From assembly GCF_001984175.1 (NCBI RefSeq), contig NZ_MTQP01000069.1, forward strand, positions 868,001 through 932,000: a stretch of DNA of 64,000 bases. The letters run 5' to 3'. How positions within the stretch are numbered: position 1 is the first letter of the stretch; every line of letters begins with the position of its first letter. This document shows, in pieces, positions 1 through 64,000 of the stretch. The notes beneath the pieces are model-generated. The model was not told the origin of the DNA, did no database searches, and saw nothing but the letters and a program-made list of their open reading frames with translations. Source of the DNA: Saccharothrix sp. ALI-22-I. GTDB lineage: Bacteria > Actinomycetota > Actinomycetes > Mycobacteriales > Pseudonocardiaceae. A program made the translations under genes and the position numbers.

Positions 1-803
1 GAGATCCGGACGCCCCGGTCGTGCGGGTCGAGCCGGATGGTGTCGAAGTGGCTGACCACGTCCGGGCCGAGGTAGGCGGGCGCGCCGATCTCGTAGAGCA
101 GCTGGGCGGTGACGGTGTCCACGGTGACCGCGCCGCCCGTGCCGTCGTGCTTGGTGATGACCGACGAGCCGTCGGCCTCGATCTCCGCGACGGGGAACCC
201 GGGCCTGGTCGCGTCGATCTCGGTGAAGAACGAGTAGTTGCCGCCGGTGGCCTGCGTGCCGCACTCCAGCACGTGACCGGCGACCGTCGCGCCGGCCAGG
301 GCGTCCCAGTCCTCGTGGCCCCAGCCGAAGTGCGCCGCCGCCGGCCCGACGACCAACGACGCGTCGGTGACGCGCCCGGTGACCACGACGTCCGCCCCGG
401 CGGCGAGGCACTCGGCGATGCCCCACGCGCCGAGGTAGGCGTTGGCGGTCAACGCCTCCGGGAACCGTTCGCGCAGGTCGTCGCCGGTCACGTAGGCGAC
501 CTTCGCGCCGAGGCCGAGCTTGTCGACCGCCTCGGCCAGCCCTTCCGGGTTCAGCCCGCCTGCGTTGGAGACGATCTTGACACCGCGTTCCAGCGCCTCG
601 GCCAGGTTCTCTTCGAGCTGGCGCAGGAACGTGCGGGCGTAGCCGAGGTTCGCGTCCTTCATCCGGTCGCGACCCAGGATGAGCATGGTCAGCTCGGCCA
701 GGTAGTCGCCGGTGAGCACGTCCAGTTCCCCGCCGGCCAGCATCTCGCGGACGGCGGAGAACCGGTCACCGTAGAACCCCGAGGCGTTGCCGATGCGGAT
801 CAC
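1..803 (-). CDS. AtuA-type (DUF1446) acyclic terpene utilisation family protein, C-terminus cut by window edge
   Basis: The visible N-terminal 267 residues match the AtuA/DUF1446 family, whose founding member belongs to acyclic terpene (citronellol/geraniol) degradation; in actinobacteria it usually accompanies acyl-CoA carboxylases and enoyl-CoA hydratases. Family-typical stretches seen are the start VIRIGNASGFYGDR, the segment VSNAGGLNPEGLAE, TGRVTDASLVVGPA and the ECGTQATGGNYSFF region. The start is GTG, chosen because it overlaps the stop of the upstream gene by 4 nt (GTGA), indicating translational coupling. It is the third gene of a TetR–DinB-like–AtuA operon. The substrate cannot be told from sequence. 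The remainder lies beyond position 1. Confidence 0.85.
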   Translation of the reverse strand, partial: MIRIGNASGFYGDRFSAVREMLAGGELDVLTGDYLAELTMLILGRDRMKDANLGYARTFLRQLEENLAEALERGVKIVSNAGGLNPEGLAEAVDKLGLGAKVAYVTGDDLRERFPEALTANAYLGAWGIAECLAAGADVVVTGRVTDASLVVGPAAAHFGWGHEDWDALAGATVAGHVLECGTQATGGNYSFFTEIDATRPGFPVAEIEADGSSVITKHDGTGGAVTVDTVTAQLLYEIGAPAYLGPDVVSHFDTIRLDPHDRGVRI

Positions 804-1549
804 CGCTGCCCTTTCCCGCGCCCCGCGCCGGGAGGACCGGCGAACGCCTGCGCGATGGGCAGCCAGGCGTTGGCGGTGTCCCCGACCGCGGTCACGGTCA
901 GGTCGTTGCGGTGCCGTCGCTGGGTGGCCAGCAGGCAGAAGTCCAACGCGGGGCCGGTGATGCGGTCCTCGGCGTCCTCCGGGCCCCACGTCCACAGCTC
1001 GCCCTGCGGCCCGGTCAGCTCCACCCGGACCGGCACCTCCGGCACGGCCAGGCCGTTGACCAGGAACGCGTAGCCGAACGCACGAACCGCGATGTGCGCG
1101 ACGTGCTTGAGCCGGTGGGTCGGCTCACGGGTCACCTCGAGCGCGTCGGCGACGTCCTGGCCATGCGCCCACGTCTCCATCAGCCGGGCGGTGGCCATGG
1201 ACGCCGGGCTCATCGGCGGCCCGAACCACGGCACCTTCACGCCGGGCGGCACCTCCTGGAGGGCTTGGGCCAGCTCCGCGCGGCCGGCACGCCAGTCCGA
1301 CAGCCTGACCCGCTCCCGCGCGCCTTCGTCCACCATGTCCGGCGTGGCCTGCTTCAACGCCTCGGCGAACGCGGCCGGGTCGCGGATGGCAAGCGTGGCC
1401 ATGCGGTCGGTCCACCGCAGGTGGCTGATCTGGTTCGCGATCGTCCAGCCCTCGGCGGGCGTGGGGATGGTCCAGTCGAACAGCGGCGAGACCAGATCGT
1501 CCAGTTCCTGGCTCTCGGCGCGCAGGTCGTTCAGGATTTCGGTGATCAC
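800..1549 (-). CDS. TIGR03084-type metal-binding protein (DinB/maleylpyruvate-isomerase-like fold)
   Basis: 249 aa. The N-terminal half has the DinB/MDMPI four-helix pattern with a candidate metal site formed by His43 (ISHLRWTD) and Glu125/His129/Asp132 (METWAHGQDV); the C-terminal half is the beta-rich extension typical of TIGR03084 proteins. Related enzymes use a divalent metal and a low-molecular-weight thiol, in actinobacteria mycothiol, but no reaction is established for this subfamily. The start is GTG overlapping the TetR stop by 4 nt, and its own stop overlaps the AtuA start by 4 nt, so the three genes form one coupled operon. I infer a role in the same degradative pathway as AtuA. 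Confidence 0.8.
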   Translation of the reverse strand: MITEILNDLRAESQELDDLVSPLFDWTIPTPAEGWTIANQISHLRWTDRMATLAIRDPAAFAEALKQATPDMVDEGARERVRLSDWRAGRAELAQALQEVPPGVKVPWFGPPMSPASMATARLMETWAHGQDVADALEVTREPTHRLKHVAHIAVRAFGYAFLVNGLAVPEVPVRVELTGPQGELWTWGPEDAEDRITGPALDFCLLATQRRHRNDLTVTAVGDTANAWLPIAQAFAGPPGAGRGKGQR

Positions 1550-2154
1550 AGCGAGTCCTCCAGCAGTTGAGCCCAGTGCCGGATGATCCTCTTACGCCGT
1601 TTGGTGTCGTCGGTCAGCTGGTTGGCCAGGGCCAAACCGCGCACCAGGTCCATGGTGATCTGCACGGCTTCGCGGACGCCCGGCTTGGTCTCGTCGGCGT
1701 TGAGCAGGTCGACGGCCAAGCGGTGCGTCTCGCGGCCCAGGCGGACCTCCAGCGGCACCACCACGGTCTTCAGGTCGGGATCGGTGCGTGCGGCGACCCA
1801 CAGTTCGAGGGCTGCGGTGAACAGGTCGCTGGCGTAGAAGTCGGCGATCAGCTCGACCACCGCGGTGATCCGATTCTTCGACGAGCTCCCGTTGACCTGC
1901 CGCGCGCGTTCCTTGAGGTGCAGGACGCTCTCCACCCCGAGGTGCTCGACCGCGGCGGCGACGAGTTCACCGCGGGTGCGGAAGTGGTGCAGCTGAGCGC
2001 CCCGGGACACGCCCGCGCGCTCGGCCACCACCGTCGTCGTCGTGCCCACCCAGCCGCGTTCGACCAGGCAGTCGACCGTCGCCTCCATGAGCTTGCGCCG
2101 GGTCTCCCGGCTGCGGTCGGCCTGGCGCCGGGTCTCCCTGGTTTCGGTGGCCAT
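1546..2154 (-). CDS. TetR-family transcriptional regulator of the AtuA operon
   Basis: 202 aa. An N-terminal helix-turn-helix lies at about residues 18–65 (RRKLMEATVDCLVERG, then VAERAGVSRGAQLHHF), followed by an all-helical ligand-binding domain. It is the first gene of the operon and overlaps the next gene by 4 nt. A long inverted repeat sits 14 bp upstream of its ATG, so autoregulation together with the two downstream genes is likely. TetR proteins of such catabolic operons usually sense an acyl-CoA or pathway intermediate; the ligand here is unknown. Confidence 0.88.
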   Translation of the reverse strand: MATETRETRRQADRSRETRRKLMEATVDCLVERGWVGTTTTVVAERAGVSRGAQLHHFRTRGELVAAAVEHLGVESVLHLKERARQVNGSSSKNRITAVVELIADFYASDLFTAALELWVAARTDPDLKTVVVPLEVRLGRETHRLAVDLLNADETKPGVREAVQITMDLVRGLALANQLTDDTKRRKRIIRHWAQLLEDSL

Positions 2155-2167
2155 GCGGCCGAGTGTT

Positions 2168-2211
2168 CCGGGCCACTAACAAACAGTCAAGACTGATTGT
2201 TAGTGGCCCGG
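2168..2211. promoter_or_regulatory. Long inverted repeat, probable TetR operator (possibly also a terminator)
   Basis: Two 21-nt arms (2168–2188 and 2191–2211) separated by only AA are complementary except for one mismatch; the core is ACTAACAAACAGTC / GACTGATTGTTAGT. It lies directly before the TetR start at 2154 and 4 bp beyond the stop of the NTF2-like gene at 2216, so it could repress the TetR operon and also terminate the gene behind it. The 2-nt loop and near-perfect dyad favour an operator. Confidence 0.7.
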
Positions 2212-2215
2212 ACGT

Positions 2216-2617
2216 CTACCACCCGCCTTGGACCATGGTCTGGAACAGCCACTTGCCGTCGGTCTTCACCAGCAGGTCCCCGTACCGCACGACCTGCGAG
2301 AACTCGCCCACCGTGATGGTCGCGTCGGTGACCACGAACACCAGGTTGGCGTTGATGAAGACCGGCGTCCGGACCGACTCCATCTGCACGTCACCCTCAC
2401 CGAGGTTCGCCGCCATGTCCTGCAGGAACCGTTCCCGGTCCCACGACTGCACCGACCCGTCGGTAACCGCGTTGACCGGGAACATCGTCAGCCCGGCCAT
2501 CGCCTCGACGTCCTTGGCCACCGCCAGGGCATCCCACTGTTCGAACCACGCGAGCACGCCCGCCACGTCTTCGTCGGTCGGCACGAACCCAGCTCCACTA
2601 CCCGGCACGGCACTCAT
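2216..2617 (-). CDS. SnoaL/NTF2-like protein
   Basis: 133 aa from ATG 2617; an in-frame ATG at 2626 would add three residues. The helix-rich N-terminus (VAGVLAWFEQWDALAVAKDVEAMAG) and alternating beta strands ending in VKTDGKWLFQTMVQGGW are typical of the cone-shaped NTF2-like fold (SnoaL/YybH type), which houses small enzymes and ligand binders. No catalytic residues are diagnostic. A TACAAT hexamer lies just before the start with almost no leader, which suggests a leaderless transcript. A small repeated CGTACG motif sits upstream (about 2632–2643). Function unknown. Confidence 0.7.
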   Translation of the reverse strand: MSAVPGSGAGFVPTDEDVAGVLAWFEQWDALAVAKDVEAMAGLTMFPVNAVTDGSVQSWDRERFLQDMAANLGEGDVQMESVRTPVFINANLVFVVTDATITVGEFSQVVRYGDLLVKTDGKWLFQTMVQGGW

Positions 2618-2715
2618 GTCGTACATTGTACCGTACGCCGTACGCCAGACTGCGACCGGCCACCCGACCAGCAGTTTTGCCCCTGCGGTTCCCTCAGGCC
2701 GTGCGTTATGCGGGA

Positions 2716-4620
2716 CTAGAGGAGGGTCAGTTGTTCTTGCGCTACGGGGGTGGGTGGGGTTGAGGCGGGGAGGCTGCCTTCGGGCCACAGGCCCTCTTCA
2801 TCGCCGGGGATGCCTGCGGCTTCGCGTTTGCCGTGTGCGTCCAGGCTGTGGCGGGCCAAGAGTGGCTGGACGCGGGCGGCCAGGCGGCGGCGGTAGTGGG
2901 TGTCCACGTAGGACCCGCGGGAGTAGAGCTTGCGGTAGTTGTCGGCCAGGTCCGGGCGTTCCCGCACCAGCCACCGGGCGAACCACTCGCGCGCGCCCGG
3001 TCGCAGGTGCAGTGGCATGACGGTGACGCCGGTGGCGCCCGCCGACGCGATCGACGCCAGCAGCGCGTCCAGCTGCTCCTCCGAGTCGGTCAACCCCGGC
3101 AGCACCGGCGCGACGAACACCCCGCACGGCAGGCCCGCGTCGCGGATTCGGCGCACCAGATCCAACCGCGCCTGCGGACTCGGGGTACCGGGCTCCAGGC
3201 CGGATTGCAGCTCCCGGTCCAGTAATGCGAGCGACACACCGATGCCCACCGACACCGAAGACGCGGCCTCCGCCAACAGCGGGAGGTCCCGTGCCAGCAC
3301 GGTGCCCTTGGTGAGGATCGAGAACGGCGTGCCCGAGTCGGCCAGTGCCCGGATGATGCCCGGCATCAACGCGTACCGGCCCTCGGCCCGCTGGTACGGG
3401 TCGGTGTTCGTGCCCATCGCCACGTGCTCGCGCTGCCACTTCCGCGACCGGAGCTGGGCCTTGAGCACCTCCACCGCGTTGACCTTCACCACCACCTGGG
3501 TGTCGAAGTCACGGCCCGCGTCCAGGTCCAGGTAGGTGTGCGTGTTGCGGGCGAAGCAGTTGTGGCTGACCAGACCGTTGGCCACGAAATCGCCGGTGCC
3601 CGTGGTGATGTCGTACAGCGTCCGCGTCACGCCCAGCGACTCCACCGACACCACCGACAGCCGGGACGTCACGGGCACCGCCATGCCCTCCACCGCGTTG
3701 CCGCGCGGGATCGCCGGACCCACCAGGTGCAGGAAGCGCAGCCGCTCGACCAGCCCGCCGATGATTCGCACCCCGCGCACCTCGACCACGTGCGACACGC
3801 GCAGCCGCGTCAACGCCAGCACCGCCGCCTCGAACACCACGCTGTCCGAACTGGACATCACCAGCTGACCGCCGGTGGAGCTGCCGCGCGCGTCGAACAG
3901 GCCCGCCAGGAACCCCTTCGACCACTCCTCCCCCGGCGTCGTCGGCCACTCCACCAGCTCGTTCTCCCGGGGCAGCCGACCGCCGGCGAACTCGCGCACC
4001 CGCGCCAGCACGTCCGGGTGGCTGGGCAGCCCGCCGCGCACCACGCCCCACAGGTAGCCGGTGCGGTACTCGTCGTCCTGCGCGGGCGGTGTGGCGAACC
4101 GACCCGTTCCGACCAGCTGCGCGCCCTTGACCAGGAACGGCCGCTCCTCGAAATCGTCGCAACGGCCGGGCGTGACGTGCTTCCAGCCCTCGTCGGTGAG
4201 GAACCTGTGGTCGCCGCCGGCCACCACCCGGGTGCCGTCGCTCAACGTCAGCTGGTACGCGGGCTTGGCTGTCTTCCAGTGCGCCTGCACGCGCGTGACC
4301 ACGAACCGGCCCTCCGACGTGCCGAACACCTCCTCGCCCAGGGACAGCTCGGCGATGGGTTTGGTGCGGCCGTCGGCCAGCAGCACGGGCGTGTCACCGG
4401 TCAGGCAGTACGTGCAGCCGTGCGTGCAGCCGCGGTAGGGGTTGATCGTCCAGCCGAACGGCAGCCCGCCGCCCGGCACCCGGTTCAACACGGACTTGGC
4501 GTTCACCTCGTGGAACACGACGTCGGCGAAGTCGGGAGTTCGTACGCTGCGAACCAGCCCCGGCAACCCCGGCAGAGCCTGCTGCCGATCAGCCCCGTCC
4601 TTCTGTCCGTCCCATCGCAT
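2716..4620 (-). CDS. Intein-containing Rv2578c-family radical SAM protein
   Basis: The precursor is 634 aa. The exteins (residues 1–71 and 355–634) form a radical SAM protein closely resembling Mycobacterium tuberculosis Rv2578c: GLVRSVRTPDF, INPYRGCTHGCTY, CFARNTHTYLD, MGTNTDPYQRAEGRYALM and SILTKGT are all recognisable. The 4Fe-4S ligands are C65-x3-C69-x2-C, but the third cysteine is Cys355, supplied by the C-extein after excision of the 283-aa intein. The start ATG 4620 (MRWDGQ) is chosen because it fits the Rv2578c N-terminus and because upstream sequence is the SOS box. The cellular reaction of this SplB-like family is not known; LexA control suggests a link to DNA damage. Divergent from pnuC. 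Confidence 0.92.
   Translation of the reverse strand: MRWDGQKDGADRQQALPGLPGLVRSVRTPDFADVVFHEVNAKSVLNRVPGGGLPFGWTINPYRGCTHGCTYCLTGDTPVLLADGRTKPIAELSLGEEVFGTSEGRFVVTRVQAHWKTAKPAYQLTLSDGTRVVAGGDHRFLTDEGWKHVTPGRCDDFEERPFLVKGAQLVGTGRFATPPAQDDEYRTGYLWGVVRGGLPSHPDVLARVREFAGGRLPRENELVEWPTTPGEEWSKGFLAGLFDARGSSTGGQLVMSSSDSVVFEAAVLALTRLRVSHVVEVRGVRIIGGLVERLRFLHLVGPAIPRGNAVEGMAVPVTSRLSVVSVESLGVTRTLYDITTGTGDFVANGLVSHNCFARNTHTYLDLDAGRDFDTQVVVKVNAVEVLKAQLRSRKWQREHVAMGTNTDPYQRAEGRYALMPGIIRALADSGTPFSILTKGTVLARDLPLLAEAASSVSVGIGVSLALLDRELQSGLEPGTPSPQARLDLVRRIRDAGLPCGVFVAPVLPGLTDSEEQLDALLASIASAGATGVTVMPLHLRPGAREWFARWLVRERPDLADNYRKLYSRGSYVDTHYRRRLAARVQPLLARHSLDAHGKREAAGIPGDEEGLWPEGSLPASTPPTPVAQEQLTLL
3559..4407 (-). 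mobile_element. Intein (283 aa) in the radical SAM Fe-S motif, with degenerate LAGLIDADG endonuclease
   Basis: It starts at Cys72 (CLTGDTPVLLADG, block A) and ends ...FVANGLVSHN before Cys355 as +1 nucleophile (blocks F/G: LYDITTGTGDFVANGLVSHN). Block B is TRVVAGGDHRFLT. The central region carries two LAGLIDADG-like motifs, TGYLWGVVRGGL and KGFLAGLFDARGSS. In both, the position that normally holds the catalytic acidic residue (eighth of LAGLIDADG) is Gly or Arg, so the splicing domain looks intact while the homing nuclease is probably inactive. Removal restores the sequence CTHGCTYCFARN. Confidence 0.92.
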
Positions 4621-4628
4621 GTCCACAT

Positions 4629-4644
4629 TCGAACACGTGTTCGA
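4629..4644. promoter_or_regulatory. LexA/SOS box between radical SAM gene and pnuC
   Basis: TCGAAC-ACGT-GTTCGA is an exact match to the actinobacterial SOS box TCGAAC-N4-GTTCGA and is the centre of an 18-bp perfect palindrome (4628–4645). It lies 9 bp before the radical SAM ATG (4620) and about 22 bp before the pnuC start, so LexA bound here could block both divergent promoters. Confidence 0.9.
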
Positions 4645-4666
4645 ACTATGGTCAATCGGAGTGCCT

Positions 4667-5317
4667 GTGTCAGTGCTGGACGTCATCCTGTGGCCCTTCA
4701 CCACCACCGCCCTGACCTTCGCCGGTGCCACCACGAGCTGGGGCGAGGTGGCCGGTTTCGTCACCGGCGCGCTCTGCGTGTGGCTGGTGGCCAAGCAGAA
4801 CCCGTTGAACTGGCCGATCGGCATCCTCAACAACCTCGCCTTCCTGGTGCTGTTCGCGACCAGCGGCCTGTTCGCCGATTCGGGCCTTCAGGTCGTCTAC
4901 ATCGCACTGGCGTTGTACGGCTGGTGGGCCTGGCTGCGCGGCGGCGCCGAACACTCCGCCCTGCACGTCAGCCGGACCACCCGCGCGCAGTGGCAGTGGC
5001 TGCTCGCGGCCGGTGTGGCGGGCACCCTGCTGCTGGTGTGGGTGCTCACCTCGTTCACCACCTCGACGGTGCCCTGGGCGGACTCCGTGACCACTGTGCT
5101 CTCGCTGCTGGCCACGTGGGGCCAGACCCGCAAGAAGGTCGAGTGCTGGTGGCTGTGGATCGCCGCGGACGTGATCTACGTTCCGTTGTACGCCTACAAG
5201 GACCTGTGGCTGACCGCGATCCTCTACGTCGGCTTCATGGCTCTGTGCGTGCTCGGGCTGCGCAACTGGACGAAGGCGCTGCGCGACGACCTGCGTGACG
5301 AACTGGTCGTCGCGTGA
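4667..5317 (+). CDS. pnuC: Nicotinamide riboside transporter PnuC
   Basis: 216 aa integral membrane protein with about seven predicted helices. Family signatures are NPLNWPIGILNN (residues about 45–56), the ALYGWWAW segment and the C-terminal ADVIYVPLYAYKDLW stretch. PnuC imports nicotinamide riboside by facilitated diffusion, trapped by phosphorylation. GTG 4667 is preferred because CGGAG at 4656–4660 gives proper spacing; GTG 4661 and 4673 are alternatives. Its stop overlaps the nadR start (GTGA), so importer and kinase are coupled. The SOS box lies immediately upstream, which is unusual for NAD salvage. Confidence 0.9.
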   Translation: MSVLDVILWPFTTTALTFAGATTSWGEVAGFVTGALCVWLVAKQNPLNWPIGILNNLAFLVLFATSGLFADSGLQVVYIALALYGWWAWLRGGAEHSALHVSRTTRAQWQWLLAAGVAGTLLLVWVLTSFTTSTVPWADSVTTVLSLLATWGQTRKKVECWWLWIAADVIYVPLYAYKDLWLTAILYVGFMALCVLGLRNWTKALRDDLRDELVVA

Positions 5318-6390
5318 CCGACTTCGACCACGCGTTGGTGCTCGGCAAGTTCTACCCGCCGCACGCCGGTCACCACCACCTCATCCGCACCGCCGCCGCC
5401 CGCAGCCGGCGGACCACGGTGACCGTGCTGGCGTCGGCCGTGGAGTCCATCCCGGTCGCGGACCGGGTCGCGTGGCTGCGCGCCGAGCACGCGGAGACGC
5501 CCGGTCTCGTCGTGCTCGGCGACGTCGACGACCACGAGATGGACTTCCACAGCGACACCGTGTGGGAGTTGCACATGGGCGTGGCACGGGCCGTACTCGC
5601 GCGGCGGGCCATCCTGGACGGAGACCCCGCGTCGGCGGCGATCGACGCGGTGTTCTCCAGCGAGCGCTACGGCGACGAGATGGCCAAACGGCTGGGCGCC
5701 CGGCACGTCCTGGTCGACCTGGACCGCGGCACGCACCCCGTGTCGGGCACCGCGGTCCGGGCCGATCCGCGCGGCCAGTGGGCACACCTCGCGCCGGCGA
5801 CCCGGGTGGGGCTGTGCGCGCGGATCGTGGTGCTCGGGGCGGAGAGCACGGGCACCACGACGCTGTCGCGTGACCTCGCGGCCGCACTGGGCGCGCCCTG
5901 GGTGCCCGAATACGGCCGCGCGCACACCGAGCTCAAGCTGGCCGCCGCCCGCGCGTTCGACCCGGACGCGACCATCGACAGTCTGGTGTGGACGGTCGGC
6001 GACTTCCAGGACGTGGCGCGCAGGCAACGGGAGCTCGCCGACGCCGCCGTGGACGGCCCGGTCCTGGTGTGCGACAACGACCCGTGGGCCGCCACCGTCT
6101 GGGGTCACCGGTACCTGGGCGCGCCACACCCGGACATCGCGCCGGACGCCCACCGCCCCGCCCTGTACCTGCTGACCGATCACGTCGGCGTGCCGTTCGA
6201 GCAGGACGGGTGGCGGGACGGCGAGCACCTGCGCGCGTGGATGACGGCCCGGTTCCAGGCCGGACTGGCCGCGCGGGGCGTGCCGTGGCGGCTGGTCACC
6301 GGGTCCGCGGACCAGCGGCTGCGGCAGGCCCTGGCGGCCTGCGAGGAGGCGGTGGCCCGGCACTTCCGGTTCACCCACCCGCTCGGGTAG
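5314..6390 (+). CDS. nadR: NadR-type NMN adenylyltransferase / ribosylnicotinamide kinase
   Basis: 358 aa, GTG start coupled to pnuC. Residues 1–165 form the nucleotidyltransferase with GKFYPPHAGHHHL (HxGH motif) and the SGTAVRADP signature; residues about 170–358 form the P-loop kinase. Together they phosphorylate nicotinamide riboside and adenylate NMN to NAD. The Walker A is GAESTGTTT, with Thr at the usual Lys position, so the kinase half may be altered or may use a variant P-loop. There is no N-terminal HTH, so unlike the enterobacterial protein it is not a repressor. It completes a two-gene salvage unit with pnuC. Confidence 0.9.
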   Translation: MTDFDHALVLGKFYPPHAGHHHLIRTAAARSRRTTVTVLASAVESIPVADRVAWLRAEHAETPGLVVLGDVDDHEMDFHSDTVWELHMGVARAVLARRAILDGDPASAAIDAVFSSERYGDEMAKRLGARHVLVDLDRGTHPVSGTAVRADPRGQWAHLAPATRVGLCARIVVLGAESTGTTTLSRDLAAALGAPWVPEYGRAHTELKLAAARAFDPDATIDSLVWTVGDFQDVARRQRELADAAVDGPVLVCDNDPWAATVWGHRYLGAPHPDIAPDAHRPALYLLTDHVGVPFEQDGWRDGEHLRAWMTARFQAGLAARGVPWRLVTGSADQRLRQALAACEEAVARHFRFTHPLG

Positions 6391-6462
6391 CTTTCATCCC
6401 GAAATCCGCACCTAACCGTCCGGAATGCGGACGCGTTGGGCCGATCGGGCACTATTAGCACC

Positions 6463-7884
6463 GTGCACGCCAAGGACCTGATCGCCGCACACGGCCACGG
6501 ACACGGGCACGGCCCCGCCGAACCGGCCTCCAAGCCGGTCCGCAAGCTGCTGCTGGTCCTGCTGCTGCCGTTCGTGCTGGCGACCGTCGTGGGCACGCTG
6601 GTGCTGTACCCGTTCGGGCACGAGCAGGCCACCGGCGCCGCGGCCGGGCTGGCGCAGGTGCCGGTGCGCGGCGACGTGACCGCCGTGGTCCAGGGCGGGT
6701 GCGGGCCGGACGCGACCGTTCCGGGCGCCACCGGCTGCGTGCTGGTGACCGTGCGGATGAGCGACGGCGCGGCGGCCGGACGGGACATCCGCGTCCCGGT
6801 GCCGGACCAGCCGGGCACGCCGAAGTTCGCGGTCGGCGACGCGGTGGTGCTGTCCTACGGCGGCGGCGACCCGAACGAGAGCTCGTCGTACCAGCTGGCC
6901 GACTTCCAGCGCGGGGTGCCGTTGCTGCTGCTCGCCGTGCTGTTCGCGGCGGCCGTGCTGCTGTTGGGGCGCTGGCAGGGGTTGGCCGCGCTGGGCGCGC
7001 TGGTGCTGAGCTTCGTGGTGCTGGTGCTGTTCGTGCTGCCCGCGATCCTGGCCGGGGAGAACCCGCTGACCGTGGCCGTGGTCGGCGCGGGGCTGATCAT
7101 GTTCATCGTGCTGTACCTGACGCACGGGCTGTCCGCCCGGACGTCCACGGCGGTGCTGGGGACGTTGACGAGCCTGGGGCTGATCGGCGTGCTGGGCGCG
7201 GTGTTCTCCGCGGCCGGCAAGCTGACCGGGCTCGACCCGGACACCGCGAACCTGGTGTCGCTGCTCGGGCACGGCATCGACACCCGCGGGCTGCTGCTGG
7301 CGGGCACGATCATCGGCGCGCTGGGCGTGCTGGACGACGTGACCGTGACGCAGACGAGTGCGGTGTGGGAGCTGCGGCGGGCCAACCCGGCGCTCGGGTT
7401 CCGCGAGCTGTACGCGGCAGGGTCGCGGATCGGCCGCGACCACCTGTCGTCCGTGGTGAACACGCTGGTCATGGCGTACGCGGGCGCGGCGCTGCCGTTG
7501 CTGCTGGCGTTCTCGCTGTCCGGGCGGACGCTGGGCGAGATCCTCACCGCCCAGGACGTGGCGCAGGAGGTGGTGCGGACGCTGGTGGGCAGCATCGGCC
7601 TGGTGGCCGCCGTGCCGATCACCACCGCTCTGGCCGCGTTCGTGGCCGGCCGCGAACCCGTGCCGGCCACCGAGGAACCCTCGCCCGACCCCGCCACCCC
7701 CGACCCCGCCACCTCCGACCCCGCCGCCGCCTCCGACCCGACGTGGCGCAAGCGCGTGACCGGCGACCTGCGCACCGGCTACGACCCGGCCAAGGGCCCG
7801 TGGCGCCGCCCTACCGGGCCAGCAGGACCAGCGACAACGCGATCGCGGCGGGCACGGACTGCACGAGGAGAATCCGACGACTGA
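6463..7884 (+). CDS. YibE/F family membrane protein
   Basis: 473 aa from GTG 6463. After a His-rich N-terminus (HGHGHGHG near residue 10) and one transmembrane segment at about 28–50 comes an extracytoplasmic beta-rich domain (DVTAVVQGGCGPDATV...), then seven or eight further helices of the YibE/F fold, with conserved LDDVTVTQTSAVWEL and ELYAAGSRIGRDHLSS. The C-terminus has a DPATPDP-type repeat and a basic tail. The family has no established function; a transport role is often assumed. The last 74 nt overlap the convergent DUF1304 gene. Confidence 0.85.
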   Translation: MHAKDLIAAHGHGHGHGPAEPASKPVRKLLLVLLLPFVLATVVGTLVLYPFGHEQATGAAAGLAQVPVRGDVTAVVQGGCGPDATVPGATGCVLVTVRMSDGAAAGRDIRVPVPDQPGTPKFAVGDAVVLSYGGGDPNESSSYQLADFQRGVPLLLLAVLFAAAVLLLGRWQGLAALGALVLSFVVLVLFVLPAILAGENPLTVAVVGAGLIMFIVLYLTHGLSARTSTAVLGTLTSLGLIGVLGAVFSAAGKLTGLDPDTANLVSLLGHGIDTRGLLLAGTIIGALGVLDDVTVTQTSAVWELRRANPALGFRELYAAGSRIGRDHLSSVVNTLVMAYAGAALPLLLAFSLSGRTLGEILTAQDVAQEVVRTLVGSIGLVAAVPITTALAAFVAGREPVPATEEPSPDPATPDPATSDPAAASDPTWRKRVTGDLRTGYDPAKGPWRRPTGPAGPATTRSRRARTARGESDD

Positions 7885-8173
7885 CCGTCGCCGCGCCGTA
7901 CAGCCCCGCCACGATCACGCAGATCAGGAAGAACACCGCGAACGCGAACCCGGTCGCGCCCCGGGCGATCAACGCGAAGATCAGACCGGCCGCGAGGAAC
8001 CCGTTGTACAACCCCTGGTTGGCCGCCAGCACCTTCGACTCGGCGGCGAACTCCTCCGTGGTGCCGAACGTCGCCCGGCCGCGCGGGGTGTTCCAGAGGA
8101 ACATCTCCAGCACGACGATGTAGAGGTGGATGGCCGCGACGAGCGCGGTGAGGACATCTGCGGCGATCTGCAC
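7811..8173 (-). CDS. DUF1304 small membrane protein
   Basis: 120 aa with four transmembrane helices and the family signature HLYIVVLEMFLW near the N-terminus, then NQGLYNGFLAAGL. The start is GTG 8173 and a divergent promoter region of 36 bp separates it from the spermidine-synthase-like gene. DUF1304 proteins have no known function. The gene runs convergently into YibE/F and overlaps its 3' end by 74 nt. Confidence 0.85.
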   Translation of the reverse strand: MQIAADVLTALVAAIHLYIVVLEMFLWNTPRGRATFGTTEEFAAESKVLAANQGLYNGFLAAGLIFALIARGATGFAFAVFFLICVIVAGLYGAATVSRRILLVQSVPAAIALSLVLLAR

Positions 8174-8209
8174 GACTGTGCAGCGTAGCCACCCTGGATA
8201 ATCATCGGC

Positions 8210-9073
8210 GTGGGACGGATCCGGAAAGCCGACGAGACCATCAGCCGGGAGGTCGACTCGGGCATCGCGGAGTTGGTCCCCGACCCCGACGTGTCCAGGG
8301 CGTGGATGCTGCGCCTGAACGGCACGCCGCAGTCCCACGTCGACCTGGACGACCCGACCCACCTGGAGTTCGAGTACCTGCGCAGACTCGGCCACGTCGC
8401 CGACCTGATCGCACCGGGCAGCGACCCGATCCGGGCCCTGCACCTGGGCGGCGGCGCGCTCACCCTGCCCCGGTACATCGCGACCACGCGGCCGCGGTCC
8501 AGCCAGCAGGTGGTGGAGATCGACGCGGCGTTGATCGACCTGGTCCGCGGCATCCTCCCGCTGGACCGGAACTGGCGGCTGCGCATCCGCAACGGCGACG
8601 CGCGGGCCGTGCTGGAGAAGGCGCCGGAGGCCGCGTTCGACCTGGTCGTGACGGACGTGTTCGCCGGCGCCCGGACGCCCGCGCACCTGACGTCGGTCGA
8701 GTTCGTGGCGCTGGCGTCGCGCACCCTGCGCCCGGACGGCGTCTACACGGCGAACATCGGCGATGGCGGCAAGCTGGCGTTCGCCAAGGCCCAGGCCGCC
8801 ACGGTCCGGGCCGTGTTCCCGCACGTGTGCGTGCTGGCCGAGCCCGCGGTGTTCCGGGGAAGGCGCTTCGGCAACTTCGTGCTCGTCGGCTCGCACGTGG
8901 AGCTGCCGGTGGCGGCCCTGACCAGGCTCACCGCCGGCGACCCGTTCCCGGGGCGCGTCGAACACGACGACTCCCTGATCCGGTTCATCGGCGGAGCGCC
9001 ACCGACGACGGACGCGACGGCCACCCAGTCACCCCCGCCACCCAAGGGCACATGGGGCCTGCCCGACGAGTGA
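8210..9073 (+). CDS. Spermidine-synthase-like methyltransferase-fold protein
   Basis: 287 aa, GTG start. The SAM-binding Rossmann fold is visible: ALHLGGGALTLPRYI (motif I, about residue 80), QQVVEIDAALIDLVR (motif II) and DLVVTDVFAGARTPAHLTS (about residue 145). This matches the actinobacterial single-domain spermidine synthase-like proteins, which often lack proof of aminopropyltransferase activity. No polyamine biosynthesis gene is nearby. The C-terminal 30 residues are Pro/Thr-rich. An orphan methyltransferase is the alternative. Confidence 0.8.
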   Translation: MGRIRKADETISREVDSGIAELVPDPDVSRAWMLRLNGTPQSHVDLDDPTHLEFEYLRRLGHVADLIAPGSDPIRALHLGGGALTLPRYIATTRPRSSQQVVEIDAALIDLVRGILPLDRNWRLRIRNGDARAVLEKAPEAAFDLVVTDVFAGARTPAHLTSVEFVALASRTLRPDGVYTANIGDGGKLAFAKAQAATVRAVFPHVCVLAEPAVFRGRRFGNFVLVGSHVELPVAALTRLTAGDPFPGRVEHDDSLIRFIGGAPPTTDATATQSPPPPKGTWGLPDE

Positions 9074-9110
9074 CCCCCCGCCGTACCCGGTCAGGTCCGG
9101 TCGGGGCTGT

Positions 9111-9734
9111 CTAGTCCAAGCTGGAGACGAACCGGGAGATGGCCTCGGGGGTCAGCTTCTGGGCCAGGCGGCCCGTCGGGGCCATCGAGCCCAGCTTGTA
9201 GAGCGGGCGGTCGGCGGCGGCCAGGCCGCGGGCCTCGGCGCGGAGTTGGGCGATGAGCAGCTCGGAGAACACCAGACCCGGCGCGTCGCCCCGGCCGGCG
9301 AGCGCGTCGGCCACCTTGCGCAGCCCCAGGACGCCCTGCTCCCGCCCACCCGTGCCCGCGTAGATCGCCAACGCCAGGTTGATCGCCTTGCCGCCACCCC
9401 GCACGAACAGGCCCACGGTCCGGGTGCCGCGCATGTCCGTGACCAGCAGGTCCAGCTGGTCGGCCGTGTGCAGGTCCACCGAACGCGTGCCGAAGGCGCG
9501 CACGGACAGCACGTGACCTTCCAGCCACACCCGCCGCCGCGCCTCCGACCACGCCAACATCAACAACGGCACGGCGAACACCGCCGCCGTCACCAGACCG
9601 GCGGTCCGCCCCGCGAGCAGCCCCAGCAACCCGCCGAACGCGGCGGCGACGATCAGCGCGCCGATGGCCACCGTCCGCGCGCGCCGACGCACCGCCTTCG
9701 GGTCGAGCAGGTCAAGGGCAGTCCGCTCGCTCAC
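9111..9734 (-). CDS. Conserved actinobacterial membrane protein of unknown function
   Basis: 207 aa. Two adjacent transmembrane helices (about residues 22–61) are followed by a soluble domain containing [18 protein letters not shown], which resembles bacterial PH-like domains, and a helical C-terminus ([14 protein letters not shown]). The start overlaps the hisS stop by 4 nt, so it is translationally coupled to hisS and probably cotranscribed. I do not recognise a function. Confidence 0.7.
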
Positions 9735-10993
9735 CGGCCCAACGCCTCCAGCACCGAGATCACCACGTCGTCCAGCGGCACGGAACGCTGGTCACCCGAC
9801 GCCAACTCCTTGACCTGCACGACCCCGGCCTCGATGTCCCGCTCGCCCAGTACCAGCGCGAACCGCGCGCCCGACCGGTCGGCGCCCTTCATCGCGCCCT
9901 TGAGCCCCTTGCCGCCGTAAGCGAGGTCGAACCGCACACCGGCCGCCCGCAACGGCGCCGACAACGCGACCAGCCGCGCCTTGGCCGCCTCGCCCAACGG
10001 CACGCCGTACACGTCGCACCGCGTCGGGTCACCCGGCGACACGCCCTCGACCTGGCACGCCAGCAGCGCCCGGTCCACCCCGAGGCCGAACCCGACCCCG
10101 GACAGCGGCTGCCCGCCCAACTGCTCCATCAACCCGTCGTAACGCCCGCCGCCGCCGATACCGGACTGCGCGCCCAACCCGTCGTGCACGAACTCGAACG
10201 TCGTCTTCGTGTAGTAGTCCAGGCCGCGCACCATCCGCGGGTTCTCCGCGAACTTCACGCCCAGGTCGCCGAGATACCCCTTGACCTGCTCGTAGTGGGC
10301 CAGCGACTCGGCCGACAGGTTGTCCACCATCAGCGGCGCGTCGGCGACCAGCTCCCGCACCTCGGGCCGCTTGTCGTCCAGCACCCGCAACGGGTTGAGC
10401 GCCGCCCGCCGCCGCGTCTCCTCGTCCAACGGCAGCCCCGCCAGGAACGCCTGCAACTTCTCCCGGTACTGCGGACGGCAGGTGGCGTCGCCCAGCGACG
10501 TCAGCTCCAACCGGAACCCGGTCAGCCCCAACGCCCGGAACCCGGCGTCGGCGACCGCGATGACCTCGGCGTCCAACGCCGGGTCGTCCACGCCGACCGC
10601 CTCGATGCCGACCTGGTGGAACTGCCGGTACCGCCCGGCCTGGGGCTGCTCGGCGCGGAAGAACTGCCCCGCGTAGGCGAGTTTCACCGGCAGCTGGCCG
10701 CGGTCGAGGCCGTGCTCGATGACCGCGCGCATCACGCCCGCCGTGCCCTCGGGCCGCAGTGTGATGGACCGGCCGCCGCGGTCGGTGAACGTGTACATCT
10801 CCTTGCTGACCACGTCGGTCGACTCGCCGACACCGCGCGCGAACAGCGCGGTGTCCTCGAAGACGGGCAGCTCGATGTAGCCGTAGCCCGCACGGCGCGC
10901 GGACTCCACGAGCGTGTCGCGGACAGCCAGGAACGAGGCGGAGGTCGGCGGGAAGTAGTCGGGGACGCCCTTGGGCGCCGCGAAAGTCGTCAC
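9731..10993 (-). CDS. hisS: Histidyl-tRNA synthetase
   Basis: 420 aa, normal length for bacterial HisRS; GTG start. Class II motifs are clear: motif 1 around [20 protein letters not shown], motif 2 [19 protein letters not shown] (about residue 110), the histidine-specific [13 protein letters not shown] and motif 3 [13 protein letters not shown]. The C-terminal anticodon-binding domain follows. It charges tRNA-His in the cytoplasm. The gene lies 4 nt downstream of the MBL hydrolase gene on the same strand and overlaps the downstream membrane protein gene. Confidence 0.97.
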
Positions 10994-10997
10994 GGTT

Positions 10998-11699
10998 CTA
11001 CAGTCCTCGGTGCGGTGCGGCCGGCGCGTCGGGCGAACCCAGTTCCAGCAGGAACGGGTTGCCCGCGCGCTCGCGGCCGATGGTCGTCGTGGGCCCGTGG
11101 CCGGGCAGCACCACCGTGTCGTCGGCCAACGTCAACACCTTGGTGCGCAGCGACGTCAGCATCTCGCGGTGGTTGCCACCAGGCAGGTCGGTGCGTCCGA
11201 TGGAGCCGGCGAAGAGGGTGTCGCCGGACAGCACGAGCCGTCCGCCCTCCTCGGTGCCGGCGCGGAACATCACCGACCCGCCGGTATGGCCCGGTGTGTG
11301 GTCGACGGTCAGCCGGAGACCGGCCAGGTCCAGCTCGGCGCCGTCGGCCAGTTCGCGCACCTCGCGCGGCTCCCGCATCTCCAGGTTGCCGCCGAAGAAG
11401 GCCCTCGACTCGGCGCTGATGCCCTTGAGCGGGTCGGACAGCAGCACGCGGTCGTCGGGGTGGATCCACGCCGGGATGTCGTTGCCGTCGCAGACGGGTG
11501 CGACGGAGAACGAGTGGTCGAAGTGCCCGTGCGTCAGCAGCACCGCCACCGGGGAGAGCCGGTGCTCGCGCAGCGCCTCGGCGATCGGCTCGGCCGCGTC
11601 CTGGCCGGGATCGACGACCACGCACGCCCCGCCCGCGCCCGTGGCCAGCACGAAGCAGTTGGCCTGGAGGGCGCCGGTGGGGAACCCGATCACGAGCAC
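10998..11699 (-). CDS. Metallo-beta-lactamase-fold hydrolase (glyoxalase II-like)
   Basis: 233 aa. The metal-binding motif THGHFDH sits near residue 65, with further ligands in [26 protein letters not shown] and PGHGPTTT, typical of the short glyoxalase II-like MBL proteins found next to hisS in many actinobacteria. Likely a thioester hydrolase, substrate unknown. GTG 11699 is chosen because GAGAGG lies 7 nt before it and the protein then starts [15 protein letters not shown] as in homologues. It is 4 nt upstream of hisS. Confidence 0.88.
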
Positions 11700-11843
11700 G
11701 GGAGCACCTCTCGACGGCAACGGATCTACAACGGATCCCTGTGGACCCCTCAACCAGCCTATCCGGCATACACCAGTCACATACCTGCCCCCTAGACTGC
11801 TGACCGATCGTCGCCGTCGACGCAGAGATCAGGGAGGTTGCAG

Positions 11844-12692
11844 GTGCCGACCAACGTGCAGCGCCGCGAGCAGGCCAAGCGGAAGCTGGAGCGCCAGCTC
11901 GTCCGCAGGGCGGAGCGCGCGAAGCGGCGCCGGGTGATCGCTGTGGTCGCGACGGCGCTCACCGTCGTCGTGGTCGCGGGCGGTGTGTACTGGTTCGCCA
12001 CGACCGACTTCAGCAGCACCGGGGACGACGCGGCCGCCGCCTCGACCCCTCCGTCGGCCTCGAACGACGCCCCGGCGGCCATCCCGACCGAGCTGCACCC
12101 GGCGATCAAGCGCCCCACGCCGCTCGGCGCGCAGGTGTCGTGCGAGTACCCGGCCGGCCAGGAGCAGGCGAGCAAAGAGGTCAAGGCCCCCGAGGCCGGC
12201 CAGGTCTCCGCCGAGGGCACCGTGAGCGCGACGCTCGGCACCTCGATCGGCGACCTCAAGCTGACCCTCGACCGCACGCTCGCGCCGTGCGCGGTGAACA
12301 GCTTCGTCAGCCTCATCCAGCAGGGATATTTCAACGACACCACCTGCCACCGCCTGACCACCTCCGGCATCCAGGTGCTCCAGTGCGGCGACCCGAGTGC
12401 CACGGGCAGTGGCGGCCCGGGCTACAGCTTCAAGGACGAGGTGTTCCCGGAGCTGACCTACGGCCGCGGTGTGCTGGCGATGGCCAACTCGGGCCCGGAC
12501 ACCAACGGCAGCCAGTTCTTCATCGTCTACGGCGACGGCCAGAACCTGGAGCCGAAGTACACGGTGTTCGGCACCGTGGACGAGGAAAGCCTGAAGAAGG
12601 TCGACGAGGTCGCGAAGGCCGGCACGGAAAGCGGCACGGGCGACGGCAAGCCGAAGACCCCGGTCGACATCAAGACCGCCGCCGTCGCCTAG
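11844..12692 (+). CDS. Cyclophilin-type peptidyl-prolyl isomerase, membrane-anchored
   Basis: 282 aa. A basic, Lys/Arg-rich cytoplasmic start is followed by one transmembrane segment (about residues 34–55), a Ser/Ala/Pro linker and a cyclophilin domain from about residue 120. The catalytic-face motifs are FHR-equivalent TCHRLTTSGIQVLQCGD, GVLAMANSGPDTNGSQFFI and TVFGTV. The isomerase domain should be extracytoplasmic, acting in folding of exported proteins. GTG 11844 is preferred over TTG 11838 because GGGAGG at 11831–11836 is well spaced. Convergent with rel, separated by a strong terminator. Confidence 0.92.
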   Translation: MPTNVQRREQAKRKLERQLVRRAERAKRRRVIAVVATALTVVVVAGGVYWFATTDFSSTGDDAAAASTPPSASNDAPAAIPTELHPAIKRPTPLGAQVSCEYPAGQEQASKEVKAPEAGQVSAEGTVSATLGTSIGDLKLTLDRTLAPCAVNSFVSLIQQGYFNDTTCHRLTTSGIQVLQCGDPSATGSGGPGYSFKDEVFPELTYGRGVLAMANSGPDTNGSQFFIVYGDGQNLEPKYTVFGTVDEESLKKVDEVAKAGTESGTGDGKPKTPVDIKTAAVA

Positions 12693-12718
12693 AGGCCGAC
12701 ACCTCGTCCCTCACGGAC

Positions 12719-12763
12719 ACGCAGGGGCCCGGCACTCGGGAGAGGAGTGCCGGGCCCCTGCGT
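12719..12763. terminator. Bidirectional rho-independent-type terminator
   Basis: Perfect 19-bp stem (12719–12737 with 12745–12763) and 7-nt loop GGGAGAG, between the convergent cyclophilin and rel genes. An outer inverted repeat TCACGGAC (12711–12718) / GTCCGTGA (12775–12782) brackets it. Confidence 0.9.
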
Positions 12764-12838
12764 CTTCCCCGTCTGTCCGTGAGGACGACATGCCGGATAG
12801 TGACACCAGCCCCTGACGTTTCGCTGACGCGACCCGCG

Positions 12839-15139
12839 CTAGGACGCCGACGTCACCCGGTACACGTCGTACACGCCCTCCACGCTGCGCACCGCCTTGA
12901 GCACGTGGCCGAGGTGCTTCGGGTCGCCCATCTCGAACGAGAACCGGCTCACCGCGACCCGGTCCCGTGACGTGGTCACCGACGCCGACAGGATGTTGAC
13001 CTTCTCGTCGGCCAGCACCTTCGTCACGTCGGACAGCAGCCGGTGCCGGTCCAGCGCCTCGACCTGGATCGCCACCAGGAACACCGAGGACGATGACGGC
13101 GCCCACTCGACGTCCAGCAGCCGTTCCGGCGTCTTCAGCAGCTCGTCCGCGTTGGTGCAGTCGGTCCGGTGCACGGACACCCCACCACCACGGGTCACGA
13201 AGCCGAGGATGTCGTCACCGGGCACGGGCGTGCAGCAGCGGGCCAGCTTGACCCACACGTCGGCCGCGTCCTTGACGATGACACCGGCGTCACCGGTGAC
13301 CCGCCGCCTGGCCACGGTGGACGGCGTGGACCGCTCGGCCAGCTCCTCCTCGGCGTGCTCGACACCGCCGAGCTGCGCGACCAGCCGCTGCACCACGTGC
13401 CGGGCGGAGGTGTGCCCCTCCCCCACGGCCGCGTACAGCGCGGACACGTCGGGGTAGTGCAGTTCCTTCGACAGCGCACCCATCGAATTGGCCGACACCA
13501 GCCGCTGCAGCGGCAGCCCGACCCGCCGGACCTCCTTGGCGATGGCGTCCTTGCCGACCTCGACGGCCTCTTCCTTGCGCTCCTTCGCGAACCACTGCTT
13601 GATCTTCGCCTTGGCCCTCGGCGAGGCCGCGAAGGTCAGCCAGTCGCGGGACGGGCCCGCGCCTTCCGCCTTCGACGTGAAGATCTCGATGACCTCGCCG
13701 TTTTCGAGCTTGCGCTCCAGCGCGACCAGCCGCCCGTTCACCCGGGCGCCGATGCACCGGTGCCCGACCTCGGTGTGCACGGCGTAGGCGAAGTCGACCG
13801 GCGTGGACCCGGTCGGCAACGTCACCACGTCGCCCTTGGGCGTGAACACGAAGATCTCCCGCGCGGCCAGGTCGAACCGCAGCGACTCCAGGAACTCGCC
13901 GGGGTCGGCGGCCTCCCGCTGCCAGTCCAGCAGCTGCCGCATCCAGGCCATCTCGTCGACTTCGACGCCCTTGCCGTTGTGCGTGCCGCGCGTCTCCTTG
14001 TACCGCCAGTGCGCCGCGATGCCGTACTCGGCGGTGCGGTGCATGTCGTAGGTCCGGATCTGCACTTCCAGCGGCTTGCCGTCCGGCCCGATGACCGTCG
14101 TGTGCAGCGACTGGTACACCCCGAACCGGGGCTGCGCGATGTAGTCCTTGAACCGGCCGGGCATGGGCTGCCACAGCGCGTGCACCACGCCCATCGCCGC
14201 GTAGCAGTCGCGGACCTCGTCCACCTGGATGCGCACGCCGACCAGGTCGTGGATGTCGTCGAAGTCCCGGCCGCGCACGATCATCTTCTGGTGGATCGAG
14301 TAGTAGTGCTTGGGCCGGCCCTCGACCTTGGCGGTGATCCGGGCCGCCTCCAACTGCTGCCCCAGCTCCGTGATCACCCCGCCCAGGTACGTGTCGCGGG
14401 ACGGCGCGCGGTTGGCCACCAGCCGCACGATCTCGTCGTACTTCTTCGGCTGGAGGATCGCGAACGCCAGGTCCTCCAGCTCCCACTTCACCGTCGCCAT
14501 GCCCAGGCGGTGCGCGAGGGGCGCGAGGACCTCCAGCGTCTCGCGCGCCTTGCGGGCCTGCTTCTCCGGCGGCAGGAACCGCATGGTGCGCATGTTGTGC
14601 AGCCGGTCGGCGAGCTTGATGACCAGCACCCGGGGGTCCTTGGCCATCGCGATGACCATCTTGCGGATGGTCTCGGCCTCGGCCGCCGCGCCCAGCTTGA
14701 CCTTGTCCAGCTTGGTCACGCCGTCCACCAGCAGCGCGACCTCGTTGCCGAAGTCGACCCGCAGCTGGTCCAGCGAGTAGTCGGTGTCCTCGACCGTGTC
14801 GTGCAGCAGGGCCGCGACCAGCGTGGTCGTGTCCATGCCCAGCTCGGCCAGGATCGTCGCCACCGCGAGCGGGTGCGTGATGTACGGGTCGCCGGACTTG
14901 CGCCGCTGCGGCCGGTGCTTCTCCTCCGCCACGTCGTAGGCGTGCTGGAGCAGCGCCAGGTCGGCCTTGGGGTGCAGGTCGCAGTGGACGGCGGCCAGCG
15001 GTTCGAGCACCTGCTTGACCGGCGCTGCGCGCTGGGCGGTAATCCGACGTGCCAGCCGCGCGCGCACACGCCTCGTCGCCGACGGCGGCCGTGCGGGCAC
15101 GGGCTGCGACGTCTGGGCGGGTTCGGTGTCCTGGCTCAA
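12839..15139 (-). CDS. relA: Bifunctional (p)ppGpp synthetase/hydrolase Rel
   Basis: 766 aa, full-length RSH protein. The order is HD hydrolase (about residues 65–200, with LLHDTVEDT), synthetase (about 250–400, with [21 protein letters not shown]), TGS (about 430–490, [21 protein letters not shown]), helical/zinc-finger-like region ([18 protein letters not shown]) and ACT (about 685–760). It makes and degrades the stringent alarmone. The start is the uncommon TTG, supported by GAGGAG 5 nt upstream and by the absence of another in-frame start. It is the last member of the ruv–sec–apt–rel run. Confidence 0.96.
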
Positions 15140-15264
15140 CCACGCTCCTCGGGTCTAGGAACCGAGGATAACTCCGATCGGACGTCGACCTCGGCAGTGA
15201 GCCGATGAGCGGTGCGGTTCACACGACGAGCAGCACCCGCCGTTCGGTCCGACCGGTCGGATGA

Positions 15265-15783
15265 TCAGACGGTGAGCAGCGCGTTGACCTCACGGCCCGC
15301 CAAGCGGTCACGCCCGCCGAGACCGGGGATCTCCAGCACGACCGAGATGCCCGTCACCACGCCGCCGGCCCGTTCGACCAGCTCGCACGCCGCCGCCGCG
15401 GTGCCACCGGTCGCCAGCACGTCGTCCACCACGACCACGTGCTGACCGGGGGTGATGGCGTCGGCGGGCAGCTCCAGCGTGGCCGTCCCGTACTCCAGGT
15501 CGTACGACACGCGATGGGCCACCGCGGGCAGCTTGCCGGGCTTGCGCAGCGGCACGACGCCGTAGCGCCAGCCGTAGCCGAGCGCGGCGCCCAACAGGAA
15601 CCCGCGCGATTCGATCGCGGCGACGACCTGCGTGTCCGGGTGGATCTTGTCCTGAAGGGCGTCGACCACGGCACGCAGCGCGTCCGGGTCGGCGAGCACC
15701 GGCGTGAGGTCCCGGAAGACGACCCCCGGCAGGGGGAAGTCCGGGACCTCACGCAGCAGCCCTAGGGCGCGGTCCAGCTTCAA
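15265..15783 (-). CDS. apt: Adenine phosphoribosyltransferase
   Basis: 172 aa, the usual length. The PRPP-binding loop VVVVDDVLATGGTAAAA lies near residues 117–133, and the N-terminal FPLPGVVFRDLTPVL and AAIESRGFLLGAALGY segments are family-typical. It salvages adenine to AMP. The start is TTG overlapping the secF stop by 4 nt (TTGA), giving coupling. Placement between secDF and rel is conserved in actinobacteria. Confidence 0.95.
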   Translation of the reverse strand: MKLDRALGLLREVPDFPLPGVVFRDLTPVLADPDALRAVVDALQDKIHPDTQVVAAIESRGFLLGAALGYGWRYGVVPLRKPGKLPAVAHRVSYDLEYGTATLELPADAITPGQHVVVVDDVLATGGTAAAACELVERAGGVVTGISVVLEIPGLGGRDRLAGREVNALLTV

Positions 15784-16961
15784 CGGTGCTTCTTGCCGGT
15801 CGGGCGGCGCCGCGCGTCGCCTGCCTTGCCGTGCCGGGCGGGCACACCCGCCGCGGCCGCCATGGCCTTCTCCTTGCGCAGCTCGGCCTGCAACGACTCG
15901 TCGTCGGTCGACTCCACGATGTCGCCACCGCTGACGGCCTCGCCGCCTGCCTTGCGGGCCAGGTTGTCCCGACGCGCCTGCACCCGCGCGGCCTGCGCCT
16001 TGTAACGGGCGTCGCGCATCTTCAGGTCCACCGCGACCGGGGTCGCGATGAAGATCGACGACAGCGCGCCGATGGCGATACCGGTCAGCTGCACCAGCGC
16101 CAGGTCCTTCAGCGTGCCGACGCCGAGCAGACCCACGCCGATCGCCAGCAGGCCCAGCACCGGCAGCAGCGCGATCAGCGAGGTGTTGATCGAGCGCATC
16201 AGGGTCTGGTTCACCGCCAGGTTCGCCGCCTCGCCGTACGTGCGGCGGGTGAGGCCGAGCAGGCCGCGGGTGTTCTCCCGGACCTTGTCGAACACCACCA
16301 CCGTGTCGTACAGCGAGAAGCCGAGGATGGTGAGCAGACCGATGACCGTGGCGGGCGAGACCTCGAACCCGACGAGCGAGTAGATGCCCGCCGTGATCAG
16401 CACGTCGTGCACCACCGCGACCAGTGCCGCGATCGCCATCGACAACTCGAAGTACAGCGCCAGGAAGATCGCCACCGCGACGAAGAACACCAGGAGCGCG
16501 ATCAGCGCCTTGCCGGTGATCTCACCGCCCCAGGAGGCGGACACCGCGCTGTCGCTGATGGCCTGCGTGCCGCCGTTGGGCTTCAGGTCGTCGTTGAGCG
16601 CGTTCTTGAGCGCGAGCACCTGGTCGGCGTTCAGCGTCTCGGACCGGATCTGGATGGTCGCCGACGCGCCGGAGCCCACGGTCTGCGCCGCGGTCGGCTC
16701 CTCGCCGATGGCCTTCTCGAAGGTGGCCTTGGCCGCCTCGACGCTGATCGTGCCGGACGCGCTCGTGGCCGGCAGCTGGACCCGCGTGCCACCGGTGAAG
16801 TCGATCCCGAGGTTGAACCCCCGGAACACGATCGACGCGATGCAGATCAGCAGGATCAGGCCGAACAGCACGTACCAGCGCTTGCGCTTGCCGACGATGT
16901 CGAACGCGCCATTGCCGACGTAGAGCCGCGTGAAAACGTTGGCCTTCTTCGTCTCGGCCAC
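15780..16961 (-). CDS. secF: Protein translocase subunit SecF
   Basis: 393 aa with six transmembrane helices. The first is near residues 28–48; the SecD/F signature GFNLGIDFTGGTRVQ follows and the C-terminal half holds the five-helix RND-like bundle (VGFEVSPATVIGLLTILGFSLYDTVVVFDKV). A basic cytoplasmic tail ends KKHR. With SecD it forms the proton-driven accessory complex of SecYEG. GTG start 2 nt after the secD stop; its stop overlaps apt. Confidence 0.96.
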   Translation of the reverse strand: MAETKKANVFTRLYVGNGAFDIVGKRKRWYVLFGLILLICIASIVFRGFNLGIDFTGGTRVQLPATSASGTISVEAAKATFEKAIGEEPTAAQTVGSGASATIQIRSETLNADQVLALKNALNDDLKPNGGTQAISDSAVSASWGGEITGKALIALLVFFVAVAIFLALYFELSMAIAALVAVVHDVLITAGIYSLVGFEVSPATVIGLLTILGFSLYDTVVVFDKVRENTRGLLGLTRRTYGEAANLAVNQTLMRSINTSLIALLPVLGLLAIGVGLLGVGTLKDLALVQLTGIAIGALSSIFIATPVAVDLKMRDARYKAQAARVQARRDNLARKAGGEAVSGGDIVESTDDESLQAELRKEKAMAAAAGVPARHGKAGDARRRPTGKKHR

Positions 16962-16962
16962 G

Positions 16963-18795
16963 TCAGACCTCCTTCACAGCGGTGCTCTTCGCACCCGACA
17001 GCGCGCGGTCGTTGACGGCGGCCTGGATGGCACCGCCCAGACCGGACAGCTTCGGGTTGGACAGGAACTTCGACTTGGACGCCATGGAGACCAGCGGGTG
17101 CGTGACCAGGAAGACCACGACCAGGTCGAGCACGGTCGACATGCCGAGGGTGAACGCGAAGCCCTTCACCTGGCCGACGGCGATCACGTACAGGATCGCC
17201 GAGGCGAGGAAGCTGACCGCGTCCGCCGAGAGGATCGTGCGGCGCGAGCGGACCCAGGCGCGCGGCACCGCGGACCGGAACGTCCGGCCCTCGCGCACTT
17301 CGTCCTTCAACCGCTCGAAGAACACCACGAACGAGTCCGCGGTGATACCGATCGACACGATGAAACCGGCGATACCGGCCAGGTCGAGGGTGAACCCGAT
17401 CAGGCGGCCGAGCAGCACCAGCACCGCGTAGACCACCACGCCGGACAGCGCCAGCGACAGGATCGTCAGCACGCCGAGCAGGCGGTAGTAGAACAGGCAG
17501 TAGACGAACACCAGCGCCAGGCCGATGCCGCCGGCGATGAGGCCCGCCTTGAGCGAGGCCAGGCCGAGCGTCGAGGACACCGTCTCGGCCTCGGAGGCCT
17601 CGAACGACAGCGGCAGCGAGCCGTACTTGAGCACGTTGGCCAGGCCGTTGGCCTCGGCCTGGGTGAACCGGCCGCTGATCTGGGTGCTGCCGCCGAGGAT
17701 GGGCTCGTTGATGTTCGGCGCGGACACCACCTGGCTGTCCAGCACGACCGCGACCTGCTGCTGCACGTTGGCGGAGGTGAACTTGCCCCACTTGTCGCCG
17801 CCGTCGGCCTTGAAGCTCAGGTTGACGATGAAGCCGGCGCCCTGCGGGTCGGTGCCCGCCACCGCGTCGTCGATGTCCTCACCGGTCAGCCGCGAGTACA
17901 GGCTGAAGTCGTCGTCCTTCACGCTGCCGTCGGCCGGCGGGTTGACCGGCGCCAGCAGGTACTTCTCGGTCTTGTCCTGGTCGCAGGTCAGCAGCGGGAG
18001 CGCCGGGTCGTCGTTGCCCAGCAGCGGGTCGATGGTCGGGCAGGTGAACAGACCCACGTACTGGGACGCCGTCTGCGCGTCCATCGCGGACAGCTGCTCG
18101 TTCTGCCGGCACTCCCGGGCTTCCTTGATCGCCGTGGTCGGGTCGTCGGAGTACTTGCCGCCGAACACCGCCTGGCAATCGATCTGCGGCTCGGCCGGCG
18201 GCGCGGACGGGTCCGTGGCGGGCGGGGTGGTGTCGGCCGGCGGGGTCGTGGTCGGCTGGGCCTCGAACGCCGGCGCCGGGCGGCCCTGGGCGGTCGTGGT
18301 CGGCGCGACCGCGGTCTCCGACGGCGCGGTGCCGTCGCTCGCGGGCGGCGTGGTCGAGCCCGAGGCGGGCGGCGCGCTCCCGGTCGTGGTGGGCGCCGGC
18401 TCCGGCTGCGTGTTGGGCACCGGCGAGCCGATGACCTTGCGGAAGTTCAGCTTCGCGGTCTGGCCGAGTCGCTTGGCGCCCTCGCTGTCCGAGCCGGGGA
18501 CCGTGATCACCAGGTTGGTGCCGTCGCGGACGACCTCCGTGCCGGCCACACCCAGGCCGTTGACGCGGGTCTCGATGAGCGTGCGGGCTTGGTTGAGCGC
18601 TTCTTCGGTCGGCGTCTGCCCATCAGGAGCCCGGGCGGTCAGGGTGACGCGCGTGCCACCCTGGAGGTCGATACCGAGCTTGGGTGTCGCCTTGCCGTTC
18701 CCGGTGAAGAACACCAGGGAGTACAGCGCGACCACGATGAGGACAAATGCGCCCAGGTACTTCGCGGGGCGGATTTGCCCGGCCGGAGGTGCCAC
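16963..18795 (-). CDS. secD: Protein translocase subunit SecD
   Basis: 610 aa. The N-terminal helix (about 13–31), GIDLQGGTRVTL signature, P1 extracytoplasmic domain and C-terminal five-helix bundle (IAGFIVSIGITADSFVVFFERLKDE) are all present. Residues about 124–203 are a Pro/Thr/Ala-rich low-complexity insertion inside P1, a common but variable trait of actinobacterial SecD. AGGAGA precedes GTG 18795. Works with SecF and YajC in protein export. Confidence 0.96.
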   Translation of the reverse strand: MAPPAGQIRPAKYLGAFVLIVVALYSLVFFTGNGKATPKLGIDLQGGTRVTLTARAPDGQTPTEEALNQARTLIETRVNGLGVAGTEVVRDGTNLVITVPGSDSEGAKRLGQTAKLNFRKVIGSPVPNTQPEPAPTTTGSAPPASGSTTPPASDGTAPSETAVAPTTTAQGRPAPAFEAQPTTTPPADTTPPATDPSAPPAEPQIDCQAVFGGKYSDDPTTAIKEARECRQNEQLSAMDAQTASQYVGLFTCPTIDPLLGNDDPALPLLTCDQDKTEKYLLAPVNPPADGSVKDDDFSLYSRLTGEDIDDAVAGTDPQGAGFIVNLSFKADGGDKWGKFTSANVQQQVAVVLDSQVVSAPNINEPILGGSTQISGRFTQAEANGLANVLKYGSLPLSFEASEAETVSSTLGLASLKAGLIAGGIGLALVFVYCLFYYRLLGVLTILSLALSGVVVYAVLVLLGRLIGFTLDLAGIAGFIVSIGITADSFVVFFERLKDEVREGRTFRSAVPRAWVRSRRTILSADAVSFLASAILYVIAVGQVKGFAFTLGMSTVLDLVVVFLVTHPLVSMASKSKFLSNPKLSGLGGAIQAAVNDRALSGAKSTAVKEV

Positions 18796-18935
18796 GGTCC
18801 GTCCGTCTCCTGATAGTTGACAAGGTCAGCGAGGGCGCAGCGTACCCCTGATGGTGTGAGCTGCGCGTCACTGCCTGGAGTCGGCAGATTGACCGTTGCC
18901 GGCTCCAGGCCGAAGGGCTTGCTGGTTACTTCGGG

Positions 18936-19298
18936 TTACTTCTTGCTCTCCTGCTGCGCGGGCGCGGCGTCGACCGTCTCGTCCACGACATCGTCCACGT
19001 CGTCCACGACCGCGTCGCTCTCGGTGTCCGCGACGACCTTCTCGCGGATGGCCTGGCGCAGCCAGGTGGTGACCACACCGTCGGCGATTTCCAGCTCGAT
19101 CGTGTTGTCGTCGTCGTTCACCTCGGCGACCGTCGCGTACAGCCCGGAGGTGGTCATGACCCGGTCACCCGGCTCCAGGGAGTTCAGCAGCGCCTGCTGT
19201 TCGGCCACGGCCCGCTTCTGCTTGCGGGCGCTGAGGAACAGCGGCACCGCGAGCAGCACGAGCAGCAGCGGGAACATCAAGGAGGACAGGTCCATCAT
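18936..19298 (-). CDS. yajC: Preprotein translocase subunit YajC
   Basis: 120 aa. One N-terminal transmembrane helix (about residues 6–22) is followed by the YajC domain with the LNSLEPGDRVMTTSGLYATV motif and an Asp/Val-rich acidic C-terminal tail. Auxiliary subunit of the SecDF complex. It lies 94 bp downstream of ruvB and 140 bp upstream of secD on the same strand. Confidence 0.95.
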   Translation of the reverse strand: MMDLSSLMFPLLLVLLAVPLFLSARKQKRAVAEQQALLNSLEPGDRVMTTSGLYATVAEVNDDDNTIELEIADGVVTTWLRQAIREKVVADTESDAVVDDVDDVVDETVDAAPAQQESKK

Positions 19299-19392
19299 TC
19301 TCCGATCAACCGGACGGGCGAACGCGATCAGCGCCCGGTACGTCCGAATTTCTGGGATGCCACCGCCGATTGTGCCAGGTCAGTAATCCCGA

Positions 19393-20454
19393 TCACTCGG
19401 TGGCGTCGTCGAACAGGGAACGGGTGGCCTCGCCGGGCGCGCCCGGAGGCGGCTGCAAGCCCAGGTGCAGCCAGGCGGTGGCGGTGGCCACGCGACCACG
19501 GGGAGTGCGCGCCAGCATGCCCGCGCGGACCAGGTACGGCTCGCAGACCTCCTCGACCGTGGTGGGTTCCTCACCCACCGCGACGGCCAGCGTGGAGACG
19601 CCGACGGGCCCGCCGCCGAACGAGCGGACCAGCGCGCCCAGGACCGCGCGGTCCAGTCGGTCCAGGCCCAGCTCGTCCACGTCGTAGACCTTCAGGGCGT
19701 CGCGGGCGACTTCCAGGGTGACCGCGCCGTCGGCGCGCACCTCTGCGTAGTCCCGAACCCGGCGCAGCAGCCGGTTGGCGATGCGGGGCGTGCCCCGGGA
19801 GCGGCCGGCGATCTCCCGGCCGCCGTCGTCGTGCAGGTCGACACCGAGGATCTTGGCCGAACGGCGGACGATCAGCTCCAGCTCGTCGGGGCTGTAGAAC
19901 TCCATGTGCCCGGTGAAGCCGAACCGGTCGCGCAGCGGGCCGGTGAGCGCGCCGGACCGGGTGGTGGCGCCGACCAGGGTGAACGGGGCGATGTCGAGCG
20001 GGATGCTGGTCGCGCCGGGGCCCTTGCCGACGACCACGTCGACCCGGAAGTCCTCCATCGCCAGGTACAGCATCTCCTCGGCGGGCCGGGCCATCCGGTG
20101 GATCTCGTCGATGAACAGCACATCGCCCTCGACCAGGTTGGACAGCATCGCGGCCAGGTCGCCCGCGCGTTCCAGGGCCGGGCCGGAGGTGATCCGCAGC
20201 GACGCGCCCAGCTCGGCGGCGATGATCATGGCGAGGCTGGTCTTGCCCAGGCCGGGCGGCCCGGACAGCAGCACGTGGTCCGGCGGCGAGCCGCGCTGCA
20301 TCGCGCCTTGCAGGACGAGTTCGAGCTGTTCGCGGACCTTGGGCTGGCCGACGAACTCGTGCAGGTCCTTCGGGCGCAGCGTGGTCTCGACGTCCCGCTC
20401 GGCGGGGTCGGGCAGCGGGTTGAGCGTGTCCTCTTCGAAGTCGTCGAAATTCAT
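19393..20454 (-). CDS. ruvB: Holliday junction branch migration ATPase RuvB
   Basis: 353 aa from ATG 20454, which overlaps the ruvA stop (ATGA). Walker A GPPGLGKT is at 65–72, Walker B FIDEIH at 114–119, sensor [18 protein letters not shown] at 162–179 with the arginine finger, then the winged-helix C-terminal domain ([13 protein letters not shown]). The hexameric motor drives branch migration with RuvA. Confidence 0.97.
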
Positions 20455-21041
20455 CGCTTGCGACCCAGGGCGGCCAGGGAGCGGCGGAGGACCTCGGACG
20501 TGCCCAGTGTGCCGTCGGCGGCCAGCACGGCGTCCACGGCCTGCTCGGCCTGCTTGGCCGGGAAGCCCAGGCCCAGCAGCGCCTCGGTGACCTGCGTGCG
20601 GACCTGGCCGGTCTCGGCGGCGGCGCTCGGCGCGGTCTGGAGCTGGCCGACCTTGTCGCGCAGTTCGATGATCAGCCGTTCGGCGCCCTTGCGGCCGATG
20701 CCCGGCACCTGGGTCAGCACGGTGATGTTGCCTTCGGCGAGCGCGGCGCGCAGCTTGTCCGGCTCCAGCACGGCCAACGTGGCCAACGCCAGCCTCGGCC
20801 CGATCCCGGACACCGTCTGCAGCAGCCCGAACAACTCGCGCGCCTCGGCGTCGGCGAACCCGAACAGGGTCAGCGAGTCCTCGCGCACGACCAGCGCCGT
20901 GGCCAGCCGGACCTCCTCGCCGCGGCGCAGCGTGGCCAGCGTGGCGGGGGTGGCCTGCACGGCGTAGCCGACGCCGCCGACCTCGACGACGACGTGGTCG
21001 AGCCCGATGGACAGCACCTGCCCGCGCAGCGACGAGATCAC
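20451..21041 (-). CDS. ruvA: Holliday junction-binding protein RuvA
   Basis: 196 aa. The OB-fold N-terminus ([26 protein letters not shown]), paired helix-hairpin-helix motifs ([13 protein letters not shown] and [15 protein letters not shown]) and the C-terminal RuvB-contacting domain ([18 protein letters not shown]) are all seen. GTG start overlaps the ruvC stop by 4 nt. Confidence 0.97.
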
Positions 21042-21631
21042 TGACCCTCACCTCCGGTCTTCGCGGCCGACATCCGACCACTGGCCTGCGCCAGTCTCGC
21101 GCGGTGCGTCCGGGCCATCTCAGCCGCCCTCGCCTGCGCCTCCTCCAGGCGCGACCGCATGGGCGCGCGCCACAGGTGGCAGATGGCCAACGCCAACGCG
21201 TCGGCGGCGTCGGCGGGCTTGGGCGCGGTCTTGAGGCCGAGGAGTTTGGTGACCATGGTGGTGACCTGTGCCTTGTCCGCCCGGCCGGAGCCGGTGACGG
21301 CGGCCTTGACCTCGCTGGGCGTGTGGAACACGACCGGCAGGCCCCGGCGCGCGGCCGACAGCGCGACCACGCCGCCCGCCTGCGCGGTGCCCATGGCGGT
21401 GCGCACGTTGTGCTGGCTGAACACCCGCTCGATGGCCACCACCTGCGGCTCGTACCGGTCCAGCCACTCCTCGACGGCGTCGGACAGCTGGAGCAGCCGC
21501 ACGGCCAGGTCCGCGTCCGCGGGTGTGCGCACCACGTCCACGGCGATCGGCCGCACGGTGCGACCGGGGCCGCCGTCGACCACCCCGAACCCGCACCGGG
21601 TCAAGCCGGGGTCGACTCCGAACACGCGCAC
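21038..21631 (-). CDS. ruvC: Crossover junction endodeoxyribonuclease RuvC
   Basis: 197 aa. The four catalytic acidic residues are in place: Asp7 (VFGVDPG), Glu68 ([10 protein letters not shown]), Asp141 and Asp144 ([13 protein letters not shown]). The C-terminal about 30 residues are a basic extension. It resolves Holliday junctions. The GTG start lies 20 bp from a SOS box, so the ruvCAB unit is likely DNA-damage inducible. Confidence 0.97.
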
Positions 21632-21651
21632 GCTGGTCCTCTCAGCCGCCG

Positions 21652-21667
21652 ACGAACACCAGTTCGA
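21652..21667. promoter_or_regulatory. LexA/SOS box upstream of ruvC
   Basis: ACGAAC-ACCA-GTTCGA differs from the actinobacterial SOS consensus TCGAAC-N4-GTTCGA at one base. It is 20 bp upstream of the ruvC start, matching the known LexA control of ruvC in mycobacteria. Confidence 0.82.
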
Positions 21668-21724
21668 ACCTTAAGGGGTGGACCCGAATGCCGCCGTCAT
21701 GACACGCACCCCGGCCGTGACATG

Positions 21725-21740
21725 CGTTCGGTGACGAACG
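21725..21740. promoter_or_regulatory. Palindrome upstream of the GGDEF gene
   Basis: CGTTCG-GTGA-CGAACG, perfect 6-bp arms with a 4-bp spacer, in the 197-bp ruvC/GGDEF divergent region and 89 bp before the GGDEF start. The arms are the SOS half-sites in the opposite order, so this is not a LexA box; the protein that binds it is unknown. Confidence 0.4.
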
Positions 21741-21828
21741 GATACCCCCCGATCGACACAGCGTCACGATGTCACTACAGTGCCTAAGTCAAGTGATCGA
21801 CTCCAGTCGCGGCATAAAGCGGGGTGCC

Positions 21829-23352
21829 ATGACCCTGAGGCGGTTCGGCATCGTCACCGCTGCCGTCTGCGCCCTGGTGGTCGGCATCGTCTGCCTGGTC
21901 GTCTCCGGGGTGCTCGACCGGCCCACGTCGGTGGCGATCGACAAGTTCACCCAGCTCCTCGCCTCTGCCGCGGCGATGGTGTCCTACTGGCGGGCCGCAC
22001 GGCGGCGTCAGGGCGTGGCGCGGCGCTGGCGGCTGTGGATGGCCGCGGCGATGGCGAGCCTGGTCGTCGGGTTGTGCGCGTGGATCTGGGGCCAGGTGTT
22101 CCTCGGGGTGTCGCTGCCCTCGTCCACGCTGGCGCCGCTGGGGTTCATGCTCGTGCCCGCGCTCACGCTGTGCGCGATCCTGGTGTTGTCGCACGGCGGG
22201 TCGGGCAAGCTGCCGGGGCACCGCAGCAAGCTCGTCGTCGCGCTGGACGGGCTGATCGTGGTCGGCTCGCTGTTCGTGCTCACGTGGGTGTCGCTGCTGG
22301 AGTCGATGGTCCGCGCGTGGGCCACCTCCGGGCCGGGCTTCGCGACCGTCGTGGCGCACCCGGCGGCGTATCTGGTGATGCTGGTCGTGCTGCTGGTGTC
22401 GTCGTGGACGCACCGGTCGGTGCGGCAGCTGCCGGTGCTGTTCATCGCGCTGGCGGGCGTGGCGCAGTCGGGTTCCGGCTGGGTGTTCGCGTTCCTGGTG
22501 AGCAAGGGCGCCACCGCCATCCCCACGGCCGCGGACATCGGGTTCATGGTGTGCCCGGCGCTGTTCTTCCTCAGCTCGATCGCGCCCGGTGACGGCGCGC
22601 GGGAGCGGGCCGGTTCGGCGCGGCTGCGCGCGGGCGAGCTGCTGCACCTGCTGGTGCCGTACCTGCCGATGCTGGTCACCGGTCTGTTCATCGTGGTCGG
22701 CACGGCGACGGGCGTGCGGCTGAACCCGTTGGAGATCTACGTCGGGCTGGGCGTGGTGCTGCTGGTGATCGCCCGGCAGCTGCTGACGCTGATCGACAAC
22801 GTGCGGCTGCTGGAGCAGCTGCGGGACAGCCGGGAACGGCTGCGGCACCAGGCTTACCACGACCCGCTGACCGGGGTGGCGAACCGGGCGCTGTTCCGGG
22901 AACGGCTGGACGCGGCGCTGGCCGGGACGTCGCCGGCGGTGGTGCTGTTCATCGACGTGGACGGGTTCAAGGACGTCAACGACAACTTCGGCCACGCCGA
23001 GGGCGACGCGGTGCTGCGGATCGTGGCGGCGCGGTTGCAGGCGTGCGTGCGGACGCAGGACGTGGTGGCCCGGCTGGGCGGTGACGAGTTCGGCGTGCTG
23101 GTCGACGGCTACCCGCAGGCGCCGGAGGAGATCGGGCGGCGGGTGCTGGAGGCGATGAGCGAGCCGCTCCGGACCGCCAACGGCTCGCACGAGATCCGGG
23201 CGTCGATCGGCATCTCGCACCGCGACGCGTTCGACCCGTCGTTGACCGCCGACGACCTGCTGGGCACGGCGGACGCGGCGATGTACACGGCCAAGCGGCT
23301 GGGCAAGGGGATGGTCGTCGTGCACGGATCAGTGGAAGCGGAGTTGTCGTGA
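21829..23352 (+). CDS. Membrane-bound diguanylate cyclase (GGDEF)
   Basis: 507 aa from ATG 21829. About nine or ten transmembrane helices (residues 10–330) precede a short coiled segment (LLEQLRDSRERLRHQ) and a GGDEF domain. The active site GGDEF is at 417–421, and an inhibitory I-site RTQD (408–411) stands five residues before it, so the enzyme should make cyclic di-GMP with product inhibition. No EAL domain is present. The membrane part resembles a multi-helix sensory input domain. Its stop overlaps the start of the downstream cupin gene. Confidence 0.93.
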   Translation: MTLRRFGIVTAAVCALVVGIVCLVVSGVLDRPTSVAIDKFTQLLASAAAMVSYWRAARRRQGVARRWRLWMAAAMASLVVGLCAWIWGQVFLGVSLPSSTLAPLGFMLVPALTLCAILVLSHGGSGKLPGHRSKLVVALDGLIVVGSLFVLTWVSLLESMVRAWATSGPGFATVVAHPAAYLVMLVVLLVSSWTHRSVRQLPVLFIALAGVAQSGSGWVFAFLVSKGATAIPTAADIGFMVCPALFFLSSIAPGDGARERAGSARLRAGELLHLLVPYLPMLVTGLFIVVGTATGVRLNPLEIYVGLGVVLLVIARQLLTLIDNVRLLEQLRDSRERLRHQAYHDPLTGVANRALFRERLDAALAGTSPAVVLFIDVDGFKDVNDNFGHAEGDAVLRIVAARLQACVRTQDVVARLGGDEFGVLVDGYPQAPEEIGRRVLEAMSEPLRTANGSHEIRASIGISHRDAFDPSLTADDLLGTADAAMYTAKRLGKGMVVVHGSVEAELS

Positions 23353-23813
23353 ACGGGGATTCGACGGTGACGGCGGACGAGGCCATCGCGGCCCTGGGGT
23401 TGGCGGAACTGCCGGTGGAGGGCGGGTGGTTCGGGCAGTCGTGGCGCTCGCCCGAGGTGTCCGCGATCTACTACCTGCTGCGCAAGGGCGAGTTCTCCGG
23501 TGTGCACAAGCTCGACCACGTGGAGATCTACGCCTACCACTTCGGCGCGCCGCTGCGGATGCTGCTGCTGCACCCGGACGGCACGGTGACCACACCCGTG
23601 CTCGGCCCCGATCTCGCCGCCGGCCAGCGCCCCCAGGTCGTCGTGCCCGCCGGCGTCTGGCAGGCCAGCGAACCGGACGGCGAGTGGTCACTGGTCGGCA
23701 CGGTCGTGGTGCCGCCCTACACCGACGACGTGGTCACCTTCGGTGCGGCCGACACCCTCGCCCCGCTCTACCCCTCGCACGCCGACACGATCCGGCGGCT
23801 CTGCCGGCTGTGA
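23349..23813 (+). CDS. DUF985 cupin-superfamily protein
   Basis: 154 aa. Cupin-5 (DUF985) features are GGWFGQSWRS, IYYLLRKGEFSGVHKLDHVEIY and the jelly-roll strand VVVPAGVWQASEPDGEWSLVG. Members are small single-domain cupins of unknown reaction. GTG 23349 overlaps the GGDEF stop (GTGA), so it is coupled to the diguanylate cyclase; whether they cooperate is inference only. Confidence 0.85.
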   Translation: MNGDSTVTADEAIAALGLAELPVEGGWFGQSWRSPEVSAIYYLLRKGEFSGVHKLDHVEIYAYHFGAPLRMLLLHPDGTVTTPVLGPDLAAGQRPQVVVPAGVWQASEPDGEWSLVGTVVVPPYTDDVVTFGAADTLAPLYPSHADTIRRLCRL

Positions 23814-24008
23814 GAGCCCGCTACCCGGTCAGCACGAACGGCGTCCGCGCCGAGAACGCGCCGGAGGTGGCCACGATGTCGAACTGCACCAAGGCCGTCG
23901 AGCTGCCTGGCACAGCAGTCCACGCAGGGTAGCGATCCGATCGAGACGCCACCCCGCGTCGCAACACTCCCGATACACCGGTTCCCCCTTTCGGGGTAAG
24001 GCGTGGTG

Positions 24009-24512
24009 TCAGCCCATGGTCTTCTGGCCGTCGATGGTCTCGCGGATGATGTCGGCGTGGCCGGCGTGCTGGGCGGTCTCGGCGATCAGGTGCAGCACCA
24101 CGCGGCGGACGCTCCAGCTGGCGCCCGGCTCGAACCACGGCGCCACCGGTAGCGGGTGGGCGGTGTCCAGGTCCAGGTCCCGGAGCAGCCGTTCGGTCTT
24201 CGCGGCGGCCTCCTCGTAGTCCTTGAGCAGGCCTTCCAGGGTCTCGCCTTCGAGCATGCGGAAGCCGTTCACCCAGTCCCCCTGGACGCTCTCCATCAGC
24301 TCGGCGCCGCCGACCGCGAAGCGCATCCAGCTCTCCTCCATGTCGCGGACGTGCTTGATGAGGCCGCCGAGGGACAACTGGCTCGTGGTCGGCGTGAGCC
24401 GGGCCTGCTCGTCGGTCAGCTCGCGCACGGTGAAGCGGAGGAACCCGCGGTGCCTGGCGAGGGTGGACAGCAGGTCGGTGAGCTCGGTCGAGGCGATCGC
24501 GGTGGTGCTCAT
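24009..24512 (-). CDS. DinB-family protein (DUF664-like)
   Basis: 167 aa, four-helix DinB fold. Candidate metal-binding histidines are in LIKHVRDMEESWM (about residue 53) and AETAQHAGHADIIRETIDG (about 145–155), the typical DinB triad arrangement. Probably a thiol- and metal-dependent transferase; substrate unknown. Monocistronic. The 195 bp between its stop and the cupin gene hold no clear gene, only a short CCCC-GAAA-GGGG-type hairpin just behind the stop that could act as terminator. Confidence 0.85.
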   Translation of the reverse strand: MSTTAIASTELTDLLSTLARHRGFLRFTVRELTDEQARLTPTTSQLSLGGLIKHVRDMEESWMRFAVGGAELMESVQGDWVNGFRMLEGETLEGLLKDYEEAAAKTERLLRDLDLDTAHPLPVAPWFEPGASWSVRRVVLHLIAETAQHAGHADIIRETIDGQKTMG

Positions 24513-24626
24513 GGGTTTCTGCCTTCCGTTTCGGCGTTGGACTCAGGCTATGAGCTATCGCGGACAACTCCGGTCCTGAATTGCGACCGACGGTGGAAAT
24601 TCCTCCTTCGATCTACGCTCGGCGGC

Positions 24627-24938
24627 GTGGACCTCCCCGTGATGCCACCCGTGCGGCCGATGCTGGCCAAGGCCGTCCACTCGGTGCCGCGCGAGATCGA
24701 CGCGACCACGCCCGGCGCACAAAGCCGGTGGAACCCGACCAAGACGCTGTCCTGGCAGCCGGTGCGGCCGGAACTGGTCGTCGAGGTCCGCTACGAGCAC
24801 CTCCAGGCCCGACGTTTTCGGCACACCAGCAGGCTGGTCCGGTTCCGCCCCGACCGCACCCCGGAGTCGTGCACGTACGAGCAACTCGAAGAGGTCGCAC
24901 CGGCAGAGCTGATGGAGATGTGGCGGCGGGACAAGTAG
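24627..24938 (+). pseudogene. Internally deleted ATP-dependent DNA ligase (LigC-like) remnant
   Basis: The 103-residue reading frame joins the first part of an actinobacterial ATP-dependent DNA ligase (VDLPVMPPVRPMLAKAVHSVP, residues 1–21) directly to its C-terminal OB-fold end (SRWNPTKTLSWQPVRPELVVEVRYEHL... RFRHTSRLVRFRPDRTPESCTYEQLEE). Full-length LigC-type ligases are around 350 aa; the nucleotidyltransferase core with the KxDG lysine is missing. The fusion is in frame with no stop, so the deletion removed a multiple of three bases or was followed by drift. Not catalytic. Confidence 0.85.
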
Positions 24939-24975
24939 GTCGGGAGCTGTCCTGGTTGTCCGGCATGCTGGGCTG

Positions 24976-25929
24976 GTGACCGACACCGCCGGCCGGCTGC
25001 TCGCCCTGCTGTCGCTGCTCCAGACGCCGCGCGAGTGGCCGGGCAGCGAGTTGGCGCGGCGGCTGGAGGTCAGCCCGCGCACGATCCGGCGGGACGTGGA
25101 CCGGTTGCGGGGGCTGGGTTACCCGGTCGAGGCGTCGATGGGCGCCGAGGGCGGGTACCGGCTGGTCGCGGGCACGGCGATGCCGCCGTTGCTGCTGGAC
25201 GACGAGGAGGCCGTGGCCATCGCGGTCGGTCTGCGCGCGGCGGCGCAGCAGACCGTCGCGGGCATCGAGGAGGCCTCGGTGCGGGCGCTGGCGAAGCTGG
25301 AGCAGGTGCTGCCGTCCCGGTTGCGGCGGCGGTTGAGCGCGCTGGGTGCGGCGACCGTGCCGGTGGTGTTGGGCGCCGACGGCGTGACCGTCGATCCGGC
25401 GCACCTGACCGTGCTGGCGTCCGCCATCGCGAACCGGGAACGGCTGCGGTTCCGCTACTCCGCCGCCGACGGCGCGGAGAGCAGGCGGCACGTCGAGCCG
25501 CAGCACCTGGTGCCGTCCGGGCGGCGCTGGTACCTGCTGGCGTTCGACCTGGAGCGGGACGACTGGCGGTTCTTCCGGGTGGACCGGATGACGGCGTTGT
25601 CGGCCACCGGTGCGCGGTTCACGCCGCGTCCGCTGCCGGCCGCCGACGCGGCCACCTACGTGGCGGAGCACATCCTGAACCGGGCCCCGACCTACACGGC
25701 GGTGGCGACCGTCCACCTGCCCGCCCGTGAGGTGCGCGGTCGGTTCGGCGGCGCCGAGGTCGAGGAGGTGGACGAACGGACGTGCCGGGTGCGCCTCGCC
25801 GACACGGTGGAGTACCTGGCGTTCCACCTGGTGCAGCTGGGGTGCGAGTTCGAGGTGCACGAGCCGCACGAGCTGGTGGAACACCTGCGCGGGGTGCACG
25901 ACCGGATCGGGCGCGCGGTCAACGGTTGA
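24976..25929 (+). CDS. YafY-type WYL-domain transcriptional regulator
   Basis: 317 aa. N-terminal winged HTH at about residues 5–60 (RLEVSPRTIRRDVDRLRGLGYPVEAS with the GYRL wing), central WYL domain with RRWYLLAFD near residue 180 and a C-terminal WCX-like extension (TVEYLAFHLVQLGCEFEV). WYL proteins sense nucleic acids or nucleotides and often answer DNA damage, but many are general regulators. GTG start. It follows the ligase remnant by 37 bp. No adjacent target is evident. Confidence 0.9.
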   Translation: MTDTAGRLLALLSLLQTPREWPGSELARRLEVSPRTIRRDVDRLRGLGYPVEASMGAEGGYRLVAGTAMPPLLLDDEEAVAIAVGLRAAAQQTVAGIEEASVRALAKLEQVLPSRLRRRLSALGAATVPVVLGADGVTVDPAHLTVLASAIANRERLRFRYSAADGAESRRHVEPQHLVPSGRRWYLLAFDLERDDWRFFRVDRMTALSATGARFTPRPLPAADAATYVAEHILNRAPTYTAVATVHLPAREVRGRFGGAEVEEVDERTCRVRLADTVEYLAFHLVQLGCEFEVHEPHELVEHLRGVHDRIGRAVNG

Positions 25930-25939
25930 ACGCCGGGGC

Positions 25940-26173
25940 TCAAGCGGCGACGGCGTCGTACGCGGCGTCCAGCACGGCCCGGCCGTTGGCGGTCAGCCGG
26001 GCCGGGCCCGACTGGGACGAGATCAGGCCCGCGCGGACCAGCCGGGGGCCGATGAACTGGTCGCAGCAGCAGATCCCGTCGACCAGCAACGTGCCGGCGG
26101 CGTACACGCAGCGGCCCGCCGCGACGGCGCGCAGCACGGCGCGGTCCCTGGGGGTGATGGTGGTGGTGTCCAT
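25940..26173 (-). CDS. Small winged-helix-like protein of unknown function
   Basis: 77 aa from ATG 26173, with GGAGGGAGA just upstream. Residues about 10–70 read as a helical domain ending in a strand/helix pattern (GPARLTANGRAVLDAA) similar to the C-terminal part of winged helices; a CCC cluster is at ICCCDQF. Convergent with the WYL gene, 10 bp apart. No family recognised. Confidence 0.6.
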   Translation of the reverse strand: MDTTTITPRDRAVLRAVAAGRCVYAAGTLLVDGICCCDQFIGPRLVRAGLISSQSGPARLTANGRAVLDAAYDAVAA

Positions 26174-26299
26174 GGCGGTCTCCCTCCGTGCGTCGGGTGC
26201 TCTACCCGTACGACGAAGCAGACTGCCCGGGTTCGACACGTCCCGGCGGAAACCCGGGTGTACCGATTCCGACTGCGTGAACTCCCGATCGAGTGAAGC

Positions 26300-26911
26300 T
26301 CAGCCGTCGACCACCTTGGCGGCCTGCCGGAAGGCGTCCACGAGCTGCGGCCACCGCCCCGCCCGGTCCCGGTTGATGGACAGCGGCGACGGGTGGGGCG
26401 CGTTGAACACCTTCAGCTTGTGACCGCGGCCGGACAGCGTCCAGCCGGTGCCCGCGGGCCTGCCCAGCACCACGACCGCCTTCAGGTCGGTCAGCATCCG
26501 CAGCAGCTCCACCAGGTACGGCACCGCCGAACGCAGCTCCGCGGGCGTCGGCTCGCGGTTGGCCAGGTACCAGGGCACCACGTTCCAGTTCAGGCACACC
26601 CGCCGGGACAGACCGGCCTCGGTCATCGCGGCGAACGCGTTGGCGGCCGTCGGGTCGTCGTTGTCCAGGGAGTTGAAGCCGGAGCCGGACTTCGTCGACG
26701 CCGACCCCGGTGACTCCAGCAGCAACAGGACCTTCGAGTTGACACCGCCTCCGGCGGGGTCGAACAGCGGCACGTCGGCCTTGCGCTCGGTGGCGATGCG
26801 TTGCGCGAACTCCGTCAACTTGGCCATGTGCGGCGCTTTGAGCAGCGCCTTCTTCCGTGCGACGACCACGGGGTTGCGGTGGGCCCTCGGCGTGGAGGGG
26901 AAGACGTCCAT
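26300..26911 (-). CDS. Uracil-DNA glycosylase superfamily protein
   Basis: 203 aa. UDG-fold motifs are LLLLESPGSAS (motif with the water-activating loop region) near residue 65, NWNVVPWYL near 110, VVVLGRPAG and the C-terminal HPSPLSINRD loop, placing it with the small SMUG/UDG-like actinobacterial proteins. Activity is not proven by sequence, but base-excision repair or a related role is likely. ATG 26911 preferred over the in-frame TTG at 26920. Confidence 0.8.
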   Translation of the reverse strand: MDVFPSTPRAHRNPVVVARKKALLKAPHMAKLTEFAQRIATERKADVPLFDPAGGGVNSKVLLLLESPGSASTKSGSGFNSLDNDDPTAANAFAAMTEAGLSRRVCLNWNVVPWYLANREPTPAELRSAVPYLVELLRMLTDLKAVVVLGRPAGTGWTLSGRGHKLKVFNAPHPSPLSINRDRAGRWPQLVDAFRQAAKVVDG

Positions 26912-26980
26912 GGTTGGCAAGCGTTCCCGGACCGACCACCCCCTACCATCCGCCGTCCGGGCGGCAGACGGCGATCACAC

Positions 26981-27733
26981 TCAGCTGAATGGCGTGCGGG
27001 GCCGTTCCTCCAGGACGCCGTCGACGTACGTGTCGACCTTCTCGTTGTAGAACGCGACCAGACCCGCGATCGGCGTGCTCTCCCGGACGGGCGTGCGGTA
27101 GGTCCAGACGAGGTTCTCGTGCACGTCCTCGCCGACCACGACGGACCAGTACTCGGCGTTGCCCTTGTACGGGCAGCTCGTGCGCAGGTCGGTGGGTCGC
27201 AGCAGGTCCATCCGGACGTCGGTCATCGGCAGGTAGTAGCGGGCCGGGAGGCCGGTCTCGAACAGGATCACCGGGTGGTGCGAGTTCGCCACCTCGACGC
27301 CGCCGATCTCGACCCGGATGTGCCTGCTGCTGCGCAGGGCGTCGATCCTGGAGTACGGGTCGCGCGGGTGGACGTAGACCGGCTCGTCCTCCTCGAACCA
27401 CTCGTCCATCGCGTCCCACTCCAGCCGGACCAGGTCGCGCAGGGACTCCAGCGGTGACTCCGGGTAGCGCAACGCGGCTCCGGGCGCGGTGCCGGTGCTG
27501 GTCTTCACGTCGTACACCTGGCCGTCACCACGACTGGGTGAACGCCTCACCTCGCCGATGGGCACCAGGGCGGCCCGGAAGTCCGCCACCGGCAAGTAGT
27601 ACGTGGGGTAGTACGGCTTCTCCCACACGAACGCCGGCCGCGTCGTGTCGACGACCAACTCACCCGCCAGATAAACCCGAACCCGCTTGGCCCCGGTCTC
27701 CACGCGCACCCGTCCGCGTTCCGCAGCGCTCAT
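26981..27733 (-). CDS. Tandem DUF427 protein
   Basis: 250 aa with two copies of DUF427: the first around residues 10–105 (KRVRVYLAGELVVDT, YYPTYYLPVADF) and the second about 135–240 (RHIRVEIGGVEVANS, LPARYYLPMTDVRMD, SCPYKGNAEYWSVVVG, NLVWTYRTP). The second copy keeps the CPYKG/YW motifs; the first is divergent. Molecular function is unknown. Its promoter lies in the 245-bp region shared with urtA. Confidence 0.88.
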   Translation of the reverse strand: MSAAERGRVRVETGAKRVRVYLAGELVVDTTRPAFVWEKPYYPTYYLPVADFRAALVPIGEVRRSPSRGDGQVYDVKTSTGTAPGAALRYPESPLESLRDLVRLEWDAMDEWFEEDEPVYVHPRDPYSRIDALRSSRHIRVEIGGVEVANSHHPVILFETGLPARYYLPMTDVRMDLLRPTDLRTSCPYKGNAEYWSVVVGEDVHENLVWTYRTPVRESTPIAGLVAFYNEKVDTYVDGVLEERPRTPFS

Positions 27734-27869
27734 GATTCCGACGCTACGCCGAGTCGGACCTGGTCGCTGTCGTCCGGTCGGCTGCCGCGAACCCGCGAGC
27801 CGGTGACACGTTCGGCGGATGCGGGCGACCGTTCGGATGACGGTTCGGAAACGGGCTGTGAGGGCGGAA

Positions 27870-27913
27870 GGTTACGACTGGGTACGGTGCGCATTGGCCA
27901 CACGACCGTAACC
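27870..27913. promoter_or_regulatory. Candidate GlnR-type sites upstream of urtA
   Basis: GGTTAC (27870–27875) and GTAACC (27908–27913) form widely spaced inverted half-sites in the urtA promoter region, resembling the gTnAC half-site of actinobacterial GlnR boxes; GTTAC-N6-GTACG is the best single match. Nitrogen control of urt genes is usual, but the match is only partial. Confidence 0.35.
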
Positions 27914-27978
27914 TGACGCGTCCGGCACGCAACTTCCGGTTCATACCTTCTCGGTTCCACAGCCGAAAGGAGCCGCCG

Positions 27979-29196
27979 GTGCGTCCCAGAACCCTCAAGC
28001 GCGGTCTGATCGCCCTCCTGCTTCCCGCCCTCCTCGCGACGGCCTGCGTCGACGATCCGAGTTCGAACGCGGGTGCTTCCGGTGACGACATCAAGGTCGG
28101 CATCCTGCACTCGTTGAGCGGCACCATGGCCATCAGCGAGGTGACCGTCCGCGACGCGGAACTCCTGGCCATCGAGGAGATCAACGCCAAGGGCGGCGTG
28201 CTCGGCAAGAAGCTCGTCCCGGTCACCGAGGACGGCGCGTCCGACTGGCCGACGTTCGCCGAGAAGGCGCAGAAGCTGATCTCCCAGGACAAGGTGGCGA
28301 CGGTCTTCGGCGGCTGGACGTCCGCCAGCCGCAAGGCCATGCTCCCGGTGTTCGAGCGCAACAAGGCGCTGCTGTGGTACCCGGTGCAGTACGAGGGCCT
28401 GGAGAGTTCGCCCTACATCTTCTACACCGGCGCGACAACCAACCAGCAGATCGTGCCCGCGCTGGACTACCTGGCCGCGCAGGGCAAGAAGAAGATGTTC
28501 CTGGTGGGCAGCGACTACGTGTTCCCGCGCACCGCCAACAAGATCATCAAGGCGTACGCGGCCGCCAAGGGCATCGAGATCGCGGGCGAGGAGTACACGC
28601 CACTCGGCCACACCGAGTACAGCACCCTGGTGAACAAGATCGCCGACGCCAAGCCGGACGCGGTGTTCAACACCCTCAACGGCGACAGCAACGTGGCGTT
28701 CTTCAAGCAGCTGCGCGGTTCCGGCATCACGCCGCAGACCACGCCGGTCGTCTCGGTGAGCGTGGCCGAGGAAGAGGTCAAGGGCATCGGGCCGGAGAAC
28801 GTGGCCGGGCACCTGGTGGCGTGGAACTACTACCAGACCACCACGACGCCCGCGAACGACGCGTTCGTCAAGGCGTTCAAGGCGAAGTACGGCGCGGACA
28901 AGGTGACCTCCGACCCGATGGAGGCCGGCTACAACGCCGTCTACCTGTGGGCCGCGGCCGTCGCCAAGGCGGGCACCGTCGAGGTCGAGGCGGTGAAGAA
29001 GGCCGCGGGCGGCATCTCGATCGAGGCGCCCGAGGGCACCACCACCATCGACGGCGAGAACCAGCACGTGGCCAAGACCGCGCGCATCGGCCTGGTCCAG
29101 GCCGACGGCCAGATCAAGGAAGTGTGGTCCTCCCCCGGCCCGATCAAGCCGGACCCGTACCTCAAGAGCTACGACTGGGCCGGCGGCCTGAGTTAG
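27979..29196 (+). CDS. urtA: Urea ABC transporter substrate-binding lipoprotein UrtA
   Basis: 405 aa. The signal sequence ends in a lipobox (LLATAC, about residue 18–23). The mature part is a type-I periplasmic-binding fold with UrtA-specific stretches [38 protein letters not shown] and [16 protein letters not shown]. It captures urea for uptake. GTG start with AAAGGAG upstream; 47 bp to urtB. Confidence 0.95.
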
Positions 29197-29243
29197 CGAG
29201 GTCGCGTCGCCGGAGGCGGCGCAATCCAACACAGGAGGGACAC

Positions 29244-30119
29244 ATGGGGGCATTGGCCAACCAGCTGCCCATCGGACTGAGCATCGCCGCGGTGCTCCTG
29301 CTCATCGCGCTCGGTCTGACGTTCACGTTCGGCCAGATGGGCGTGATCAACATGGCGCACGGCGAGTTCATCATGGCGGGCGCCTACACCGCATACCTGT
29401 TGCAGGGCTTCACCAGCCAGTCGTTCCTCATCGCTCTACCGGTCGCGTTCGTCGTGGCCGGGTTGATGGGGCTGCTGCTGGAGTGGTCGCTGATCAGGCG
29501 GTTCTACGGGCGGCCGTTGGACACGCTGTTGTTGACCTGGGGTGTGAGCCTGGTGCTGCAACAGCTGGCGCGGGACATCTTCGGCGCGCCGAACGTCCAG
29601 GTGACGGCACCGGGTTGGCTGGTGGGCGGCGTCGACTTGCTCGGCGTCCGCCTCCCCTACAACCGGATGTTCATCATCGTGCTGGCCGTGCTCTGCGTGG
29701 TCGGGGTGTGGGTTTACCTGACCAAGCTGCCGCAGGGCCGTCGGATGCGGGCGGTGGTGCAGAACCGGGAGTTGGCCGGGTACAGCGGTATCGCCACCGG
29801 ACGGGTGGACCGGTTCACGTTCCTGCTGGGTTCGGGGTTGGCCGGGGTGGCGGGCGTCGCGTTGACGCTCGTCGGCCCGGTCGGCCCGAGCCTGGGCACC
29901 TTCTACATCGTGGACGCGTTCCTGGTCGTGGTCGCGGGCGGGCTGGGCCAGTTGCGCGGCGCGGTGCTGGCGGCGCTGGCACTCGGATTCCTCAACGGCT
30001 ACCTGGAGTTCTGGACCGACGCGAGTCTGGCGAAGGTGCTGGTGTTCGTGGCGATCATCGCGTTCCTCCAGGTCCGACCGCAGGGCATGTTCGTGTTGAA
30101 GGGGAGGACGCTGGTATGA
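29244..30119 (+). CDS. urtB: Urea ABC transporter permease UrtB
   Basis: 291 aa, LivH-like permease with eight or so helices; MGVINMAHGEFIMAGAYT is the family signature. AGGAGGG sits 5 nt before ATG 29244. Its stop overlaps the urtC start by 4 nt (ATGA). Confidence 0.95.
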   Translation: MGALANQLPIGLSIAAVLLLIALGLTFTFGQMGVINMAHGEFIMAGAYTAYLLQGFTSQSFLIALPVAFVVAGLMGLLLEWSLIRRFYGRPLDTLLLTWGVSLVLQQLARDIFGAPNVQVTAPGWLVGGVDLLGVRLPYNRMFIIVLAVLCVVGVWVYLTKLPQGRRMRAVVQNRELAGYSGIATGRVDRFTFLLGSGLAGVAGVALTLVGPVGPSLGTFYIVDAFLVVVAGGLGQLRGAVLAALALGFLNGYLEFWTDASLAKVLVFVAIIAFLQVRPQGMFVLKGRTLV

Positions 30120-31192
30120 CGTTGGGTCGCATCTCCCTGGTGGTGTGCATCGTGCTGCTGGCGTTGGCGCCGTTGACGCTCTCGCCGTTCCGCCTCGGGC
30201 TGCTGGCGAAGTACCTGTGCTTCGCCATCGTCGCGGTCGGCATCGCGTTGGCCTGGGGTCAGGGCGGGATGCTGACGCTGGGCCAGGGCGTGTTCTTCGG
30301 CCTCGGCGGCTACGCGATGGCCATGTACCTGAAGCTGAAGGAGGCCGGGTCGGCCGGGTTGCCGGACTTCATGGTGTGGAGCGGGGTCGAACAGCTGCCC
30401 GCGCTGTGGAAACCGTTCGGCAACCCGGTGTTCGCGTTGGCGGCGGTGGTGTTGCTGCCCGGTCTGGTCGCGTTCCTGTTGGGGCTGTTGGTGTTCCGGC
30501 AACGGGTGCGCGGCGCGTACTTCGCGATCCTGTCCCAGGCGTTGGCGGCGGCGTTCGTGATCCTGCTGGTGGGCCAGCAGGGCCTGACCGGCGGCACGAA
30601 CGGGATGACGAACTTCACCCAGTTCTTCGGGCTGGACCTGACCGACCCGAACGGGCAGCGCGCCGTGTACGCGGTCGCCGCCGTGGTGCTCGGCGTGACG
30701 TTCCTGGTGGCGAAGCTGCTGGTGCGCAGCCGGTTCGGCCGGCTGCTGGTGGCGGTGCGGGACGGTGAGGACCGGGTGCGGTTCCTCGGCTACGACCCTG
30801 CCGTGGTCAAGACGATCACGTTCACGATCTCCGCGGTGATGGCGGGCTTGGCGGGTGCGTTGTTCGTGCCCATCGTCGGCATCATCTCCCCCGCGCTGCT
30901 CGGTATCGTGCCGTCGCTGGAGCTGCTGGTCGGTGTCGCGGTCGGCGGGCGGTTCGTGCTCGCGGGCGCGATCGCCGGCGCGATCGCGGTCAACTACGCC
31001 AAGACCCTGTTCAGCGAGGACTTCGCCGAGGGCTGGCTGTACCTGCAGGGCGGGCTGTTCGTGCTGGTGCTGGTGTTCGCGCCCAAGGGCCTGGCCGGGG
31101 TCGTCGAGTCGGTGCGCTACCGGCTGTCGTCCCGCAAACAGACCCCGACCGGTTCCGGTTCCGGTTCCGCACCGGTGGAGGTGACGGCGTGA
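30116..31192 (+). CDS. urtC: Urea ABC transporter permease UrtC
   Basis: 358 aa, LivM-like permease. Typical segments are AWGQGGMLTLGQGVFFGLGGYAMAMYL, QGLTGGTNGMTNF and the C-terminal SEDFAEGWLYLQGGLFV, the last characteristic of UrtC rather than amino-acid LivM. A short Gly/Ser tail ends the protein. Overlaps urtB and urtD by 4 nt each. Confidence 0.95.
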   Translation: MTLGRISLVVCIVLLALAPLTLSPFRLGLLAKYLCFAIVAVGIALAWGQGGMLTLGQGVFFGLGGYAMAMYLKLKEAGSAGLPDFMVWSGVEQLPALWKPFGNPVFALAAVVLLPGLVAFLLGLLVFRQRVRGAYFAILSQALAAAFVILLVGQQGLTGGTNGMTNFTQFFGLDLTDPNGQRAVYAVAAVVLGVTFLVAKLLVRSRFGRLLVAVRDGEDRVRFLGYDPAVVKTITFTISAVMAGLAGALFVPIVGIISPALLGIVPSLELLVGVAVGGRFVLAGAIAGAIAVNYAKTLFSEDFAEGWLYLQGGLFVLVLVFAPKGLAGVVESVRYRLSSRKQTPTGSGSGSAPVEVTA

Positions 31193-31938
31193 GCGCGTTG
31201 CTGGAGGTGCGTGGACTGCGGGTGGTGTTCGACGGGTTCGCCGCGATCGACGGGCTGGACTTCACCGTCGAGGAAGGCGAGCTGCGGTTCCTGATCGGGC
31301 CCAACGGCGCGGGCAAGACCACGCTGATCGACGTGGTCACCGGGTTGACCAAGCCCGCGTCGGGCAGCGTCCGGTTCGGCGGTGAGGAGCTGGTCGGCAA
31401 GCGGGAGCACCACATCGTGCGGATGGGTGTCGGCCGCACGTTCCAGACCGCCACCGTGTTCGAGGACCTGACCGTGGTGGAGAACCTGGACCTCGCGGAC
31501 AGTTTCCGGCTGCCGCTGCGGTCGCTGTTCCGCCGGCGGCGCGGCGTGTCCGACGCGGTGGCCTCGGCCCTGGAGGTGGCGGACCTGACGGCGTTGGCCG
31601 ACAAGCCCGCCGGTGTCCTCTCACACGGCCAGCGGCAGTGGCTGGAGATCGGCATGCTGCTGGTGCAGAAGCCGAAGCTGCTGTTGCTGGACGAGCCGGT
31701 GGCGGGCATGAGCCGGTCGGAACGCGAACGCACCGGCGAACTGCTGCACGAGATCGCCTCGACGCACACGGTGGTCGTGGTGGAGCACGACATGGAGTTC
31801 CTGCGCAAGTACGCACGCAAGGTCACCGTGCTGCACCAGGGTCACGTGCTGCGCGAGGGCTCGGTCGCCGAGGTGCAGGAGGACCCCGAGGTGCGCGAGG
31901 TGTACCTGGGGCGGGCCAAGGGGAAGGCGGTGGGCTGA
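31189..31938 (+). CDS. urtD: Urea ABC transporter ATP-binding protein UrtD
   Basis: 249 aa LivG-type ATPase. Walker A GPNGAGKTT is near residue 36, the signature LSHGQRQWLEIG has the UrtD form, and Walker B LLLLDEPVAG follows. GTG start overlaps urtC by 4 nt; the stop overlaps urtE by 1 nt. Confidence 0.95.
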   Translation: MSALLEVRGLRVVFDGFAAIDGLDFTVEEGELRFLIGPNGAGKTTLIDVVTGLTKPASGSVRFGGEELVGKREHHIVRMGVGRTFQTATVFEDLTVVENLDLADSFRLPLRSLFRRRRGVSDAVASALEVADLTALADKPAGVLSHGQRQWLEIGMLLVQKPKLLLLDEPVAGMSRSERERTGELLHEIASTHTVVVVEHDMEFLRKYARKVTVLHQGHVLREGSVAEVQEDPEVREVYLGRAKGKAVG

Positions 31939-32633
31939 TGCTGTCGGTGTCCGAAGTGGATGCCGCCTACGGGCGGGCGCGGGTGCTGTTCGGCGTTGGT
32001 CTGGAGGTGCCAGCCGGGTCGCTGGTCTGCGTCATGGGCCGCAACGGGGTCGGCAAGACGACGCTGCTGAAGACCGTCATGGGCACGCTCACGCCCACCG
32101 CGGGCCGGATCACGTTGGACGGGCAGGACATCACGCGGATGCCGACGCACCAGCGGGTGCGGGCGGGCATGGCGTACGTGCCGCAGGGGCACGTGTCGTT
32201 CCCGCAGCTGACGGTGTGGGAGAACCTCCAGGTCACGCTGGAGGCCACCGCGCACCGCGACCCGTCGGCGGTGGACGAGGCGCTGGACGTGTTCCCTGCG
32301 TTGAAGGAGTTCTTCAAGCGGCCGGCCGGGTTCCTGTCCGGTGGTCAGCGGCAGCAGCTGGCCATCGCGCGGGCGTTGATCACCAGGCCGCGGCTGCTGT
32401 TGCTGGACGAGCCGACCGAGGGCATCCAGCCGTCGGTGATCGACGAGATCGAGAACGCGATCGAGCGGCTGCACCGCGAGGCCGGGCTGACCGTGCTGCT
32501 GGTCGAGCAGTACCTGGACTTCGCGTTGCGGCTGGCCGACAGCTTCGTGGTGATGGACGCGGGCGAGGTCGTGCACGCGGGCGCGGTCGAGGAGCTGCAC
32601 AACGAGGAGGTGCGGCGGATGCTCGCGGTCTAG
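31938..32633 (+). CDS. urtE: Urea ABC transporter ATP-binding protein UrtE
   Basis: 231 aa LivF-type ATPase: Walker A GRNGVGKTT near residue 33, signature LSGGQRQQLAIARAL, Walker B LLLLDEPTEGIQPS, in which TEGIQPSVI is the UrtE form. Completes urtABCDE. No urease structural genes occur in the window. Confidence 0.95.
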   Translation: MLSVSEVDAAYGRARVLFGVGLEVPAGSLVCVMGRNGVGKTTLLKTVMGTLTPTAGRITLDGQDITRMPTHQRVRAGMAYVPQGHVSFPQLTVWENLQVTLEATAHRDPSAVDEALDVFPALKEFFKRPAGFLSGGQRQQLAIARALITRPRLLLLDEPTEGIQPSVIDEIENAIERLHREAGLTVLLVEQYLDFALRLADSFVVMDAGEVVHAGAVEELHNEEVRRMLAV

Positions 32634-32640
32634 CCGCGGG

Positions 32641-33762
32641 TCACCGCCGCCGGCTCGCGCTCGCTGACTGCCGGGCGAGCGCGCCCGCACCCAGGATCAG
32701 CAGGATCGCGACCAGGCCCCAGCGGCGCTGGTCGCGCACGTTGTTGTTGACCGGCGCCACTGTCTCCGCCCGCCGTTCCGGCATGTTGAGGGCGGCCGGC
32801 GGTGGCGGGTTCGGCTGCGGCGGCGTGGGTGCGGGCGTGGTCGGCGTCGTAGTGGTCGTTGTCGTAGTGGTCGTTGTCGTCGTGGTGGTTGTCGTCGTGG
32901 TGGTGGTGACCGGCGGGGGCGGTGGCGCCGCCGCCGGCTGGGTGGTCGTCGTCGGAACGGGCGTCGGATCGGGCGTGGGGGTCGGTGTCGGACCAGGGGT
33001 GGGCGTCGGTGTCGGTCGCGGCGGGTCGATCACCGGGGGCGCGGACAGGCAGCCGGACGAGTCGATGGTGCGCAGCGTCTGCCGCGACGAGATCTCGGTG
33101 ACCACGCCCGAGCCGTCCAGCGCCACCCGCCACAGCGTGCTGCGGCCGTCGTGCCGGTTGTTCGTGGCGTAGAGCGCGCCCTCCGGGCTGAACGTCACCG
33201 CGCCGTAGCCGTGCCCGCCGGGCAGCGGCCCGACCCCGGGCACCTCGCGGACCTTGCCGTTGTGCGGGTTGATGGTGACCACCACGCCGGGCCCGAACGC
33301 GTGCGTCGCGACGCCGTAGAGCAGGCCGTCGGCCGGGTTGACGTCGAAGTCGTCGACGGTCCAGGACTCCCACGGCCACAGCCACGTCTCGTGCACGACG
33401 TGCCCGAAGCGGCCGCCGCCGGGGTCGATGTCCACCGACAACAGCCGCGGGCCGACCCGCACCACCAGCCGCTCCCCCATCACCACGCCCGCCGTGGCGT
33501 GCTTCAGCAGGGGCAACCGGTGCGTCGGCGTGCCGACGACCCGGCCCGCGCGGTCGAGCGCGACCAGCCTGCCGTCGTCGTCCACGCCGTAGACGAGGTT
33601 CTGCCGCGCGGAGAAGCCGATGGCGTTGAGCCGCACGTCGAGCCGGCCGAGGGACGTCGCCGCGCCGGACGGGAACCGCACCTCGAAGGTGGTCGACGGA
33701 CCGTGGTGGCCCGCCTCCACCTGGATGATGGTGCACCCGAGCTGGGCGAGCGCTTCGATCAT
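32641..33762 (-). CDS. Thr/Pro-rich surface protein with N-terminal beta-propeller-like (DUF6923-type) domain and C-terminal membrane anchor
   Basis: 373 aa. Residues about 8–225 form a repeat domain (LGRLDVRLNAIGFSARQNLVYGVDDDG, YGAVTFSPEGALYATNN) like actinobacterial cell-surface DUF6923/SdrD-type proteins. A PT-rich stalk and a run of 21 consecutive Thr follow, then one transmembrane helix (WGLVAILLILGAGALA) and a basic tail, without LPxTG. There is no signal peptide: ATG 33762 overlaps the DUF4239 stop (ATGA) and the sequence enters the mature domain almost at once. Homologues are secreted, so the start is odd. Convergent with urtE. Confidence 0.7.
   Translation of the reverse strand: MIEALAQLGCTIIQVEAGHHGPSTTFEVRFPSGAATSLGRLDVRLNAIGFSARQNLVYGVDDDGRLVALDRAGRVVGTPTHRLPLLKHATAGVVMGERLVVRVGPRLLSVDIDPGGGRFGHVVHETWLWPWESWTVDDFDVNPADGLLYGVATHAFGPGVVVTINPHNGKVREVPGVGPLPGGHGYGAVTFSPEGALYATNNRHDGRSTLWRVALDGSGVVTEISSRQTLRTIDSSGCLSAPPVIDPPRPTPTPTPGPTPTPTPDPTPVPTTTTQPAAAPPPPPVTTTTTTTTTTTTTTTTTTTTTPTTPAPTPPQPNPPPPAALNMPERRAETVAPVNNNVRDQRRWGLVAILLILGAGALARQSASASRRR
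32845..32907 (-). repeat. Low-complexity run encoding 21 consecutive threonines
   Basis: 63 bp of mixed Thr codons (ACG, ACC, ACA, ACT), with an internal 12-bp periodicity at its 5' part on the plus strand. Codon mixing argues for selection on the protein stretch, a probable O-glycosylated stalk, not fresh slippage. Confidence 0.85.
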
Positions 33763-34517
33763 CCGAACCGCGCAACAGCGGCTTCGAACGCCGCCGGGCT
33801 CACCTCGGCACCACCGCCGAACGGGTTCTGCAGCTGGTAGGTCGCGTAGAGCAGCAGCGCGATGGTCGCGGCGAGGGTGGCCACGATGAGCACGTGCGTG
33901 CGCATCAGCGGGCCGCCGAACAACAGCGGCAGGCAGATGGCCAGCACGCTGCCCGCCACCAGCACGAACCACACCACCGAGCTGACCCCGCCGCCGGCCG
34001 CGTCCAACCGCTCCTGCCTGGCCTGGTAGACCTGCCACAGCTGGTTGGCGGCCTCGGTCTTGCGGTCCACCTGCCACTCGTCGGTCGCGGGCGCCTGGGC
34101 CACGACCTGGCGCATCCGGTCGAGCTGGGACCAGCCGGTGGACTCGAAGTCGGTGCCCGCCGTCATCGACGGCCACTCGTCGTTCATCACGGTGGTCGCG
34201 TACGCGCGCGACAGCTCGCGCACCTCCTCACCGGTCTCCTTGGACAGCGCGTCGCTCGCCCACGTGGCCGCGACCAGGCCGTCCGCCTCCCGGTACGAGG
34301 CGTCGCTGGCCTGGGTGACCGCGTCGAACAGGGCGATCAGCACGAACGCCACCAGGACCGCGTGCAGCCCGCCGACGATGGTGAACACCTGCCCCGCGGC
34401 CTCGTTGTTGGCCGACCTGCCCTCGATCTCGCCGTACTTGCGGATCAGGTAGGCCAGGATGGCGGCGACGACCGCCGCACCGCCGACCCACAGCAGACCT
34501 GTGAGGTACACGCTCAT
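33759..34517 (-). CDS. DUF4239 (bestrophin-like) membrane protein
   Basis: 252 aa from ATG 34517. Two N-terminal helices with the family-typical GRSANNEAAGQVFTIVGGLHAVLVAFVLIALFDAV stretch split around residues 5–75, a soluble helical middle (EVRELSRAYATTVMNDEWP) and two C-terminal helices. The family is sometimes called bestrophin-like and has no proven function. Coupled to the downstream Thr-rich surface protein by a 4-nt overlap. Confidence 0.85.
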   Translation of the reverse strand: MSVYLTGLLWVGGAAVVAAILAYLIRKYGEIEGRSANNEAAGQVFTIVGGLHAVLVAFVLIALFDAVTQASDASYREADGLVAATWASDALSKETGEEVRELSRAYATTVMNDEWPSMTAGTDFESTGWSQLDRMRQVVAQAPATDEWQVDRKTEAANQLWQVYQARQERLDAAGGGVSSVVWFVLVAGSVLAICLPLLFGGPLMRTHVLIVATLAATIALLLYATYQLQNPFGGGAEVSPAAFEAAVARFG

Positions 34518-34715
34518 TGACGCCCTTCCGACAACCGGGACGATTTCCACAGATCCGCGAATTCCACGCCTACGAAAACTAGTGATCGCGTGGTTCCGTG
34601 AAAAGGCGGTTCATCCGAGTGCCTCAGGATGCCCAACGGTCAGGTGACCTGCGGACACTGCGAGCGGGATCGATCCACTCGAAACCGATGGGAACCCGCT
34701 CTTCGGGCTAATCCT

Positions 34716-36107
34716 TTACCCCGACCGAGTCACTGTGTCACGACGGACAGTCGCGGGAACGATGTTGTGCCACCGGTTGAACACGTTGTCCGGGTCGTAC
34801 TCGGCCTTCACCTGCGCCAGTCGCGCGTAGTTGGCCGCGCCGAACCCGGCCACCACCCGGTCGGCGCCCTCGTCGCCGATGAAGTTGAGGTACGTCGCGC
34901 CCGTGCTCCACGGCTGGAGCGCGTCGCGCAGGCGGTGCGCCCACCGCCGGGCGCGCTCGTCGTCGGCCGGGTCCGCCCACACCCCGAACGGGTGCACCAC
35001 CCACGGCACGTCGCGGTGCCGCATCGGCCAGTCACCCGCCCTGGCCACCGCGCCGCCCCACGGCCACAGCGCGTGCTGCGAGGGCGACGGGTACACCATC
35101 TCGTACGCACTCGCGCAGAACCGGCGCACCGCTTCGTCCGGCAGATCCATCAGGTATTCCGCCGACCAGTAGTTCCGGAATCCCGGCGGGTCGTCCAGCA
35201 TGCACTGCAGGTCGGCGTACGGGATGTCGGTCAGCACGGTCGCCTTCGGGTCCGCCTCCAGCAGCGGAGCGGCGAGTTCGCGCAATTCCGCCTCGGGTCC
35301 GGCGTGGGTGACCAGCACGGCGCAGCACAGCTGTCCGACCAGGTGGGGCGGCATGAACTCCTCGGGCGGCCCGGTCAGGTAGAGCAGCCCACCGCCGATT
35401 TCGTCGGGCGCGTCGGCCACGAAATCGCGGTACGCGCGGGTGACGGCTTCGCCTTCGTCGTGCGGCCAGAGCAGGAGCGCGATCGAGAATTCCGGCAACC
35501 GGTGCAGGCGGAACGTGAACGACGTCGCCACGCCGAAGTTGCCGCCGCCGCCGTGCAGCGCCCAGAACAGGTCGGGGTGCTCGGTCTCGCTCGCGGTGAC
35601 CTCGCGGCCGTCGGCCAGCACCAGGTCGACCGACAGCAGGTTGTCGCACGCCAGGCCGAACTTGCGCTCCAGCCAGCCGGAGCCGCCGCCCAGGGTCAGC
35701 CCGCCCACACCCGTGGTGGACACCCGGCCACCGGTCGTGGCCACGCTGTACGCCTGCGTCGCCCGGTCCACCGCGCCCCACGTCGCGCCGCCGCCGACCG
35801 CCGCGGTGCGCGCGTCCGCCGCGACGGTGACCGAGTCCATCGCGCGCATGTCGAGCACCAGGCCGTCCTGCACGAGGCTCGCGCCCGCCACGCTGTGCCC
35901 GCCGCTGCGCACCGCCGCCGGCAGCCCGGACCGCCGGGCGAACGCCAGTGCCTGCCTCACGTCCTCCGCGGTGGTGCACCGCGCGATCACCGCGGGCGAG
36001 GTCTCCACGGCGATGTTGAACAACACCCGGGCGGCCTCGAAACCGTCGTCGTCGCGCGTGAGCACGGTGCCCCCGAAGACGCCGCGCAGTGCCGAGACAT
36101 CCAACAT
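34716..36107 (-). CDS. BBE-type FAD-dependent oxidase
   Basis: 463 aa. PCMH-type FAD domain with RSGGHSVAG around residue 72, whose His is the usual covalent FAD link, and GVGGLTLGGGSGWLERKFGLACDNL around 130. The second (Cys) covalent site of bicovalent BBE enzymes is not seen before TTGVGG. The C-terminal berberine-bridge motif is the YDPDNVFNRWHNI end. These flavoenzymes oxidise sugars or secondary metabolites. ATG 36107 follows GGAGG. The 198 bp downstream to DUF4239 hold no gene. Confidence 0.9.
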   Translation of the reverse strand: MLDVSALRGVFGGTVLTRDDDGFEAARVLFNIAVETSPAVIARCTTAEDVRQALAFARRSGLPAAVRSGGHSVAGASLVQDGLVLDMRAMDSVTVAADARTAAVGGGATWGAVDRATQAYSVATTGGRVSTTGVGGLTLGGGSGWLERKFGLACDNLLSVDLVLADGREVTASETEHPDLFWALHGGGGNFGVATSFTFRLHRLPEFSIALLLWPHDEGEAVTRAYRDFVADAPDEIGGGLLYLTGPPEEFMPPHLVGQLCCAVLVTHAGPEAELRELAAPLLEADPKATVLTDIPYADLQCMLDDPPGFRNYWSAEYLMDLPDEAVRRFCASAYEMVYPSPSQHALWPWGGAVARAGDWPMRHRDVPWVVHPFGVWADPADDERARRWAHRLRDALQPWSTGATYLNFIGDEGADRVVAGFGAANYARLAQVKAEYDPDNVFNRWHNIVPATVRRDTVTRSG

Positions 36108-36197
36108 GTCCAACCTCCACAACTCGGAGCGGGACCCCCAGGCGTGTCTAGAGTGGACCCTCGCGGCGCGTTCGGCGCGCGGTACTCGTGAACGGCC

Positions 36198-37289
36198 CTA
36201 GCCCGCGAACAGCAGGGCCAGGCCGCCCGAGGTGTAGCCGACCATGAGCACCAGCAACGGGACCTGGCCCGTCAGCTGCTTCTGCGGCGGCAGCAGCCGC
36301 AACGTGCGGTCGTGCGCGGACACCACGGCCAGCAGGTGACCGGCGAGCACCGCGCACACCTGAACCGAGGCCACCAGGACCGGGGCGGCGAGGGCGTCGT
36401 CCGGGGTGGAGTCGGTGACGCCGAACAGCAGCGCGACGCCCCGTTGGCCCTCGACCACGAGCAGCGAGAAGTAGTGCGCCACGACGTACCCGGCGATGAT
36501 CGGGACCAGCGAGTGCGCCAGCTCCCCGCCGAACGCCCGGCACGCCAGCTGGTAGCTGCCCGCGACCAGCCCGACCGTCACCACCAGCCCCACCCAGTCG
36601 GGTACCGCCAGCCGTTCCCAGGTCGGTGTGGAGCCGATGCTGTCGAACGCGGTCGAGCCCAGCAGCACCGCCACCACTGCGACCAGGCCGGACCGGACCG
36701 GCGTGGCGACCAGGGCGCGGAACGGGTTGCCGTGCAGCGGCGACAACCGGCTGAGCAGGGTGGAGAACACCTCGAACCCGTCGGCCCGCTCGAACCAGGT
36801 GTGGCCGAACACCACGCCGCCCGCGACGTTCACCGCCGCGTACGCCGCCAGGAACCACGGCAGCGCGTCCGGCTCGACCAGCTCGACCCAGGTGAACGCC
36901 AGCAGCCCCAGCGCCGCGGGCCAGTGGCCCAGCCGCTCCGGGTACGTGCGGCCGAGCGTGACGCGGGCGGCCAGGCGCAGCGGGTTGAGCACCCGCCACA
37001 CCGGCCCGAGCAGCATCGACAGCACCGCCACGCCGACCCAGAACAGCACGAACACCAGGTGCGGCCACGCCTGCGCGGGCACCAGCAGCAGCCCCGCGGC
37101 CACCAGCACCCGCACCGGCCACCAGTCACGTTCGGGCTTCGGCACGGCCGTGTCGAACCGGGGTTTCGCCCACAGCAGCCCCAGCGCCAGGAACGACGCC
37201 AGCAGCGCGACCGCCGCGCCCTGGAGCACCAGGTCCAACGGCAGCGGCAGGTCGTGCCGCGCGCCCACCCCGTGCGCCAGGACCGTCAC
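36198..37289 (-). CDS. Multi-helix membrane protein, last gene of coupled cluster
   Basis: 363 aa with about nine transmembrane helices and no soluble domain. Recognisable points are GPVWRVLNPLRLAARV, VFGHTWFERADGFEVFSTLLSRLSP (split here across residues about 175–200) and YVVAHYFSLLVVEGQRG. GTG start overlaps the lipoprotein stop by 4 nt. Several His/Trp pairs in helices could bind metal or haem but nothing diagnostic is seen. Function unknown. Confidence 0.7.
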   Translation of the reverse strand: MTVLAHGVGARHDLPLPLDLVLQGAAVALLASFLALGLLWAKPRFDTAVPKPERDWWPVRVLVAAGLLLVPAQAWPHLVFVLFWVGVAVLSMLLGPVWRVLNPLRLAARVTLGRTYPERLGHWPAALGLLAFTWVELVEPDALPWFLAAYAAVNVAGGVVFGHTWFERADGFEVFSTLLSRLSPLHGNPFRALVATPVRSGLVAVVAVLLGSTAFDSIGSTPTWERLAVPDWVGLVVTVGLVAGSYQLACRAFGGELAHSLVPIIAGYVVAHYFSLLVVEGQRGVALLFGVTDSTPDDALAAPVLVASVQVCAVLAGHLLAVVSAHDRTLRLLPPQKQLTGQVPLLVLMVGYTSGGLALLFAG

Positions 37290-37624
37290 CGAACGACCAG
37301 TTGCACCAGCAGCGTGTCGGGGTGCGCCTCCACGTCGAACGTGCCGGTCCGGTCGGCGGTGAATTTGAGCACCGCCGGTGTGCCGCTCTCGGCCCGGCCC
37401 AGCACGTCGAACCCGTGCACGTGCACGTCCACCGGTTCGTCGCTGGTCACGGTCAGCTCGACGGCCTGCCCGCGCACCGCCTCCACCCGCTGCGGTGACG
37501 CCTGGTCCACCGACAGTTCGAGCACCAGCGGCCCGTCCGGCGCCGGCGGGGACGCCGGCTGCGGCGCCGACGAGCACCCCGCGAGTACGAGCAGGGCGAG
37601 CAGAACTCGGATCACCGGGCTCAT
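37286..37624 (-). CDS. Small lipoprotein with cupredoxin-like domain lacking blue-copper ligands
   Basis: 112 aa. Signal peptide with lipobox VLAGC (Cys about residue 17), a Pro-rich linker and a beta-sandwich resembling cupredoxin/EfeO-type domains: VELTVTSDEPVDVHVHGFDV and GTFDVEAHPDTLLVQLVV. The Cys and Met of a type-1 copper site are absent; His residues in VHVHGF and EAHP remain. Overlaps both neighbours by 4 nt. Likely anchored outside the membrane and working with the adjacent membrane proteins. Confidence 0.75.
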   Translation of the reverse strand: MSPVIRVLLALLVLAGCSSAPQPASPPAPDGPLVLELSVDQASPQRVEAVRGQAVELTVTSDEPVDVHVHGFDVLGRAESGTPAVLKFTADRTGTFDVEAHPDTLLVQLVVR

Positions 37625-38400
37625 GTGGTCGAACCAGCCCTTCGCATGAAGTCGAATCCACCCGCGGCGAGGCCGAGGCCGCCGCCGAGGGTGAGTGCCA
37701 CGAGCAGCCGGTCCAGGTCGCCCGGACCGGCGAACGGCAGCTGGGAGAACCGGAAGCTGTCGAAGTCCGGTATCCCCGCCACCACGAACATCGCGCCGAC
37801 GACGGCCGCCACGAACGCGGTCGCCGGTCTGCGCCGCACCGCCGCCACCACCGCGACCACGGTCAACGGCCACGCCACCAGGCCCACGCCGCTCGCCCCG
37901 ATCAGCAGCGGCACGAACGGCTGGCCGGTCACGGCGAGTGTCGAGCCGACCGCGTGCCACACGTGCGCCGCCGTCACCACCACCACGCCCGCCGCCAGCA
38001 GTGCCCGCCTACGCCCCAGGAAGTAGCCGCCAAGGGCGATCGCGGCCGTGATCAGCAGCCACCACAACGGGTTAGGGCCCGGTGTGGTGCCCACCCGACC
38101 TTTGATCACCGACGTGCCCAGCGGCACCTCCCACTGCGGCGCGGTGGTGCGTTCGTCGCGGAACAGGTAGGCCTCGCCCACCCCGATCACGTGGTCGGCG
38201 ACGGTGATCGGGGTGCCGCTCCCGTTGCGGATCTCCAACTGGGTGCCGTGGTTGACCATCTCCGCCGTCACGCCGGGCAGCGGCGGTTCGATCCCGGTGA
38301 CCCGGCTCAGGTGGTCCTGCGGCGTGAGGCCGCCGGCGTGCGCCTGAACCGGGGTGGCGGTGGAGATCAGCAGGACGAGGGCGAGGAGCAGTGCCCTCAC
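37621..38400 (-). CDS. Exported N-domain/multi-helix membrane protein
   Basis: 259 aa. A cleavable-looking signal sequence (ends VQAHAGG near residue 20; the mature protein would begin with His) precedes an extracytoplasmic domain of about 80 residues (TQLEIRNGSGTPITVADHVIGVGEAYLF) and four or five transmembrane helices. Mature N-terminal His after signal cleavage is a copper-binding feature in CopC-like proteins, so metal binding is conceivable. GTG 38400 overlaps the upstream stop. Function unknown. Confidence 0.7.
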   Translation of the reverse strand: MRALLLALVLLISTATPVQAHAGGLTPQDHLSRVTGIEPPLPGVTAEMVNHGTQLEIRNGSGTPITVADHVIGVGEAYLFRDERTTAPQWEVPLGTSVIKGRVGTTPGPNPLWWLLITAAIALGGYFLGRRRALLAAGVVVVTAAHVWHAVGSTLAVTGQPFVPLLIGASGVGLVAWPLTVVAVVAAVRRRPATAFVAAVVGAMFVVAGIPDFDSFRFSQLPFAGPGDLDRLLVALTLGGGLGLAAGGFDFMRRAGSTT

Positions 38401-39470
38401 CGGCGGGCGGTCGGCACGAGCACCACCGCCATCAGCAGTCCGTGCAGCGCGGCCATGACCGGGGCGCCGGTCCACATCTCGGTGACGCCGGGCATCGCGC
38501 CCTGGTCGATGCCCGCCGCCGCGAAGTACACCGCCCAGGTGACGAACGAGGCCGCGGCGCCGAAGATCCGGTACTCCTTGAGCCGGTCCTCGGACGGGCG
38601 CAGCTTGACCAGCAGCACGTCGATGATCACACCGGCCACGACGAACCCGATGGCGGTGCTCATGTTGGTGTAGTCGGCGACGGCGGTGCTGAGCAGCATC
38701 ACCACGACGGCCAGCAGGGTCGCGGTGCCGAACGGCAGCCGGAACCGGCGTGCGGCCAGCAGCAGCGGCAACACCATGATCAGGTTGGTGAACATGATCG
38801 AGGAGGCGAGCGACCTCGCCCACCCCGAGCCGCCTTCGCTCTTCTCGAAGGTGAACGCCCTGATGATCTCACCGCTGGTGAACTCGGTCGCGTCGGCGTA
38901 GCCGGAGAACAGCACCACCAGTGCGGCGGTGAACCCCAGCGACAGCGCGGCGGGCAGGAACTGCCGCAACGACGGGCCGGTCATGGCCGGGTCGCTCCAC
39001 GCGGTGCGCAGCGGCGTGGTGAGGATCAGGATCATCGACGAGATCAGGACCAGGTGGGTGGGGCTGAACAGGATGTCGATGCCCTGCTCGATGCCGATGA
39101 ACGTGTGCCACAGGTAGTCGCCCATGCCGGCGGCGGCGAACACCGGCAGCGCGATCACCGCCGGCCCGTAGCCGACCGGGACCGCGTCCAGGCCGCGCAG
39201 ACCCTGCTGGTAGTTGCGCCACAGCACCCACAGGATCCACGCGCCGGTCGCGGCGAAGCCCGAGTAGAACACCGCGTGCCACGGCGTGAAGAACGACTCC
39301 AGCTCGGGCACGTTCGAGTGCGCCCACGCGTCCAGGAACAGGCCCAGCGAGAACCAGGTCCCCAGCAGGACCGTGATCAGGTCCGTGCGATAGCCCGCCC
39401 TGGGCCTCGGGCGCGCGGGCGCCGTGCTCCCCGCCGGTTCGTCGACTTCCAGATCCTGCCCCAGTGTCAT
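38397..39470 (-). CDS. Multi-helix membrane protein, first gene of coupled cluster
   Basis: 357 aa from ATG 39470. About nine helices; conserved-looking His/Asp/Trp residues lie in helix ends: LFLDAWAHSNVPELESFFTPWHAVFYSG, AGMGDYLWHTFIGIEQGIDILFSPTHLVL. Such HxxxFF/WH and D..WH patterns suggest a metal or haem site but the family is not one I recognise. First in a four-gene run with 4-nt overlaps; a perfect palindrome lies 55 bp before the start. Confidence 0.7.
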   Translation of the reverse strand: MTLGQDLEVDEPAGSTAPARPRPRAGYRTDLITVLLGTWFSLGLFLDAWAHSNVPELESFFTPWHAVFYSGFAATGAWILWVLWRNYQQGLRGLDAVPVGYGPAVIALPVFAAAGMGDYLWHTFIGIEQGIDILFSPTHLVLISSMILILTTPLRTAWSDPAMTGPSLRQFLPAALSLGFTAALVVLFSGYADATEFTSGEIIRAFTFEKSEGGSGWARSLASSIMFTNLIMVLPLLLAARRFRLPFGTATLLAVVVMLLSTAVADYTNMSTAIGFVVAGVIIDVLLVKLRPSEDRLKEYRIFGAAASFVTWAVYFAAAGIDQGAMPGVTEMWTGAPVMAALHGLLMAVVLVPTARR

Positions 39471-39524
39471 GGGGCCAGCCTGCCGCCGCGACCACGTGCG
39501 CCGGAATCGTGCCAGCCCCACCCC

Positions 39525-39546
39525 GTGGTGCGGTTAACCGCACCAC
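39525..39546. promoter_or_regulatory. 22-bp perfect palindrome between response regulator gene and membrane cluster
   Basis: Uninterrupted palindrome whose half is GTGGTGCGGTT. It lies 55 bp upstream of the membrane-cluster start (39470) and 8 bp behind the response-regulator stop (39554). With no loop it looks like an operator, though it could fold as terminator for the two-component operon. Confidence 0.6.
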
Positions 39547-39553
39547 CTACAGG

Positions 39554-40195
39554 TCAGGCGTTGAGGTAGCGCAGGACGGCGAGCACGCGGCGGTGGTCGT
39601 GCGGGCTCGCGGACAGGTCGAGTTTGGTGAAGATGCTCGTGCAGTGCTTCTCCACGGTCCGCTCGGCGATGAACAGCCGCTGCGCGATGGCCTGGTTGGT
39701 CCGCCCCTCCGCCATCAACGCCAGCACCGCCCGTTCCCGCTCGGTCAACCGGCTCTCGCTGTCGCCGCGCCGCCGCACCAGCAACCGGCTCACCACGTCC
39801 GGGTCGAACGCCGACCCGCCCGACCCCACCCGCCGGATCGCGGCGGTGAACTCGGCCAGGTCCGACACCCGGTCCTTGAGCAGGTAGCCGACCCCGTCCG
39901 CGCCCGCGTCCAACAACTCCGCCGCGTAGCTCACCCGGACGTACTGCGACAGCACCAGCACCCCCGTCTCCGGGTACTGCCGCCGCAACACCACCGCCGC
40001 CCGCAGCCCCTCGTCGGTGTGCGTCGGCGGCATCCGGATGTCCACGATGGCCACGTCGGGCCGGTGCGCGCCGACCGAGGTCAACAACGCCGGCGCGTCC
40101 TCCACCGCCGCCACGACGTCGAAACCGGCCTCGGCCAGGAGTCTGGTCAACCCCTCGCGCAGCAACGTCGAGTCCTCCGCGATCACGACCCGCAC
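39554..40195 (-). CDS. NarL/LuxR-family response regulator
   Basis: 213 aa. Receiver domain with phospho-Asp in VAIVDIRMPP (about residue 52) and Lys in YLLKDRV; C-terminal LuxR HTH (RLTERERAVLALMAEGRTNQAIAQRLFIAERTVEKHC). GTG 40195 gives VRVVIAEDS and overlaps the kinase gene by 13 nt, so the pair is translationally linked. Targets unknown; the membrane cluster immediately downstream on the same strand is the obvious candidate. Confidence 0.93.
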   Translation of the reverse strand: MRVVIAEDSTLLREGLTRLLAEAGFDVVAAVEDAPALLTSVGAHRPDVAIVDIRMPPTHTDEGLRAAVVLRRQYPETGVLVLSQYVRVSYAAELLDAGADGVGYLLKDRVSDLAEFTAAIRRVGSGGSAFDPDVVSRLLVRRRGDSESRLTERERAVLALMAEGRTNQAIAQRLFIAERTVEKHCTSIFTKLDLSASPHDHRRVLAVLRYLNA

Positions 40196-41712
40196 GGCAG
40201 CACCACCCGCACGCTCGTGCCCTCCCCCGGCCCGCTGACCACCCGCATCGTCCCCCCGTTCGCCTCCACCCGTTCGCTCAGGCCGCGCAGCCCCGAGCCG
40301 AGCTCCGGGTCCGCTCCCCCGCGCCCGTCGTCGTCCACCCGCACGACCAACCGCCCGCCACCACCGGTGATCACGACCTTGGTGCGGGACGCCTCGGCGT
40401 GCTTGGTGACGTTCGCCAGCGCCTCCGCCACCACGTAGTACGCCGTCGTCTCCACCAACGGCGGCACGGTCTCCGGCAGGTCCAGCGTCAGGTCCACCCG
40501 CGGCTCGGCCAACGCGGTCAGCTCCCGCACCGCGCCGTGCAGGCCGCGTTCGGTCAGCACCGGCGGGTGGATGCCGTGGCACACCGCGCGCACGTCGTCG
40601 ATGGTGGCCAGCACGGCCTGCTTGGCCTCGGCGGCGAGCGCGCGTCCGCGTTCCGACGGCACGGTCTCGGCCAGCCCCAACGTCATCACCACCGACAGCA
40701 GCCGCTGCTGGACGCCGTCGTGCAGGTTGCGTTCCAGCCGCCGGCGTTCGTCCTCCGCCGCCCACAGCACCTTGGTGCGCGACTCGGCCAGCTGCCGGAC
40801 CTTCGCCCGCAGCTCGGCGGTGAGCCGTTCGTTCTCCAGCGCGAGGCCGACGGCGGCGCACGCGGCATCCACCAGTTCCAGGTCCAGCGCGGGGTCGTGC
40901 AGCAGCACGGCGACCGGCGTGCTGCCCCGGTCCACCCTGGTGTGCACGGCATCCAGTGCCACCGGCCGCCCGTCCACGTCCACGTACTGCTCCTGCTCGG
41001 CCACCCAGTACGCGACGCGCAGACCCGGGTCGTGCAGCGTGGCCGCCAACGCCTCCTGCACCCCGGCCCGCCGGCTGTCGCCGCTGAGCCGCACGACCAG
41101 GTCGGCCAACGCGCCGCGGTCCATCCGCCGGCGCAGCAGGCCCGCGAGGTAGGCGAACGGGACGCCGCTCAACGCAAGCATCAGGACGACCAGAGGTAGG
41201 TCGAGGCCCGCCTCCGCCGCCGGTTCCCACGCGGCGAACGTGACGACCCCCACCGCCATCGCGCCCAGCATCAAGGTCAGCGTCCGCCGCTGCGCCATGC
41301 TGCTGACCCGCCAGCGGTGCAGTTGCAGACCCAGCATGGAGATCCCGACGACGGCGGTCATCGCCGTCTCGGCCTCGATCACCGGACCGGCCCACGGCTT
41401 GCACGGGCAGTCGTGCGCCACGTTCAGCACGATCGTCTCGACGTACCCGGCACCCACCACCAGCCGACGCGGCACCGTGCGCAACCTGCCGGTCGGGAAC
41501 GCCACCAGCGCGTGACCGAGCACGGACGGCCACCCCTGGGCCGCCAGCATCACCAGGAAGGACGTGTCGTCCACCGTGTAGTTCAGCAACCACCCGACCC
41601 CGACGAGCACGAACAACAGCCCGATCCGGTTGCGGGGCTGCACCCGGCGGCTGATCACCCCCGCGATCAGGTAGACCGCGCTCACCGCGCAGATCGCGGA
41701 CGGCAGCAGCAT
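40183..41712 (-). CDS. NarL/DesK-type sensor histidine kinase
   Basis: 509 aa. About six to seven N-terminal helices (residues 5–200), a GAF-like middle region, HisKA_3 dimerisation helix with the phospho-acceptor in ERNLHDGVQQRL (about residue 335) and a HATPase_c domain (EALANVTKHAEASRTKVV, VDDDGRGGADPELGSGLRGLSERV split at about 430–465). Pairs with the adjacent response regulator. ATG 41712 preferred over TTG 41721. Confidence 0.92.
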   Translation of the reverse strand: MLLPSAICAVSAVYLIAGVISRRVQPRNRIGLLFVLVGVGWLLNYTVDDTSFLVMLAAQGWPSVLGHALVAFPTGRLRTVPRRLVVGAGYVETIVLNVAHDCPCKPWAGPVIEAETAMTAVVGISMLGLQLHRWRVSSMAQRRTLTLMLGAMAVGVVTFAAWEPAAEAGLDLPLVVLMLALSGVPFAYLAGLLRRRMDRGALADLVVRLSGDSRRAGVQEALAATLHDPGLRVAYWVAEQEQYVDVDGRPVALDAVHTRVDRGSTPVAVLLHDPALDLELVDAACAAVGLALENERLTAELRAKVRQLAESRTKVLWAAEDERRRLERNLHDGVQQRLLSVVMTLGLAETVPSERGRALAAEAKQAVLATIDDVRAVCHGIHPPVLTERGLHGAVRELTALAEPRVDLTLDLPETVPPLVETTAYYVVAEALANVTKHAEASRTKVVITGGGGRLVVRVDDDGRGGADPELGSGLRGLSERVEANGGTMRVVSGPGEGTSVRVVLPCGS

Positions 41713-41748
41713 GCTGCCCAAGGTAGCCGTTCGGCAGACCTGGTCGTC

Positions 41749-43047
41749 TCAGCTCCGGCGCATACCGCCGACCACGACACGGGCCAGCACGCCGGGGCGC
41801 ATCATCGAGGACGGCGGGTCGAGCAGTCCGATGGCGCGGACGAACGCGGTGGCGACCACCGGGTCGTGCGCGCCGACGCGTTGCAGTCGGGCGACGTACC
41901 GGTTGAGGAGCCTGGTGGTCAGCGGGCGGTGACCGATGATCTCCGGCAGTGCCAGGTCGCCGCCCGCGTTGAGCTGCCACACCGGGTCGACGATCCCGGC
42001 CGCCGCGCGGAAGAACCGCCGCGCCAGGTCGCGCTCGCCGTCCCGCAGGCACCGCCGCAGGGCTTGGGCCTCCAGCGCCGCGACGGTCATGCCCTGGCCG
42101 TAGATCGGGTTGAAGCTGCACAACGCGTCGCCGAAGACCAGCAGACCCGGCGGGAACCGGCGCAGCCGTTCGTAGCGCCGACGGAGGCTGGCCGGGAACC
42201 GGTGCAGGCGGATTTCGGTGAGCGGTTCGGCGGCGGCGATGGCGTCGTGCACGTCCGGTGGCGCGGACCGCTTGAGGAACGCGAGGTAGCCGGCCTCGTC
42301 GGTCGGCGGGTGGTCGCCCGCCATACCCACGGCGGTGACCATCCACCGGCCGCCCTCCTGCGCGGCGAACGCGAACCCGGTCGGCCGGCCGGGCACCGGA
42401 CCGACCAGCACCAGCTTGTCCGGGAACGGTGCGGCCGGCCGCACCAACCGGCTCGCGTACACCATGTCGACGTCGATCCGGTCCTCGGCGGGCGTCGGGA
42501 ACCCCATGGACGCCAACCACGCCCGCGCCCGTCCGGAACGCCCCATCGCATCCACCACCAGGTCGGCGTCCAGCACGTCGCCCACACCGTCCCGGACGAT
42601 CCGGACCCCGGTCACCCGTCCGCCCTCGACCACCGGCCCGACCACGTCGCAACCGGACAGGATCTCCACACCGGGGTGGTTCGCGACCCGCGCCCGGATC
42701 GCCCCCTCCAGCACCGGCCGGGTCGTCTGGATGTCCGACGCGCCGGTGACCGTGCGCACCAACTCGTGTCCGGCCACCACGAGCCGCGCCTCGCTCAGGA
42801 AGTCCGCCTGATGCCCGCCCGCGGCGACCAACTCGTCCACCAGACCGGGGAACATCTCGTCGAGCACCTGCGCCCCGCGCAGCAGGATGGTGTGGAAGTG
42901 CCTGGCCTGCGGCACCCCGCGGCGGTGCCCGACGTCAGCCGGCAGCGGGTCCCGATCGACCACGGTGACCCGGTCGTAGTCCTCGACCAACGCCCGTGCC
43001 GCCAGCAACCCGCTCATGCTCGCGCCCGACACCACCGCATGTCTCAT
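41749..43047 (-). CDS. FAD-dependent oxidoreductase (flavin monooxygenase-like)
   Basis: 432 aa. The dinucleotide-binding start MRHAVVSGASMSGLLAARAL keeps GxSxSG in place of GxGxxG, and the FAD ribityl motif FGDALCSFNPIYGQGM is near residue 305; VPQARHFHTILLRGAQ is typical of tryptophan-halogenase/geranylgeranyl-reductase-like oxygenases of secondary metabolism. Substrate unknown. Same strand as the TetR gene behind it, 98 bp apart. Confidence 0.85.
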   Translation of the reverse strand: MRHAVVSGASMSGLLAARALVEDYDRVTVVDRDPLPADVGHRRGVPQARHFHTILLRGAQVLDEMFPGLVDELVAAGGHQADFLSEARLVVAGHELVRTVTGASDIQTTRPVLEGAIRARVANHPGVEILSGCDVVGPVVEGGRVTGVRIVRDGVGDVLDADLVVDAMGRSGRARAWLASMGFPTPAEDRIDVDMVYASRLVRPAAPFPDKLVLVGPVPGRPTGFAFAAQEGGRWMVTAVGMAGDHPPTDEAGYLAFLKRSAPPDVHDAIAAAEPLTEIRLHRFPASLRRRYERLRRFPPGLLVFGDALCSFNPIYGQGMTVAALEAQALRRCLRDGERDLARRFFRAAAGIVDPVWQLNAGGDLALPEIIGHRPLTTRLLNRYVARLQRVGAHDPVVATAFVRAIGLLDPPSSMMRPGVLARVVVGGMRRS

Positions 43048-43145
43048 CCGGCGACAGTGGCAGCGCTCAGCGGCTGGCGGCATCTCCTCCTGTGCGGCCT
43101 GTGCGGCCTGTGCGGCAAAACCCGAACGCTCCCCACTCCGCTCGT

Positions 43146-43823
43146 TCAGATGCCGAGCAGGTCGGCCAACCGGCCCAGTTGGTGCTCGAAGTGGGCGGCG
43201 CAGTCGGTGAAGCTGCCGCGGTACTGGCCGAACACCTCGAAGCTGATCAGGCCGAACATCGCGGTGAACGCCAGGTACCCGCGGGCCAGCAGATCGTCGC
43301 CGATCTCCAGCCCCAGGGTGTCGCGCAGCGCGGCGAGATCCTCGCCCAGCGGCCCGGACAGCGGGGCCGAAGGCGGGCGTCGGCGCTCGACGTCCACCAG
43401 CAACGCCAACAACAGGAACGACACCCGGGTGCCCGGATCACCGGTCTGCTCCACCGGGGCCTGGTAGCCGGGCACCGGGCTGCCGTAGATCAACGCGTAC
43501 TCCGACGGCCGTTCGACCGCCCACGCCCGCGCCGTCGACCCGAGCGCCAGCCACCGGCCGCGCAGGTCGTCCCGCGCGCACGCGCCCTCGGCCGCCTCGA
43601 CCGCGTCACCGAGCGAGTTGTACGCGTCCACGATGAGCATGGTCAGCAGGTCGTCCCGGCTGGGCACGTACCGGTACACGGCGGACGACACGATGCCCAA
43701 CTCCCGCGCGATCGCCCGCAACGACAGCGCCGCGCTGCCCTCCCGCGCCAACTGCTCCTTCGCGATCCGCTTGATGTCCTCGATCGCCTGAGCCCGCGCT
43801 CGCTGCCTCGGTGTGCCGGTCAT
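43146..43823 (-). CDS. TetR-family regulator (WHG-type C-terminal domain)
   Basis: 225 aa from ATG 43823. HTH about residues 12–60 (LSLRAIARELGIVSSAVYRYVPSRDDLLTMLI); the C-terminal ligand domain resembles TetR_C_33/WHG (AVERPSEYALIYGSPVPGYQAP). Divergent from a small membrane protein with two operator-like palindromes in between, so it likely represses that gene and itself. Confidence 0.9.
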   Translation of the reverse strand: MTGTPRQRARAQAIEDIKRIAKEQLAREGSAALSLRAIARELGIVSSAVYRYVPSRDDLLTMLIVDAYNSLGDAVEAAEGACARDDLRGRWLALGSTARAWAVERPSEYALIYGSPVPGYQAPVEQTGDPGTRVSFLLLALLVDVERRRPPSAPLSGPLGEDLAALRDTLGLEIGDDLLARGYLAFTAMFGLISFEVFGQYRGSFTDCAAHFEHQLGRLADLLGI

Positions 43824-43865
43824 GGCGCCGATGATCGCGCAGTTCGAGAGCGGCTGCAACAAAAG

Positions 43866-43928
43866 AGAGCATCGCTCTTGCCAGGACGGGCGCGAGGCGG
43901 CACCATTCTCACCAGAGAGCGATGCTCT
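43866..43928. promoter_or_regulatory. Pair of TetR operator-like palindromes in divergent promoter region
   Basis: AGAGC-ATC-GCTCT (43866–43878) and AGAGC-GAT-GCTCT (43916–43928) are mirror copies of one 13-bp dyad, centres 50 bp apart (about five helix turns). They flank the region between TetR (start 43823) and the membrane protein (start 43958). Confidence 0.85.
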
Positions 43929-43957
43929 CCAAAACGACTAGTGCTCACGGAGACGTC

Positions 43958-44566
43958 ATGGACAAGCTCAAGGCAGGCACCGCCGCGTTCGGCGTCGCGG
44001 GTGCGTTCTTCCTGCTCTACCCGGTGCTGCGGCCCTACTCGGACGAGACGACGGTGGAAGGCCTGCGCGTCATGGGCACATCCGCCTGGGTCGCCTCGCA
44101 CATGTTCGCCGTGGGCGGTTTCCTGCTGGTCAGCCTCGGCCTGCCGGTCCTCGAACGCTCCCGCGCCGCCGTCGTCACCACGATCGGCGCGCTGCTGACG
44201 TCTGTCTACTACGGCGCGGAGACGTTCGGCCTGTACCCCCTCGGCCTGCGCGCGGCCGAGGACCCGGACCCGCGCCTGCTGGAACTGGTCGAAGCGGTCC
44301 GCTACCAGCCCGTCGGGATCACGATCTTCGCCATCGGCCTCATCGTGCTCGCCGTGGGTGGTGTGATGGCCGCCGTCGAGCTCAAGAGCAAGCTCGCCAT
44401 CCCCTACGCGCTGGGTTTCGCGCTCTTCCTGCCGCAGTTCTTCACCGCCCCGCCGGGGCGCATGGCCCACGGTCTGCTCCTGCTCGTCGGCTGCTGGCTG
44501 GTCGCCCGGGAGCTGTGGCAGCGCCGGGCGACCAGCACGTCGGAGTCAGACCGACGGACGCGGTGA
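43958..44566 (+). CDS. Small multi-helix membrane protein under TetR control
   Basis: 202 aa with six transmembrane helices and no recognised domain; the layout (HMFAVGGFLLVSLGLPVL, YGAETFGLYPLGLRA) recalls DUF998-like or hypothetical actinobacterial proteins. ACGGAG precedes ATG 43958. Divergent from the TetR gene with shared operators, suggesting induced expression by a small hydrophobic ligand. The 131 bp behind it hold no gene. Confidence 0.75.
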   Translation: MDKLKAGTAAFGVAGAFFLLYPVLRPYSDETTVEGLRVMGTSAWVASHMFAVGGFLLVSLGLPVLERSRAAVVTTIGALLTSVYYGAETFGLYPLGLRAAEDPDPRLLELVEAVRYQPVGITIFAIGLIVLAVGGVMAAVELKSKLAIPYALGFALFLPQFFTAPPGRMAHGLLLLVGCWLVARELWQRRATSTSESDRRTR

Positions 44567-44697
44567 CAGCTTCACCTCGATGGTGCGGATTGGCGTTTCA
44601 GGCGCATTCCGGAAACGGCTGTCGGCGTACAGCTCACAACAGCGCGATGGTCGGTTCGGTCACCGGACCGTTGTATGCCAGTGACCGTGAGTGGTTC

Positions 44698-45960
<1,263 letters not shown>

Positions 45961-46054
45961 TCATCGTGCGCGGCGGACGGCCTGCTCACAATCCGACGAT
46001 CGACGGGAATTCTTGCGCCGGCGTCCCAGGTGGCCACGTGGTTCTGTAGGTCAC

Positions 46055-46816
46055 ATGACCACCTTCACCACGGGCGAGGACCGCTGGCGGTCCCGTCTCG
46101 GCACCCTCCGCCAGGTCGTGCGACAGGAAGTGGTGACCCGACAGCTGGCGTCGCACCTGCCGGCAGGCGGGTCCGTTCTGGACGTGGGGTGCGGGCAGGG
46201 CACGCAGGCGCTGCGGCTGGCGCGGCTCGGCCACCGAGTGACCGGGCTGGACTCCTCGGCCACGTTGTTGAGCGACTTCTCCGACGCCCTGGCGGCGGAG
46301 GAGCCGGACGTCCGCGCGCGAGTGGACCTGATGCAGGGCGACGCACGCCACCTGCCGTTCCCGGCGCGGAGCTTCGACTTGGTGCTCTGCCACGGAGTTC
46401 TCATGTACTACCCCGATCCGGCGCCGTTGCTGGCCGAGTTGGCGAACGTCGTTGCGGTGGGCGGGCTCGTGTCCTTGTTGGTGCGCAACGGCGACGGACT
46501 GGCGATGCGACCGGGCCTGCTCGGTGATTGGACTGCGCCGCTGGACGCGTTCAGCGGTGAGTCCTACGACAACCGCATCGGCGTGACCGCTCGCGCGGAT
46601 CGCCTGGGGGATCTGACGGACGCGCTCGCAGCGCAGGGGTTGGTGCTGCGCGCTTGGTACGGCGTGCGCGTGTTCACCGACCACCTGTCCGAGGACGCCC
46701 CACTCCCCGACGAACAGACGCTCGCCGCGTTGCTTGAGTGCGAAGAACGTGCCGGCGCAACCGATCCGTACCGACAGGTCGCCGCACTGACACATGTGAT
46801 CACCGAACTTCCCTGA
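46055..46816 (+). CDS. SAM-dependent methyltransferase (class I)
   Basis: 253 aa. Motif I SVLDVGCGQGTQALRLA near residue 40, acidic loop GLDSSATLL, motif II QGDARHLPF and post-motif ARSFDLVLCHGVLMYY. Resembles the CmoM/ubiE-like small methyltransferases (tRNA or metabolite). Start ATG 46055. No operon partner; the upstream 190 bp are shared with the divergent protease gene. Confidence 0.88.
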   Translation: MTTFTTGEDRWRSRLGTLRQVVRQEVVTRQLASHLPAGGSVLDVGCGQGTQALRLARLGHRVTGLDSSATLLSDFSDALAAEEPDVRARVDLMQGDARHLPFPARSFDLVLCHGVLMYYPDPAPLLAELANVVAVGGLVSLLVRNGDGLAMRPGLLGDWTAPLDAFSGESYDNRIGVTARADRLGDLTDALAAQGLVLRAWYGVRVFTDHLSEDAPLPDEQTLAALLECEERAGATDPYRQVAALTHVITELP

Positions 46817-46894
46817 AGTGGTTGTGCTGCCTAGAAATTCCTCACTGAAGCTGTCGCTTTTGGACGATCCTTTTCACCTGGTCGAGCGATGACC

Positions 46895-46910
46895 GCGAAC
46901 GCTCGTTCGA
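46895..46910. promoter_or_regulatory. LexA/SOS box upstream of a DUF222-like fragment
   Basis: GCGAAC-GCTC-GTTCGA matches TCGAAC-N4-GTTCGA except the first base; 13 bp before ATG 46924. In mycobacteria LexA sites of this kind precede 13E12/DUF222 genes. Confidence 0.7.
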
Positions 46911-46923
46911 ATATCATGGAGGT

Positions 46924-47178
46924 ATGGAACTTTCCCGTCCGCTGCTGAACGAGGCAGCCGTGTTCGCCGCGGCGGCGGATGTCGAGGCGTCGATGCGGGC
47001 GATGCATCGGCAGCGGTTGGAGTTGTTGGCCCAGGTGTTGCGGTGTGGCTATGACCTGGATTCCTATCAACGGTTACTGCGGGGGAATCCGGCCGAGGTG
47101 GAGCAGTTCTCCACCGACCACCCGCTGCCATCGCGGCCTGAGGTGGGCCGGAGTGCTACTGGATGGTGGAGCCGATGA
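46924..47178 (+). pseudogene. Truncated DUF222/13E12-like N-terminal fragment
   Basis: 84 codons. Residues 1–55 (LLNEAAVFAAAADVEASM, HRQRLELLAQVLRCGYDLD) read as the alpha-helical start of an actinobacterial DUF222 HNH-endonuclease-like protein; the rest has no match and the HNH part, expected some 300 codons later, is absent. GGAGGT directly abuts the ATG, so initiation may be leaderless. The 3' end overlaps the convergent lipoprotein gene by 23 nt, which suggests that sequence was lost. Assignment to DUF222 rests on helix pattern plus the SOS box. Confidence 0.5.
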
Positions 47179-48286
47179 CCGAGGGGTTTGCTGCGCCGAG
47201 GAAGAAGATGCCCTTGTAGCCGGGGGTTTCGAAGCCTGCGCTGGAGTTGCGGCGCAGGGTGGAGGACTCCACTGCCATCGTGCCGGTGCGGTCGTTGCTG
47301 ACGAAGAAGACCGCGCCGCCGCCTTCGTTCGCCTTGTTGTCTTCCACGATGCTACCCGCGATTCGCACGGTGAACGTGTTGCCGTCGGCGTAGATCGCGC
47401 CGCCGCTGCCGCCGCCTGGAGTTCCTGCACGGGCGGGGTTGGCGCCGTGGCCGATGGCGGAGTTGTTGCGCAGCAGGCTGTTCAGCACTACCCACGACAC
47501 GCCGATGCTGCTCAGCGCCCCGCCGTTCGCGCACGTGCCACCGTCGAACGTGCTGCCGACCACGAACACCGGCTGGTTGGCCGACTGGCTGAGCACGCGC
47601 ATCCCCGCACCACCCAGATCCGGCCCGTTCTGGTCGCACTTGTTGCGCACGAACGTGGAGTTGACCACCTTGACCCGTCCGCCGCGCACGAACACCGCAC
47701 CGCCGCCCTCGGTCGCACCGATGGAGTTGCCGTCCACCAGCGTGATGTTCTGGATGGTCAGTCGCGGGTGGTCCTGGTCCTGGCAGTGGGACGTGGTGAT
47801 GCCCAACGTCTCGTCGCACGTGTTCTGGTAGAGGATGCGGCGCTGACCGGCTCCGCTGAGGGTGACCAGTCCCCCACCGTCCAGCACGACGTCCTGCACC
47901 GCATCGTTGCGGACCTGCGCGGTGACGGTCATGGTGATGGTGATCGGGTCGAAGCCGCAGTCGAACGTGATGATCCCGCCCTGTGCCACCGCCGCCACCA
48001 CCGCCTGGGACGTGCAGCCGGCGGGTGTGCCGTCGCCGATCACGCGGGTCGGGCGGGTGGTGTCCACGGCGGCGGCCTCTGGTGGCACGGGCGCTCCGCC
48101 GTTCGGATTGCCCGCCGGTGGAGCCGTCACCCGCACACGTGAGGACGTGGTGGTCGTTGCCACAGTGCCGGCGGGAGTGGTGGTGGTCGGAGAGGGCAGC
48201 GCCGTGGGCGTGAAGGGCTCGGCGGACTGCGGTGAACTGCATGCCGCCAGCAGCAGGAGGACCAGCACCACCACGCCACGGGACAT
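47156..48286 (-). CDS. Lipoprotein with parallel beta-helix domain
   Basis: 376 aa. Signal peptide with lipobox LLAACSS (Cys about 16), Thr/Pro-rich linker to about residue 75, then repeated strands with Asn ladders: RLTIQNITLVDGNSIGATEGGGAVF, VKVVNSTFVRNKC, VVLNSLLRNNSAIGHG, GSIVEDNKANEGGGAVF (all below 25 residues, split between coils). This is the right-handed beta-helix of polymorphic surface proteins and pectate-lyase-like folds; no catalytic residues are evident. Cell-surface protein of unknown role. Confidence 0.85.
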   Translation of the reverse strand: MSRGVVVLVLLLLAACSSPQSAEPFTPTALPSPTTTTPAGTVATTTTSSRVRVTAPPAGNPNGGAPVPPEAAAVDTTRPTRVIGDGTPAGCTSQAVVAAVAQGGIITFDCGFDPITITMTVTAQVRNDAVQDVVLDGGGLVTLSGAGQRRILYQNTCDETLGITTSHCQDQDHPRLTIQNITLVDGNSIGATEGGGAVFVRGGRVKVVNSTFVRNKCDQNGPDLGGAGMRVLSQSANQPVFVVGSTFDGGTCANGGALSSIGVSWVVLNSLLRNNSAIGHGANPARAGTPGGGSGGAIYADGNTFTVRIAGSIVEDNKANEGGGAVFFVSNDRTGTMAVESSTLRRNSSAGFETPGYKGIFFLGAANPSVIGSTIQ

Positions 48287-48375
48287 GCGAACGACCCTAA
48301 CCCCGTGGTGGGCGGGTCGTCGGTCGATGAGCGCGTCGACTTGACCCCCACCATTGTGAGTGGTTAATTACACAT

Positions 48376-48948
48376 ATGGCTGGCGCAACAAGCGAACGAC
48401 GACTCTCCACCGCCGAGGAACGCCGCGACACGGTCCTGCGCACCGCCCTGGGCGCATTCGCCGCACGCGGCTACTACGGCACCACCACCGGCGAGGTCGC
48501 CAAGTCCGCCGGCATCTCCCAGGCCTACGTCTACCGCCTCTTCCCCGACAAGGAAGCCCTGTTCCTGTCCGTGGTCGAGCACTGTTTCGCCCGAATCCGG
48601 GAAAGCCTGGCCGACGGTGTCGCGGCCGCCAAGGGCAGCAGCCCGGAGGCTGTCCTCTACGCGATGGGCGACGCCTACGCCCGCCTGATCGCCGACGAGA
48701 GCACGCTCCTCCTCGTCCAGATGCACGCCCAGTGCGCCGCGATCTCGGACCCGGCCGTGCGCGAGGTCGTCCAGCGCGGGTACGCCCGGATGACCGAGTA
48801 CGTGCGTGGCGTGTCCGGCGGCAGCGACGAGCAGGTGCAGGACTTCTTCGCCAAGGGCATGTTGTGCCACCTGGTGGTGGCGGTGGGCGCGGACGCGGTC
48901 GACGCGCCGTGGGCACAGACGCTGTCGGCGGGCATCCGGCACTACTGA
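48376..48948 (+). CDS. TetR-family regulator, now without its likely target transporter
   Basis: 190 aa. HTH about residues 12–58 (RRDTVLRTALGAFAARGYYGTTTGEVAKSAGISQAYVYRLF, split at the turn), C-terminal helical ligand domain. The upstream region is A/T-rich (GGTTAATTACACAT) for this genome and may hold its operator. Regulators of this type usually control an adjacent ABC or RND exporter; only an ABC ATPase stub remains downstream. Confidence 0.9.
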   Translation: MAGATSERRLSTAEERRDTVLRTALGAFAARGYYGTTTGEVAKSAGISQAYVYRLFPDKEALFLSVVEHCFARIRESLADGVAAAKGSSPEAVLYAMGDAYARLIADESTLLLVQMHAQCAAISDPAVREVVQRGYARMTEYVRGVSGGSDEQVQDFFAKGMLCHLVVAVGADAVDAPWAQTLSAGIRHY

Positions 48949-48973
48949 CCTCCCCGCCACTGCCGACCCCGGA

Positions 48974-48996
48974 AACGGCCGCCTGAGACGGCCGTT
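48974..48996. terminator. Hairpin behind TetR gene
   Basis: AACGGCCG (48974–48981) pairs with CGGCCGTT (48989–48996), 7-nt loop; an outer GG/CC pair extends it with one bulge. Confidence 0.6.
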
Positions 48997-49053
48997 CCGC
49001 CGGCCGCCGTAATGAGTGATCGACCAGTCTTTCGTCAAATCTGGGGGATTCTG

Positions 49054-49290
49054 GTGGTGGACGTGGGGTTCGCCGTGCGCGCGAACGGTCTGGGTATGCG
49101 GTATCGCCGGAACTGGGCGTTGCGTGACTGCTCGTTCGAGCTGGCGCCCGGCACGGTGACCGCGCTGGTCGGCGCGAACGACCCGGTCCGGCGCGTGCCG
49201 GGTCGGGTGTGGGCGAAACCCGCACGTGACCGGTCGGGTGTCGATCTAGGATCCACTCATGCCGTCCACCTCCCTGCTGTTCGCCGGTGA
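49054..49290 (+). pseudogene. N-terminal stub of an ABC transporter ATPase
   Basis: From GTG 49054 the frame reads as an ABC ATPase N-terminus: GLGMRYRRNWALRDCSFEL then PGTVTALVGAN, stopping exactly where Walker A (GAxGAGKST) should continue. After about position 49176 the frame is unrelated (DPVRRVPGRVW...) and runs into the next gene. The P-loop and everything after it are lost, so this is a deletion scar. Confidence 0.85.
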
Positions 49291-50329
49291 CCCGGTGGAA
49301 GAGGGGCACGGCCTGCACGCGGTCGTGTCCACCGAGCCCGGTGTCGACCTGCCGCTCCGGCGGGAGATCTGGCAGCGGTCGGGCGCCGAGGCGCTCCTGG
49401 TGCCGCCGCTGGTCCGGCTGATCGGCGATCGCGGTGACCGGCGGATCGTGGTCGGCGAGGCGCGGGTCGCGGTGACCGCCGACGGCGGGACGTCGGTGGC
49501 GTTCCTGGTGCAGTCGGTGTGGCGGGAGAGCACCGGGTGGCAGCAGGACACCGAGTCGGGCGGGCTGACCGAGGCGGTGGTCGGATCGCTGGCCGAGCCC
49601 GCGCACCGGATCGACGGTGACCCGAAGGCCAAGGCCGTCACGGTGGCGAAGGCGCTCGCCGAGGCCTCCCGCGACGAGGTGACCAGGCTGCGCGGGTTGC
49701 GCTACGAGGTGGAACGCCAGGTCGCGGACCTGTTGGCGCAGCGCAGGTCCACCGCGTTGCGGTCGTTGCTGGCGCAGATCATCGAGTTGTCCATGGCGTT
49801 GAGCCGGGCCCGTGACCACGCCCGCGCGGCGGTGCGGGAGGGCCTGTGGATCGGGCTGTGGGATGCCGACACCTACCGGGCCAACCGCGGTGAGCAGGTG
49901 GACGGGAGCAACCCGTGGACGGCGACGCACCGTGCGGCGTTGCGGCACTGCGAGGCGATGGACGTCGAGCTGGCCGAAGAGGTGGCCCGGCTCCATGCCT
50001 TGTTGAGCAGCATGTCGACGTTCGCCGTGGCGCAGGACGGCGAGGCCCAGCAGCGGTTCAACATGGCGGCGGCCGCGGCGGCGGCCGGGCTGGGTCTGCC
50101 GGCGTTGATCCTGTCCCTGTACGGGGCGGATTCGTTCCTGCCGTTCTCGTTCGACCGGGCCTGGCGGGCGTTGCTGCCGATCGCGCTCACCGCGCTGGTG
50201 GCGGTCGTGGTGGCGTTGCGGCGGATGCCGGGGCGGGCGACGGTGCGGCACTACCTGGTGGCGGCCGGGCTGGTGGCGGCGCTGGTGTGCGTGCTGCTGG
50301 TGGCGGGGTTGTTGGCGCCGGTGGGGTGA
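49259..50329 (+). CDS. Conserved hypothetical protein with coiled coil and C-terminal membrane helices
   Basis: 356 aa. The first 115 residues are a mixed alpha/beta domain; about 120–265 are helical with coiled-coil character (LRGLRYEVERQVADLL, AEEVARLHALLSSMSTF); two or three transmembrane helices close the protein (GLGLPALILSLYG, LLPIALTALVAVVVAL, LVAALVCVLLVAGLL). The topology, a large cytoplasmic helical part and terminal membrane helices, recalls CorA-like channels but the GMN motif is absent. Starts inside the region that lost the ABC gene. Confidence 0.65.
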   Translation: MPSTSLLFAGDPVEEGHGLHAVVSTEPGVDLPLRREIWQRSGAEALLVPPLVRLIGDRGDRRIVVGEARVAVTADGGTSVAFLVQSVWRESTGWQQDTESGGLTEAVVGSLAEPAHRIDGDPKAKAVTVAKALAEASRDEVTRLRGLRYEVERQVADLLAQRRSTALRSLLAQIIELSMALSRARDHARAAVREGLWIGLWDADTYRANRGEQVDGSNPWTATHRAALRHCEAMDVELAEEVARLHALLSSMSTFAVAQDGEAQQRFNMAAAAAAAGLGLPALILSLYGADSFLPFSFDRAWRALLPIALTALVAVVVALRRMPGRATVRHYLVAAGLVAALVCVLLVAGLLAPVG

Positions 50330-50359
50330 CCCGCCCCCTTGTCACGGGAGGCGGGTCAC
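50326..50359. terminator. Bidirectional hairpin between convergent genes
   Basis: GTGACCCGCC (50326–50335) pairs perfectly with GGCGGGTCAC (50350–50359); further C/G pairs extend into the 14-nt loop. Confidence 0.75.
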
Positions 50360-50365
50360 GTTCGG

Positions 50366-51823
50366 TCAGCCGTTCGGCGTGGTGATCACCGAGAACTTCG
50401 ACCCCTGGCTCGCGGCGCGGGCGCTCAGGTCGGTCAGGATCGTGTCGATCGGCACGTAGTTGTTCAGCTCACCGGCGTAGCAGATGCCGTGGCGGGCCTG
50501 CTGGCTGCCCTCCAGGATGCCCAGCGCGGTGTGGTCGACCTGGCTGAACAGCGGACTGCCGCTGTCACCCGCACGGGCGCAGATGTCGGTGTTGATGCCG
50601 ACGTCGGTGGACAGCACCCGGCCGCAGCGGGTGCCGACCAGGTAGCCCTCGCCCGCGCCGCTGTCCACCGAGGCCGGGTAGTTGACCGCGCTCGACCCGG
50701 AGCCGGACGCGCACACCACCCAGCCCGCCTTGACCTCGGCCAGCGTGTGGATGCCGGTGATGTACTCGTCCACCGACGTCGCCTGCTGACCGCACGGGGT
50801 GTCGGCGTTGCTGTCGCCGCCACCGTTGCGGCAGTACTTCAGCACCCGGTTGCGGCCGGTCTGGCTCGCCAGCCAGGTGTTCTCGGCCGCCGCGTCGACG
50901 TACGGCAGGGCCGCGTAGTCGTACGGGTAGGAGTTCTTCTCGATGCCGTGCTGCTGGAGCACCGGGTTGCCGTTGTGCTGCGTCGGCACGTTGTTGGTCT
51001 TGGTCGCCATGCAGTGGCCCGCGGTCAGCAGCCAGCCCTTGCCCGGGAACCCGCCGCCGGTGGTCCGGAGGTTGAAGCCGGCCGTGCAGCCGCCCCAGGT
51101 CCCGTTGTCGCGCTGCATGTCCAGCCGCAGACCGCCGCGCATCGGGCCGTAGTTGGTGCAGTAGAGCGGGTGGCAGAAGCCCCAGTCCACGTTCGGCGTG
51201 GACAGCGGCGTCGGCTTGGGCAGGACCTTGGTCCGCACCGTCACGCCGGACTCGTCGGCGATCGCCTGACGTGCGGCGTCACCTTCCTGGGCCACCGAGA
51301 ACTTCTCCTGCGCGACCCACGTGCGCTCCCACAGGACGACCTCGTTGTCCCGCTCGTTGACCGCGGGCAGGTACACCGCGTCGGGGCCGGCGCCGACCTT
51401 GGTGGCGATCCGGTCCTTGGCGGCGGTCAGGTCGGCCAGCGAGTGCCGGACGGGCTGCGTGCGGACGTGCGCCCGGTCGGGCAGGTCCTTCAGGTGCGAC
51501 CGCACGGCAGCCGGCTCGGTCGTGGCCACCACCAGCACGCCGGACGTCTGGTCCAGCCACATGCCGCCGTACTGGGCGGCGTTCTCCTTGCGGAGCACCT
51601 GGTCCAGGCGCACCGCCTCGTTCTGGAGTTCGAGCCGGCGCAGCGCCTCCCGTTCGCTGACGCCGTAGGTCTCGACCAGGTACCGCACGGACTCCGCGAC
51701 CGACGCCGGGTCCACTGTGCCGCGTCCCGGTGGTGCGGCGGCGGCTCCTCCTGTCGCGCTCAACACGGTCGCCGCGACGACCAGCGAGGCGAACAGGGCC
51801 CCCAAGCCCCTAGCTCTACCCAC
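50366..51823 (-). CDS. Secreted S1-family (alpha-lytic protease-like) endopeptidase with pro-region
   Basis: 485 aa from GTG 51823 with AAGGAGAAG just upstream. Signal peptide to about residue 30 (ATGGAAAA), alpha-lytic-type propeptide (LRKENAAQYGGMWLDQTSGVLVVATTEP, split at about 80–110), then a chymotrypsin-like domain with His in WLLTAGHC, Asp in YPYDYAALPY and Ser in ARAGDSGSPLF. Numerous cysteines suggest disulfides. Active only after removal of the propeptide. Second exported serine protease in the window. Confidence 0.92.
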   Translation of the reverse strand: MGRARGLGALFASLVVAATVLSATGGAAAAPPGRGTVDPASVAESVRYLVETYGVSEREALRRLELQNEAVRLDQVLRKENAAQYGGMWLDQTSGVLVVATTEPAAVRSHLKDLPDRAHVRTQPVRHSLADLTAAKDRIATKVGAGPDAVYLPAVNERDNEVVLWERTWVAQEKFSVAQEGDAARQAIADESGVTVRTKVLPKPTPLSTPNVDWGFCHPLYCTNYGPMRGGLRLDMQRDNGTWGGCTAGFNLRTTGGGFPGKGWLLTAGHCMATKTNNVPTQHNGNPVLQQHGIEKNSYPYDYAALPYVDAAAENTWLASQTGRNRVLKYCRNGGGDSNADTPCGQQATSVDEYITGIHTLAEVKAGWVVCASGSGSSAVNYPASVDSGAGEGYLVGTRCGRVLSTDVGINTDICARAGDSGSPLFSQVDHTALGILEGSQQARHGICYAGELNNYVPIDTILTDLSARAASQGSKFSVITTPNG

Positions 51824-51967
51824 GACTTCTCCTTGTTCAGCTGGATGGGACAAGCACGGTCATTCAAGCGGTCGTGAACCGATCACGTCCGGGAATGCCC
51901 GCGCGGCGGACGAAGACTGGTAGTCCTACCTACTCATAAATGGCGCGAGTGGGCCGTTTGGTTGCCT

Positions 51968-52780
51968 TCACGCGTCAAGAAAGGGGATCAACTGCTCCTC
52001 CTCGTAGGCCAGGTGGGCTTCCAGCTCGCCGATCAGGCGGTCCACGTCCGCGCGCAGGGTCGTCACGTCATTGCGGTCCAGGGTCTGCTGGAGGCCGGTC
52101 AGGAGCGCGGCGATGCTCTCGTGCTCCTGGTCGAGGCGGTCGAGGGTCGGTGCGAGGTCCGGGAACCGGTCGCGCAGCATCAGGAACATGCCGCCGCCCT
52201 CGGCCGTGTGGTGCAAGCGCAGGCCCTGGCACGCGGTCAGGCAGTTGACCTTCAGCTGCGCGCCCAGGGAGGACCCGGACGCGGCGACTTCACGGCGGAT
52301 GGTGGCCAGTTCGCGGCGGAACGCGTCGTGCACGAGCTTGAGCGCCGCACCCCAGCTGGACGCGTTCGGTGGGCCGCCCGCGATCTGCGTGAGCGCGACG
52401 ACCGGGATCTGCCGGGTGGTCTTGGCCTGGTACTCGGCCCAGCCGGGGTCGGATTCGACCGCCCGTGCCCACATCTCGTCCCGTTCCGGTCCGTCGAGGA
52501 CGGTGGCCTTGGCGTCGTAGGTGAAGACACCGTCCTCCACCTGGACCACCGGGTCGGCGACGAGGTTGTGGAACCAGTCCGGGTGGCGGGGCGCGCCGCC
52601 GGCGGACCCGATGACGAGGATGCGGTCGCCGTCGGGCAGGTACCCGAGCGGGTTGGTGTGCCGGGTGCCGGACCTGGCTCCGGTGGTGGTCAGCAGGATG
52701 AGCCTGCCCCCTTCGAACGGACCGCCGACCCGGCCCGCGTTGGCCCGGAACTCGTCGATCACCTGCTGGTTGAAATCCAT
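51968..52780 (-). CDS. F420-type nitroreductase fused to a hemerythrin domain
   Basis: 270 aa. Residues 1–135 are a Ddn-like deazaflavin (F420)-dependent nitroreductase/quinone reductase: GGRLILLTTTGARSGTRHTNPLGYL, HPDWFHNLVADP, VVALTQIAGG. Residues about 145–270 are a hemerythrin HHE domain with ligands in LKLVHDAF, LRLHHTAEGGGMFLML, LDQEHESI and AHLAYEEEQLIPFL. The fusion joins F420H2 chemistry to an oxygen/redox-sensing or di-iron unit. Monocistronic. Reaction unknown. Confidence 0.88.
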   Translation of the reverse strand: MDFNQQVIDEFRANAGRVGGPFEGGRLILLTTTGARSGTRHTNPLGYLPDGDRILVIGSAGGAPRHPDWFHNLVADPVVQVEDGVFTYDAKATVLDGPERDEMWARAVESDPGWAEYQAKTTRQIPVVALTQIAGGPPNASSWGAALKLVHDAFRRELATIRREVAASGSSLGAQLKVNCLTACQGLRLHHTAEGGGMFLMLRDRFPDLAPTLDRLDQEHESIAALLTGLQQTLDRNDVTTLRADVDRLIGELEAHLAYEEEQLIPFLDA

Positions 52781-53136
52781 TCCCGTGTACTCCTGATTTT
52801 GGGCATGACCGGGTCACCACGGGTGAATTGCGCCGTGGTTTTCGGTGAAGATTTTGTGGAGACGCGCGGACATGACGGTCCCGCGCGGGGACCGTGGTGG
52901 GCGCGCGTGAAACGGCAGTGCGGTTGTGGGCGCGGAGGCGGGTACGTCGCGCTGACGTGCGCGGAAACCCTGACGCCTCAAGGGGAACGGCGGGCCGCGG
53001 GCCCACCCGGCGGTCAAACCTTGGCCGGGTGACTCTCTCGCTTGTGGCCCAAGGCCGACCCGGCAGTCACGGGCGTGAGCTTATCCCGGGAATGCGCCTT
53101 CCGGCAACTTCGCTGTGTTGTGGAACCATCGATCGC
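52781..53136. other. 356-bp stretch without a convincing gene
   Basis: The left part should carry the promoter of the nitroreductase-hemerythrin gene and the right part that of the DUF4232 lipoprotein gene. A reading frame running in from 52894 ahead of the lipoprotein lacks domain or codon support. I see no strong repeat or RNA-like structure. Confidence 0.6.
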
Positions 53137-53679
53137 GTGTCCCGACTTCTTTTGCTGTTGTTGGTGTTCGTGTCGGCCTGCACTCCGCAGCCTCCCCCGC
53201 AGCCGCTCCCCACGCCGCCGTCACCCGACCCTTGTCCGACCGGTGTGGAGTACGCGGTGACGGGCGAGGACGCGGCGATGGGGCTGCGGGTGATGACCCT
53301 GACGCTGACCAACTGCGGCACCGAAACGCTGCAGCTGAACGGCTACCCGTCCATCACGCTGCTGGACGAGGACCGCGAACCGTTGACGGTCGCCGTCGGG
53401 CAAGGGTCGTTCGGCATCTCCTCGGAGACCGGTCTCGACGCCGAGCCGCAGCCGGTCACGGTGGCGCCCGGCGCGTCGGCGACAACGGGGTTGTTGTGGC
53501 GCAACACCTACGACGACACGACCGCGCCGCCGGTGGTCGGCGTCCACCTGGAGATCGCGGTCGCCGTCGGGCAGCCGTCGCAGGTGTTCACGCCCGTCAG
53601 CCCGCGCGGCGGCCCCGCCACCCTGGACCTCGGTAGCACCGGAAAGGTCGGAGTGGGTCCGTGGACCGCCGCGCCGTGA
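53137..53679 (+). CDS. DUF4232 lipoprotein
   Basis: 180 aa from GTG 53137. Signal peptide with lipobox FVSAC (Cys about 15), Pro-rich linker, then a DUF4232 beta-sandwich: MTLTLTNCGTETLQLNGYPSITLLD, PVTVAPGASATTGLLWRN. Such domains are common in actinobacterial surface lipoproteins and have no assigned function. Convergent with the ABC operon. Confidence 0.85.
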   Translation: MSRLLLLLLVFVSACTPQPPPQPLPTPPSPDPCPTGVEYAVTGEDAAMGLRVMTLTLTNCGTETLQLNGYPSITLLDEDREPLTVAVGQGSFGISSETGLDAEPQPVTVAPGASATTGLLWRNTYDDTTAPPVVGVHLEIAVAVGQPSQVFTPVSPRGGPATLDLGSTGKVGVGPWTAAP

Positions 53680-53698
53680 CTGCGCCGCGTGACCTCGG

Positions 53699-55006
53699 CT
53701 AGGCGCGCATGACCGTGGCGATGGGGATGCGGGCCGCGCGCAGCGCCGGGATCAGGCCGCCGAGGATGCCGGCCACCAGACCCGCGACCACCCCGGCCAC
53801 GCCCGCCTGCCACGGGAACGCCACGCCCTCCAACGACGGGAACCGGGAGCCGAACATCGTCAGCGCCAGCTTCAGCCCCACCACGCCCGCGCCGATCGCC
53901 AACGCCGCCGTCAGCAGACCGGTCAGCAGCGTCTCCGCCAGCACGATGCCCGCCAACAACAGCCGGGGTGTGCCCACGGCGCGGCGCAACGCGAACTCCT
54001 CGATGCGTTCGCCGACGGTCGCCAGGCCGACGTTGAGGATGCCCGCCACGCCGATCAGCAGCACGAGCGCCGCCATGCCCAGGAAGATCCAGCGCATGAT
54101 CGCCAACTCGGTGGACATGCGCTCCAGCGTCTCCACCGTGTTCACGCGGATGCGGTCTTCCGGCGTGCCCGCGGCGGTGAGCCTGGCCCGCAGGATGTGC
54201 TCGACCTCGGTCGCGGCCGGGGTCATCAGCACCTGGAGACCGGGGCCGGAGTTGCTGTCGCTCACGCTGGTCACCGGCAGCCAGTTCAGCATCTCGTCGG
54301 ACCTGACGTAGGCCGCGGGCTGGTAGCCGCCGTCGTCCACCACGCCGATGATCTGCGGTGTCGGGTTGACGGTCGCGCCCTGGACCCTCATCTCCGCCGG
54401 CACGTGGTACTGCGTGAAGGCTTTCGCCGCATGCTCGTTGAGCACCAGCCTCGGCGCCAGCGACGGTTCGCCGCCGAAGTCGAGCCACCGGCCCTGCGAC
54501 GGGCGGAACGGCCGGAACTGGCGGATGTCACCGGTCAGCCCGATGAGTTCCAGTTGCACGGCCTGGCCCTGCGGCGCGCCGGCGTTGCCGTCGTCCACCG
54601 GGTAACAGCCGGACTCGTCGCACGTCATCCGGGGGCCGTAGCCGCCGGGCTGGTCGATCGGGCCGCCGCCCTCGTTGATCGGCTTCACACCCGGTTCGCC
54701 GATGATCGCGCTGGCGCTGGTCATGGCCACCGAGTCGGTGCGGCCCTTCAAGACCTCCAGCGCCACCGGCACGGTCTGGCCCTCCGGCGACAGGTACATC
54801 TGCCGCGTGCCGTCCTTGCCCTGGGACAGCTCGACGTCCGCGAGCATGGCCCGGTTCGCGATCTCCGCGCCGGCCTGCACCACGACCACGGCCAGCACAC
54901 CGAGGAACAGGCTGACCATCGACAGGAACGTGCGCAGCTTGCGGGCCCGGATGCCCTGGCCGCCGATGATCAGCGACGCGCGCAGCCGACCGGACAGCCT
55001 GATCAC
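53699..55006 (-). CDS. MacB/FtsX-type ABC transporter permease
   Basis: 435 aa. One N-terminal helix (about 25–48), a large extracytoplasmic domain (about 50–290) and three C-terminal helices with the FtsX signature (LNVGLATVGERIEEFALRRAVGTPRLLL split across about 320–350). The domain contains a pair of Cys in MTCDESGCYPV. GTG start overlaps the ATPase stop. Part of a three-gene MacAB-like efflux or mechanotransmission system. Confidence 0.9.
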   Translation of the reverse strand: MIRLSGRLRASLIIGGQGIRARKLRTFLSMVSLFLGVLAVVVVQAGAEIANRAMLADVELSQGKDGTRQMYLSPEGQTVPVALEVLKGRTDSVAMTSASAIIGEPGVKPINEGGGPIDQPGGYGPRMTCDESGCYPVDDGNAGAPQGQAVQLELIGLTGDIRQFRPFRPSQGRWLDFGGEPSLAPRLVLNEHAAKAFTQYHVPAEMRVQGATVNPTPQIIGVVDDGGYQPAAYVRSDEMLNWLPVTSVSDSNSGPGLQVLMTPAATEVEHILRARLTAAGTPEDRIRVNTVETLERMSTELAIMRWIFLGMAALVLLIGVAGILNVGLATVGERIEEFALRRAVGTPRLLLAGIVLAETLLTGLLTAALAIGAGVVGLKLALTMFGSRFPSLEGVAFPWQAGVAGVVAGLVAGILGGLIPALRAARIPIATVMRA

Positions 55007-55734
55007 ACGACCACCCGCTGCGGCACGGGGTTCAGCACGCCGTCGGACAGGCGCAGCACGCGGCCCATCTTCGCCGCGTGGTCGTGGTCGTGGGTGACCA
55101 GCACCAGACCGCAGCCCTGCTCGGTGGCCTGGCGCAGCACGTCCACGACCAGGTTGCCGGTGTCGGTGTCCAGCGCGCCGGTCGGCTCGTCGGCCAGCAG
55201 GATGCGCGGTTCGCGCACCAGGGCGCGGGCGATCGCGACGCGCTGCTGCTCACCACCGGACAGCCGCGGCGGCTTGTGCTTGGCCAGGTGGCCGATGCCG
55301 ACGCGTTCCAACGCCGCCAGCACTTTGGCCTTGCGCTTGCGCCGCGGCAGCCAGCCCTGGCCGTTGACCAGGGCCATGGCCACGTTCTGCGCCGCCGTCA
55401 GGTGCTTGAGCAGGAAGAAGCGCTGGAACACGAACCCGAACTCGGCGCTGCGCAACGCGGCGGCCTTGCGTTCGGGGATCTTCGTGATGTCCCGCTCCCC
55501 CAACAGGTACTGGCCGCCGTCGGGCCGGTCGAACAGGCCGATCAGGCTGAGCAGCGTGCTCTTGCCCGAGCCGGAACGGCCCAGGATGGCGACGCTGTCG
55601 CCGGGGTGCACGGTCAGGTCCACGCCCGCGAGGATGGTGCGCGGCTGGTCCTGGCCCTTGAGGGTCTTGGTCACGCCGGTGAGCTGGATCAGCGGCGGCT
55701 GCAGCGCCGGCACCAGGAGCGGTGAGGTGGTCAC
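55003..55734 (-). CDS. MacB-type ABC transporter ATP-binding protein
   Basis: 243 aa from GTG 55734. Walker A GRSGSGKST near residue 51, Q-loop FGFVFQRFFLLKHLTA, signature LSGGEQQRVAIARALV, Walker B ILLADEPTGALD. The LolD/MacB subgroup pairs with FtsX-type permeases. Coupled by 4-nt overlaps to the membrane-fusion lipoprotein upstream and the permease downstream. Confidence 0.93.
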   Translation of the reverse strand: MTTSPLLVPALQPPLIQLTGVTKTLKGQDQPRTILAGVDLTVHPGDSVAILGRSGSGKSTLLSLIGLFDRPDGGQYLLGERDITKIPERKAAALRSAEFGFVFQRFFLLKHLTAAQNVAMALVNGQGWLPRRKRKAKVLAALERVGIGHLAKHKPPRLSGGEQQRVAIARALVREPRILLADEPTGALDTDTGNLVVDVLRQATEQGCGLVLVTHDHDHAAKMGRVLRLSDGVLNPVPQRVVV

Positions 55735-56738
55735 TTCGACCCCGTCTCGGGGCCGCCCTGGCCGTCGGGTGCGGCGGGCGGCAGGTTCGGGCCCGGCACG
55801 GCCAGGGTCTCCTCGCCCGTCAGGCCCGACTTGATCTCCACCACCTTGCCGTCGGTGAGGCCGAGCTCGACGTCCTTGGTCTGCTTGGCGCCGTCCGGGC
55901 CGACCACGTCGACCTTGCCCTTGCCCTGGCCGCCCGCCACCGCCTCGACCGGCACGACCAGCGCGTTCTGCGCGGTCGCGGTGACCAGTTCCAGGGTGGC
56001 GGCGGCGCCGTTGATCAGCTTCACGTCGGCGGGCGCGGTGCACACCAGGCGCAGGCCGGTCGGCTCGGAGGAGTTGCTCGGCTCCTGCGGCTGCTGCGGC
56101 TGCACCGGCGGGGCGTTGGTGACGCCGGGCTCGTCGGGTTGTTGCGGCTCCTGCGCGGGCGGCGGCGCCGGGACGGTGCCCACCGGGAGTGCCGCGATCG
56201 TGCCGAGCAGGGTGCACGGGAACGGGCCGGGCCCGTTCTTGATCTGCGCCTGCACCACGCCCTGCGCGGCGTCGGAGATCTGGTACGCCTGCTCGCCGCT
56301 GATGTCCGCGACGATGCCGTAACCCGCGTACTTCGCCGACGCGATCGGCATGCCCGCGGTGACGGTGGCGCGGTCGTCCACCAGACGCCCGCCGAACGTG
56401 GAGCCGGCGGGCACGTCCACGTTGTTCGGCTTGCCGTCCAGCCAGACCGTGGCGAACCGGGTCGGCCTGGTCGGCGTGCTGGTGGGCTCGGTCAGGGTCA
56501 GGTAGCGCACCTGCCCCGCGACCGGCGACACGATCCCGAAGACCGGGTTCATGGTGACCTTGCCGGTCAGGCTGACCTTGTTCGACAGGTCCTGCCTGGA
56601 CGGCGTGGCCGTGGTCTGCACGGTGCCGCGTGGCGCCAGCTCCGGGTTGAGCGGCTCCTCGCCGGTCGACGTGCACGCGGCCGCGGTGAGCACCACCGCG
56701 ACCAGTCCGCACGCGCGGACGAAGGTATTTTTGGACAC
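55731..56738 (-). CDS. Membrane-fusion-like lipoprotein of the ABC system
   Basis: 335 aa from GTG 56738. Lipobox LTAAAC (Cys about 22). Residues about 40–100 form a lipoyl/barrel hybrid region (SLTGKVTMNPVFGIVSPVAGQVRYL); a Pro/Gln-rich low-complexity segment at about 190–235 interrupts, and the C-terminus holds ALVVPVEAVAG and VVEIKSGLTGEETLAVPG as in HlyD/MacA adaptors. As a Gram-positive adaptor it should sit outside the membrane against the permease. Confidence 0.85.
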   Translation of the reverse strand: MSKNTFVRACGLVAVVLTAAACTSTGEEPLNPELAPRGTVQTTATPSRQDLSNKVSLTGKVTMNPVFGIVSPVAGQVRYLTLTEPTSTPTRPTRFATVWLDGKPNNVDVPAGSTFGGRLVDDRATVTAGMPIASAKYAGYGIVADISGEQAYQISDAAQGVVQAQIKNGPGPFPCTLLGTIAALPVGTVPAPPPAQEPQQPDEPGVTNAPPVQPQQPQEPSNSSEPTGLRLVCTAPADVKLINGAAATLELVTATAQNALVVPVEAVAGGQGKGKVDVVGPDGAKQTKDVELGLTDGKVVEIKSGLTGEETLAVPGPNLPPAAPDGQGGPETGSK

Positions 56739-56824
56739 CGGTCCCCCCAAAGCGAATCCCCTATCCGGTCTCGCCAACTTACCCATATGACGCCGGGGCG
56801 GTGGACCGGGTTGCGTTACAAAGA

Positions 56825-56863
56825 GAAACCGCTCTCACCCACGGCCGGGGTGAGAGCGGTTTC
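56825..56863. terminator. Terminator behind SpoOM-family gene
   Basis: Perfect 16-bp stem (56825–56840 with 56848–56863, arm GAAACCGCTCTCACCC) with 7-nt loop, 25 bp downstream of the SpoOM stop on the minus strand and followed there by TTTGT. Confidence 0.88.
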
Positions 56864-56888
56864 CCGTGGTCAGGGGTTTTCGCGGCTA

Positions 56889-57869
56889 CTACTCCTCGAA
56901 GCCGAGGTCCTCGCCGCCGTCGAACGCCTCTTCCACCACCTCGCCCAACACCATGCCGCCGACCACGCCGGCCGCGACGCCGCCGACGACCGCGCCCATG
57001 CCCGGACCGCGGCGGTGGCCGTGCTGGCCGGGGTGGCCGGGGTGGCCGGGGTGGCCGGGGTGGCCGGGGTGGCCGGGGTGGCCGTAGGCGGCGTGGCCGC
57101 CGCGTTCGGAGACCTGCGCCAGCCACTGGCCGATCGCAGCCGCCCAGTCGGTGTTCTGAGCGTCGGCGTGCGAAGCGTGGAAGCGGCCGAAGGCGTCGGA
57201 GCCGGACGAGAACATGCCGCCCCGCTTGTCCGCCTCCAGCACCACGACCAGCTCGTGCGGGCTGGTCACGAAAGTCAGCTCCACCTGGTTGATCCGGCCC
57301 GCGAACTGCGCCGGCGGGAAGAACTCGATCTCCTGGTAGAAGCCGAGCTCCTGGTGCACGCCGTGGATCCGGCCCGCCTCGACGTCGGCGGAGCGGAACT
57401 GGAAGCCGAGTTGACCGAAGGCGTCGAGCACCCGGTCCTGCGACGGCAGCGGGCCGACCAGGACCGGGTCCAGGTCGCCCTTGTCGGGCGCGCCGGAGAT
57501 CACCAGCTCGGTCCGCACGCCCACCGTCATACCGGGCAGCGGCTGTCCGCCGACCGCGGTGATCGGGGTTTCCCACGGCAGCGGCAGCTGGAACGGCACC
57601 GCCACCGGCTGACCGGCCGCGACCCGCACGTCCTGGGCCACGTCGAGGCGCAGGAACTCCGCCGTGCCGCCGAACTCGTGGTCGCCGTGCTCGACCTCGA
57701 CCCTGGTCACCAGGGACAGCACGATCCGGTCGATGCGGGCGTCGTTCTTGCCGCCCTGGATGCGCACCTGGCCGGTGATCACCTGACCGGGCAGGGCGTG
57801 CGGCGAGTCCAACACGGTGTCGACGGACGGTCCGCCGACGCCGAAGGCACTGAGCATCCGCTTGAACAT
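56889..57869 (-). CDS. SpoOM-family (arrestin-like) protein with GHP repeat
   Basis: 326 aa. Residues 1–240 are the sporulation-control SpoOM domain with arrestin-like beta-sandwich (FKRMLSAFGVGGPSVDT start, VLDSPHALPGQVITGQVRIQGG). Next come six HPG repeats (about 263–283), a Gly-rich helix-like segment and an acidic end (EEAFDGGEDLGFEE). SpoOM was named in Bacillus; in actinomycetes it is widespread and of unclear role. It lies 22 bp downstream of the CNNM pair on the same strand. Confidence 0.88.
   Translation of the reverse strand: MFKRMLSAFGVGGPSVDTVLDSPHALPGQVITGQVRIQGGKNDARIDRIVLSLVTRVEVEHGDHEFGGTAEFLRLDVAQDVRVAAGQPVAVPFQLPLPWETPITAVGGQPLPGMTVGVRTELVISGAPDKGDLDPVLVGPLPSQDRVLDAFGQLGFQFRSADVEAGRIHGVHQELGFYQEIEFFPPAQFAGRINQVELTFVTSPHELVVVLEADKRGGMFSSGSDAFGRFHASHADAQNTDWAAAIGQWLAQVSERGGHAAYGHPGHPGHPGHPGHPGHPGQHGHRRGPGMGAVVGGVAAGVVGGMVLGEVVEEAFDGGEDLGFEE
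57025..57084. repeat. 9-bp tandem repeat encoding His-Pro-Gly units
   Basis: Six complete copies of TGGCCGGGG (57025–57078) plus a partial seventh. Copies are identical at DNA level, so the array is recent or homogenised. Runs of four G every 9 bp on the plus strand can form G-quadruplexes. Confidence 0.9.
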
Positions 57870-57891
57870 GGGGTGACGTCCTCCAGGGGAG

Positions 57892-58923
57892 TCAATTCGG
57901 TTGGTCTGTCTCGTCCTCGAAGTCGCCGATCAGCTCTTCGAGGAGGTCTTCGAGGGCGGCGATGCCGACCACGCGGTCGTCCGCGTCGGCCACCAGCGCC
58001 AGCTGCGCCCGTTCGGCGCGCATCCTGGTCACCGCCGCCGCCACCGGCAGCGCGGCGGACAGCGTCAGCGGCACCGTCATCAGGTCCCGGGCCGGGGTGT
58101 CCGCGCCCGCGGCGGTGGCGCGCACGGCCTCGCGGATGTGCACCAGGCCGACGAACCGGCCGTCCCGGTCGGTCACCGGAAACCGCGAACGCCCCGACTC
58201 CCGGCTGCGGTCCTCGATCGCGCGTGCGCCGGTGTGCTCGGCGACGGTGACCGTGGTCCCGATGGGCACCATCACCTGCGCCACGGTCGTCTGCTGGAGC
58301 TGGAGCATCCGGGTCAGCAGCCGCCGCTGGCCCTCCGGGATCAGGCCGTGCTCGGCGGACTGCCGCACCAGCATCCGCACGTCGTCCGGGTGGTGTTCGC
58401 GGGTCAGCTCGTTCTTCGGCTGCACCTTCAGCAGGAGCAGCAGCGCGTTCGTCGTCGCGTTCAGTCCACTCAGGACCCAGCGGACGGCGTGCGCGAATGC
58501 CCGGAACGGCATCGCCAACAGCAGCGCCGACCGCTCCGGGTGGCTGATCGCCCACGACTTCGGCGCCATCTCGCCGACCACCATGTGCAGGAACACCACC
58601 AGCACCAGGCTGATCGCGAACGACACCGCGTACGACAACCCGGACGGCAGGCCGACCGCCAGGAACAACGGGTCGACCAGGTCCGCCACGGCCGGCTTCG
58701 CCAACGCGCCCAGGCCCAACGTGCACAGCGTGATGCCCAACTGCGCGCCCGCGAGCATCAGCGACAACTCGCGCACGCCGGCCAACGCGGCCCGCGCCGC
58801 CCGGCTCGTCTGCGCGGCTTCCTCCAGCCGGTGCCGCTTCGCCGCCATCAACGCGAACTCGGAGGCCACGAAGAACGCGTTGGCCAGCAACAGGAACAGG
58901 GAGATGACCAACGACCACATCAT
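57892..58923 (-). CDS. CNNM/CBS-domain membrane protein, short form
   Basis: 343 aa. DUF21/CNNM membrane domain (about 1–190; FFVASEFALMAAKRHRLEEAAQ, LMLAGAQLGITLCTLGLGALA, HMVVGEMAPKSWAI) and a CBS pair (about 200–335). The C-terminal CorC_HlyC domain of its relatives is missing. Homologues export Mg2+ or Co2+. Its ATG overlaps the stop of the longer paralogue (ATGA). Confidence 0.9.
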   Translation of the reverse strand: MMWSLVISLFLLLANAFFVASEFALMAAKRHRLEEAAQTSRAARAALAGVRELSLMLAGAQLGITLCTLGLGALAKPAVADLVDPLFLAVGLPSGLSYAVSFAISLVLVVFLHMVVGEMAPKSWAISHPERSALLLAMPFRAFAHAVRWVLSGLNATTNALLLLLKVQPKNELTREHHPDDVRMLVRQSAEHGLIPEGQRRLLTRMLQLQQTTVAQVMVPIGTTVTVAEHTGARAIEDRSRESGRSRFPVTDRDGRFVGLVHIREAVRATAAGADTPARDLMTVPLTLSAALPVAAAVTRMRAERAQLALVADADDRVVGIAALEDLLEELIGDFEDETDQPN

Positions 58924-60215
58924 CGCCGCACCGCCGTGCTCAGCAGCACCCGACTGGGCACGTGCCGCGCCACCGCCGTCACCCGGACGCGATGCGGGCC
59001 CAGCTCGATCTCGTCACCGACATCGGGCGTGCGGCCGAGCCGGCGCAGCACCAGACCGGACACGGTGTCGTAGCTGTCGTGCACGGGTAGCTCGATGCCG
59101 GTCGCGTCGGCGATCTCGTCGATCCGCCACCGGCCGGGCACCTCCCAGCCGTCGGCGCGCTGTTCAACGGTGTCGCGCAGCACGTCGTCCTCGTCGTGGA
59201 TCTCGCCGACCAGCTCCTCGGCCAGGTCCTCCAACGACACCACTCCCGCGAAGCCACCGAACTCGTCCACCACGCACGCCAGTTGACGGCGTTCGGCGCG
59301 CAACCGTTCCAGCACGGCGGGCAGCGGCAACGTCGAGGGCACCACCAGCGCGGGCGACGCGATGTCACCCACCGGCGTCGTGCGGCGGTGTTCGGGCGCG
59401 ACGGTCAGCACCTCGGCCAACCCGACGACGCCGCGCAGGTCGTCCAGCCCGTCACCGATGACGGGGAACCGCGAGTGGCCGGTGTCCAACAACTCGACCA
59501 CGCGTGCGGCGGGCTCGTCGGCGCGCACGGTGTGCACCGAGACGCGCGCCGTCATGGCCTGGTCGGCGACCAGGCCGCGGAAGTCCAGGCCCCGGTCGAG
59601 CAGGCGGGACAGCTCGGCGTCCAGGTGGCCCTGTTCTCCGGCCTCACCGATGATCTGCCTCAGGTCGTCCGAGGTGGCGCCCTGCGGGAGTTCCTCGACG
59701 GGTTCGATGCCCACCGCCCGGAGGAGCCGGTTGGCCGCCGCGTCGAAGAGCCGGATCAGCGGGCCGGTGACTTTCAGGTACGCGAGGGTGGACGTGCTCA
59801 GCGCCTTGGCCAGGGTTTCCGGTTTCGCGATGGCGAGGTTCTTGGGGAACAGCTCGCCGAGCACCATCTGGACCGCGGTCGCGAAGATCAGGGCGAGTGC
59901 CATGGACAGCGACACGGCCAGTGCCGGTGGCAGGCCGGTGAGTCCGAGGATGGAGGCCAAGCCGTTGCCCAGGAGGGGTTCGGCGACGTAACCGGCGAGG
60001 AGCGCGGTCACCGTGATGCCGAACTGGGCGCCGGAGAGCATGAACGAGAGGCGCTGCGTGACCAGGTAGGCGCGCTGGGCGGCTTTGTCGCCGCTCTCGG
60101 CCTGTTGGCGCAGGCGGCCCCGGTCCACGGCCATGTAGGCGAATTCCTGGGCCACGAAGTAGCCGGTGGCGATGGTCAGCAGCACGATCGCCAGCGTGCC
60201 GGTGAGGATCAACAT
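58920..60215 (-). CDS. CNNM/CBS/CorC_HlyC membrane protein, full form
   Basis: 431 aa. CNNM domain (YFVAQEFAYMAVDRGRLRQQA, FMLSGAQFGITVTALLAGYV, VLGELFPKNLAIAKPE), CBS pair (about 200–335) and CorC_HlyC domain (DGWEVPGRWRIDEI, DTVSGLVLRRLGRTPDVGDEI). The two-gene arrangement with a short paralogue suggests a heteromeric divalent-cation exporter. The 103-bp divergent region to the MerR gene contains both promoters. Confidence 0.93.
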   Translation of the reverse strand: MLILTGTLAIVLLTIATGYFVAQEFAYMAVDRGRLRQQAESGDKAAQRAYLVTQRLSFMLSGAQFGITVTALLAGYVAEPLLGNGLASILGLTGLPPALAVSLSMALALIFATAVQMVLGELFPKNLAIAKPETLAKALSTSTLAYLKVTGPLIRLFDAAANRLLRAVGIEPVEELPQGATSDDLRQIIGEAGEQGHLDAELSRLLDRGLDFRGLVADQAMTARVSVHTVRADEPAARVVELLDTGHSRFPVIGDGLDDLRGVVGLAEVLTVAPEHRRTTPVGDIASPALVVPSTLPLPAVLERLRAERRQLACVVDEFGGFAGVVSLEDLAEELVGEIHDEDDVLRDTVEQRADGWEVPGRWRIDEIADATGIELPVHDSYDTVSGLVLRRLGRTPDVGDEIELGPHRVRVTAVARHVPSRVLLSTAVRR

Positions 60216-60318
60216 GGTGCGGTGTCGTTCAGCCGGGCCTGACCCGGCCGGTTACTACAGCCGTCTTCGTCTGACATACTTCACACTAGCACGTAGCACT
60301 GTACGGTTAGGGGGTGGC

Positions 60319-60708
60319 GTGACCGAGGTCCTGCTCAAGATCGGCGAGTTGGCCGCCCGTGCCGGCGTCAGCATCCGGACCGTCGACTACTACACGTGCC
60401 TCGGGCTGATCTCGCCGGCGCAGCGCACGGCCGGCAACTACCGGCTCTACGAACCCGGTGACGTGGAACGCATCCACCTCGTGCAGCGGCTTGAGCTGCA
60501 GGGCGTGCCGCTGGACGAGATCGCGACCGCGTTCAACACCCGACAGGCCGACGTCACCCCCATCCTGGACCGGATCGACGAAGACCTGCGCGCGCTGCAC
60601 GCGGCGACCGAGTCCGCGTCCCCGGAGGCGCACGGCGTGCTGGCCGCGATCGCGACCCGGGTGCACTCCCTGGTCACCTTGGCCCTGGACATCCCTCCCC
60701 TGCCCTGA
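60319..60708 (+). CDS. MerR-family regulator
   Basis: 129 aa from GTG 60319. Winged HTH about residues 5–70 (KIGELAARAGVSIRTVDYYTCLGLISPAQRT, GNYRLYEPGDVERI, split at the wing), then a short coiled coil. The only Cys is in TCLGL, so a classic MerR metal site is absent; a multidrug- or stress-type ligand is more likely. Divergent from the CNNM operon, its likely target. Confidence 0.88.
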   Translation: MTEVLLKIGELAARAGVSIRTVDYYTCLGLISPAQRTAGNYRLYEPGDVERIHLVQRLELQGVPLDEIATAFNTRQADVTPILDRIDEDLRALHAATESASPEAHGVLAAIATRVHSLVTLALDIPPLP

Positions 60709-60837
60709 GCCCTGACAGTCCACTCCCCCGGCGGCCGCCCGCACCAAGATCACCCGGACGAGCGAACCAAGCGTCAACGGGAAACTCTCGGCACACCATT
60801 GACGTTGCCGGTGGGGAAGGAGGCGGCGGCGCGGCGG

Positions 60838-61803
60838 CTAGACAGGCACAGCGGCGGGCTCGGTGTGCACGGTGACGGCGACCAGGCGCGGAACAGCGCG
60901 CTTGAGGTGGCGCTCGACCTCGTGGGCGATGCGGTGGCCCTGCTCGACGCTGAGACCCGCGTCCACCGCGATCGCCAGCTCCGCCCGCAGCACGTGCCCC
61001 GTCCACCGCATGCGCACCCGCTCGGCCCGCACCACACCGTCGACCTGCGCGGCGGCGCGTTCGGCGAGGTCCACCGACGCCGGGTCGACCGCGTCGAGCA
61101 GCCGGCCGAAGACCTCGCCCGCGGCGTCGCGCAGGACGAACAGGATGGCGATCGTCATGCCCAGGCCGACCAGCGGGTCGGCGACGGGGAAGCCGAGGGC
61201 CACGCCGATTCCGCCCAGCACCACGGCCAGTGACGTGAAGCCGTCGGTGCGGGCGTGCATGCCGTCGGCGACCAGGGCGGCCGAGCCGATCTCCCGGCCG
61301 ATCCGGATGCGGTAGCGGGCGACGAGTTCGTTGCCCAGGAAGCCGACCACGCCGGCCGCGGCCACGACCCAGAGGTGTCGGACCGGCTGTGGGTCGAGCA
61401 GGGCGTGGACGGATTCGTAGCCGGCGAACAGCGCGGAGGCGGCGATCACCAGGACTACCGCGACGCCGGCCAGGTCCTCGGCTCTGCCCAGGCCGTAGGT
61501 GAAGCGGCGGGAGGCGGCGCGGCGGCCGAGTACGAAGGCGATGGCTAGGGGGACGGAGGTCAGGGCGTCGGCGAAGTTGTGGACGGTGTCGCCCAGTAGG
61601 GCCACCGAGCCGGTGAGCAGCACCAACACGGCTTGGGCGGCTGCTGTGACGAACAGGGCGACGAAGGAGATCACCAGGGCGCGCATGCCGCGTTTGCTGC
61701 CCTCCAGGGCGTTGTCGACGCGATCTGCCGAACGGTGGCCATGACCGTGGCCATGGCCATGTGCGTGGCCATGTGCGTGTGCGTGATCGTGTGCGCCGGC
61801 CAT
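60838..61803 (-). CDS. Cation diffusion facilitator (Zn/Co/Cd efflux)
   Basis: 321 aa from ATG 61803. A His-rich N-terminus (HDHAHAHGHAHGHGHGHGH) precedes six helices. The transport-site residues are HNFADAL (helix II) and ADGMHARTDGF (helix V, with HxxxD), and a cytoplasmic cupredoxin-like dimerisation domain closes the protein. Exports divalent metals by proton antiport. Divergent from the ArsR sensor gene, 91 bp apart, with a shared operator. Convergent with MerR. Confidence 0.94.
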   Translation of the reverse strand: MAGAHDHAHAHGHAHGHGHGHGHRSADRVDNALEGSKRGMRALVISFVALFVTAAAQAVLVLLTGSVALLGDTVHNFADALTSVPLAIAFVLGRRAASRRFTYGLGRAEDLAGVAVVLVIAASALFAGYESVHALLDPQPVRHLWVVAAAGVVGFLGNELVARYRIRIGREIGSAALVADGMHARTDGFTSLAVVLGGIGVALGFPVADPLVGLGMTIAILFVLRDAAGEVFGRLLDAVDPASVDLAERAAAQVDGVVRAERVRMRWTGHVLRAELAIAVDAGLSVEQGHRIAHEVERHLKRAVPRLVAVTVHTEPAAVPV

Positions 61804-61848
61804 CACGGGTTCCGCCTTTGCTCGCACCTGCGTCCGTCGACTATCAGG

Positions 61849-61884
61849 CTACCTGCGCAGTCATGCATATACGCAAGTAGGTAG
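61849..61884. promoter_or_regulatory. Candidate ArsR operator between CDF and ArsR genes
   Basis: CTACCT (61849–61854) and AGGTAG (61879–61884) are inverted arms around an A/T-rich core (ATGCATATACGCA) that contains ATATACG-like ArsR contact sequence. It spans the promoter shared by the two divergent genes. Confidence 0.55.
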
Positions 61885-61894
61885 GCTGTCGTCC

Positions 61895-62266
61895 ATGCAC
61901 ACCGCGCGGCCGGATTTCGACATGCCCAACGACGAGCAGGTCCACTTGGCCGCCGAGTCGTTCCGCCTGTTGGCCGATCCGACCCGGATCAGGGTTCTGT
62001 GGGCGCTGCTCCAGGGCGAGTCGTCGGTGGCCTGCCTCGCCGAACTGGCGGGCGCGGCGCCGACCGCGGTGAGCCAGCACCTGGCCAAGTTGCGCCTCGC
62101 GGGGCTGGTGAAGGGGCGGCGGGAAGGCACGTTCGTCTACTACTCCGCCGCCAACGACCACGTGAAATCCCTGCTGGCACAAGCACTTTTCCACGCCGAT
62201 CACGTCGACCGGGGCATCCCGCCGGCCGACGACGCCGAGCAGGAGGTCGCGCACCACAAGCGTTGA
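61895..62266 (+). CDS. ArsR/SmtB-family metal sensor with alpha-5 site
   Basis: 123 aa. Winged HTH about 25–95 (LADPTRIRVLWALLQGESSVACLAEL, APTAVSQHLAKLRLAGLV). Helix alpha-5 reads NDHVKSLLAQALFHADH, aligning with CzrA DIHVATMLKQAIHHANH: the two C-terminal His and the first His are kept, while the leading Asp is replaced by Asn with Asp next to it. There is no alpha-3 CxCxD-type site. This predicts Zn/Co sensing and derepression of the divergent CDF exporter. A 10-bp tandem duplication overlaps its stop. Confidence 0.93.
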   Translation: MHTARPDFDMPNDEQVHLAAESFRLLADPTRIRVLWALLQGESSVACLAELAGAAPTAVSQHLAKLRLAGLVKGRREGTFVYYSAANDHVKSLLAQALFHADHVDRGIPPADDAEQEVAHHKR

Positions 62267-62380
62267 CAAGCGTTGACGAGCACCACGGCGGGTTCACCCT
62301 TACGTCGCAATGCTTTCGGCATATCAGTGCTGTTCAGCGGGTATCCCCACGTCCCCAGTCGGTTCAACGAGGAGCAGGAC

Positions 62381-62416
62381 ATGGGCACCTCCACACCCTC
62401 TGACGGGAGGTCGTGA
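62381..62416 (+). CDS. Tiny 11-residue ORF coupled to the next gene
   Basis: ATG 62381 to TGA 62416 encodes MGTSTPSDGRS. An excellent ribosome site (GAGGAG at 62369–62374) stands 6 nt before the ATG, and the stop shares a base with the ATG of the next ORF (TGATG). Too short for domain analysis. It could be a leader peptide controlling the 59-aa ORF or a separately functional micropeptide. Confidence 0.5.
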   Translation: MGTSTPSDGRS

Positions 62417-62595
62417 TGGCACAGTCGCGGGACCTGATCGACATCCGCAGCGGAGATCTGTTCCACCAACCCACCCCCTACGGCCTGGTGTACCCGACGT
62501 GCACGGCGGACGGTTCGGCGCCGCCCAGCCAGCGCGGCCGGACCTGGGAACACCTGACCGCCTCCGGTCGTGACCTCCGGCCGGTCGGCCGGTGA
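62416..62595 (+). CDS. 59-residue orphan protein
   Basis: ATG 62416 with GGGAGG at 62405–62410. The sequence starts MAQSRDLIDIRSGDLFHQP, is hydrophilic, contains one Cys (YPTCTADG) and ends RDLRPVGR. No signal peptide, helix or known family is seen. Its own ribosome site, coupling to the 11-aa ORF and a terminator right behind it argue that it is real. A ribosomally made peptide precursor or a small regulator are both possible. Confidence 0.55.
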   Translation: MAQSRDLIDIRSGDLFHQPTPYGLVYPTCTADGSAPPSQRGRTWEHLTASGRDLRPVGR

Positions 62596-62616
62596 CGGCC
62601 GGCGGATTTCCGCCGA

Positions 62617-62646
62617 CGGGGCCGCGGGCAATCGCCTGCGGCCCCG
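62617..62646. terminator. Terminator behind the tiny ORF pair
   Basis: CGGGGCCGC (62617–62625) pairs with GCGGCCCCG (62638–62646); inner G/C pairs extend the stem and a T-containing tail follows (TTCTCGT). Confidence 0.75.
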
Positions 62647-62736
62647 TTCTCGTCCGGAGACCTTGTCCGGAGACGAAAACCGCACGACCCGCTCGTACCG
62701 ACGCCGATACCGTGACCGCTCCGACAAGGGGGCGAA

Positions 62737-63753
62737 GTGACGGTGGAGTTGTTCGACCCGCGCCGGGCGGACGCAGCGGATCTGGCCGGGTACTACCGGG
62801 TGGTGAGGGCGAGTCACCTCGTGGACGAGCCGGACGGGGCGGACCAGCCGGTGCCGACCTACGAGGATGTGGTGGAGCGGTTGCGCAACCCGTTCCCCGG
62901 CGTCGGTCCGGCCGGGCACTGGGTGGTGCGGGACGGGACCGGGATCGTGGCGTTCGGGTACGCGCGGTTCCCCGAGGCGGAGAACAGTCACATCGCGGTG
63001 GCCACGGTGGTGGTCCACCCGGAGTCCCGCCGGCGGGGCGTCGGCACGCGGGTACTTCGGGCGATGCTGCCGGATTTCCGGGAACGCGGACGCACCGTGA
63101 TCGAGGACTGGCGGCTCGTGGAGGGCGGTCCGGCGGCGAAGTGGGCGCACGGGCTGGGGTTCAAGACCGTGCGGGCGCTGGCCGTGCAGGCGTTGACGGT
63201 CGCCGAGGCGGATCGGACGCGGTGGCCGGAAGGTCTGCCCGAGGGGTACCGGGTCGAGCGTTGGGTCGGTGAGGCACCGGAGGAGATCGTCGCGTCCTAC
63301 GCCGCCGCGCGGAGCGCGATCCACGACGCGCCAACGGGGACGACCGAGTTTCGGAGTCCTGAGTGGACGGTCGAGGAGGTCCGTGAGACCGAAGCCGGAC
63401 TAAGGCGCGAAAACGTGGAGCAGCGCGTGGTGGTGGCCGTGGACGAGGTCACCGGTGAGGTCGCCGGGTTGACGGAGGTGGTGCTGCTGCCGCACGGGCC
63501 GCGGACGTCACATCAAGGGGACACGGCGGTGCTCGCCGCGCATCGGGGTCACGGGCTGGGATTGGGTCTCAAGGGCGTGATGGCGCACTGGCTGGTGGCC
63601 GACCACCCGGATCTGGAGCGGATGGAGACGGTCACCAGCGCCGACAACGAGCACATGATCCGGGTCAACCACCGGTTCGGCCTCGCCACGGTGCGCACCG
63701 AACTCGTGGTCGCCCACGACATCGAGACCCTGCAAACCCGCCTCACCGACTAG
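62737..63753 (+). CDS. Double-GNAT acetyltransferase
   Basis: 338 aa, GTG start. Two GNAT folds in tandem: the first has VATVVVHPESRRRGVGTRVL (about residues 87–106) with the RRGVG acetyl-CoA loop; the second has the degenerate VLAAHRGHGLGLGLKG (about 265–280) and the VTSADNEHMIRVNHRFG end. This is the mycothiol-synthase-like architecture, but MshD-specific features are not evident, so an antibiotic- or metabolite-acetylating enzyme is equally possible. Confidence 0.88.
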   Translation: MTVELFDPRRADAADLAGYYRVVRASHLVDEPDGADQPVPTYEDVVERLRNPFPGVGPAGHWVVRDGTGIVAFGYARFPEAENSHIAVATVVVHPESRRRGVGTRVLRAMLPDFRERGRTVIEDWRLVEGGPAAKWAHGLGFKTVRALAVQALTVAEADRTRWPEGLPEGYRVERWVGEAPEEIVASYAAARSAIHDAPTGTTEFRSPEWTVEEVRETEAGLRRENVEQRVVVAVDEVTGEVAGLTEVVLLPHGPRTSHQGDTAVLAAHRGHGLGLGLKGVMAHWLVADHPDLERMETVTSADNEHMIRVNHRFGLATVRTELVVAHDIETLQTRLTD

Positions 63754-63873
63754 ACGGCCGCCGCCGTCGCCCGGTGCAGGTACCAGTCGCAGGTACCAGT
63801 CGGGCGCCGGGTCCACGGCAGCGGAGGCCGGGGTGTCGGTGTCGTCCAGCAGCGCCTCCGCCAACCGCGTCAT
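63750..63873 (-). pseudogene. Possible remnant of a regulator gene interrupted by a 13-bp duplication
   Basis: On the minus strand, MTRLAEALLDDTDTPA to APDWYL is open; collapsing the tandem 13-bp repeat would continue it as APDWYLHRATAAAV and a stop. The DWYLHRA motif resembles the region after the NB-ARC domain of AfsR/SARP-type regulators. With the duplication the frame is shifted. Weak evidence; the stretch could be non-coding. Confidence 0.25.
63777..63802. repeat. 13-bp tandem duplication
   Basis: CAGGTACCAGTCG occurs twice in direct succession (63777–63789 and 63790–63802). Confidence 0.95.
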
Positions 63874-63945
63874 CGGCACGACCCGCCCGTTTCGGAACCG
63901 AGCACGGCCAGAACGCACCGCAACCGCAGGTCAGGGCACAGGTTG

Positions 63946-63979
63946 GCCGGCTGTCCGGACGGTGTCCCGGACAGCCGGC
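63946..63979. terminator. Strong hairpin near the right edge
   Basis: 13-bp perfect stem (63946–63958 with 63967–63979, arm GCCGGCTGTCCGG) and 8-nt loop. It is about 190 bp past the GNAT stop, so it probably terminates a gene outside the window. The 63754–64000 stretch otherwise shows only the remnant and duplication. Confidence 0.6.
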
Positions 63980-64000
63980 GGCTGATGACCCGTCAGCGGG

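Follow-up and report, generated by a model that had tools for sequence, protein, structure and literature searches.

We found a perfect LexA box in the gap between an intein-containing radical SAM gene and the NAD salvage genes pnuC and nadR-like of Saccharothrix. The box appears to be the operator of the radical SAM gene, and the pnuC-nadR operon is probably transcribed from a promoter of its own, GTTCGTACGCT, which would lie inside the radical SAM coding region and face the box. This reading corrects the tempting inference that a box beside two starts controls both genes. The comparative test is the codon usage of the neighboring gene, which follows pnuC from genome to genome, including where the neighboring gene itself is dead.

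Results

Table 1. Features of the window (the whole 64,000-nucleotide stretch of DNA analyzed) discussed in the text
Feature	Position	Strand	Basis
Rv2578c-family radical SAM gene with intein	2716..4620	-	NF038136 808 bits (cutoff 700); NF038135 512 bits (cutoff 430)
C-extein	2716..3558		Flanks intein
Intein, 283 aa	3559..4407	-	Profile matches and alignment; before third Cys of cluster motif
N-extein	4408..4620		Flanks intein
GTTCGTACGCT, proposed pnuC promoter, -10 TACGCT at 4543-4548	4538..4548	+	42/42 compact loci; putative promoter role
-10 TCGAAT of radical SAM promoter (candidate)	4627..4632	-	17 bp from -35; overlaps box
LexA (SOS) box TCGAACACGTGTTCGA, perfect palindrome	4629..4644	.	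0 mismatches; conserved in relatives
-35 TTGACC of radical SAM promoter (candidate)	4650..4655	-	Conserved in relatives
pnuC, nicotinamide riboside transporter	4667..5317	+	TIGR01528 89.9 bits (cutoff 42.45); PF04973; start by comparison with relatives
NadR-like NMN adenylyltransferase/ribosylnicotinamide kinase	5314..6390	+	TIGR01526 139 bits; PF13521 87 bits

The LexA box and the radical SAM gene

The box matches the actinobacterial type of LexA operator, TCGAAC-N4-GTTCGA, without a mismatch and forms with its flanks an 18-bp palindrome, TTCGAACACGTGTTCGAA. On one side, 8 bp separate it from the radical SAM ATG (4620); on the other, the probable pnuC GTG (4667) is 22 bp away, and the two start codons are 46 bp apart, just as the preliminary description had it when it placed a perfect palindrome within about 25 bp of both starts. 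Chance alone, modeled to first order from the composition of the window, would give 0.004 perfect boxes in 64 kb and 0.6 in 10.3 Mb; the whole genome has 21 (42 strand rows). Boxes with at most one mismatch number 141 genome-wide versus 19 for the reversed control, and upstream of the lexA gene of the same genome (TIGR00498, 250 bits) there is a perfect box, 171 bp from the ORF start. The box is thereby confirmed as a real LexA switch site, with LexA binding predicted.

The radical SAM protein exceeds the cutoffs of both Rv2578c-family profiles, and NF038136 describes the intein-containing members of this family; the gene is a probable repair gene. Each letter of GTCAA, the plus-strand counterpart of the candidate -35, is kept in 42 or 43 of the 43 aligned rows of close-pnuC loci (the 43rd row of the box alignment is Actinokineospora fastidiosa). 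TTGAC or a near match is visible in radical SAM loci of other genera too, where -35, -10, and box have a similar geometry. The transcript is predicted to be leaderless, starting at ATG 4620. Two features of an operator, overlap with a promoter and conservation across species, are thus present on the radical SAM side, the promoter itself being a sequence reading.

We investigated 53 other loci of the family without an intact pnuC beside them, consisting of 36 regions from other genera and 17 further loci. Among 40 other-genus regions taken, the N-extein was present in 36; for three of the other four it was found elsewhere in the genome, and these three are among the 17. Before the radical SAM gene, 49 of the 53 loci have a perfect box and 3 have a box with one mismatch, which bears out the earlier proposal that the box is linked to Rv2578c-type genes. 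The 36 other-genus loci account for 32 perfect boxes and the 3 with one mismatch (the remaining locus is G125), and the 17 further loci all have perfect boxes. The distance from the end of the box to the start codon is 8 to 10 bp in 31 of the 36. No pnuC match was found within the stretches taken around these 36 loci. Because loci without pnuC mostly retain the box, its conservation requires no role for pnuC, and it is strongly supported by these comparisons that the box would be primarily the operator of the Rv2578c-type radical SAM gene.

In Saccharothrix, boxes are perfect in 19 of 19 loci with pnuC (18 of the 25 genomes of the genus plus S. coeruleofusca) versus 2 of 7 without it. We considered whether the loss of boxes once pnuC is gone proves a role for pnuC and set the argument aside. 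The contrast is seen in Saccharothrix only and is not general, because perfect boxes persist in the Lentzea (5/5) and Actinokineospora (8/8) genomes that have no close pnuC.

pnuC and a linked element upstream

The pnuC start is likely GTG 4667 rather than GTG 4661; it aligns with the starts of relatives and is preceded by the ribosome site GGAG at 4658 to 4661. The end of pnuC overlaps the next gene by 4 bp, and we call that gene NadR-like because its score against the NadR equivalog domain TIGR01526, 139.2 bits, is below the cutoff of 341.15 bits. The divergent arrangement of radical SAM gene and pnuC with a perfect box is conserved among relatives, a point that the preliminary description had raised as a question, in 42 of 42 close-pnuC loci from four genera (Saccharothrix, Lentzea, Umezawaea, and g22). 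This count comes from a perfect-box filter; a check against 82 rows showed that the filter had removed none of these genera's close-pnuC loci, and the close-pnuC loci L038 and L148 have perfect boxes. The spacing from box to pnuC start does not vary within Saccharothrix (22 bp) or within Lentzea (20 bp), with a few starts adjusted by eye.

No conserved -10 sequence was found between the box and pnuC across the 43 aligned rows. TATGGT, which lies there in the window, was considered as the pnuC promoter and rejected, as it is absent from relatives. GTTCGTACGCT, within the radical SAM N-extein codons AGC GTA CGA AC, is located 72 to 81 bp upstream of the box in all 42 close-pnuC loci. Counted as distinct sequences, it is present in 29 of 29 close-pnuC loci versus 0 of 62 other radical SAM loci. 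None of the four Saccharothrix strains that retain the radical SAM gene without an intact pnuC has it, GTA CGA being replaced by GTG CGC or GTG CGG. The codons under the element include rare ones: in the three genes of the window, GTA makes up 3 of 121 Val codons and CGA 5 of 98 Arg codons. AGC GTA CGA is invariant in all 19 Saccharothrix pnuC loci, where several adjacent codons vary. In Umezawaea, the element is intact in a decayed radical SAM remnant with changes at 22 of 105 otherwise invariant positions, and it is also intact at three loci without the radical SAM domain.

TACGCT fits the pattern TANNNT. A similar hexamer, TAGGCT, lies 12 to 53 bp before the pnuC start in six of the seven Actinokineospora loci examined and is preceded by TTCG in two. 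Against a promoter role, no clear -35 was seen 16 to 18 bp before TACGCT, and the 42 loci are phylogenetically related. The pnuC transcript is predicted to start near 4555. The SOS control of pnuC-nadR suggested in the preliminary description is only partly supported: the conserved box in the gap stands, but no conserved -10 for pnuC was seen at it, and GTTCGTACGCT, farther upstream, tracks pnuC. The better-supported reading of the comparison is that pnuC has its promoter at a distance from the box, the outcome which that description had set against its own proposal.

Also against that role, all five Lentzea genomes without pnuC keep the element. In these, a YibE/F-like gene, whose counterpart in the window matches PF07907, comes next; it has shifted up to the element and starts 40 to 80 bp past the box in four genomes and 319 bp past it in G307. 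With this gene adjoining the retained element, the element may have been reused. Recent decay of pnuC as the reason for retention was rejected, given that no pnuC or nadR remnant with an E value below 0.4 was found in the 2.0 to 2.6 kb examined and that the other gene had moved up.

Proposed mechanism and alternatives

We propose that the box is the operator of a leaderless, SOS-inducible radical SAM promoter, whose -35 and -10 sequences would lie beside the box and overlap it. Transcription of the pnuC-nadR operon would run from GTTCGTACGCT toward the box, which would then lie about 75 to 90 nt into the pnuC leader, and the two promoters would face each other with about 65 bp of overlap between the 5' ends. 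When bound, LexA would silence the radical SAM gene and might block the passage of polymerase to pnuC. Once DNA damage makes LexA leave, radical SAM transcription would run head-on into the pnuC promoter. With the box that far inside the leader, LexA could act on pnuC there only as a roadblock, so that its effect on pnuC would be roadblock or interference, with either sign possible. Should LexA indeed work within the pnuC leader, a roadblock or a collision of transcription would couple NAD salvage in these actinomycetes to the SOS state. The box of Umezawaea, still perfect after loss of the radical SAM gene (chance of 0.06 if unused), hints at some role for pnuC.

A single LexA operator could instead cover two divergent promoters, with pnuC-nadR directly repressed and induced by DNA damage for NAD resupply. 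The closeness of the two start codons and the constant spacing from box to pnuC fit such an arrangement, as do the Saccharothrix contrast and the perfect boxes of G127, G154, S. coeruleofusca, G163, G162, and Umezawaea, which retain pnuC although their radical SAM domain is missing or disrupted; for Umezawaea, the low chance of a perfect unused box adds to this. In Actinokineospora fastidiosa (L059), moreover, the TAGGCT of pnuC follows closely on the box, which could cover that promoter. However, the gap has no conserved -10 for pnuC, the window's TATGGT not being retained, and its conserved GTCAA fits the radical SAM -35. The pnuC-linked element lies upstream of the box, Lentzea and Actinokineospora keep perfect boxes without a close pnuC, and at loci with a truncated host gene the remaining intein ORF may itself preserve the promoter. 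We therefore consider direct repression of both genes unlikely.

Less probable still, in our view, is that GTTCGTACGCT controls pnuC as an operator or in some other way without being its -10, with transcription starting elsewhere in the leader. The missing consensus -35 at the right spacing would fit, and the promoters of Streptomyces pnuC operons have a palindrome of the form AGTCA-N3-TGACT or close to it, so that other kinds of pnuC control do occur. On the other hand, TACGCT has the TANNNT form and the Actinokineospora TAGGCT stands at promoter distance from pnuC. A larger share of our doubt goes to the possibility that the box acts on the radical SAM gene only, pnuC-nadR being a neighbor without any LexA effect. 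This is compatible with the facing promoters that we prefer, minus roadblock and interference, and the radical SAM gene accounts for the conservation of the box. Nevertheless, some effect would be expected from a repressor in the leader and a head-on promoter, and the box kept in Umezawaea also speaks against it; we hold it possible, though not the likelier case.

Relation to known systems

The main text of a study of the Streptomyces venezuelae LexA regulon reports, for the radical SAM gene vnz_31145, a LexA chromatin immunoprecipitation peak and 19.97-fold more RNA after mitomycin C, and its authors liken the gene to thymine cross-link repair enzymes (PMC9380542). The Saccharothrix gene is similar in being a radical SAM gene predicted to belong to the LexA regulon, membership in the Rv2578c family being established for the Saccharothrix gene only; it differs in a promoter that looks leaderless, has a perfect palindrome, and would face a pnuC promoter. 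Neither pnuC nor nicotinamide is mentioned in that main text. Another report gives an Rv2578c-family radical SAM protein as annotated putative SplB in several strains (PMC12924846). The Saccharothrix protein matches that family above the cutoff but has an intein interrupting it at one of the cluster cysteines, and its biochemical function is putative.

Other bacterial pnuC-nadR pairs combine the same transporter with a NadR-type enzyme under NAD regulators such as NrtR; in contrast, the Saccharothrix leader carries a LexA box, with NAD-regulator operators considered in the 46-bp gap. In the open-access literature searched, pnuC together with LexA gave nothing relevant by title, and neither Rv2578c with SOS nor the combination of LexA, SOS box, Actinobacteria, and nicotinamide was found. 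Intein, radical SAM, and LexA combined gave, by title, only a Thermus phage paper, and free-standing intein had no match.

The intein

The intein interrupts CX3CX2C, which we take to be the radical SAM cluster motif. Both the window protein and a 23-member alignment have the residues presumably serving as Cys1, block B His, C-terminal His-Asn, and Cys+1 of an intein. The PF14890 score is just under its cutoff (34.1 versus 35.8) and that of TIGR01445 is over it (31.6 versus 24.5).

All 25 Saccharothrix genomes have the intein, and 18 have the full host domain. The intein has thus survived the loss of its host protein: in three genomes, it stands alone as an ORF that is under purifying selection and is preceded by a LexA box with one mismatch. 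These ORFs are apparently splicing-dead, and the orphan intein, a protein of 294 aa, is without a conserved acidic residue of what we take to be the first LAGLIDADG motif. Orphan inteins offer an unusual system for studying the role of an intein after loss of the host protein. The yeast HO endonuclease is descended from the VMA intein. As a domesticated homing element, HO is likewise a selfish element that became a free-standing gene (PMC7282813); the orphan intein differs in being bacterial and LexA-linked and in lacking that acidic residue. A more speculative view, which we offer tentatively and think rather doubtful, is that the Saccharothrix radical SAM gene has become a shell that hides the pnuC promoter, with NAD uptake SOS-gated by a LexA roadblock, and that harbors, in one lineage, a domesticated, splicing-dead intein driven by the SOS promoter. 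A MetRS tree covering 20 of the 25 genomes of the genus is compatible with one or two origins of the orphan inteins.

LexA box and radical-SAM gene

The preliminary description had placed a LexA palindrome between an intein-containing radical-SAM gene and pnuC-nadR and proposed SOS control of both, a control that might tie NAD drain after DNA damage to NAD resupply. The palindrome was borne out and is perfect. The GTG is the likely pnuC start, having a ribosome site and aligning with the starts in relatives; PnuC scores above the TIGR01528 cut-off, and the NadR-like protein has a PF13521 domain and scores below the TIGR01526 cut-off. The 10.3-Mb genome holds 21 perfect boxes versus 0.6 expected (about 0.004 expected per 64 kb); one lies 171 bp upstream of the lexA ORF start. 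Nine further ORFs scanned, all at or near perfect boxes, include menD, which is above its cut-off, and priA-like and gyrB-like ORFs, both incomplete in the stretch taken and below their cut-offs.

Features of the locus (window coordinates) and of other loci (L) or genomes (G)
Feature	Position	Strand	Remarks
LexA palindrome, perfect	4629-4644		In the 46-bp gap between the radical-SAM and pnuC start codons
Radical-SAM gene, Rv2578c family, intein-containing	ATG 4620	minus	NF038136, 808 bits versus a cut-off of 700
Promoter-like radical-SAM -35 and -10	TTGACC 4655-4650, TCGAAT 4632-4627	minus	17 bp apart; box between/over them
pnuC-nadR-like operon	Likely pnuC start GTG 4667	plus	
Ribosome site GGAG of pnuC	4658-4661		
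Candidate pnuC promoter element	4538-4548	plus	Within the radical-SAM N-extein
Intein	3559-4407	minus	Inside the radical-SAM gene
Perfect boxes elsewhere in the genome	L121, L127, L134, around base 2001		priA-like ORF, gyrB-like ORF, menD
Orphan-intein loci	L137, L138, L139 (2965-3849, + strand); L142, L141, L038		
Intein and C-extein, G126 contig C8	128813-129673 and 143519-144376		
Intein and C-extein, G109 contig C1	945511-946371 and 968589-969449		

The radical-SAM ATG comes straight after the six bases 3' of the -10, and the promoter reads as leaderless with the operator built in. In other genera, we took the region 5' of the radical-SAM gene for 40 loci and located the N-extein in 36; the box was perfect in 32 of these and had one mismatch in three, the remaining locus (genome G125) being left unscored, and it lay 8 to 10 bp from the start codon in 31 of the 36. 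No pnuC match was found within the stretches taken around these 36 loci. The box was also perfect in 17 of 17 additional radical-SAM loci, with a pnuC fragment near one (G148). Since a box precedes the radical-SAM gene in nearly all family loci examined, the operator, judged by sequence, belongs with this gene and tracks it family-wide. The Streptomyces venezuelae LexA regulon also includes a radical-SAM gene (PMC9380542), a likeness at the radical-SAM level.

Spread of the divergent arrangement

A close PnuC match (E value of 1e-35 or better) was found in 66 of 390 family genomes. The divergent arrangement noted in the preliminary description proved to be conserved together with its box, which is perfect and 20 to 30 bp from pnuC in 42/42 compact loci (Saccharothrix 19, Lentzea 19, genus-level group g22 3, and Umezawaea 1; a few pnuC starts were set by eye). 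It is looser in Actinokineospora, where the distance ranges from about 30 bp to 1.2 kb and no box was found in one locus (L187), and in the Kibdelosporangium group (g27), where four loci have a one-mismatch box about 0.2 to 1.1 kb from pnuC and other loci have none within 1.6 kb. Both have different promoter-like sequences ahead of pnuC. The Streptomyces and Glycomyces pnuC loci examined have no radical-SAM neighbor and no box (with at most one mismatch) within 1.5 kb. At Streptomyces and Phytomonospora pnuC promoters (L062-L076, L081, and L082), TATAGTCA-NNN-TGACT-like palindromes, found by eye over the -10, suggest a different regulator of NAD salvage. Two Saccharothrix genomes (L143 and L144) have decaying pnuC and nadR remnants next to a full-length radical-SAM gene.

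A candidate pnuC promoter inside the radical-SAM gene

Between box and pnuC, well-conserved letters are limited to the ribosome site and GTCAA, readable in the minus-strand direction as the radical-SAM -35. In 42/42 compact loci, the N-extein codons AGC GTA CGA show no variation. Their plus-strand reading is GTTCGTACGCT, which contains a -10-like TACGCT; its distance upstream of the box is 80 to 81 bp, except in Umezawaea, where it is 72 bp. Both GTA (3 of 121 Val codons) and CGA (5 of 98 Arg codons) are rare across the three genes of the window, and several adjoining codons do vary within Saccharothrix. The genome of the window contains three copies of the 11-mer. Counted by distinct sequence, the element is present in 29/29 compact loci versus 0/62 other radical-SAM loci. 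Seven Saccharothrix have no intact close pnuC: three have lost the relevant N-extein part, and all four retaining the radical-SAM gene lack the element, with GTG CGC or GTG CGG in place of GTA CGA. It persists in Umezawaea despite a decayed radical-SAM gene (start codon lost, reading frame shifted, and 22 altered among 105 positions that are invariant elsewhere) and in three loci without the radical-SAM domain. Its retention in five Lentzea (L267-L271 with L284-L288) with no trace of pnuC-nadR speaks at first against a promoter; there, the next gene, YibE/F-like (identified by the PF07907 match of the window's gene), now begins downstream of the box at a distance of 40 to 80 bp in four genomes and of 319 bp in the fifth.

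Whether LexA bears on pnuC was judged from box retention. The Umezawaea box is perfect although the radical-SAM -10 letters outside it and one -35 letter are altered; with a chance of 0.06 that all 12 fixed letters survive, this one genome hints that LexA may still matter for pnuC. Saccharothrix boxes are perfect in 19/19 loci with pnuC versus 2/7 without (Fisher 0.0003, kinship ignored), a contrast countered by Lentzea and Actinokineospora. The box kept in Saccharothrix with truncated hosts proves nothing for pnuC, because the intein ORF is still behind the promoter. Only in Actinokineospora fastidiosa is the box so placed that it could directly cover a pnuC promoter.

The proposed SOS control is supported for the radical-SAM gene by the family-wide box, and for pnuC-nadR only in part, as this half most likely acts via a separate promoter away from the box, the two promoters most likely facing each other. 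From the observed sequence and its conservation, we infer LexA binding, both start sites, a roadblock, and interference. Transcription of pnuC would begin near 4555 and pass through the box at about +75 to +90, and radical-SAM transcription would run leftward from 4620 over the pnuC promoter. LexA on the box would turn off the radical-SAM gene, and by forming a roadblock it may slow pnuC. Both effects would be relieved on SOS induction, yet transcription of the radical-SAM gene would then oppose that of pnuC. Judged by sequence, the net SOS effect on NAD salvage may have either sign. In S. venezuelae, the 175 LexA-bound, mitomycin C-responsive units comprise 97 that go up and 78 that go down (PMC9380542). 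The arrangement is new, and its parts were already known.

Orphan inteins

The intein is present in 25/25 genus genomes and the C-extein in 20, at full length in 18; the two defective copies end at 95 of 280 residues (G162) or are split between frames (G163). In G127, G154, and S. coeruleofusca (outside the 25-genome set), the intein is in frame with its splice residues kept, the N-extein is shortened, and the radical-SAM domain is gone. G157, G059, and G021 have nothing but a 294-codon ORF, 13 N-terminal residues and then an intein missing the block-B His and the C-terminal His-Asn; ahead of it lies a LexA-type promoter (TTGACG-17-TCGAAT), with 8 bp between its one-mismatch box, TAGAACGCGTGTTCGA, and the ATG. 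Two other radical-SAM genes (G054 and G116) likewise have a TAGAAC variant ahead of them. In the orphan frame, pairwise dN/dS is 0.13 to 0.18, with 29 synonymous and 12 nonsynonymous changes between G157 and G059 (neutral probability, 5e-8); one reverse frame is also low (0.17 to 0.26) but contains stops. The ratio for G127, G154, and S. coeruleofusca is 0.56 to 0.59. The radical-SAM intein outlasts its host domain as an orphan intein, an unusual side finding.

The profile of the intein matches both DnaB-type splicing domains and I-DmoI, the latter in its second half. The acidic residue of the first LAGLIDADG motif is kept in Actinokineospora copies and missing in Saccharothrix, including the window, so homing there is probably dead, despite the intein's presence in all 25 genus genomes. 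Intein and C-extein are about 14 kb apart in G126, about 22 kb apart in G109, and on separate contigs in G148, a pattern that would fit integration of an element close to the intein junction. A gene of the Rv2578c radical-SAM family is the target of a Streptomyces phage integrase (PMC12924846).
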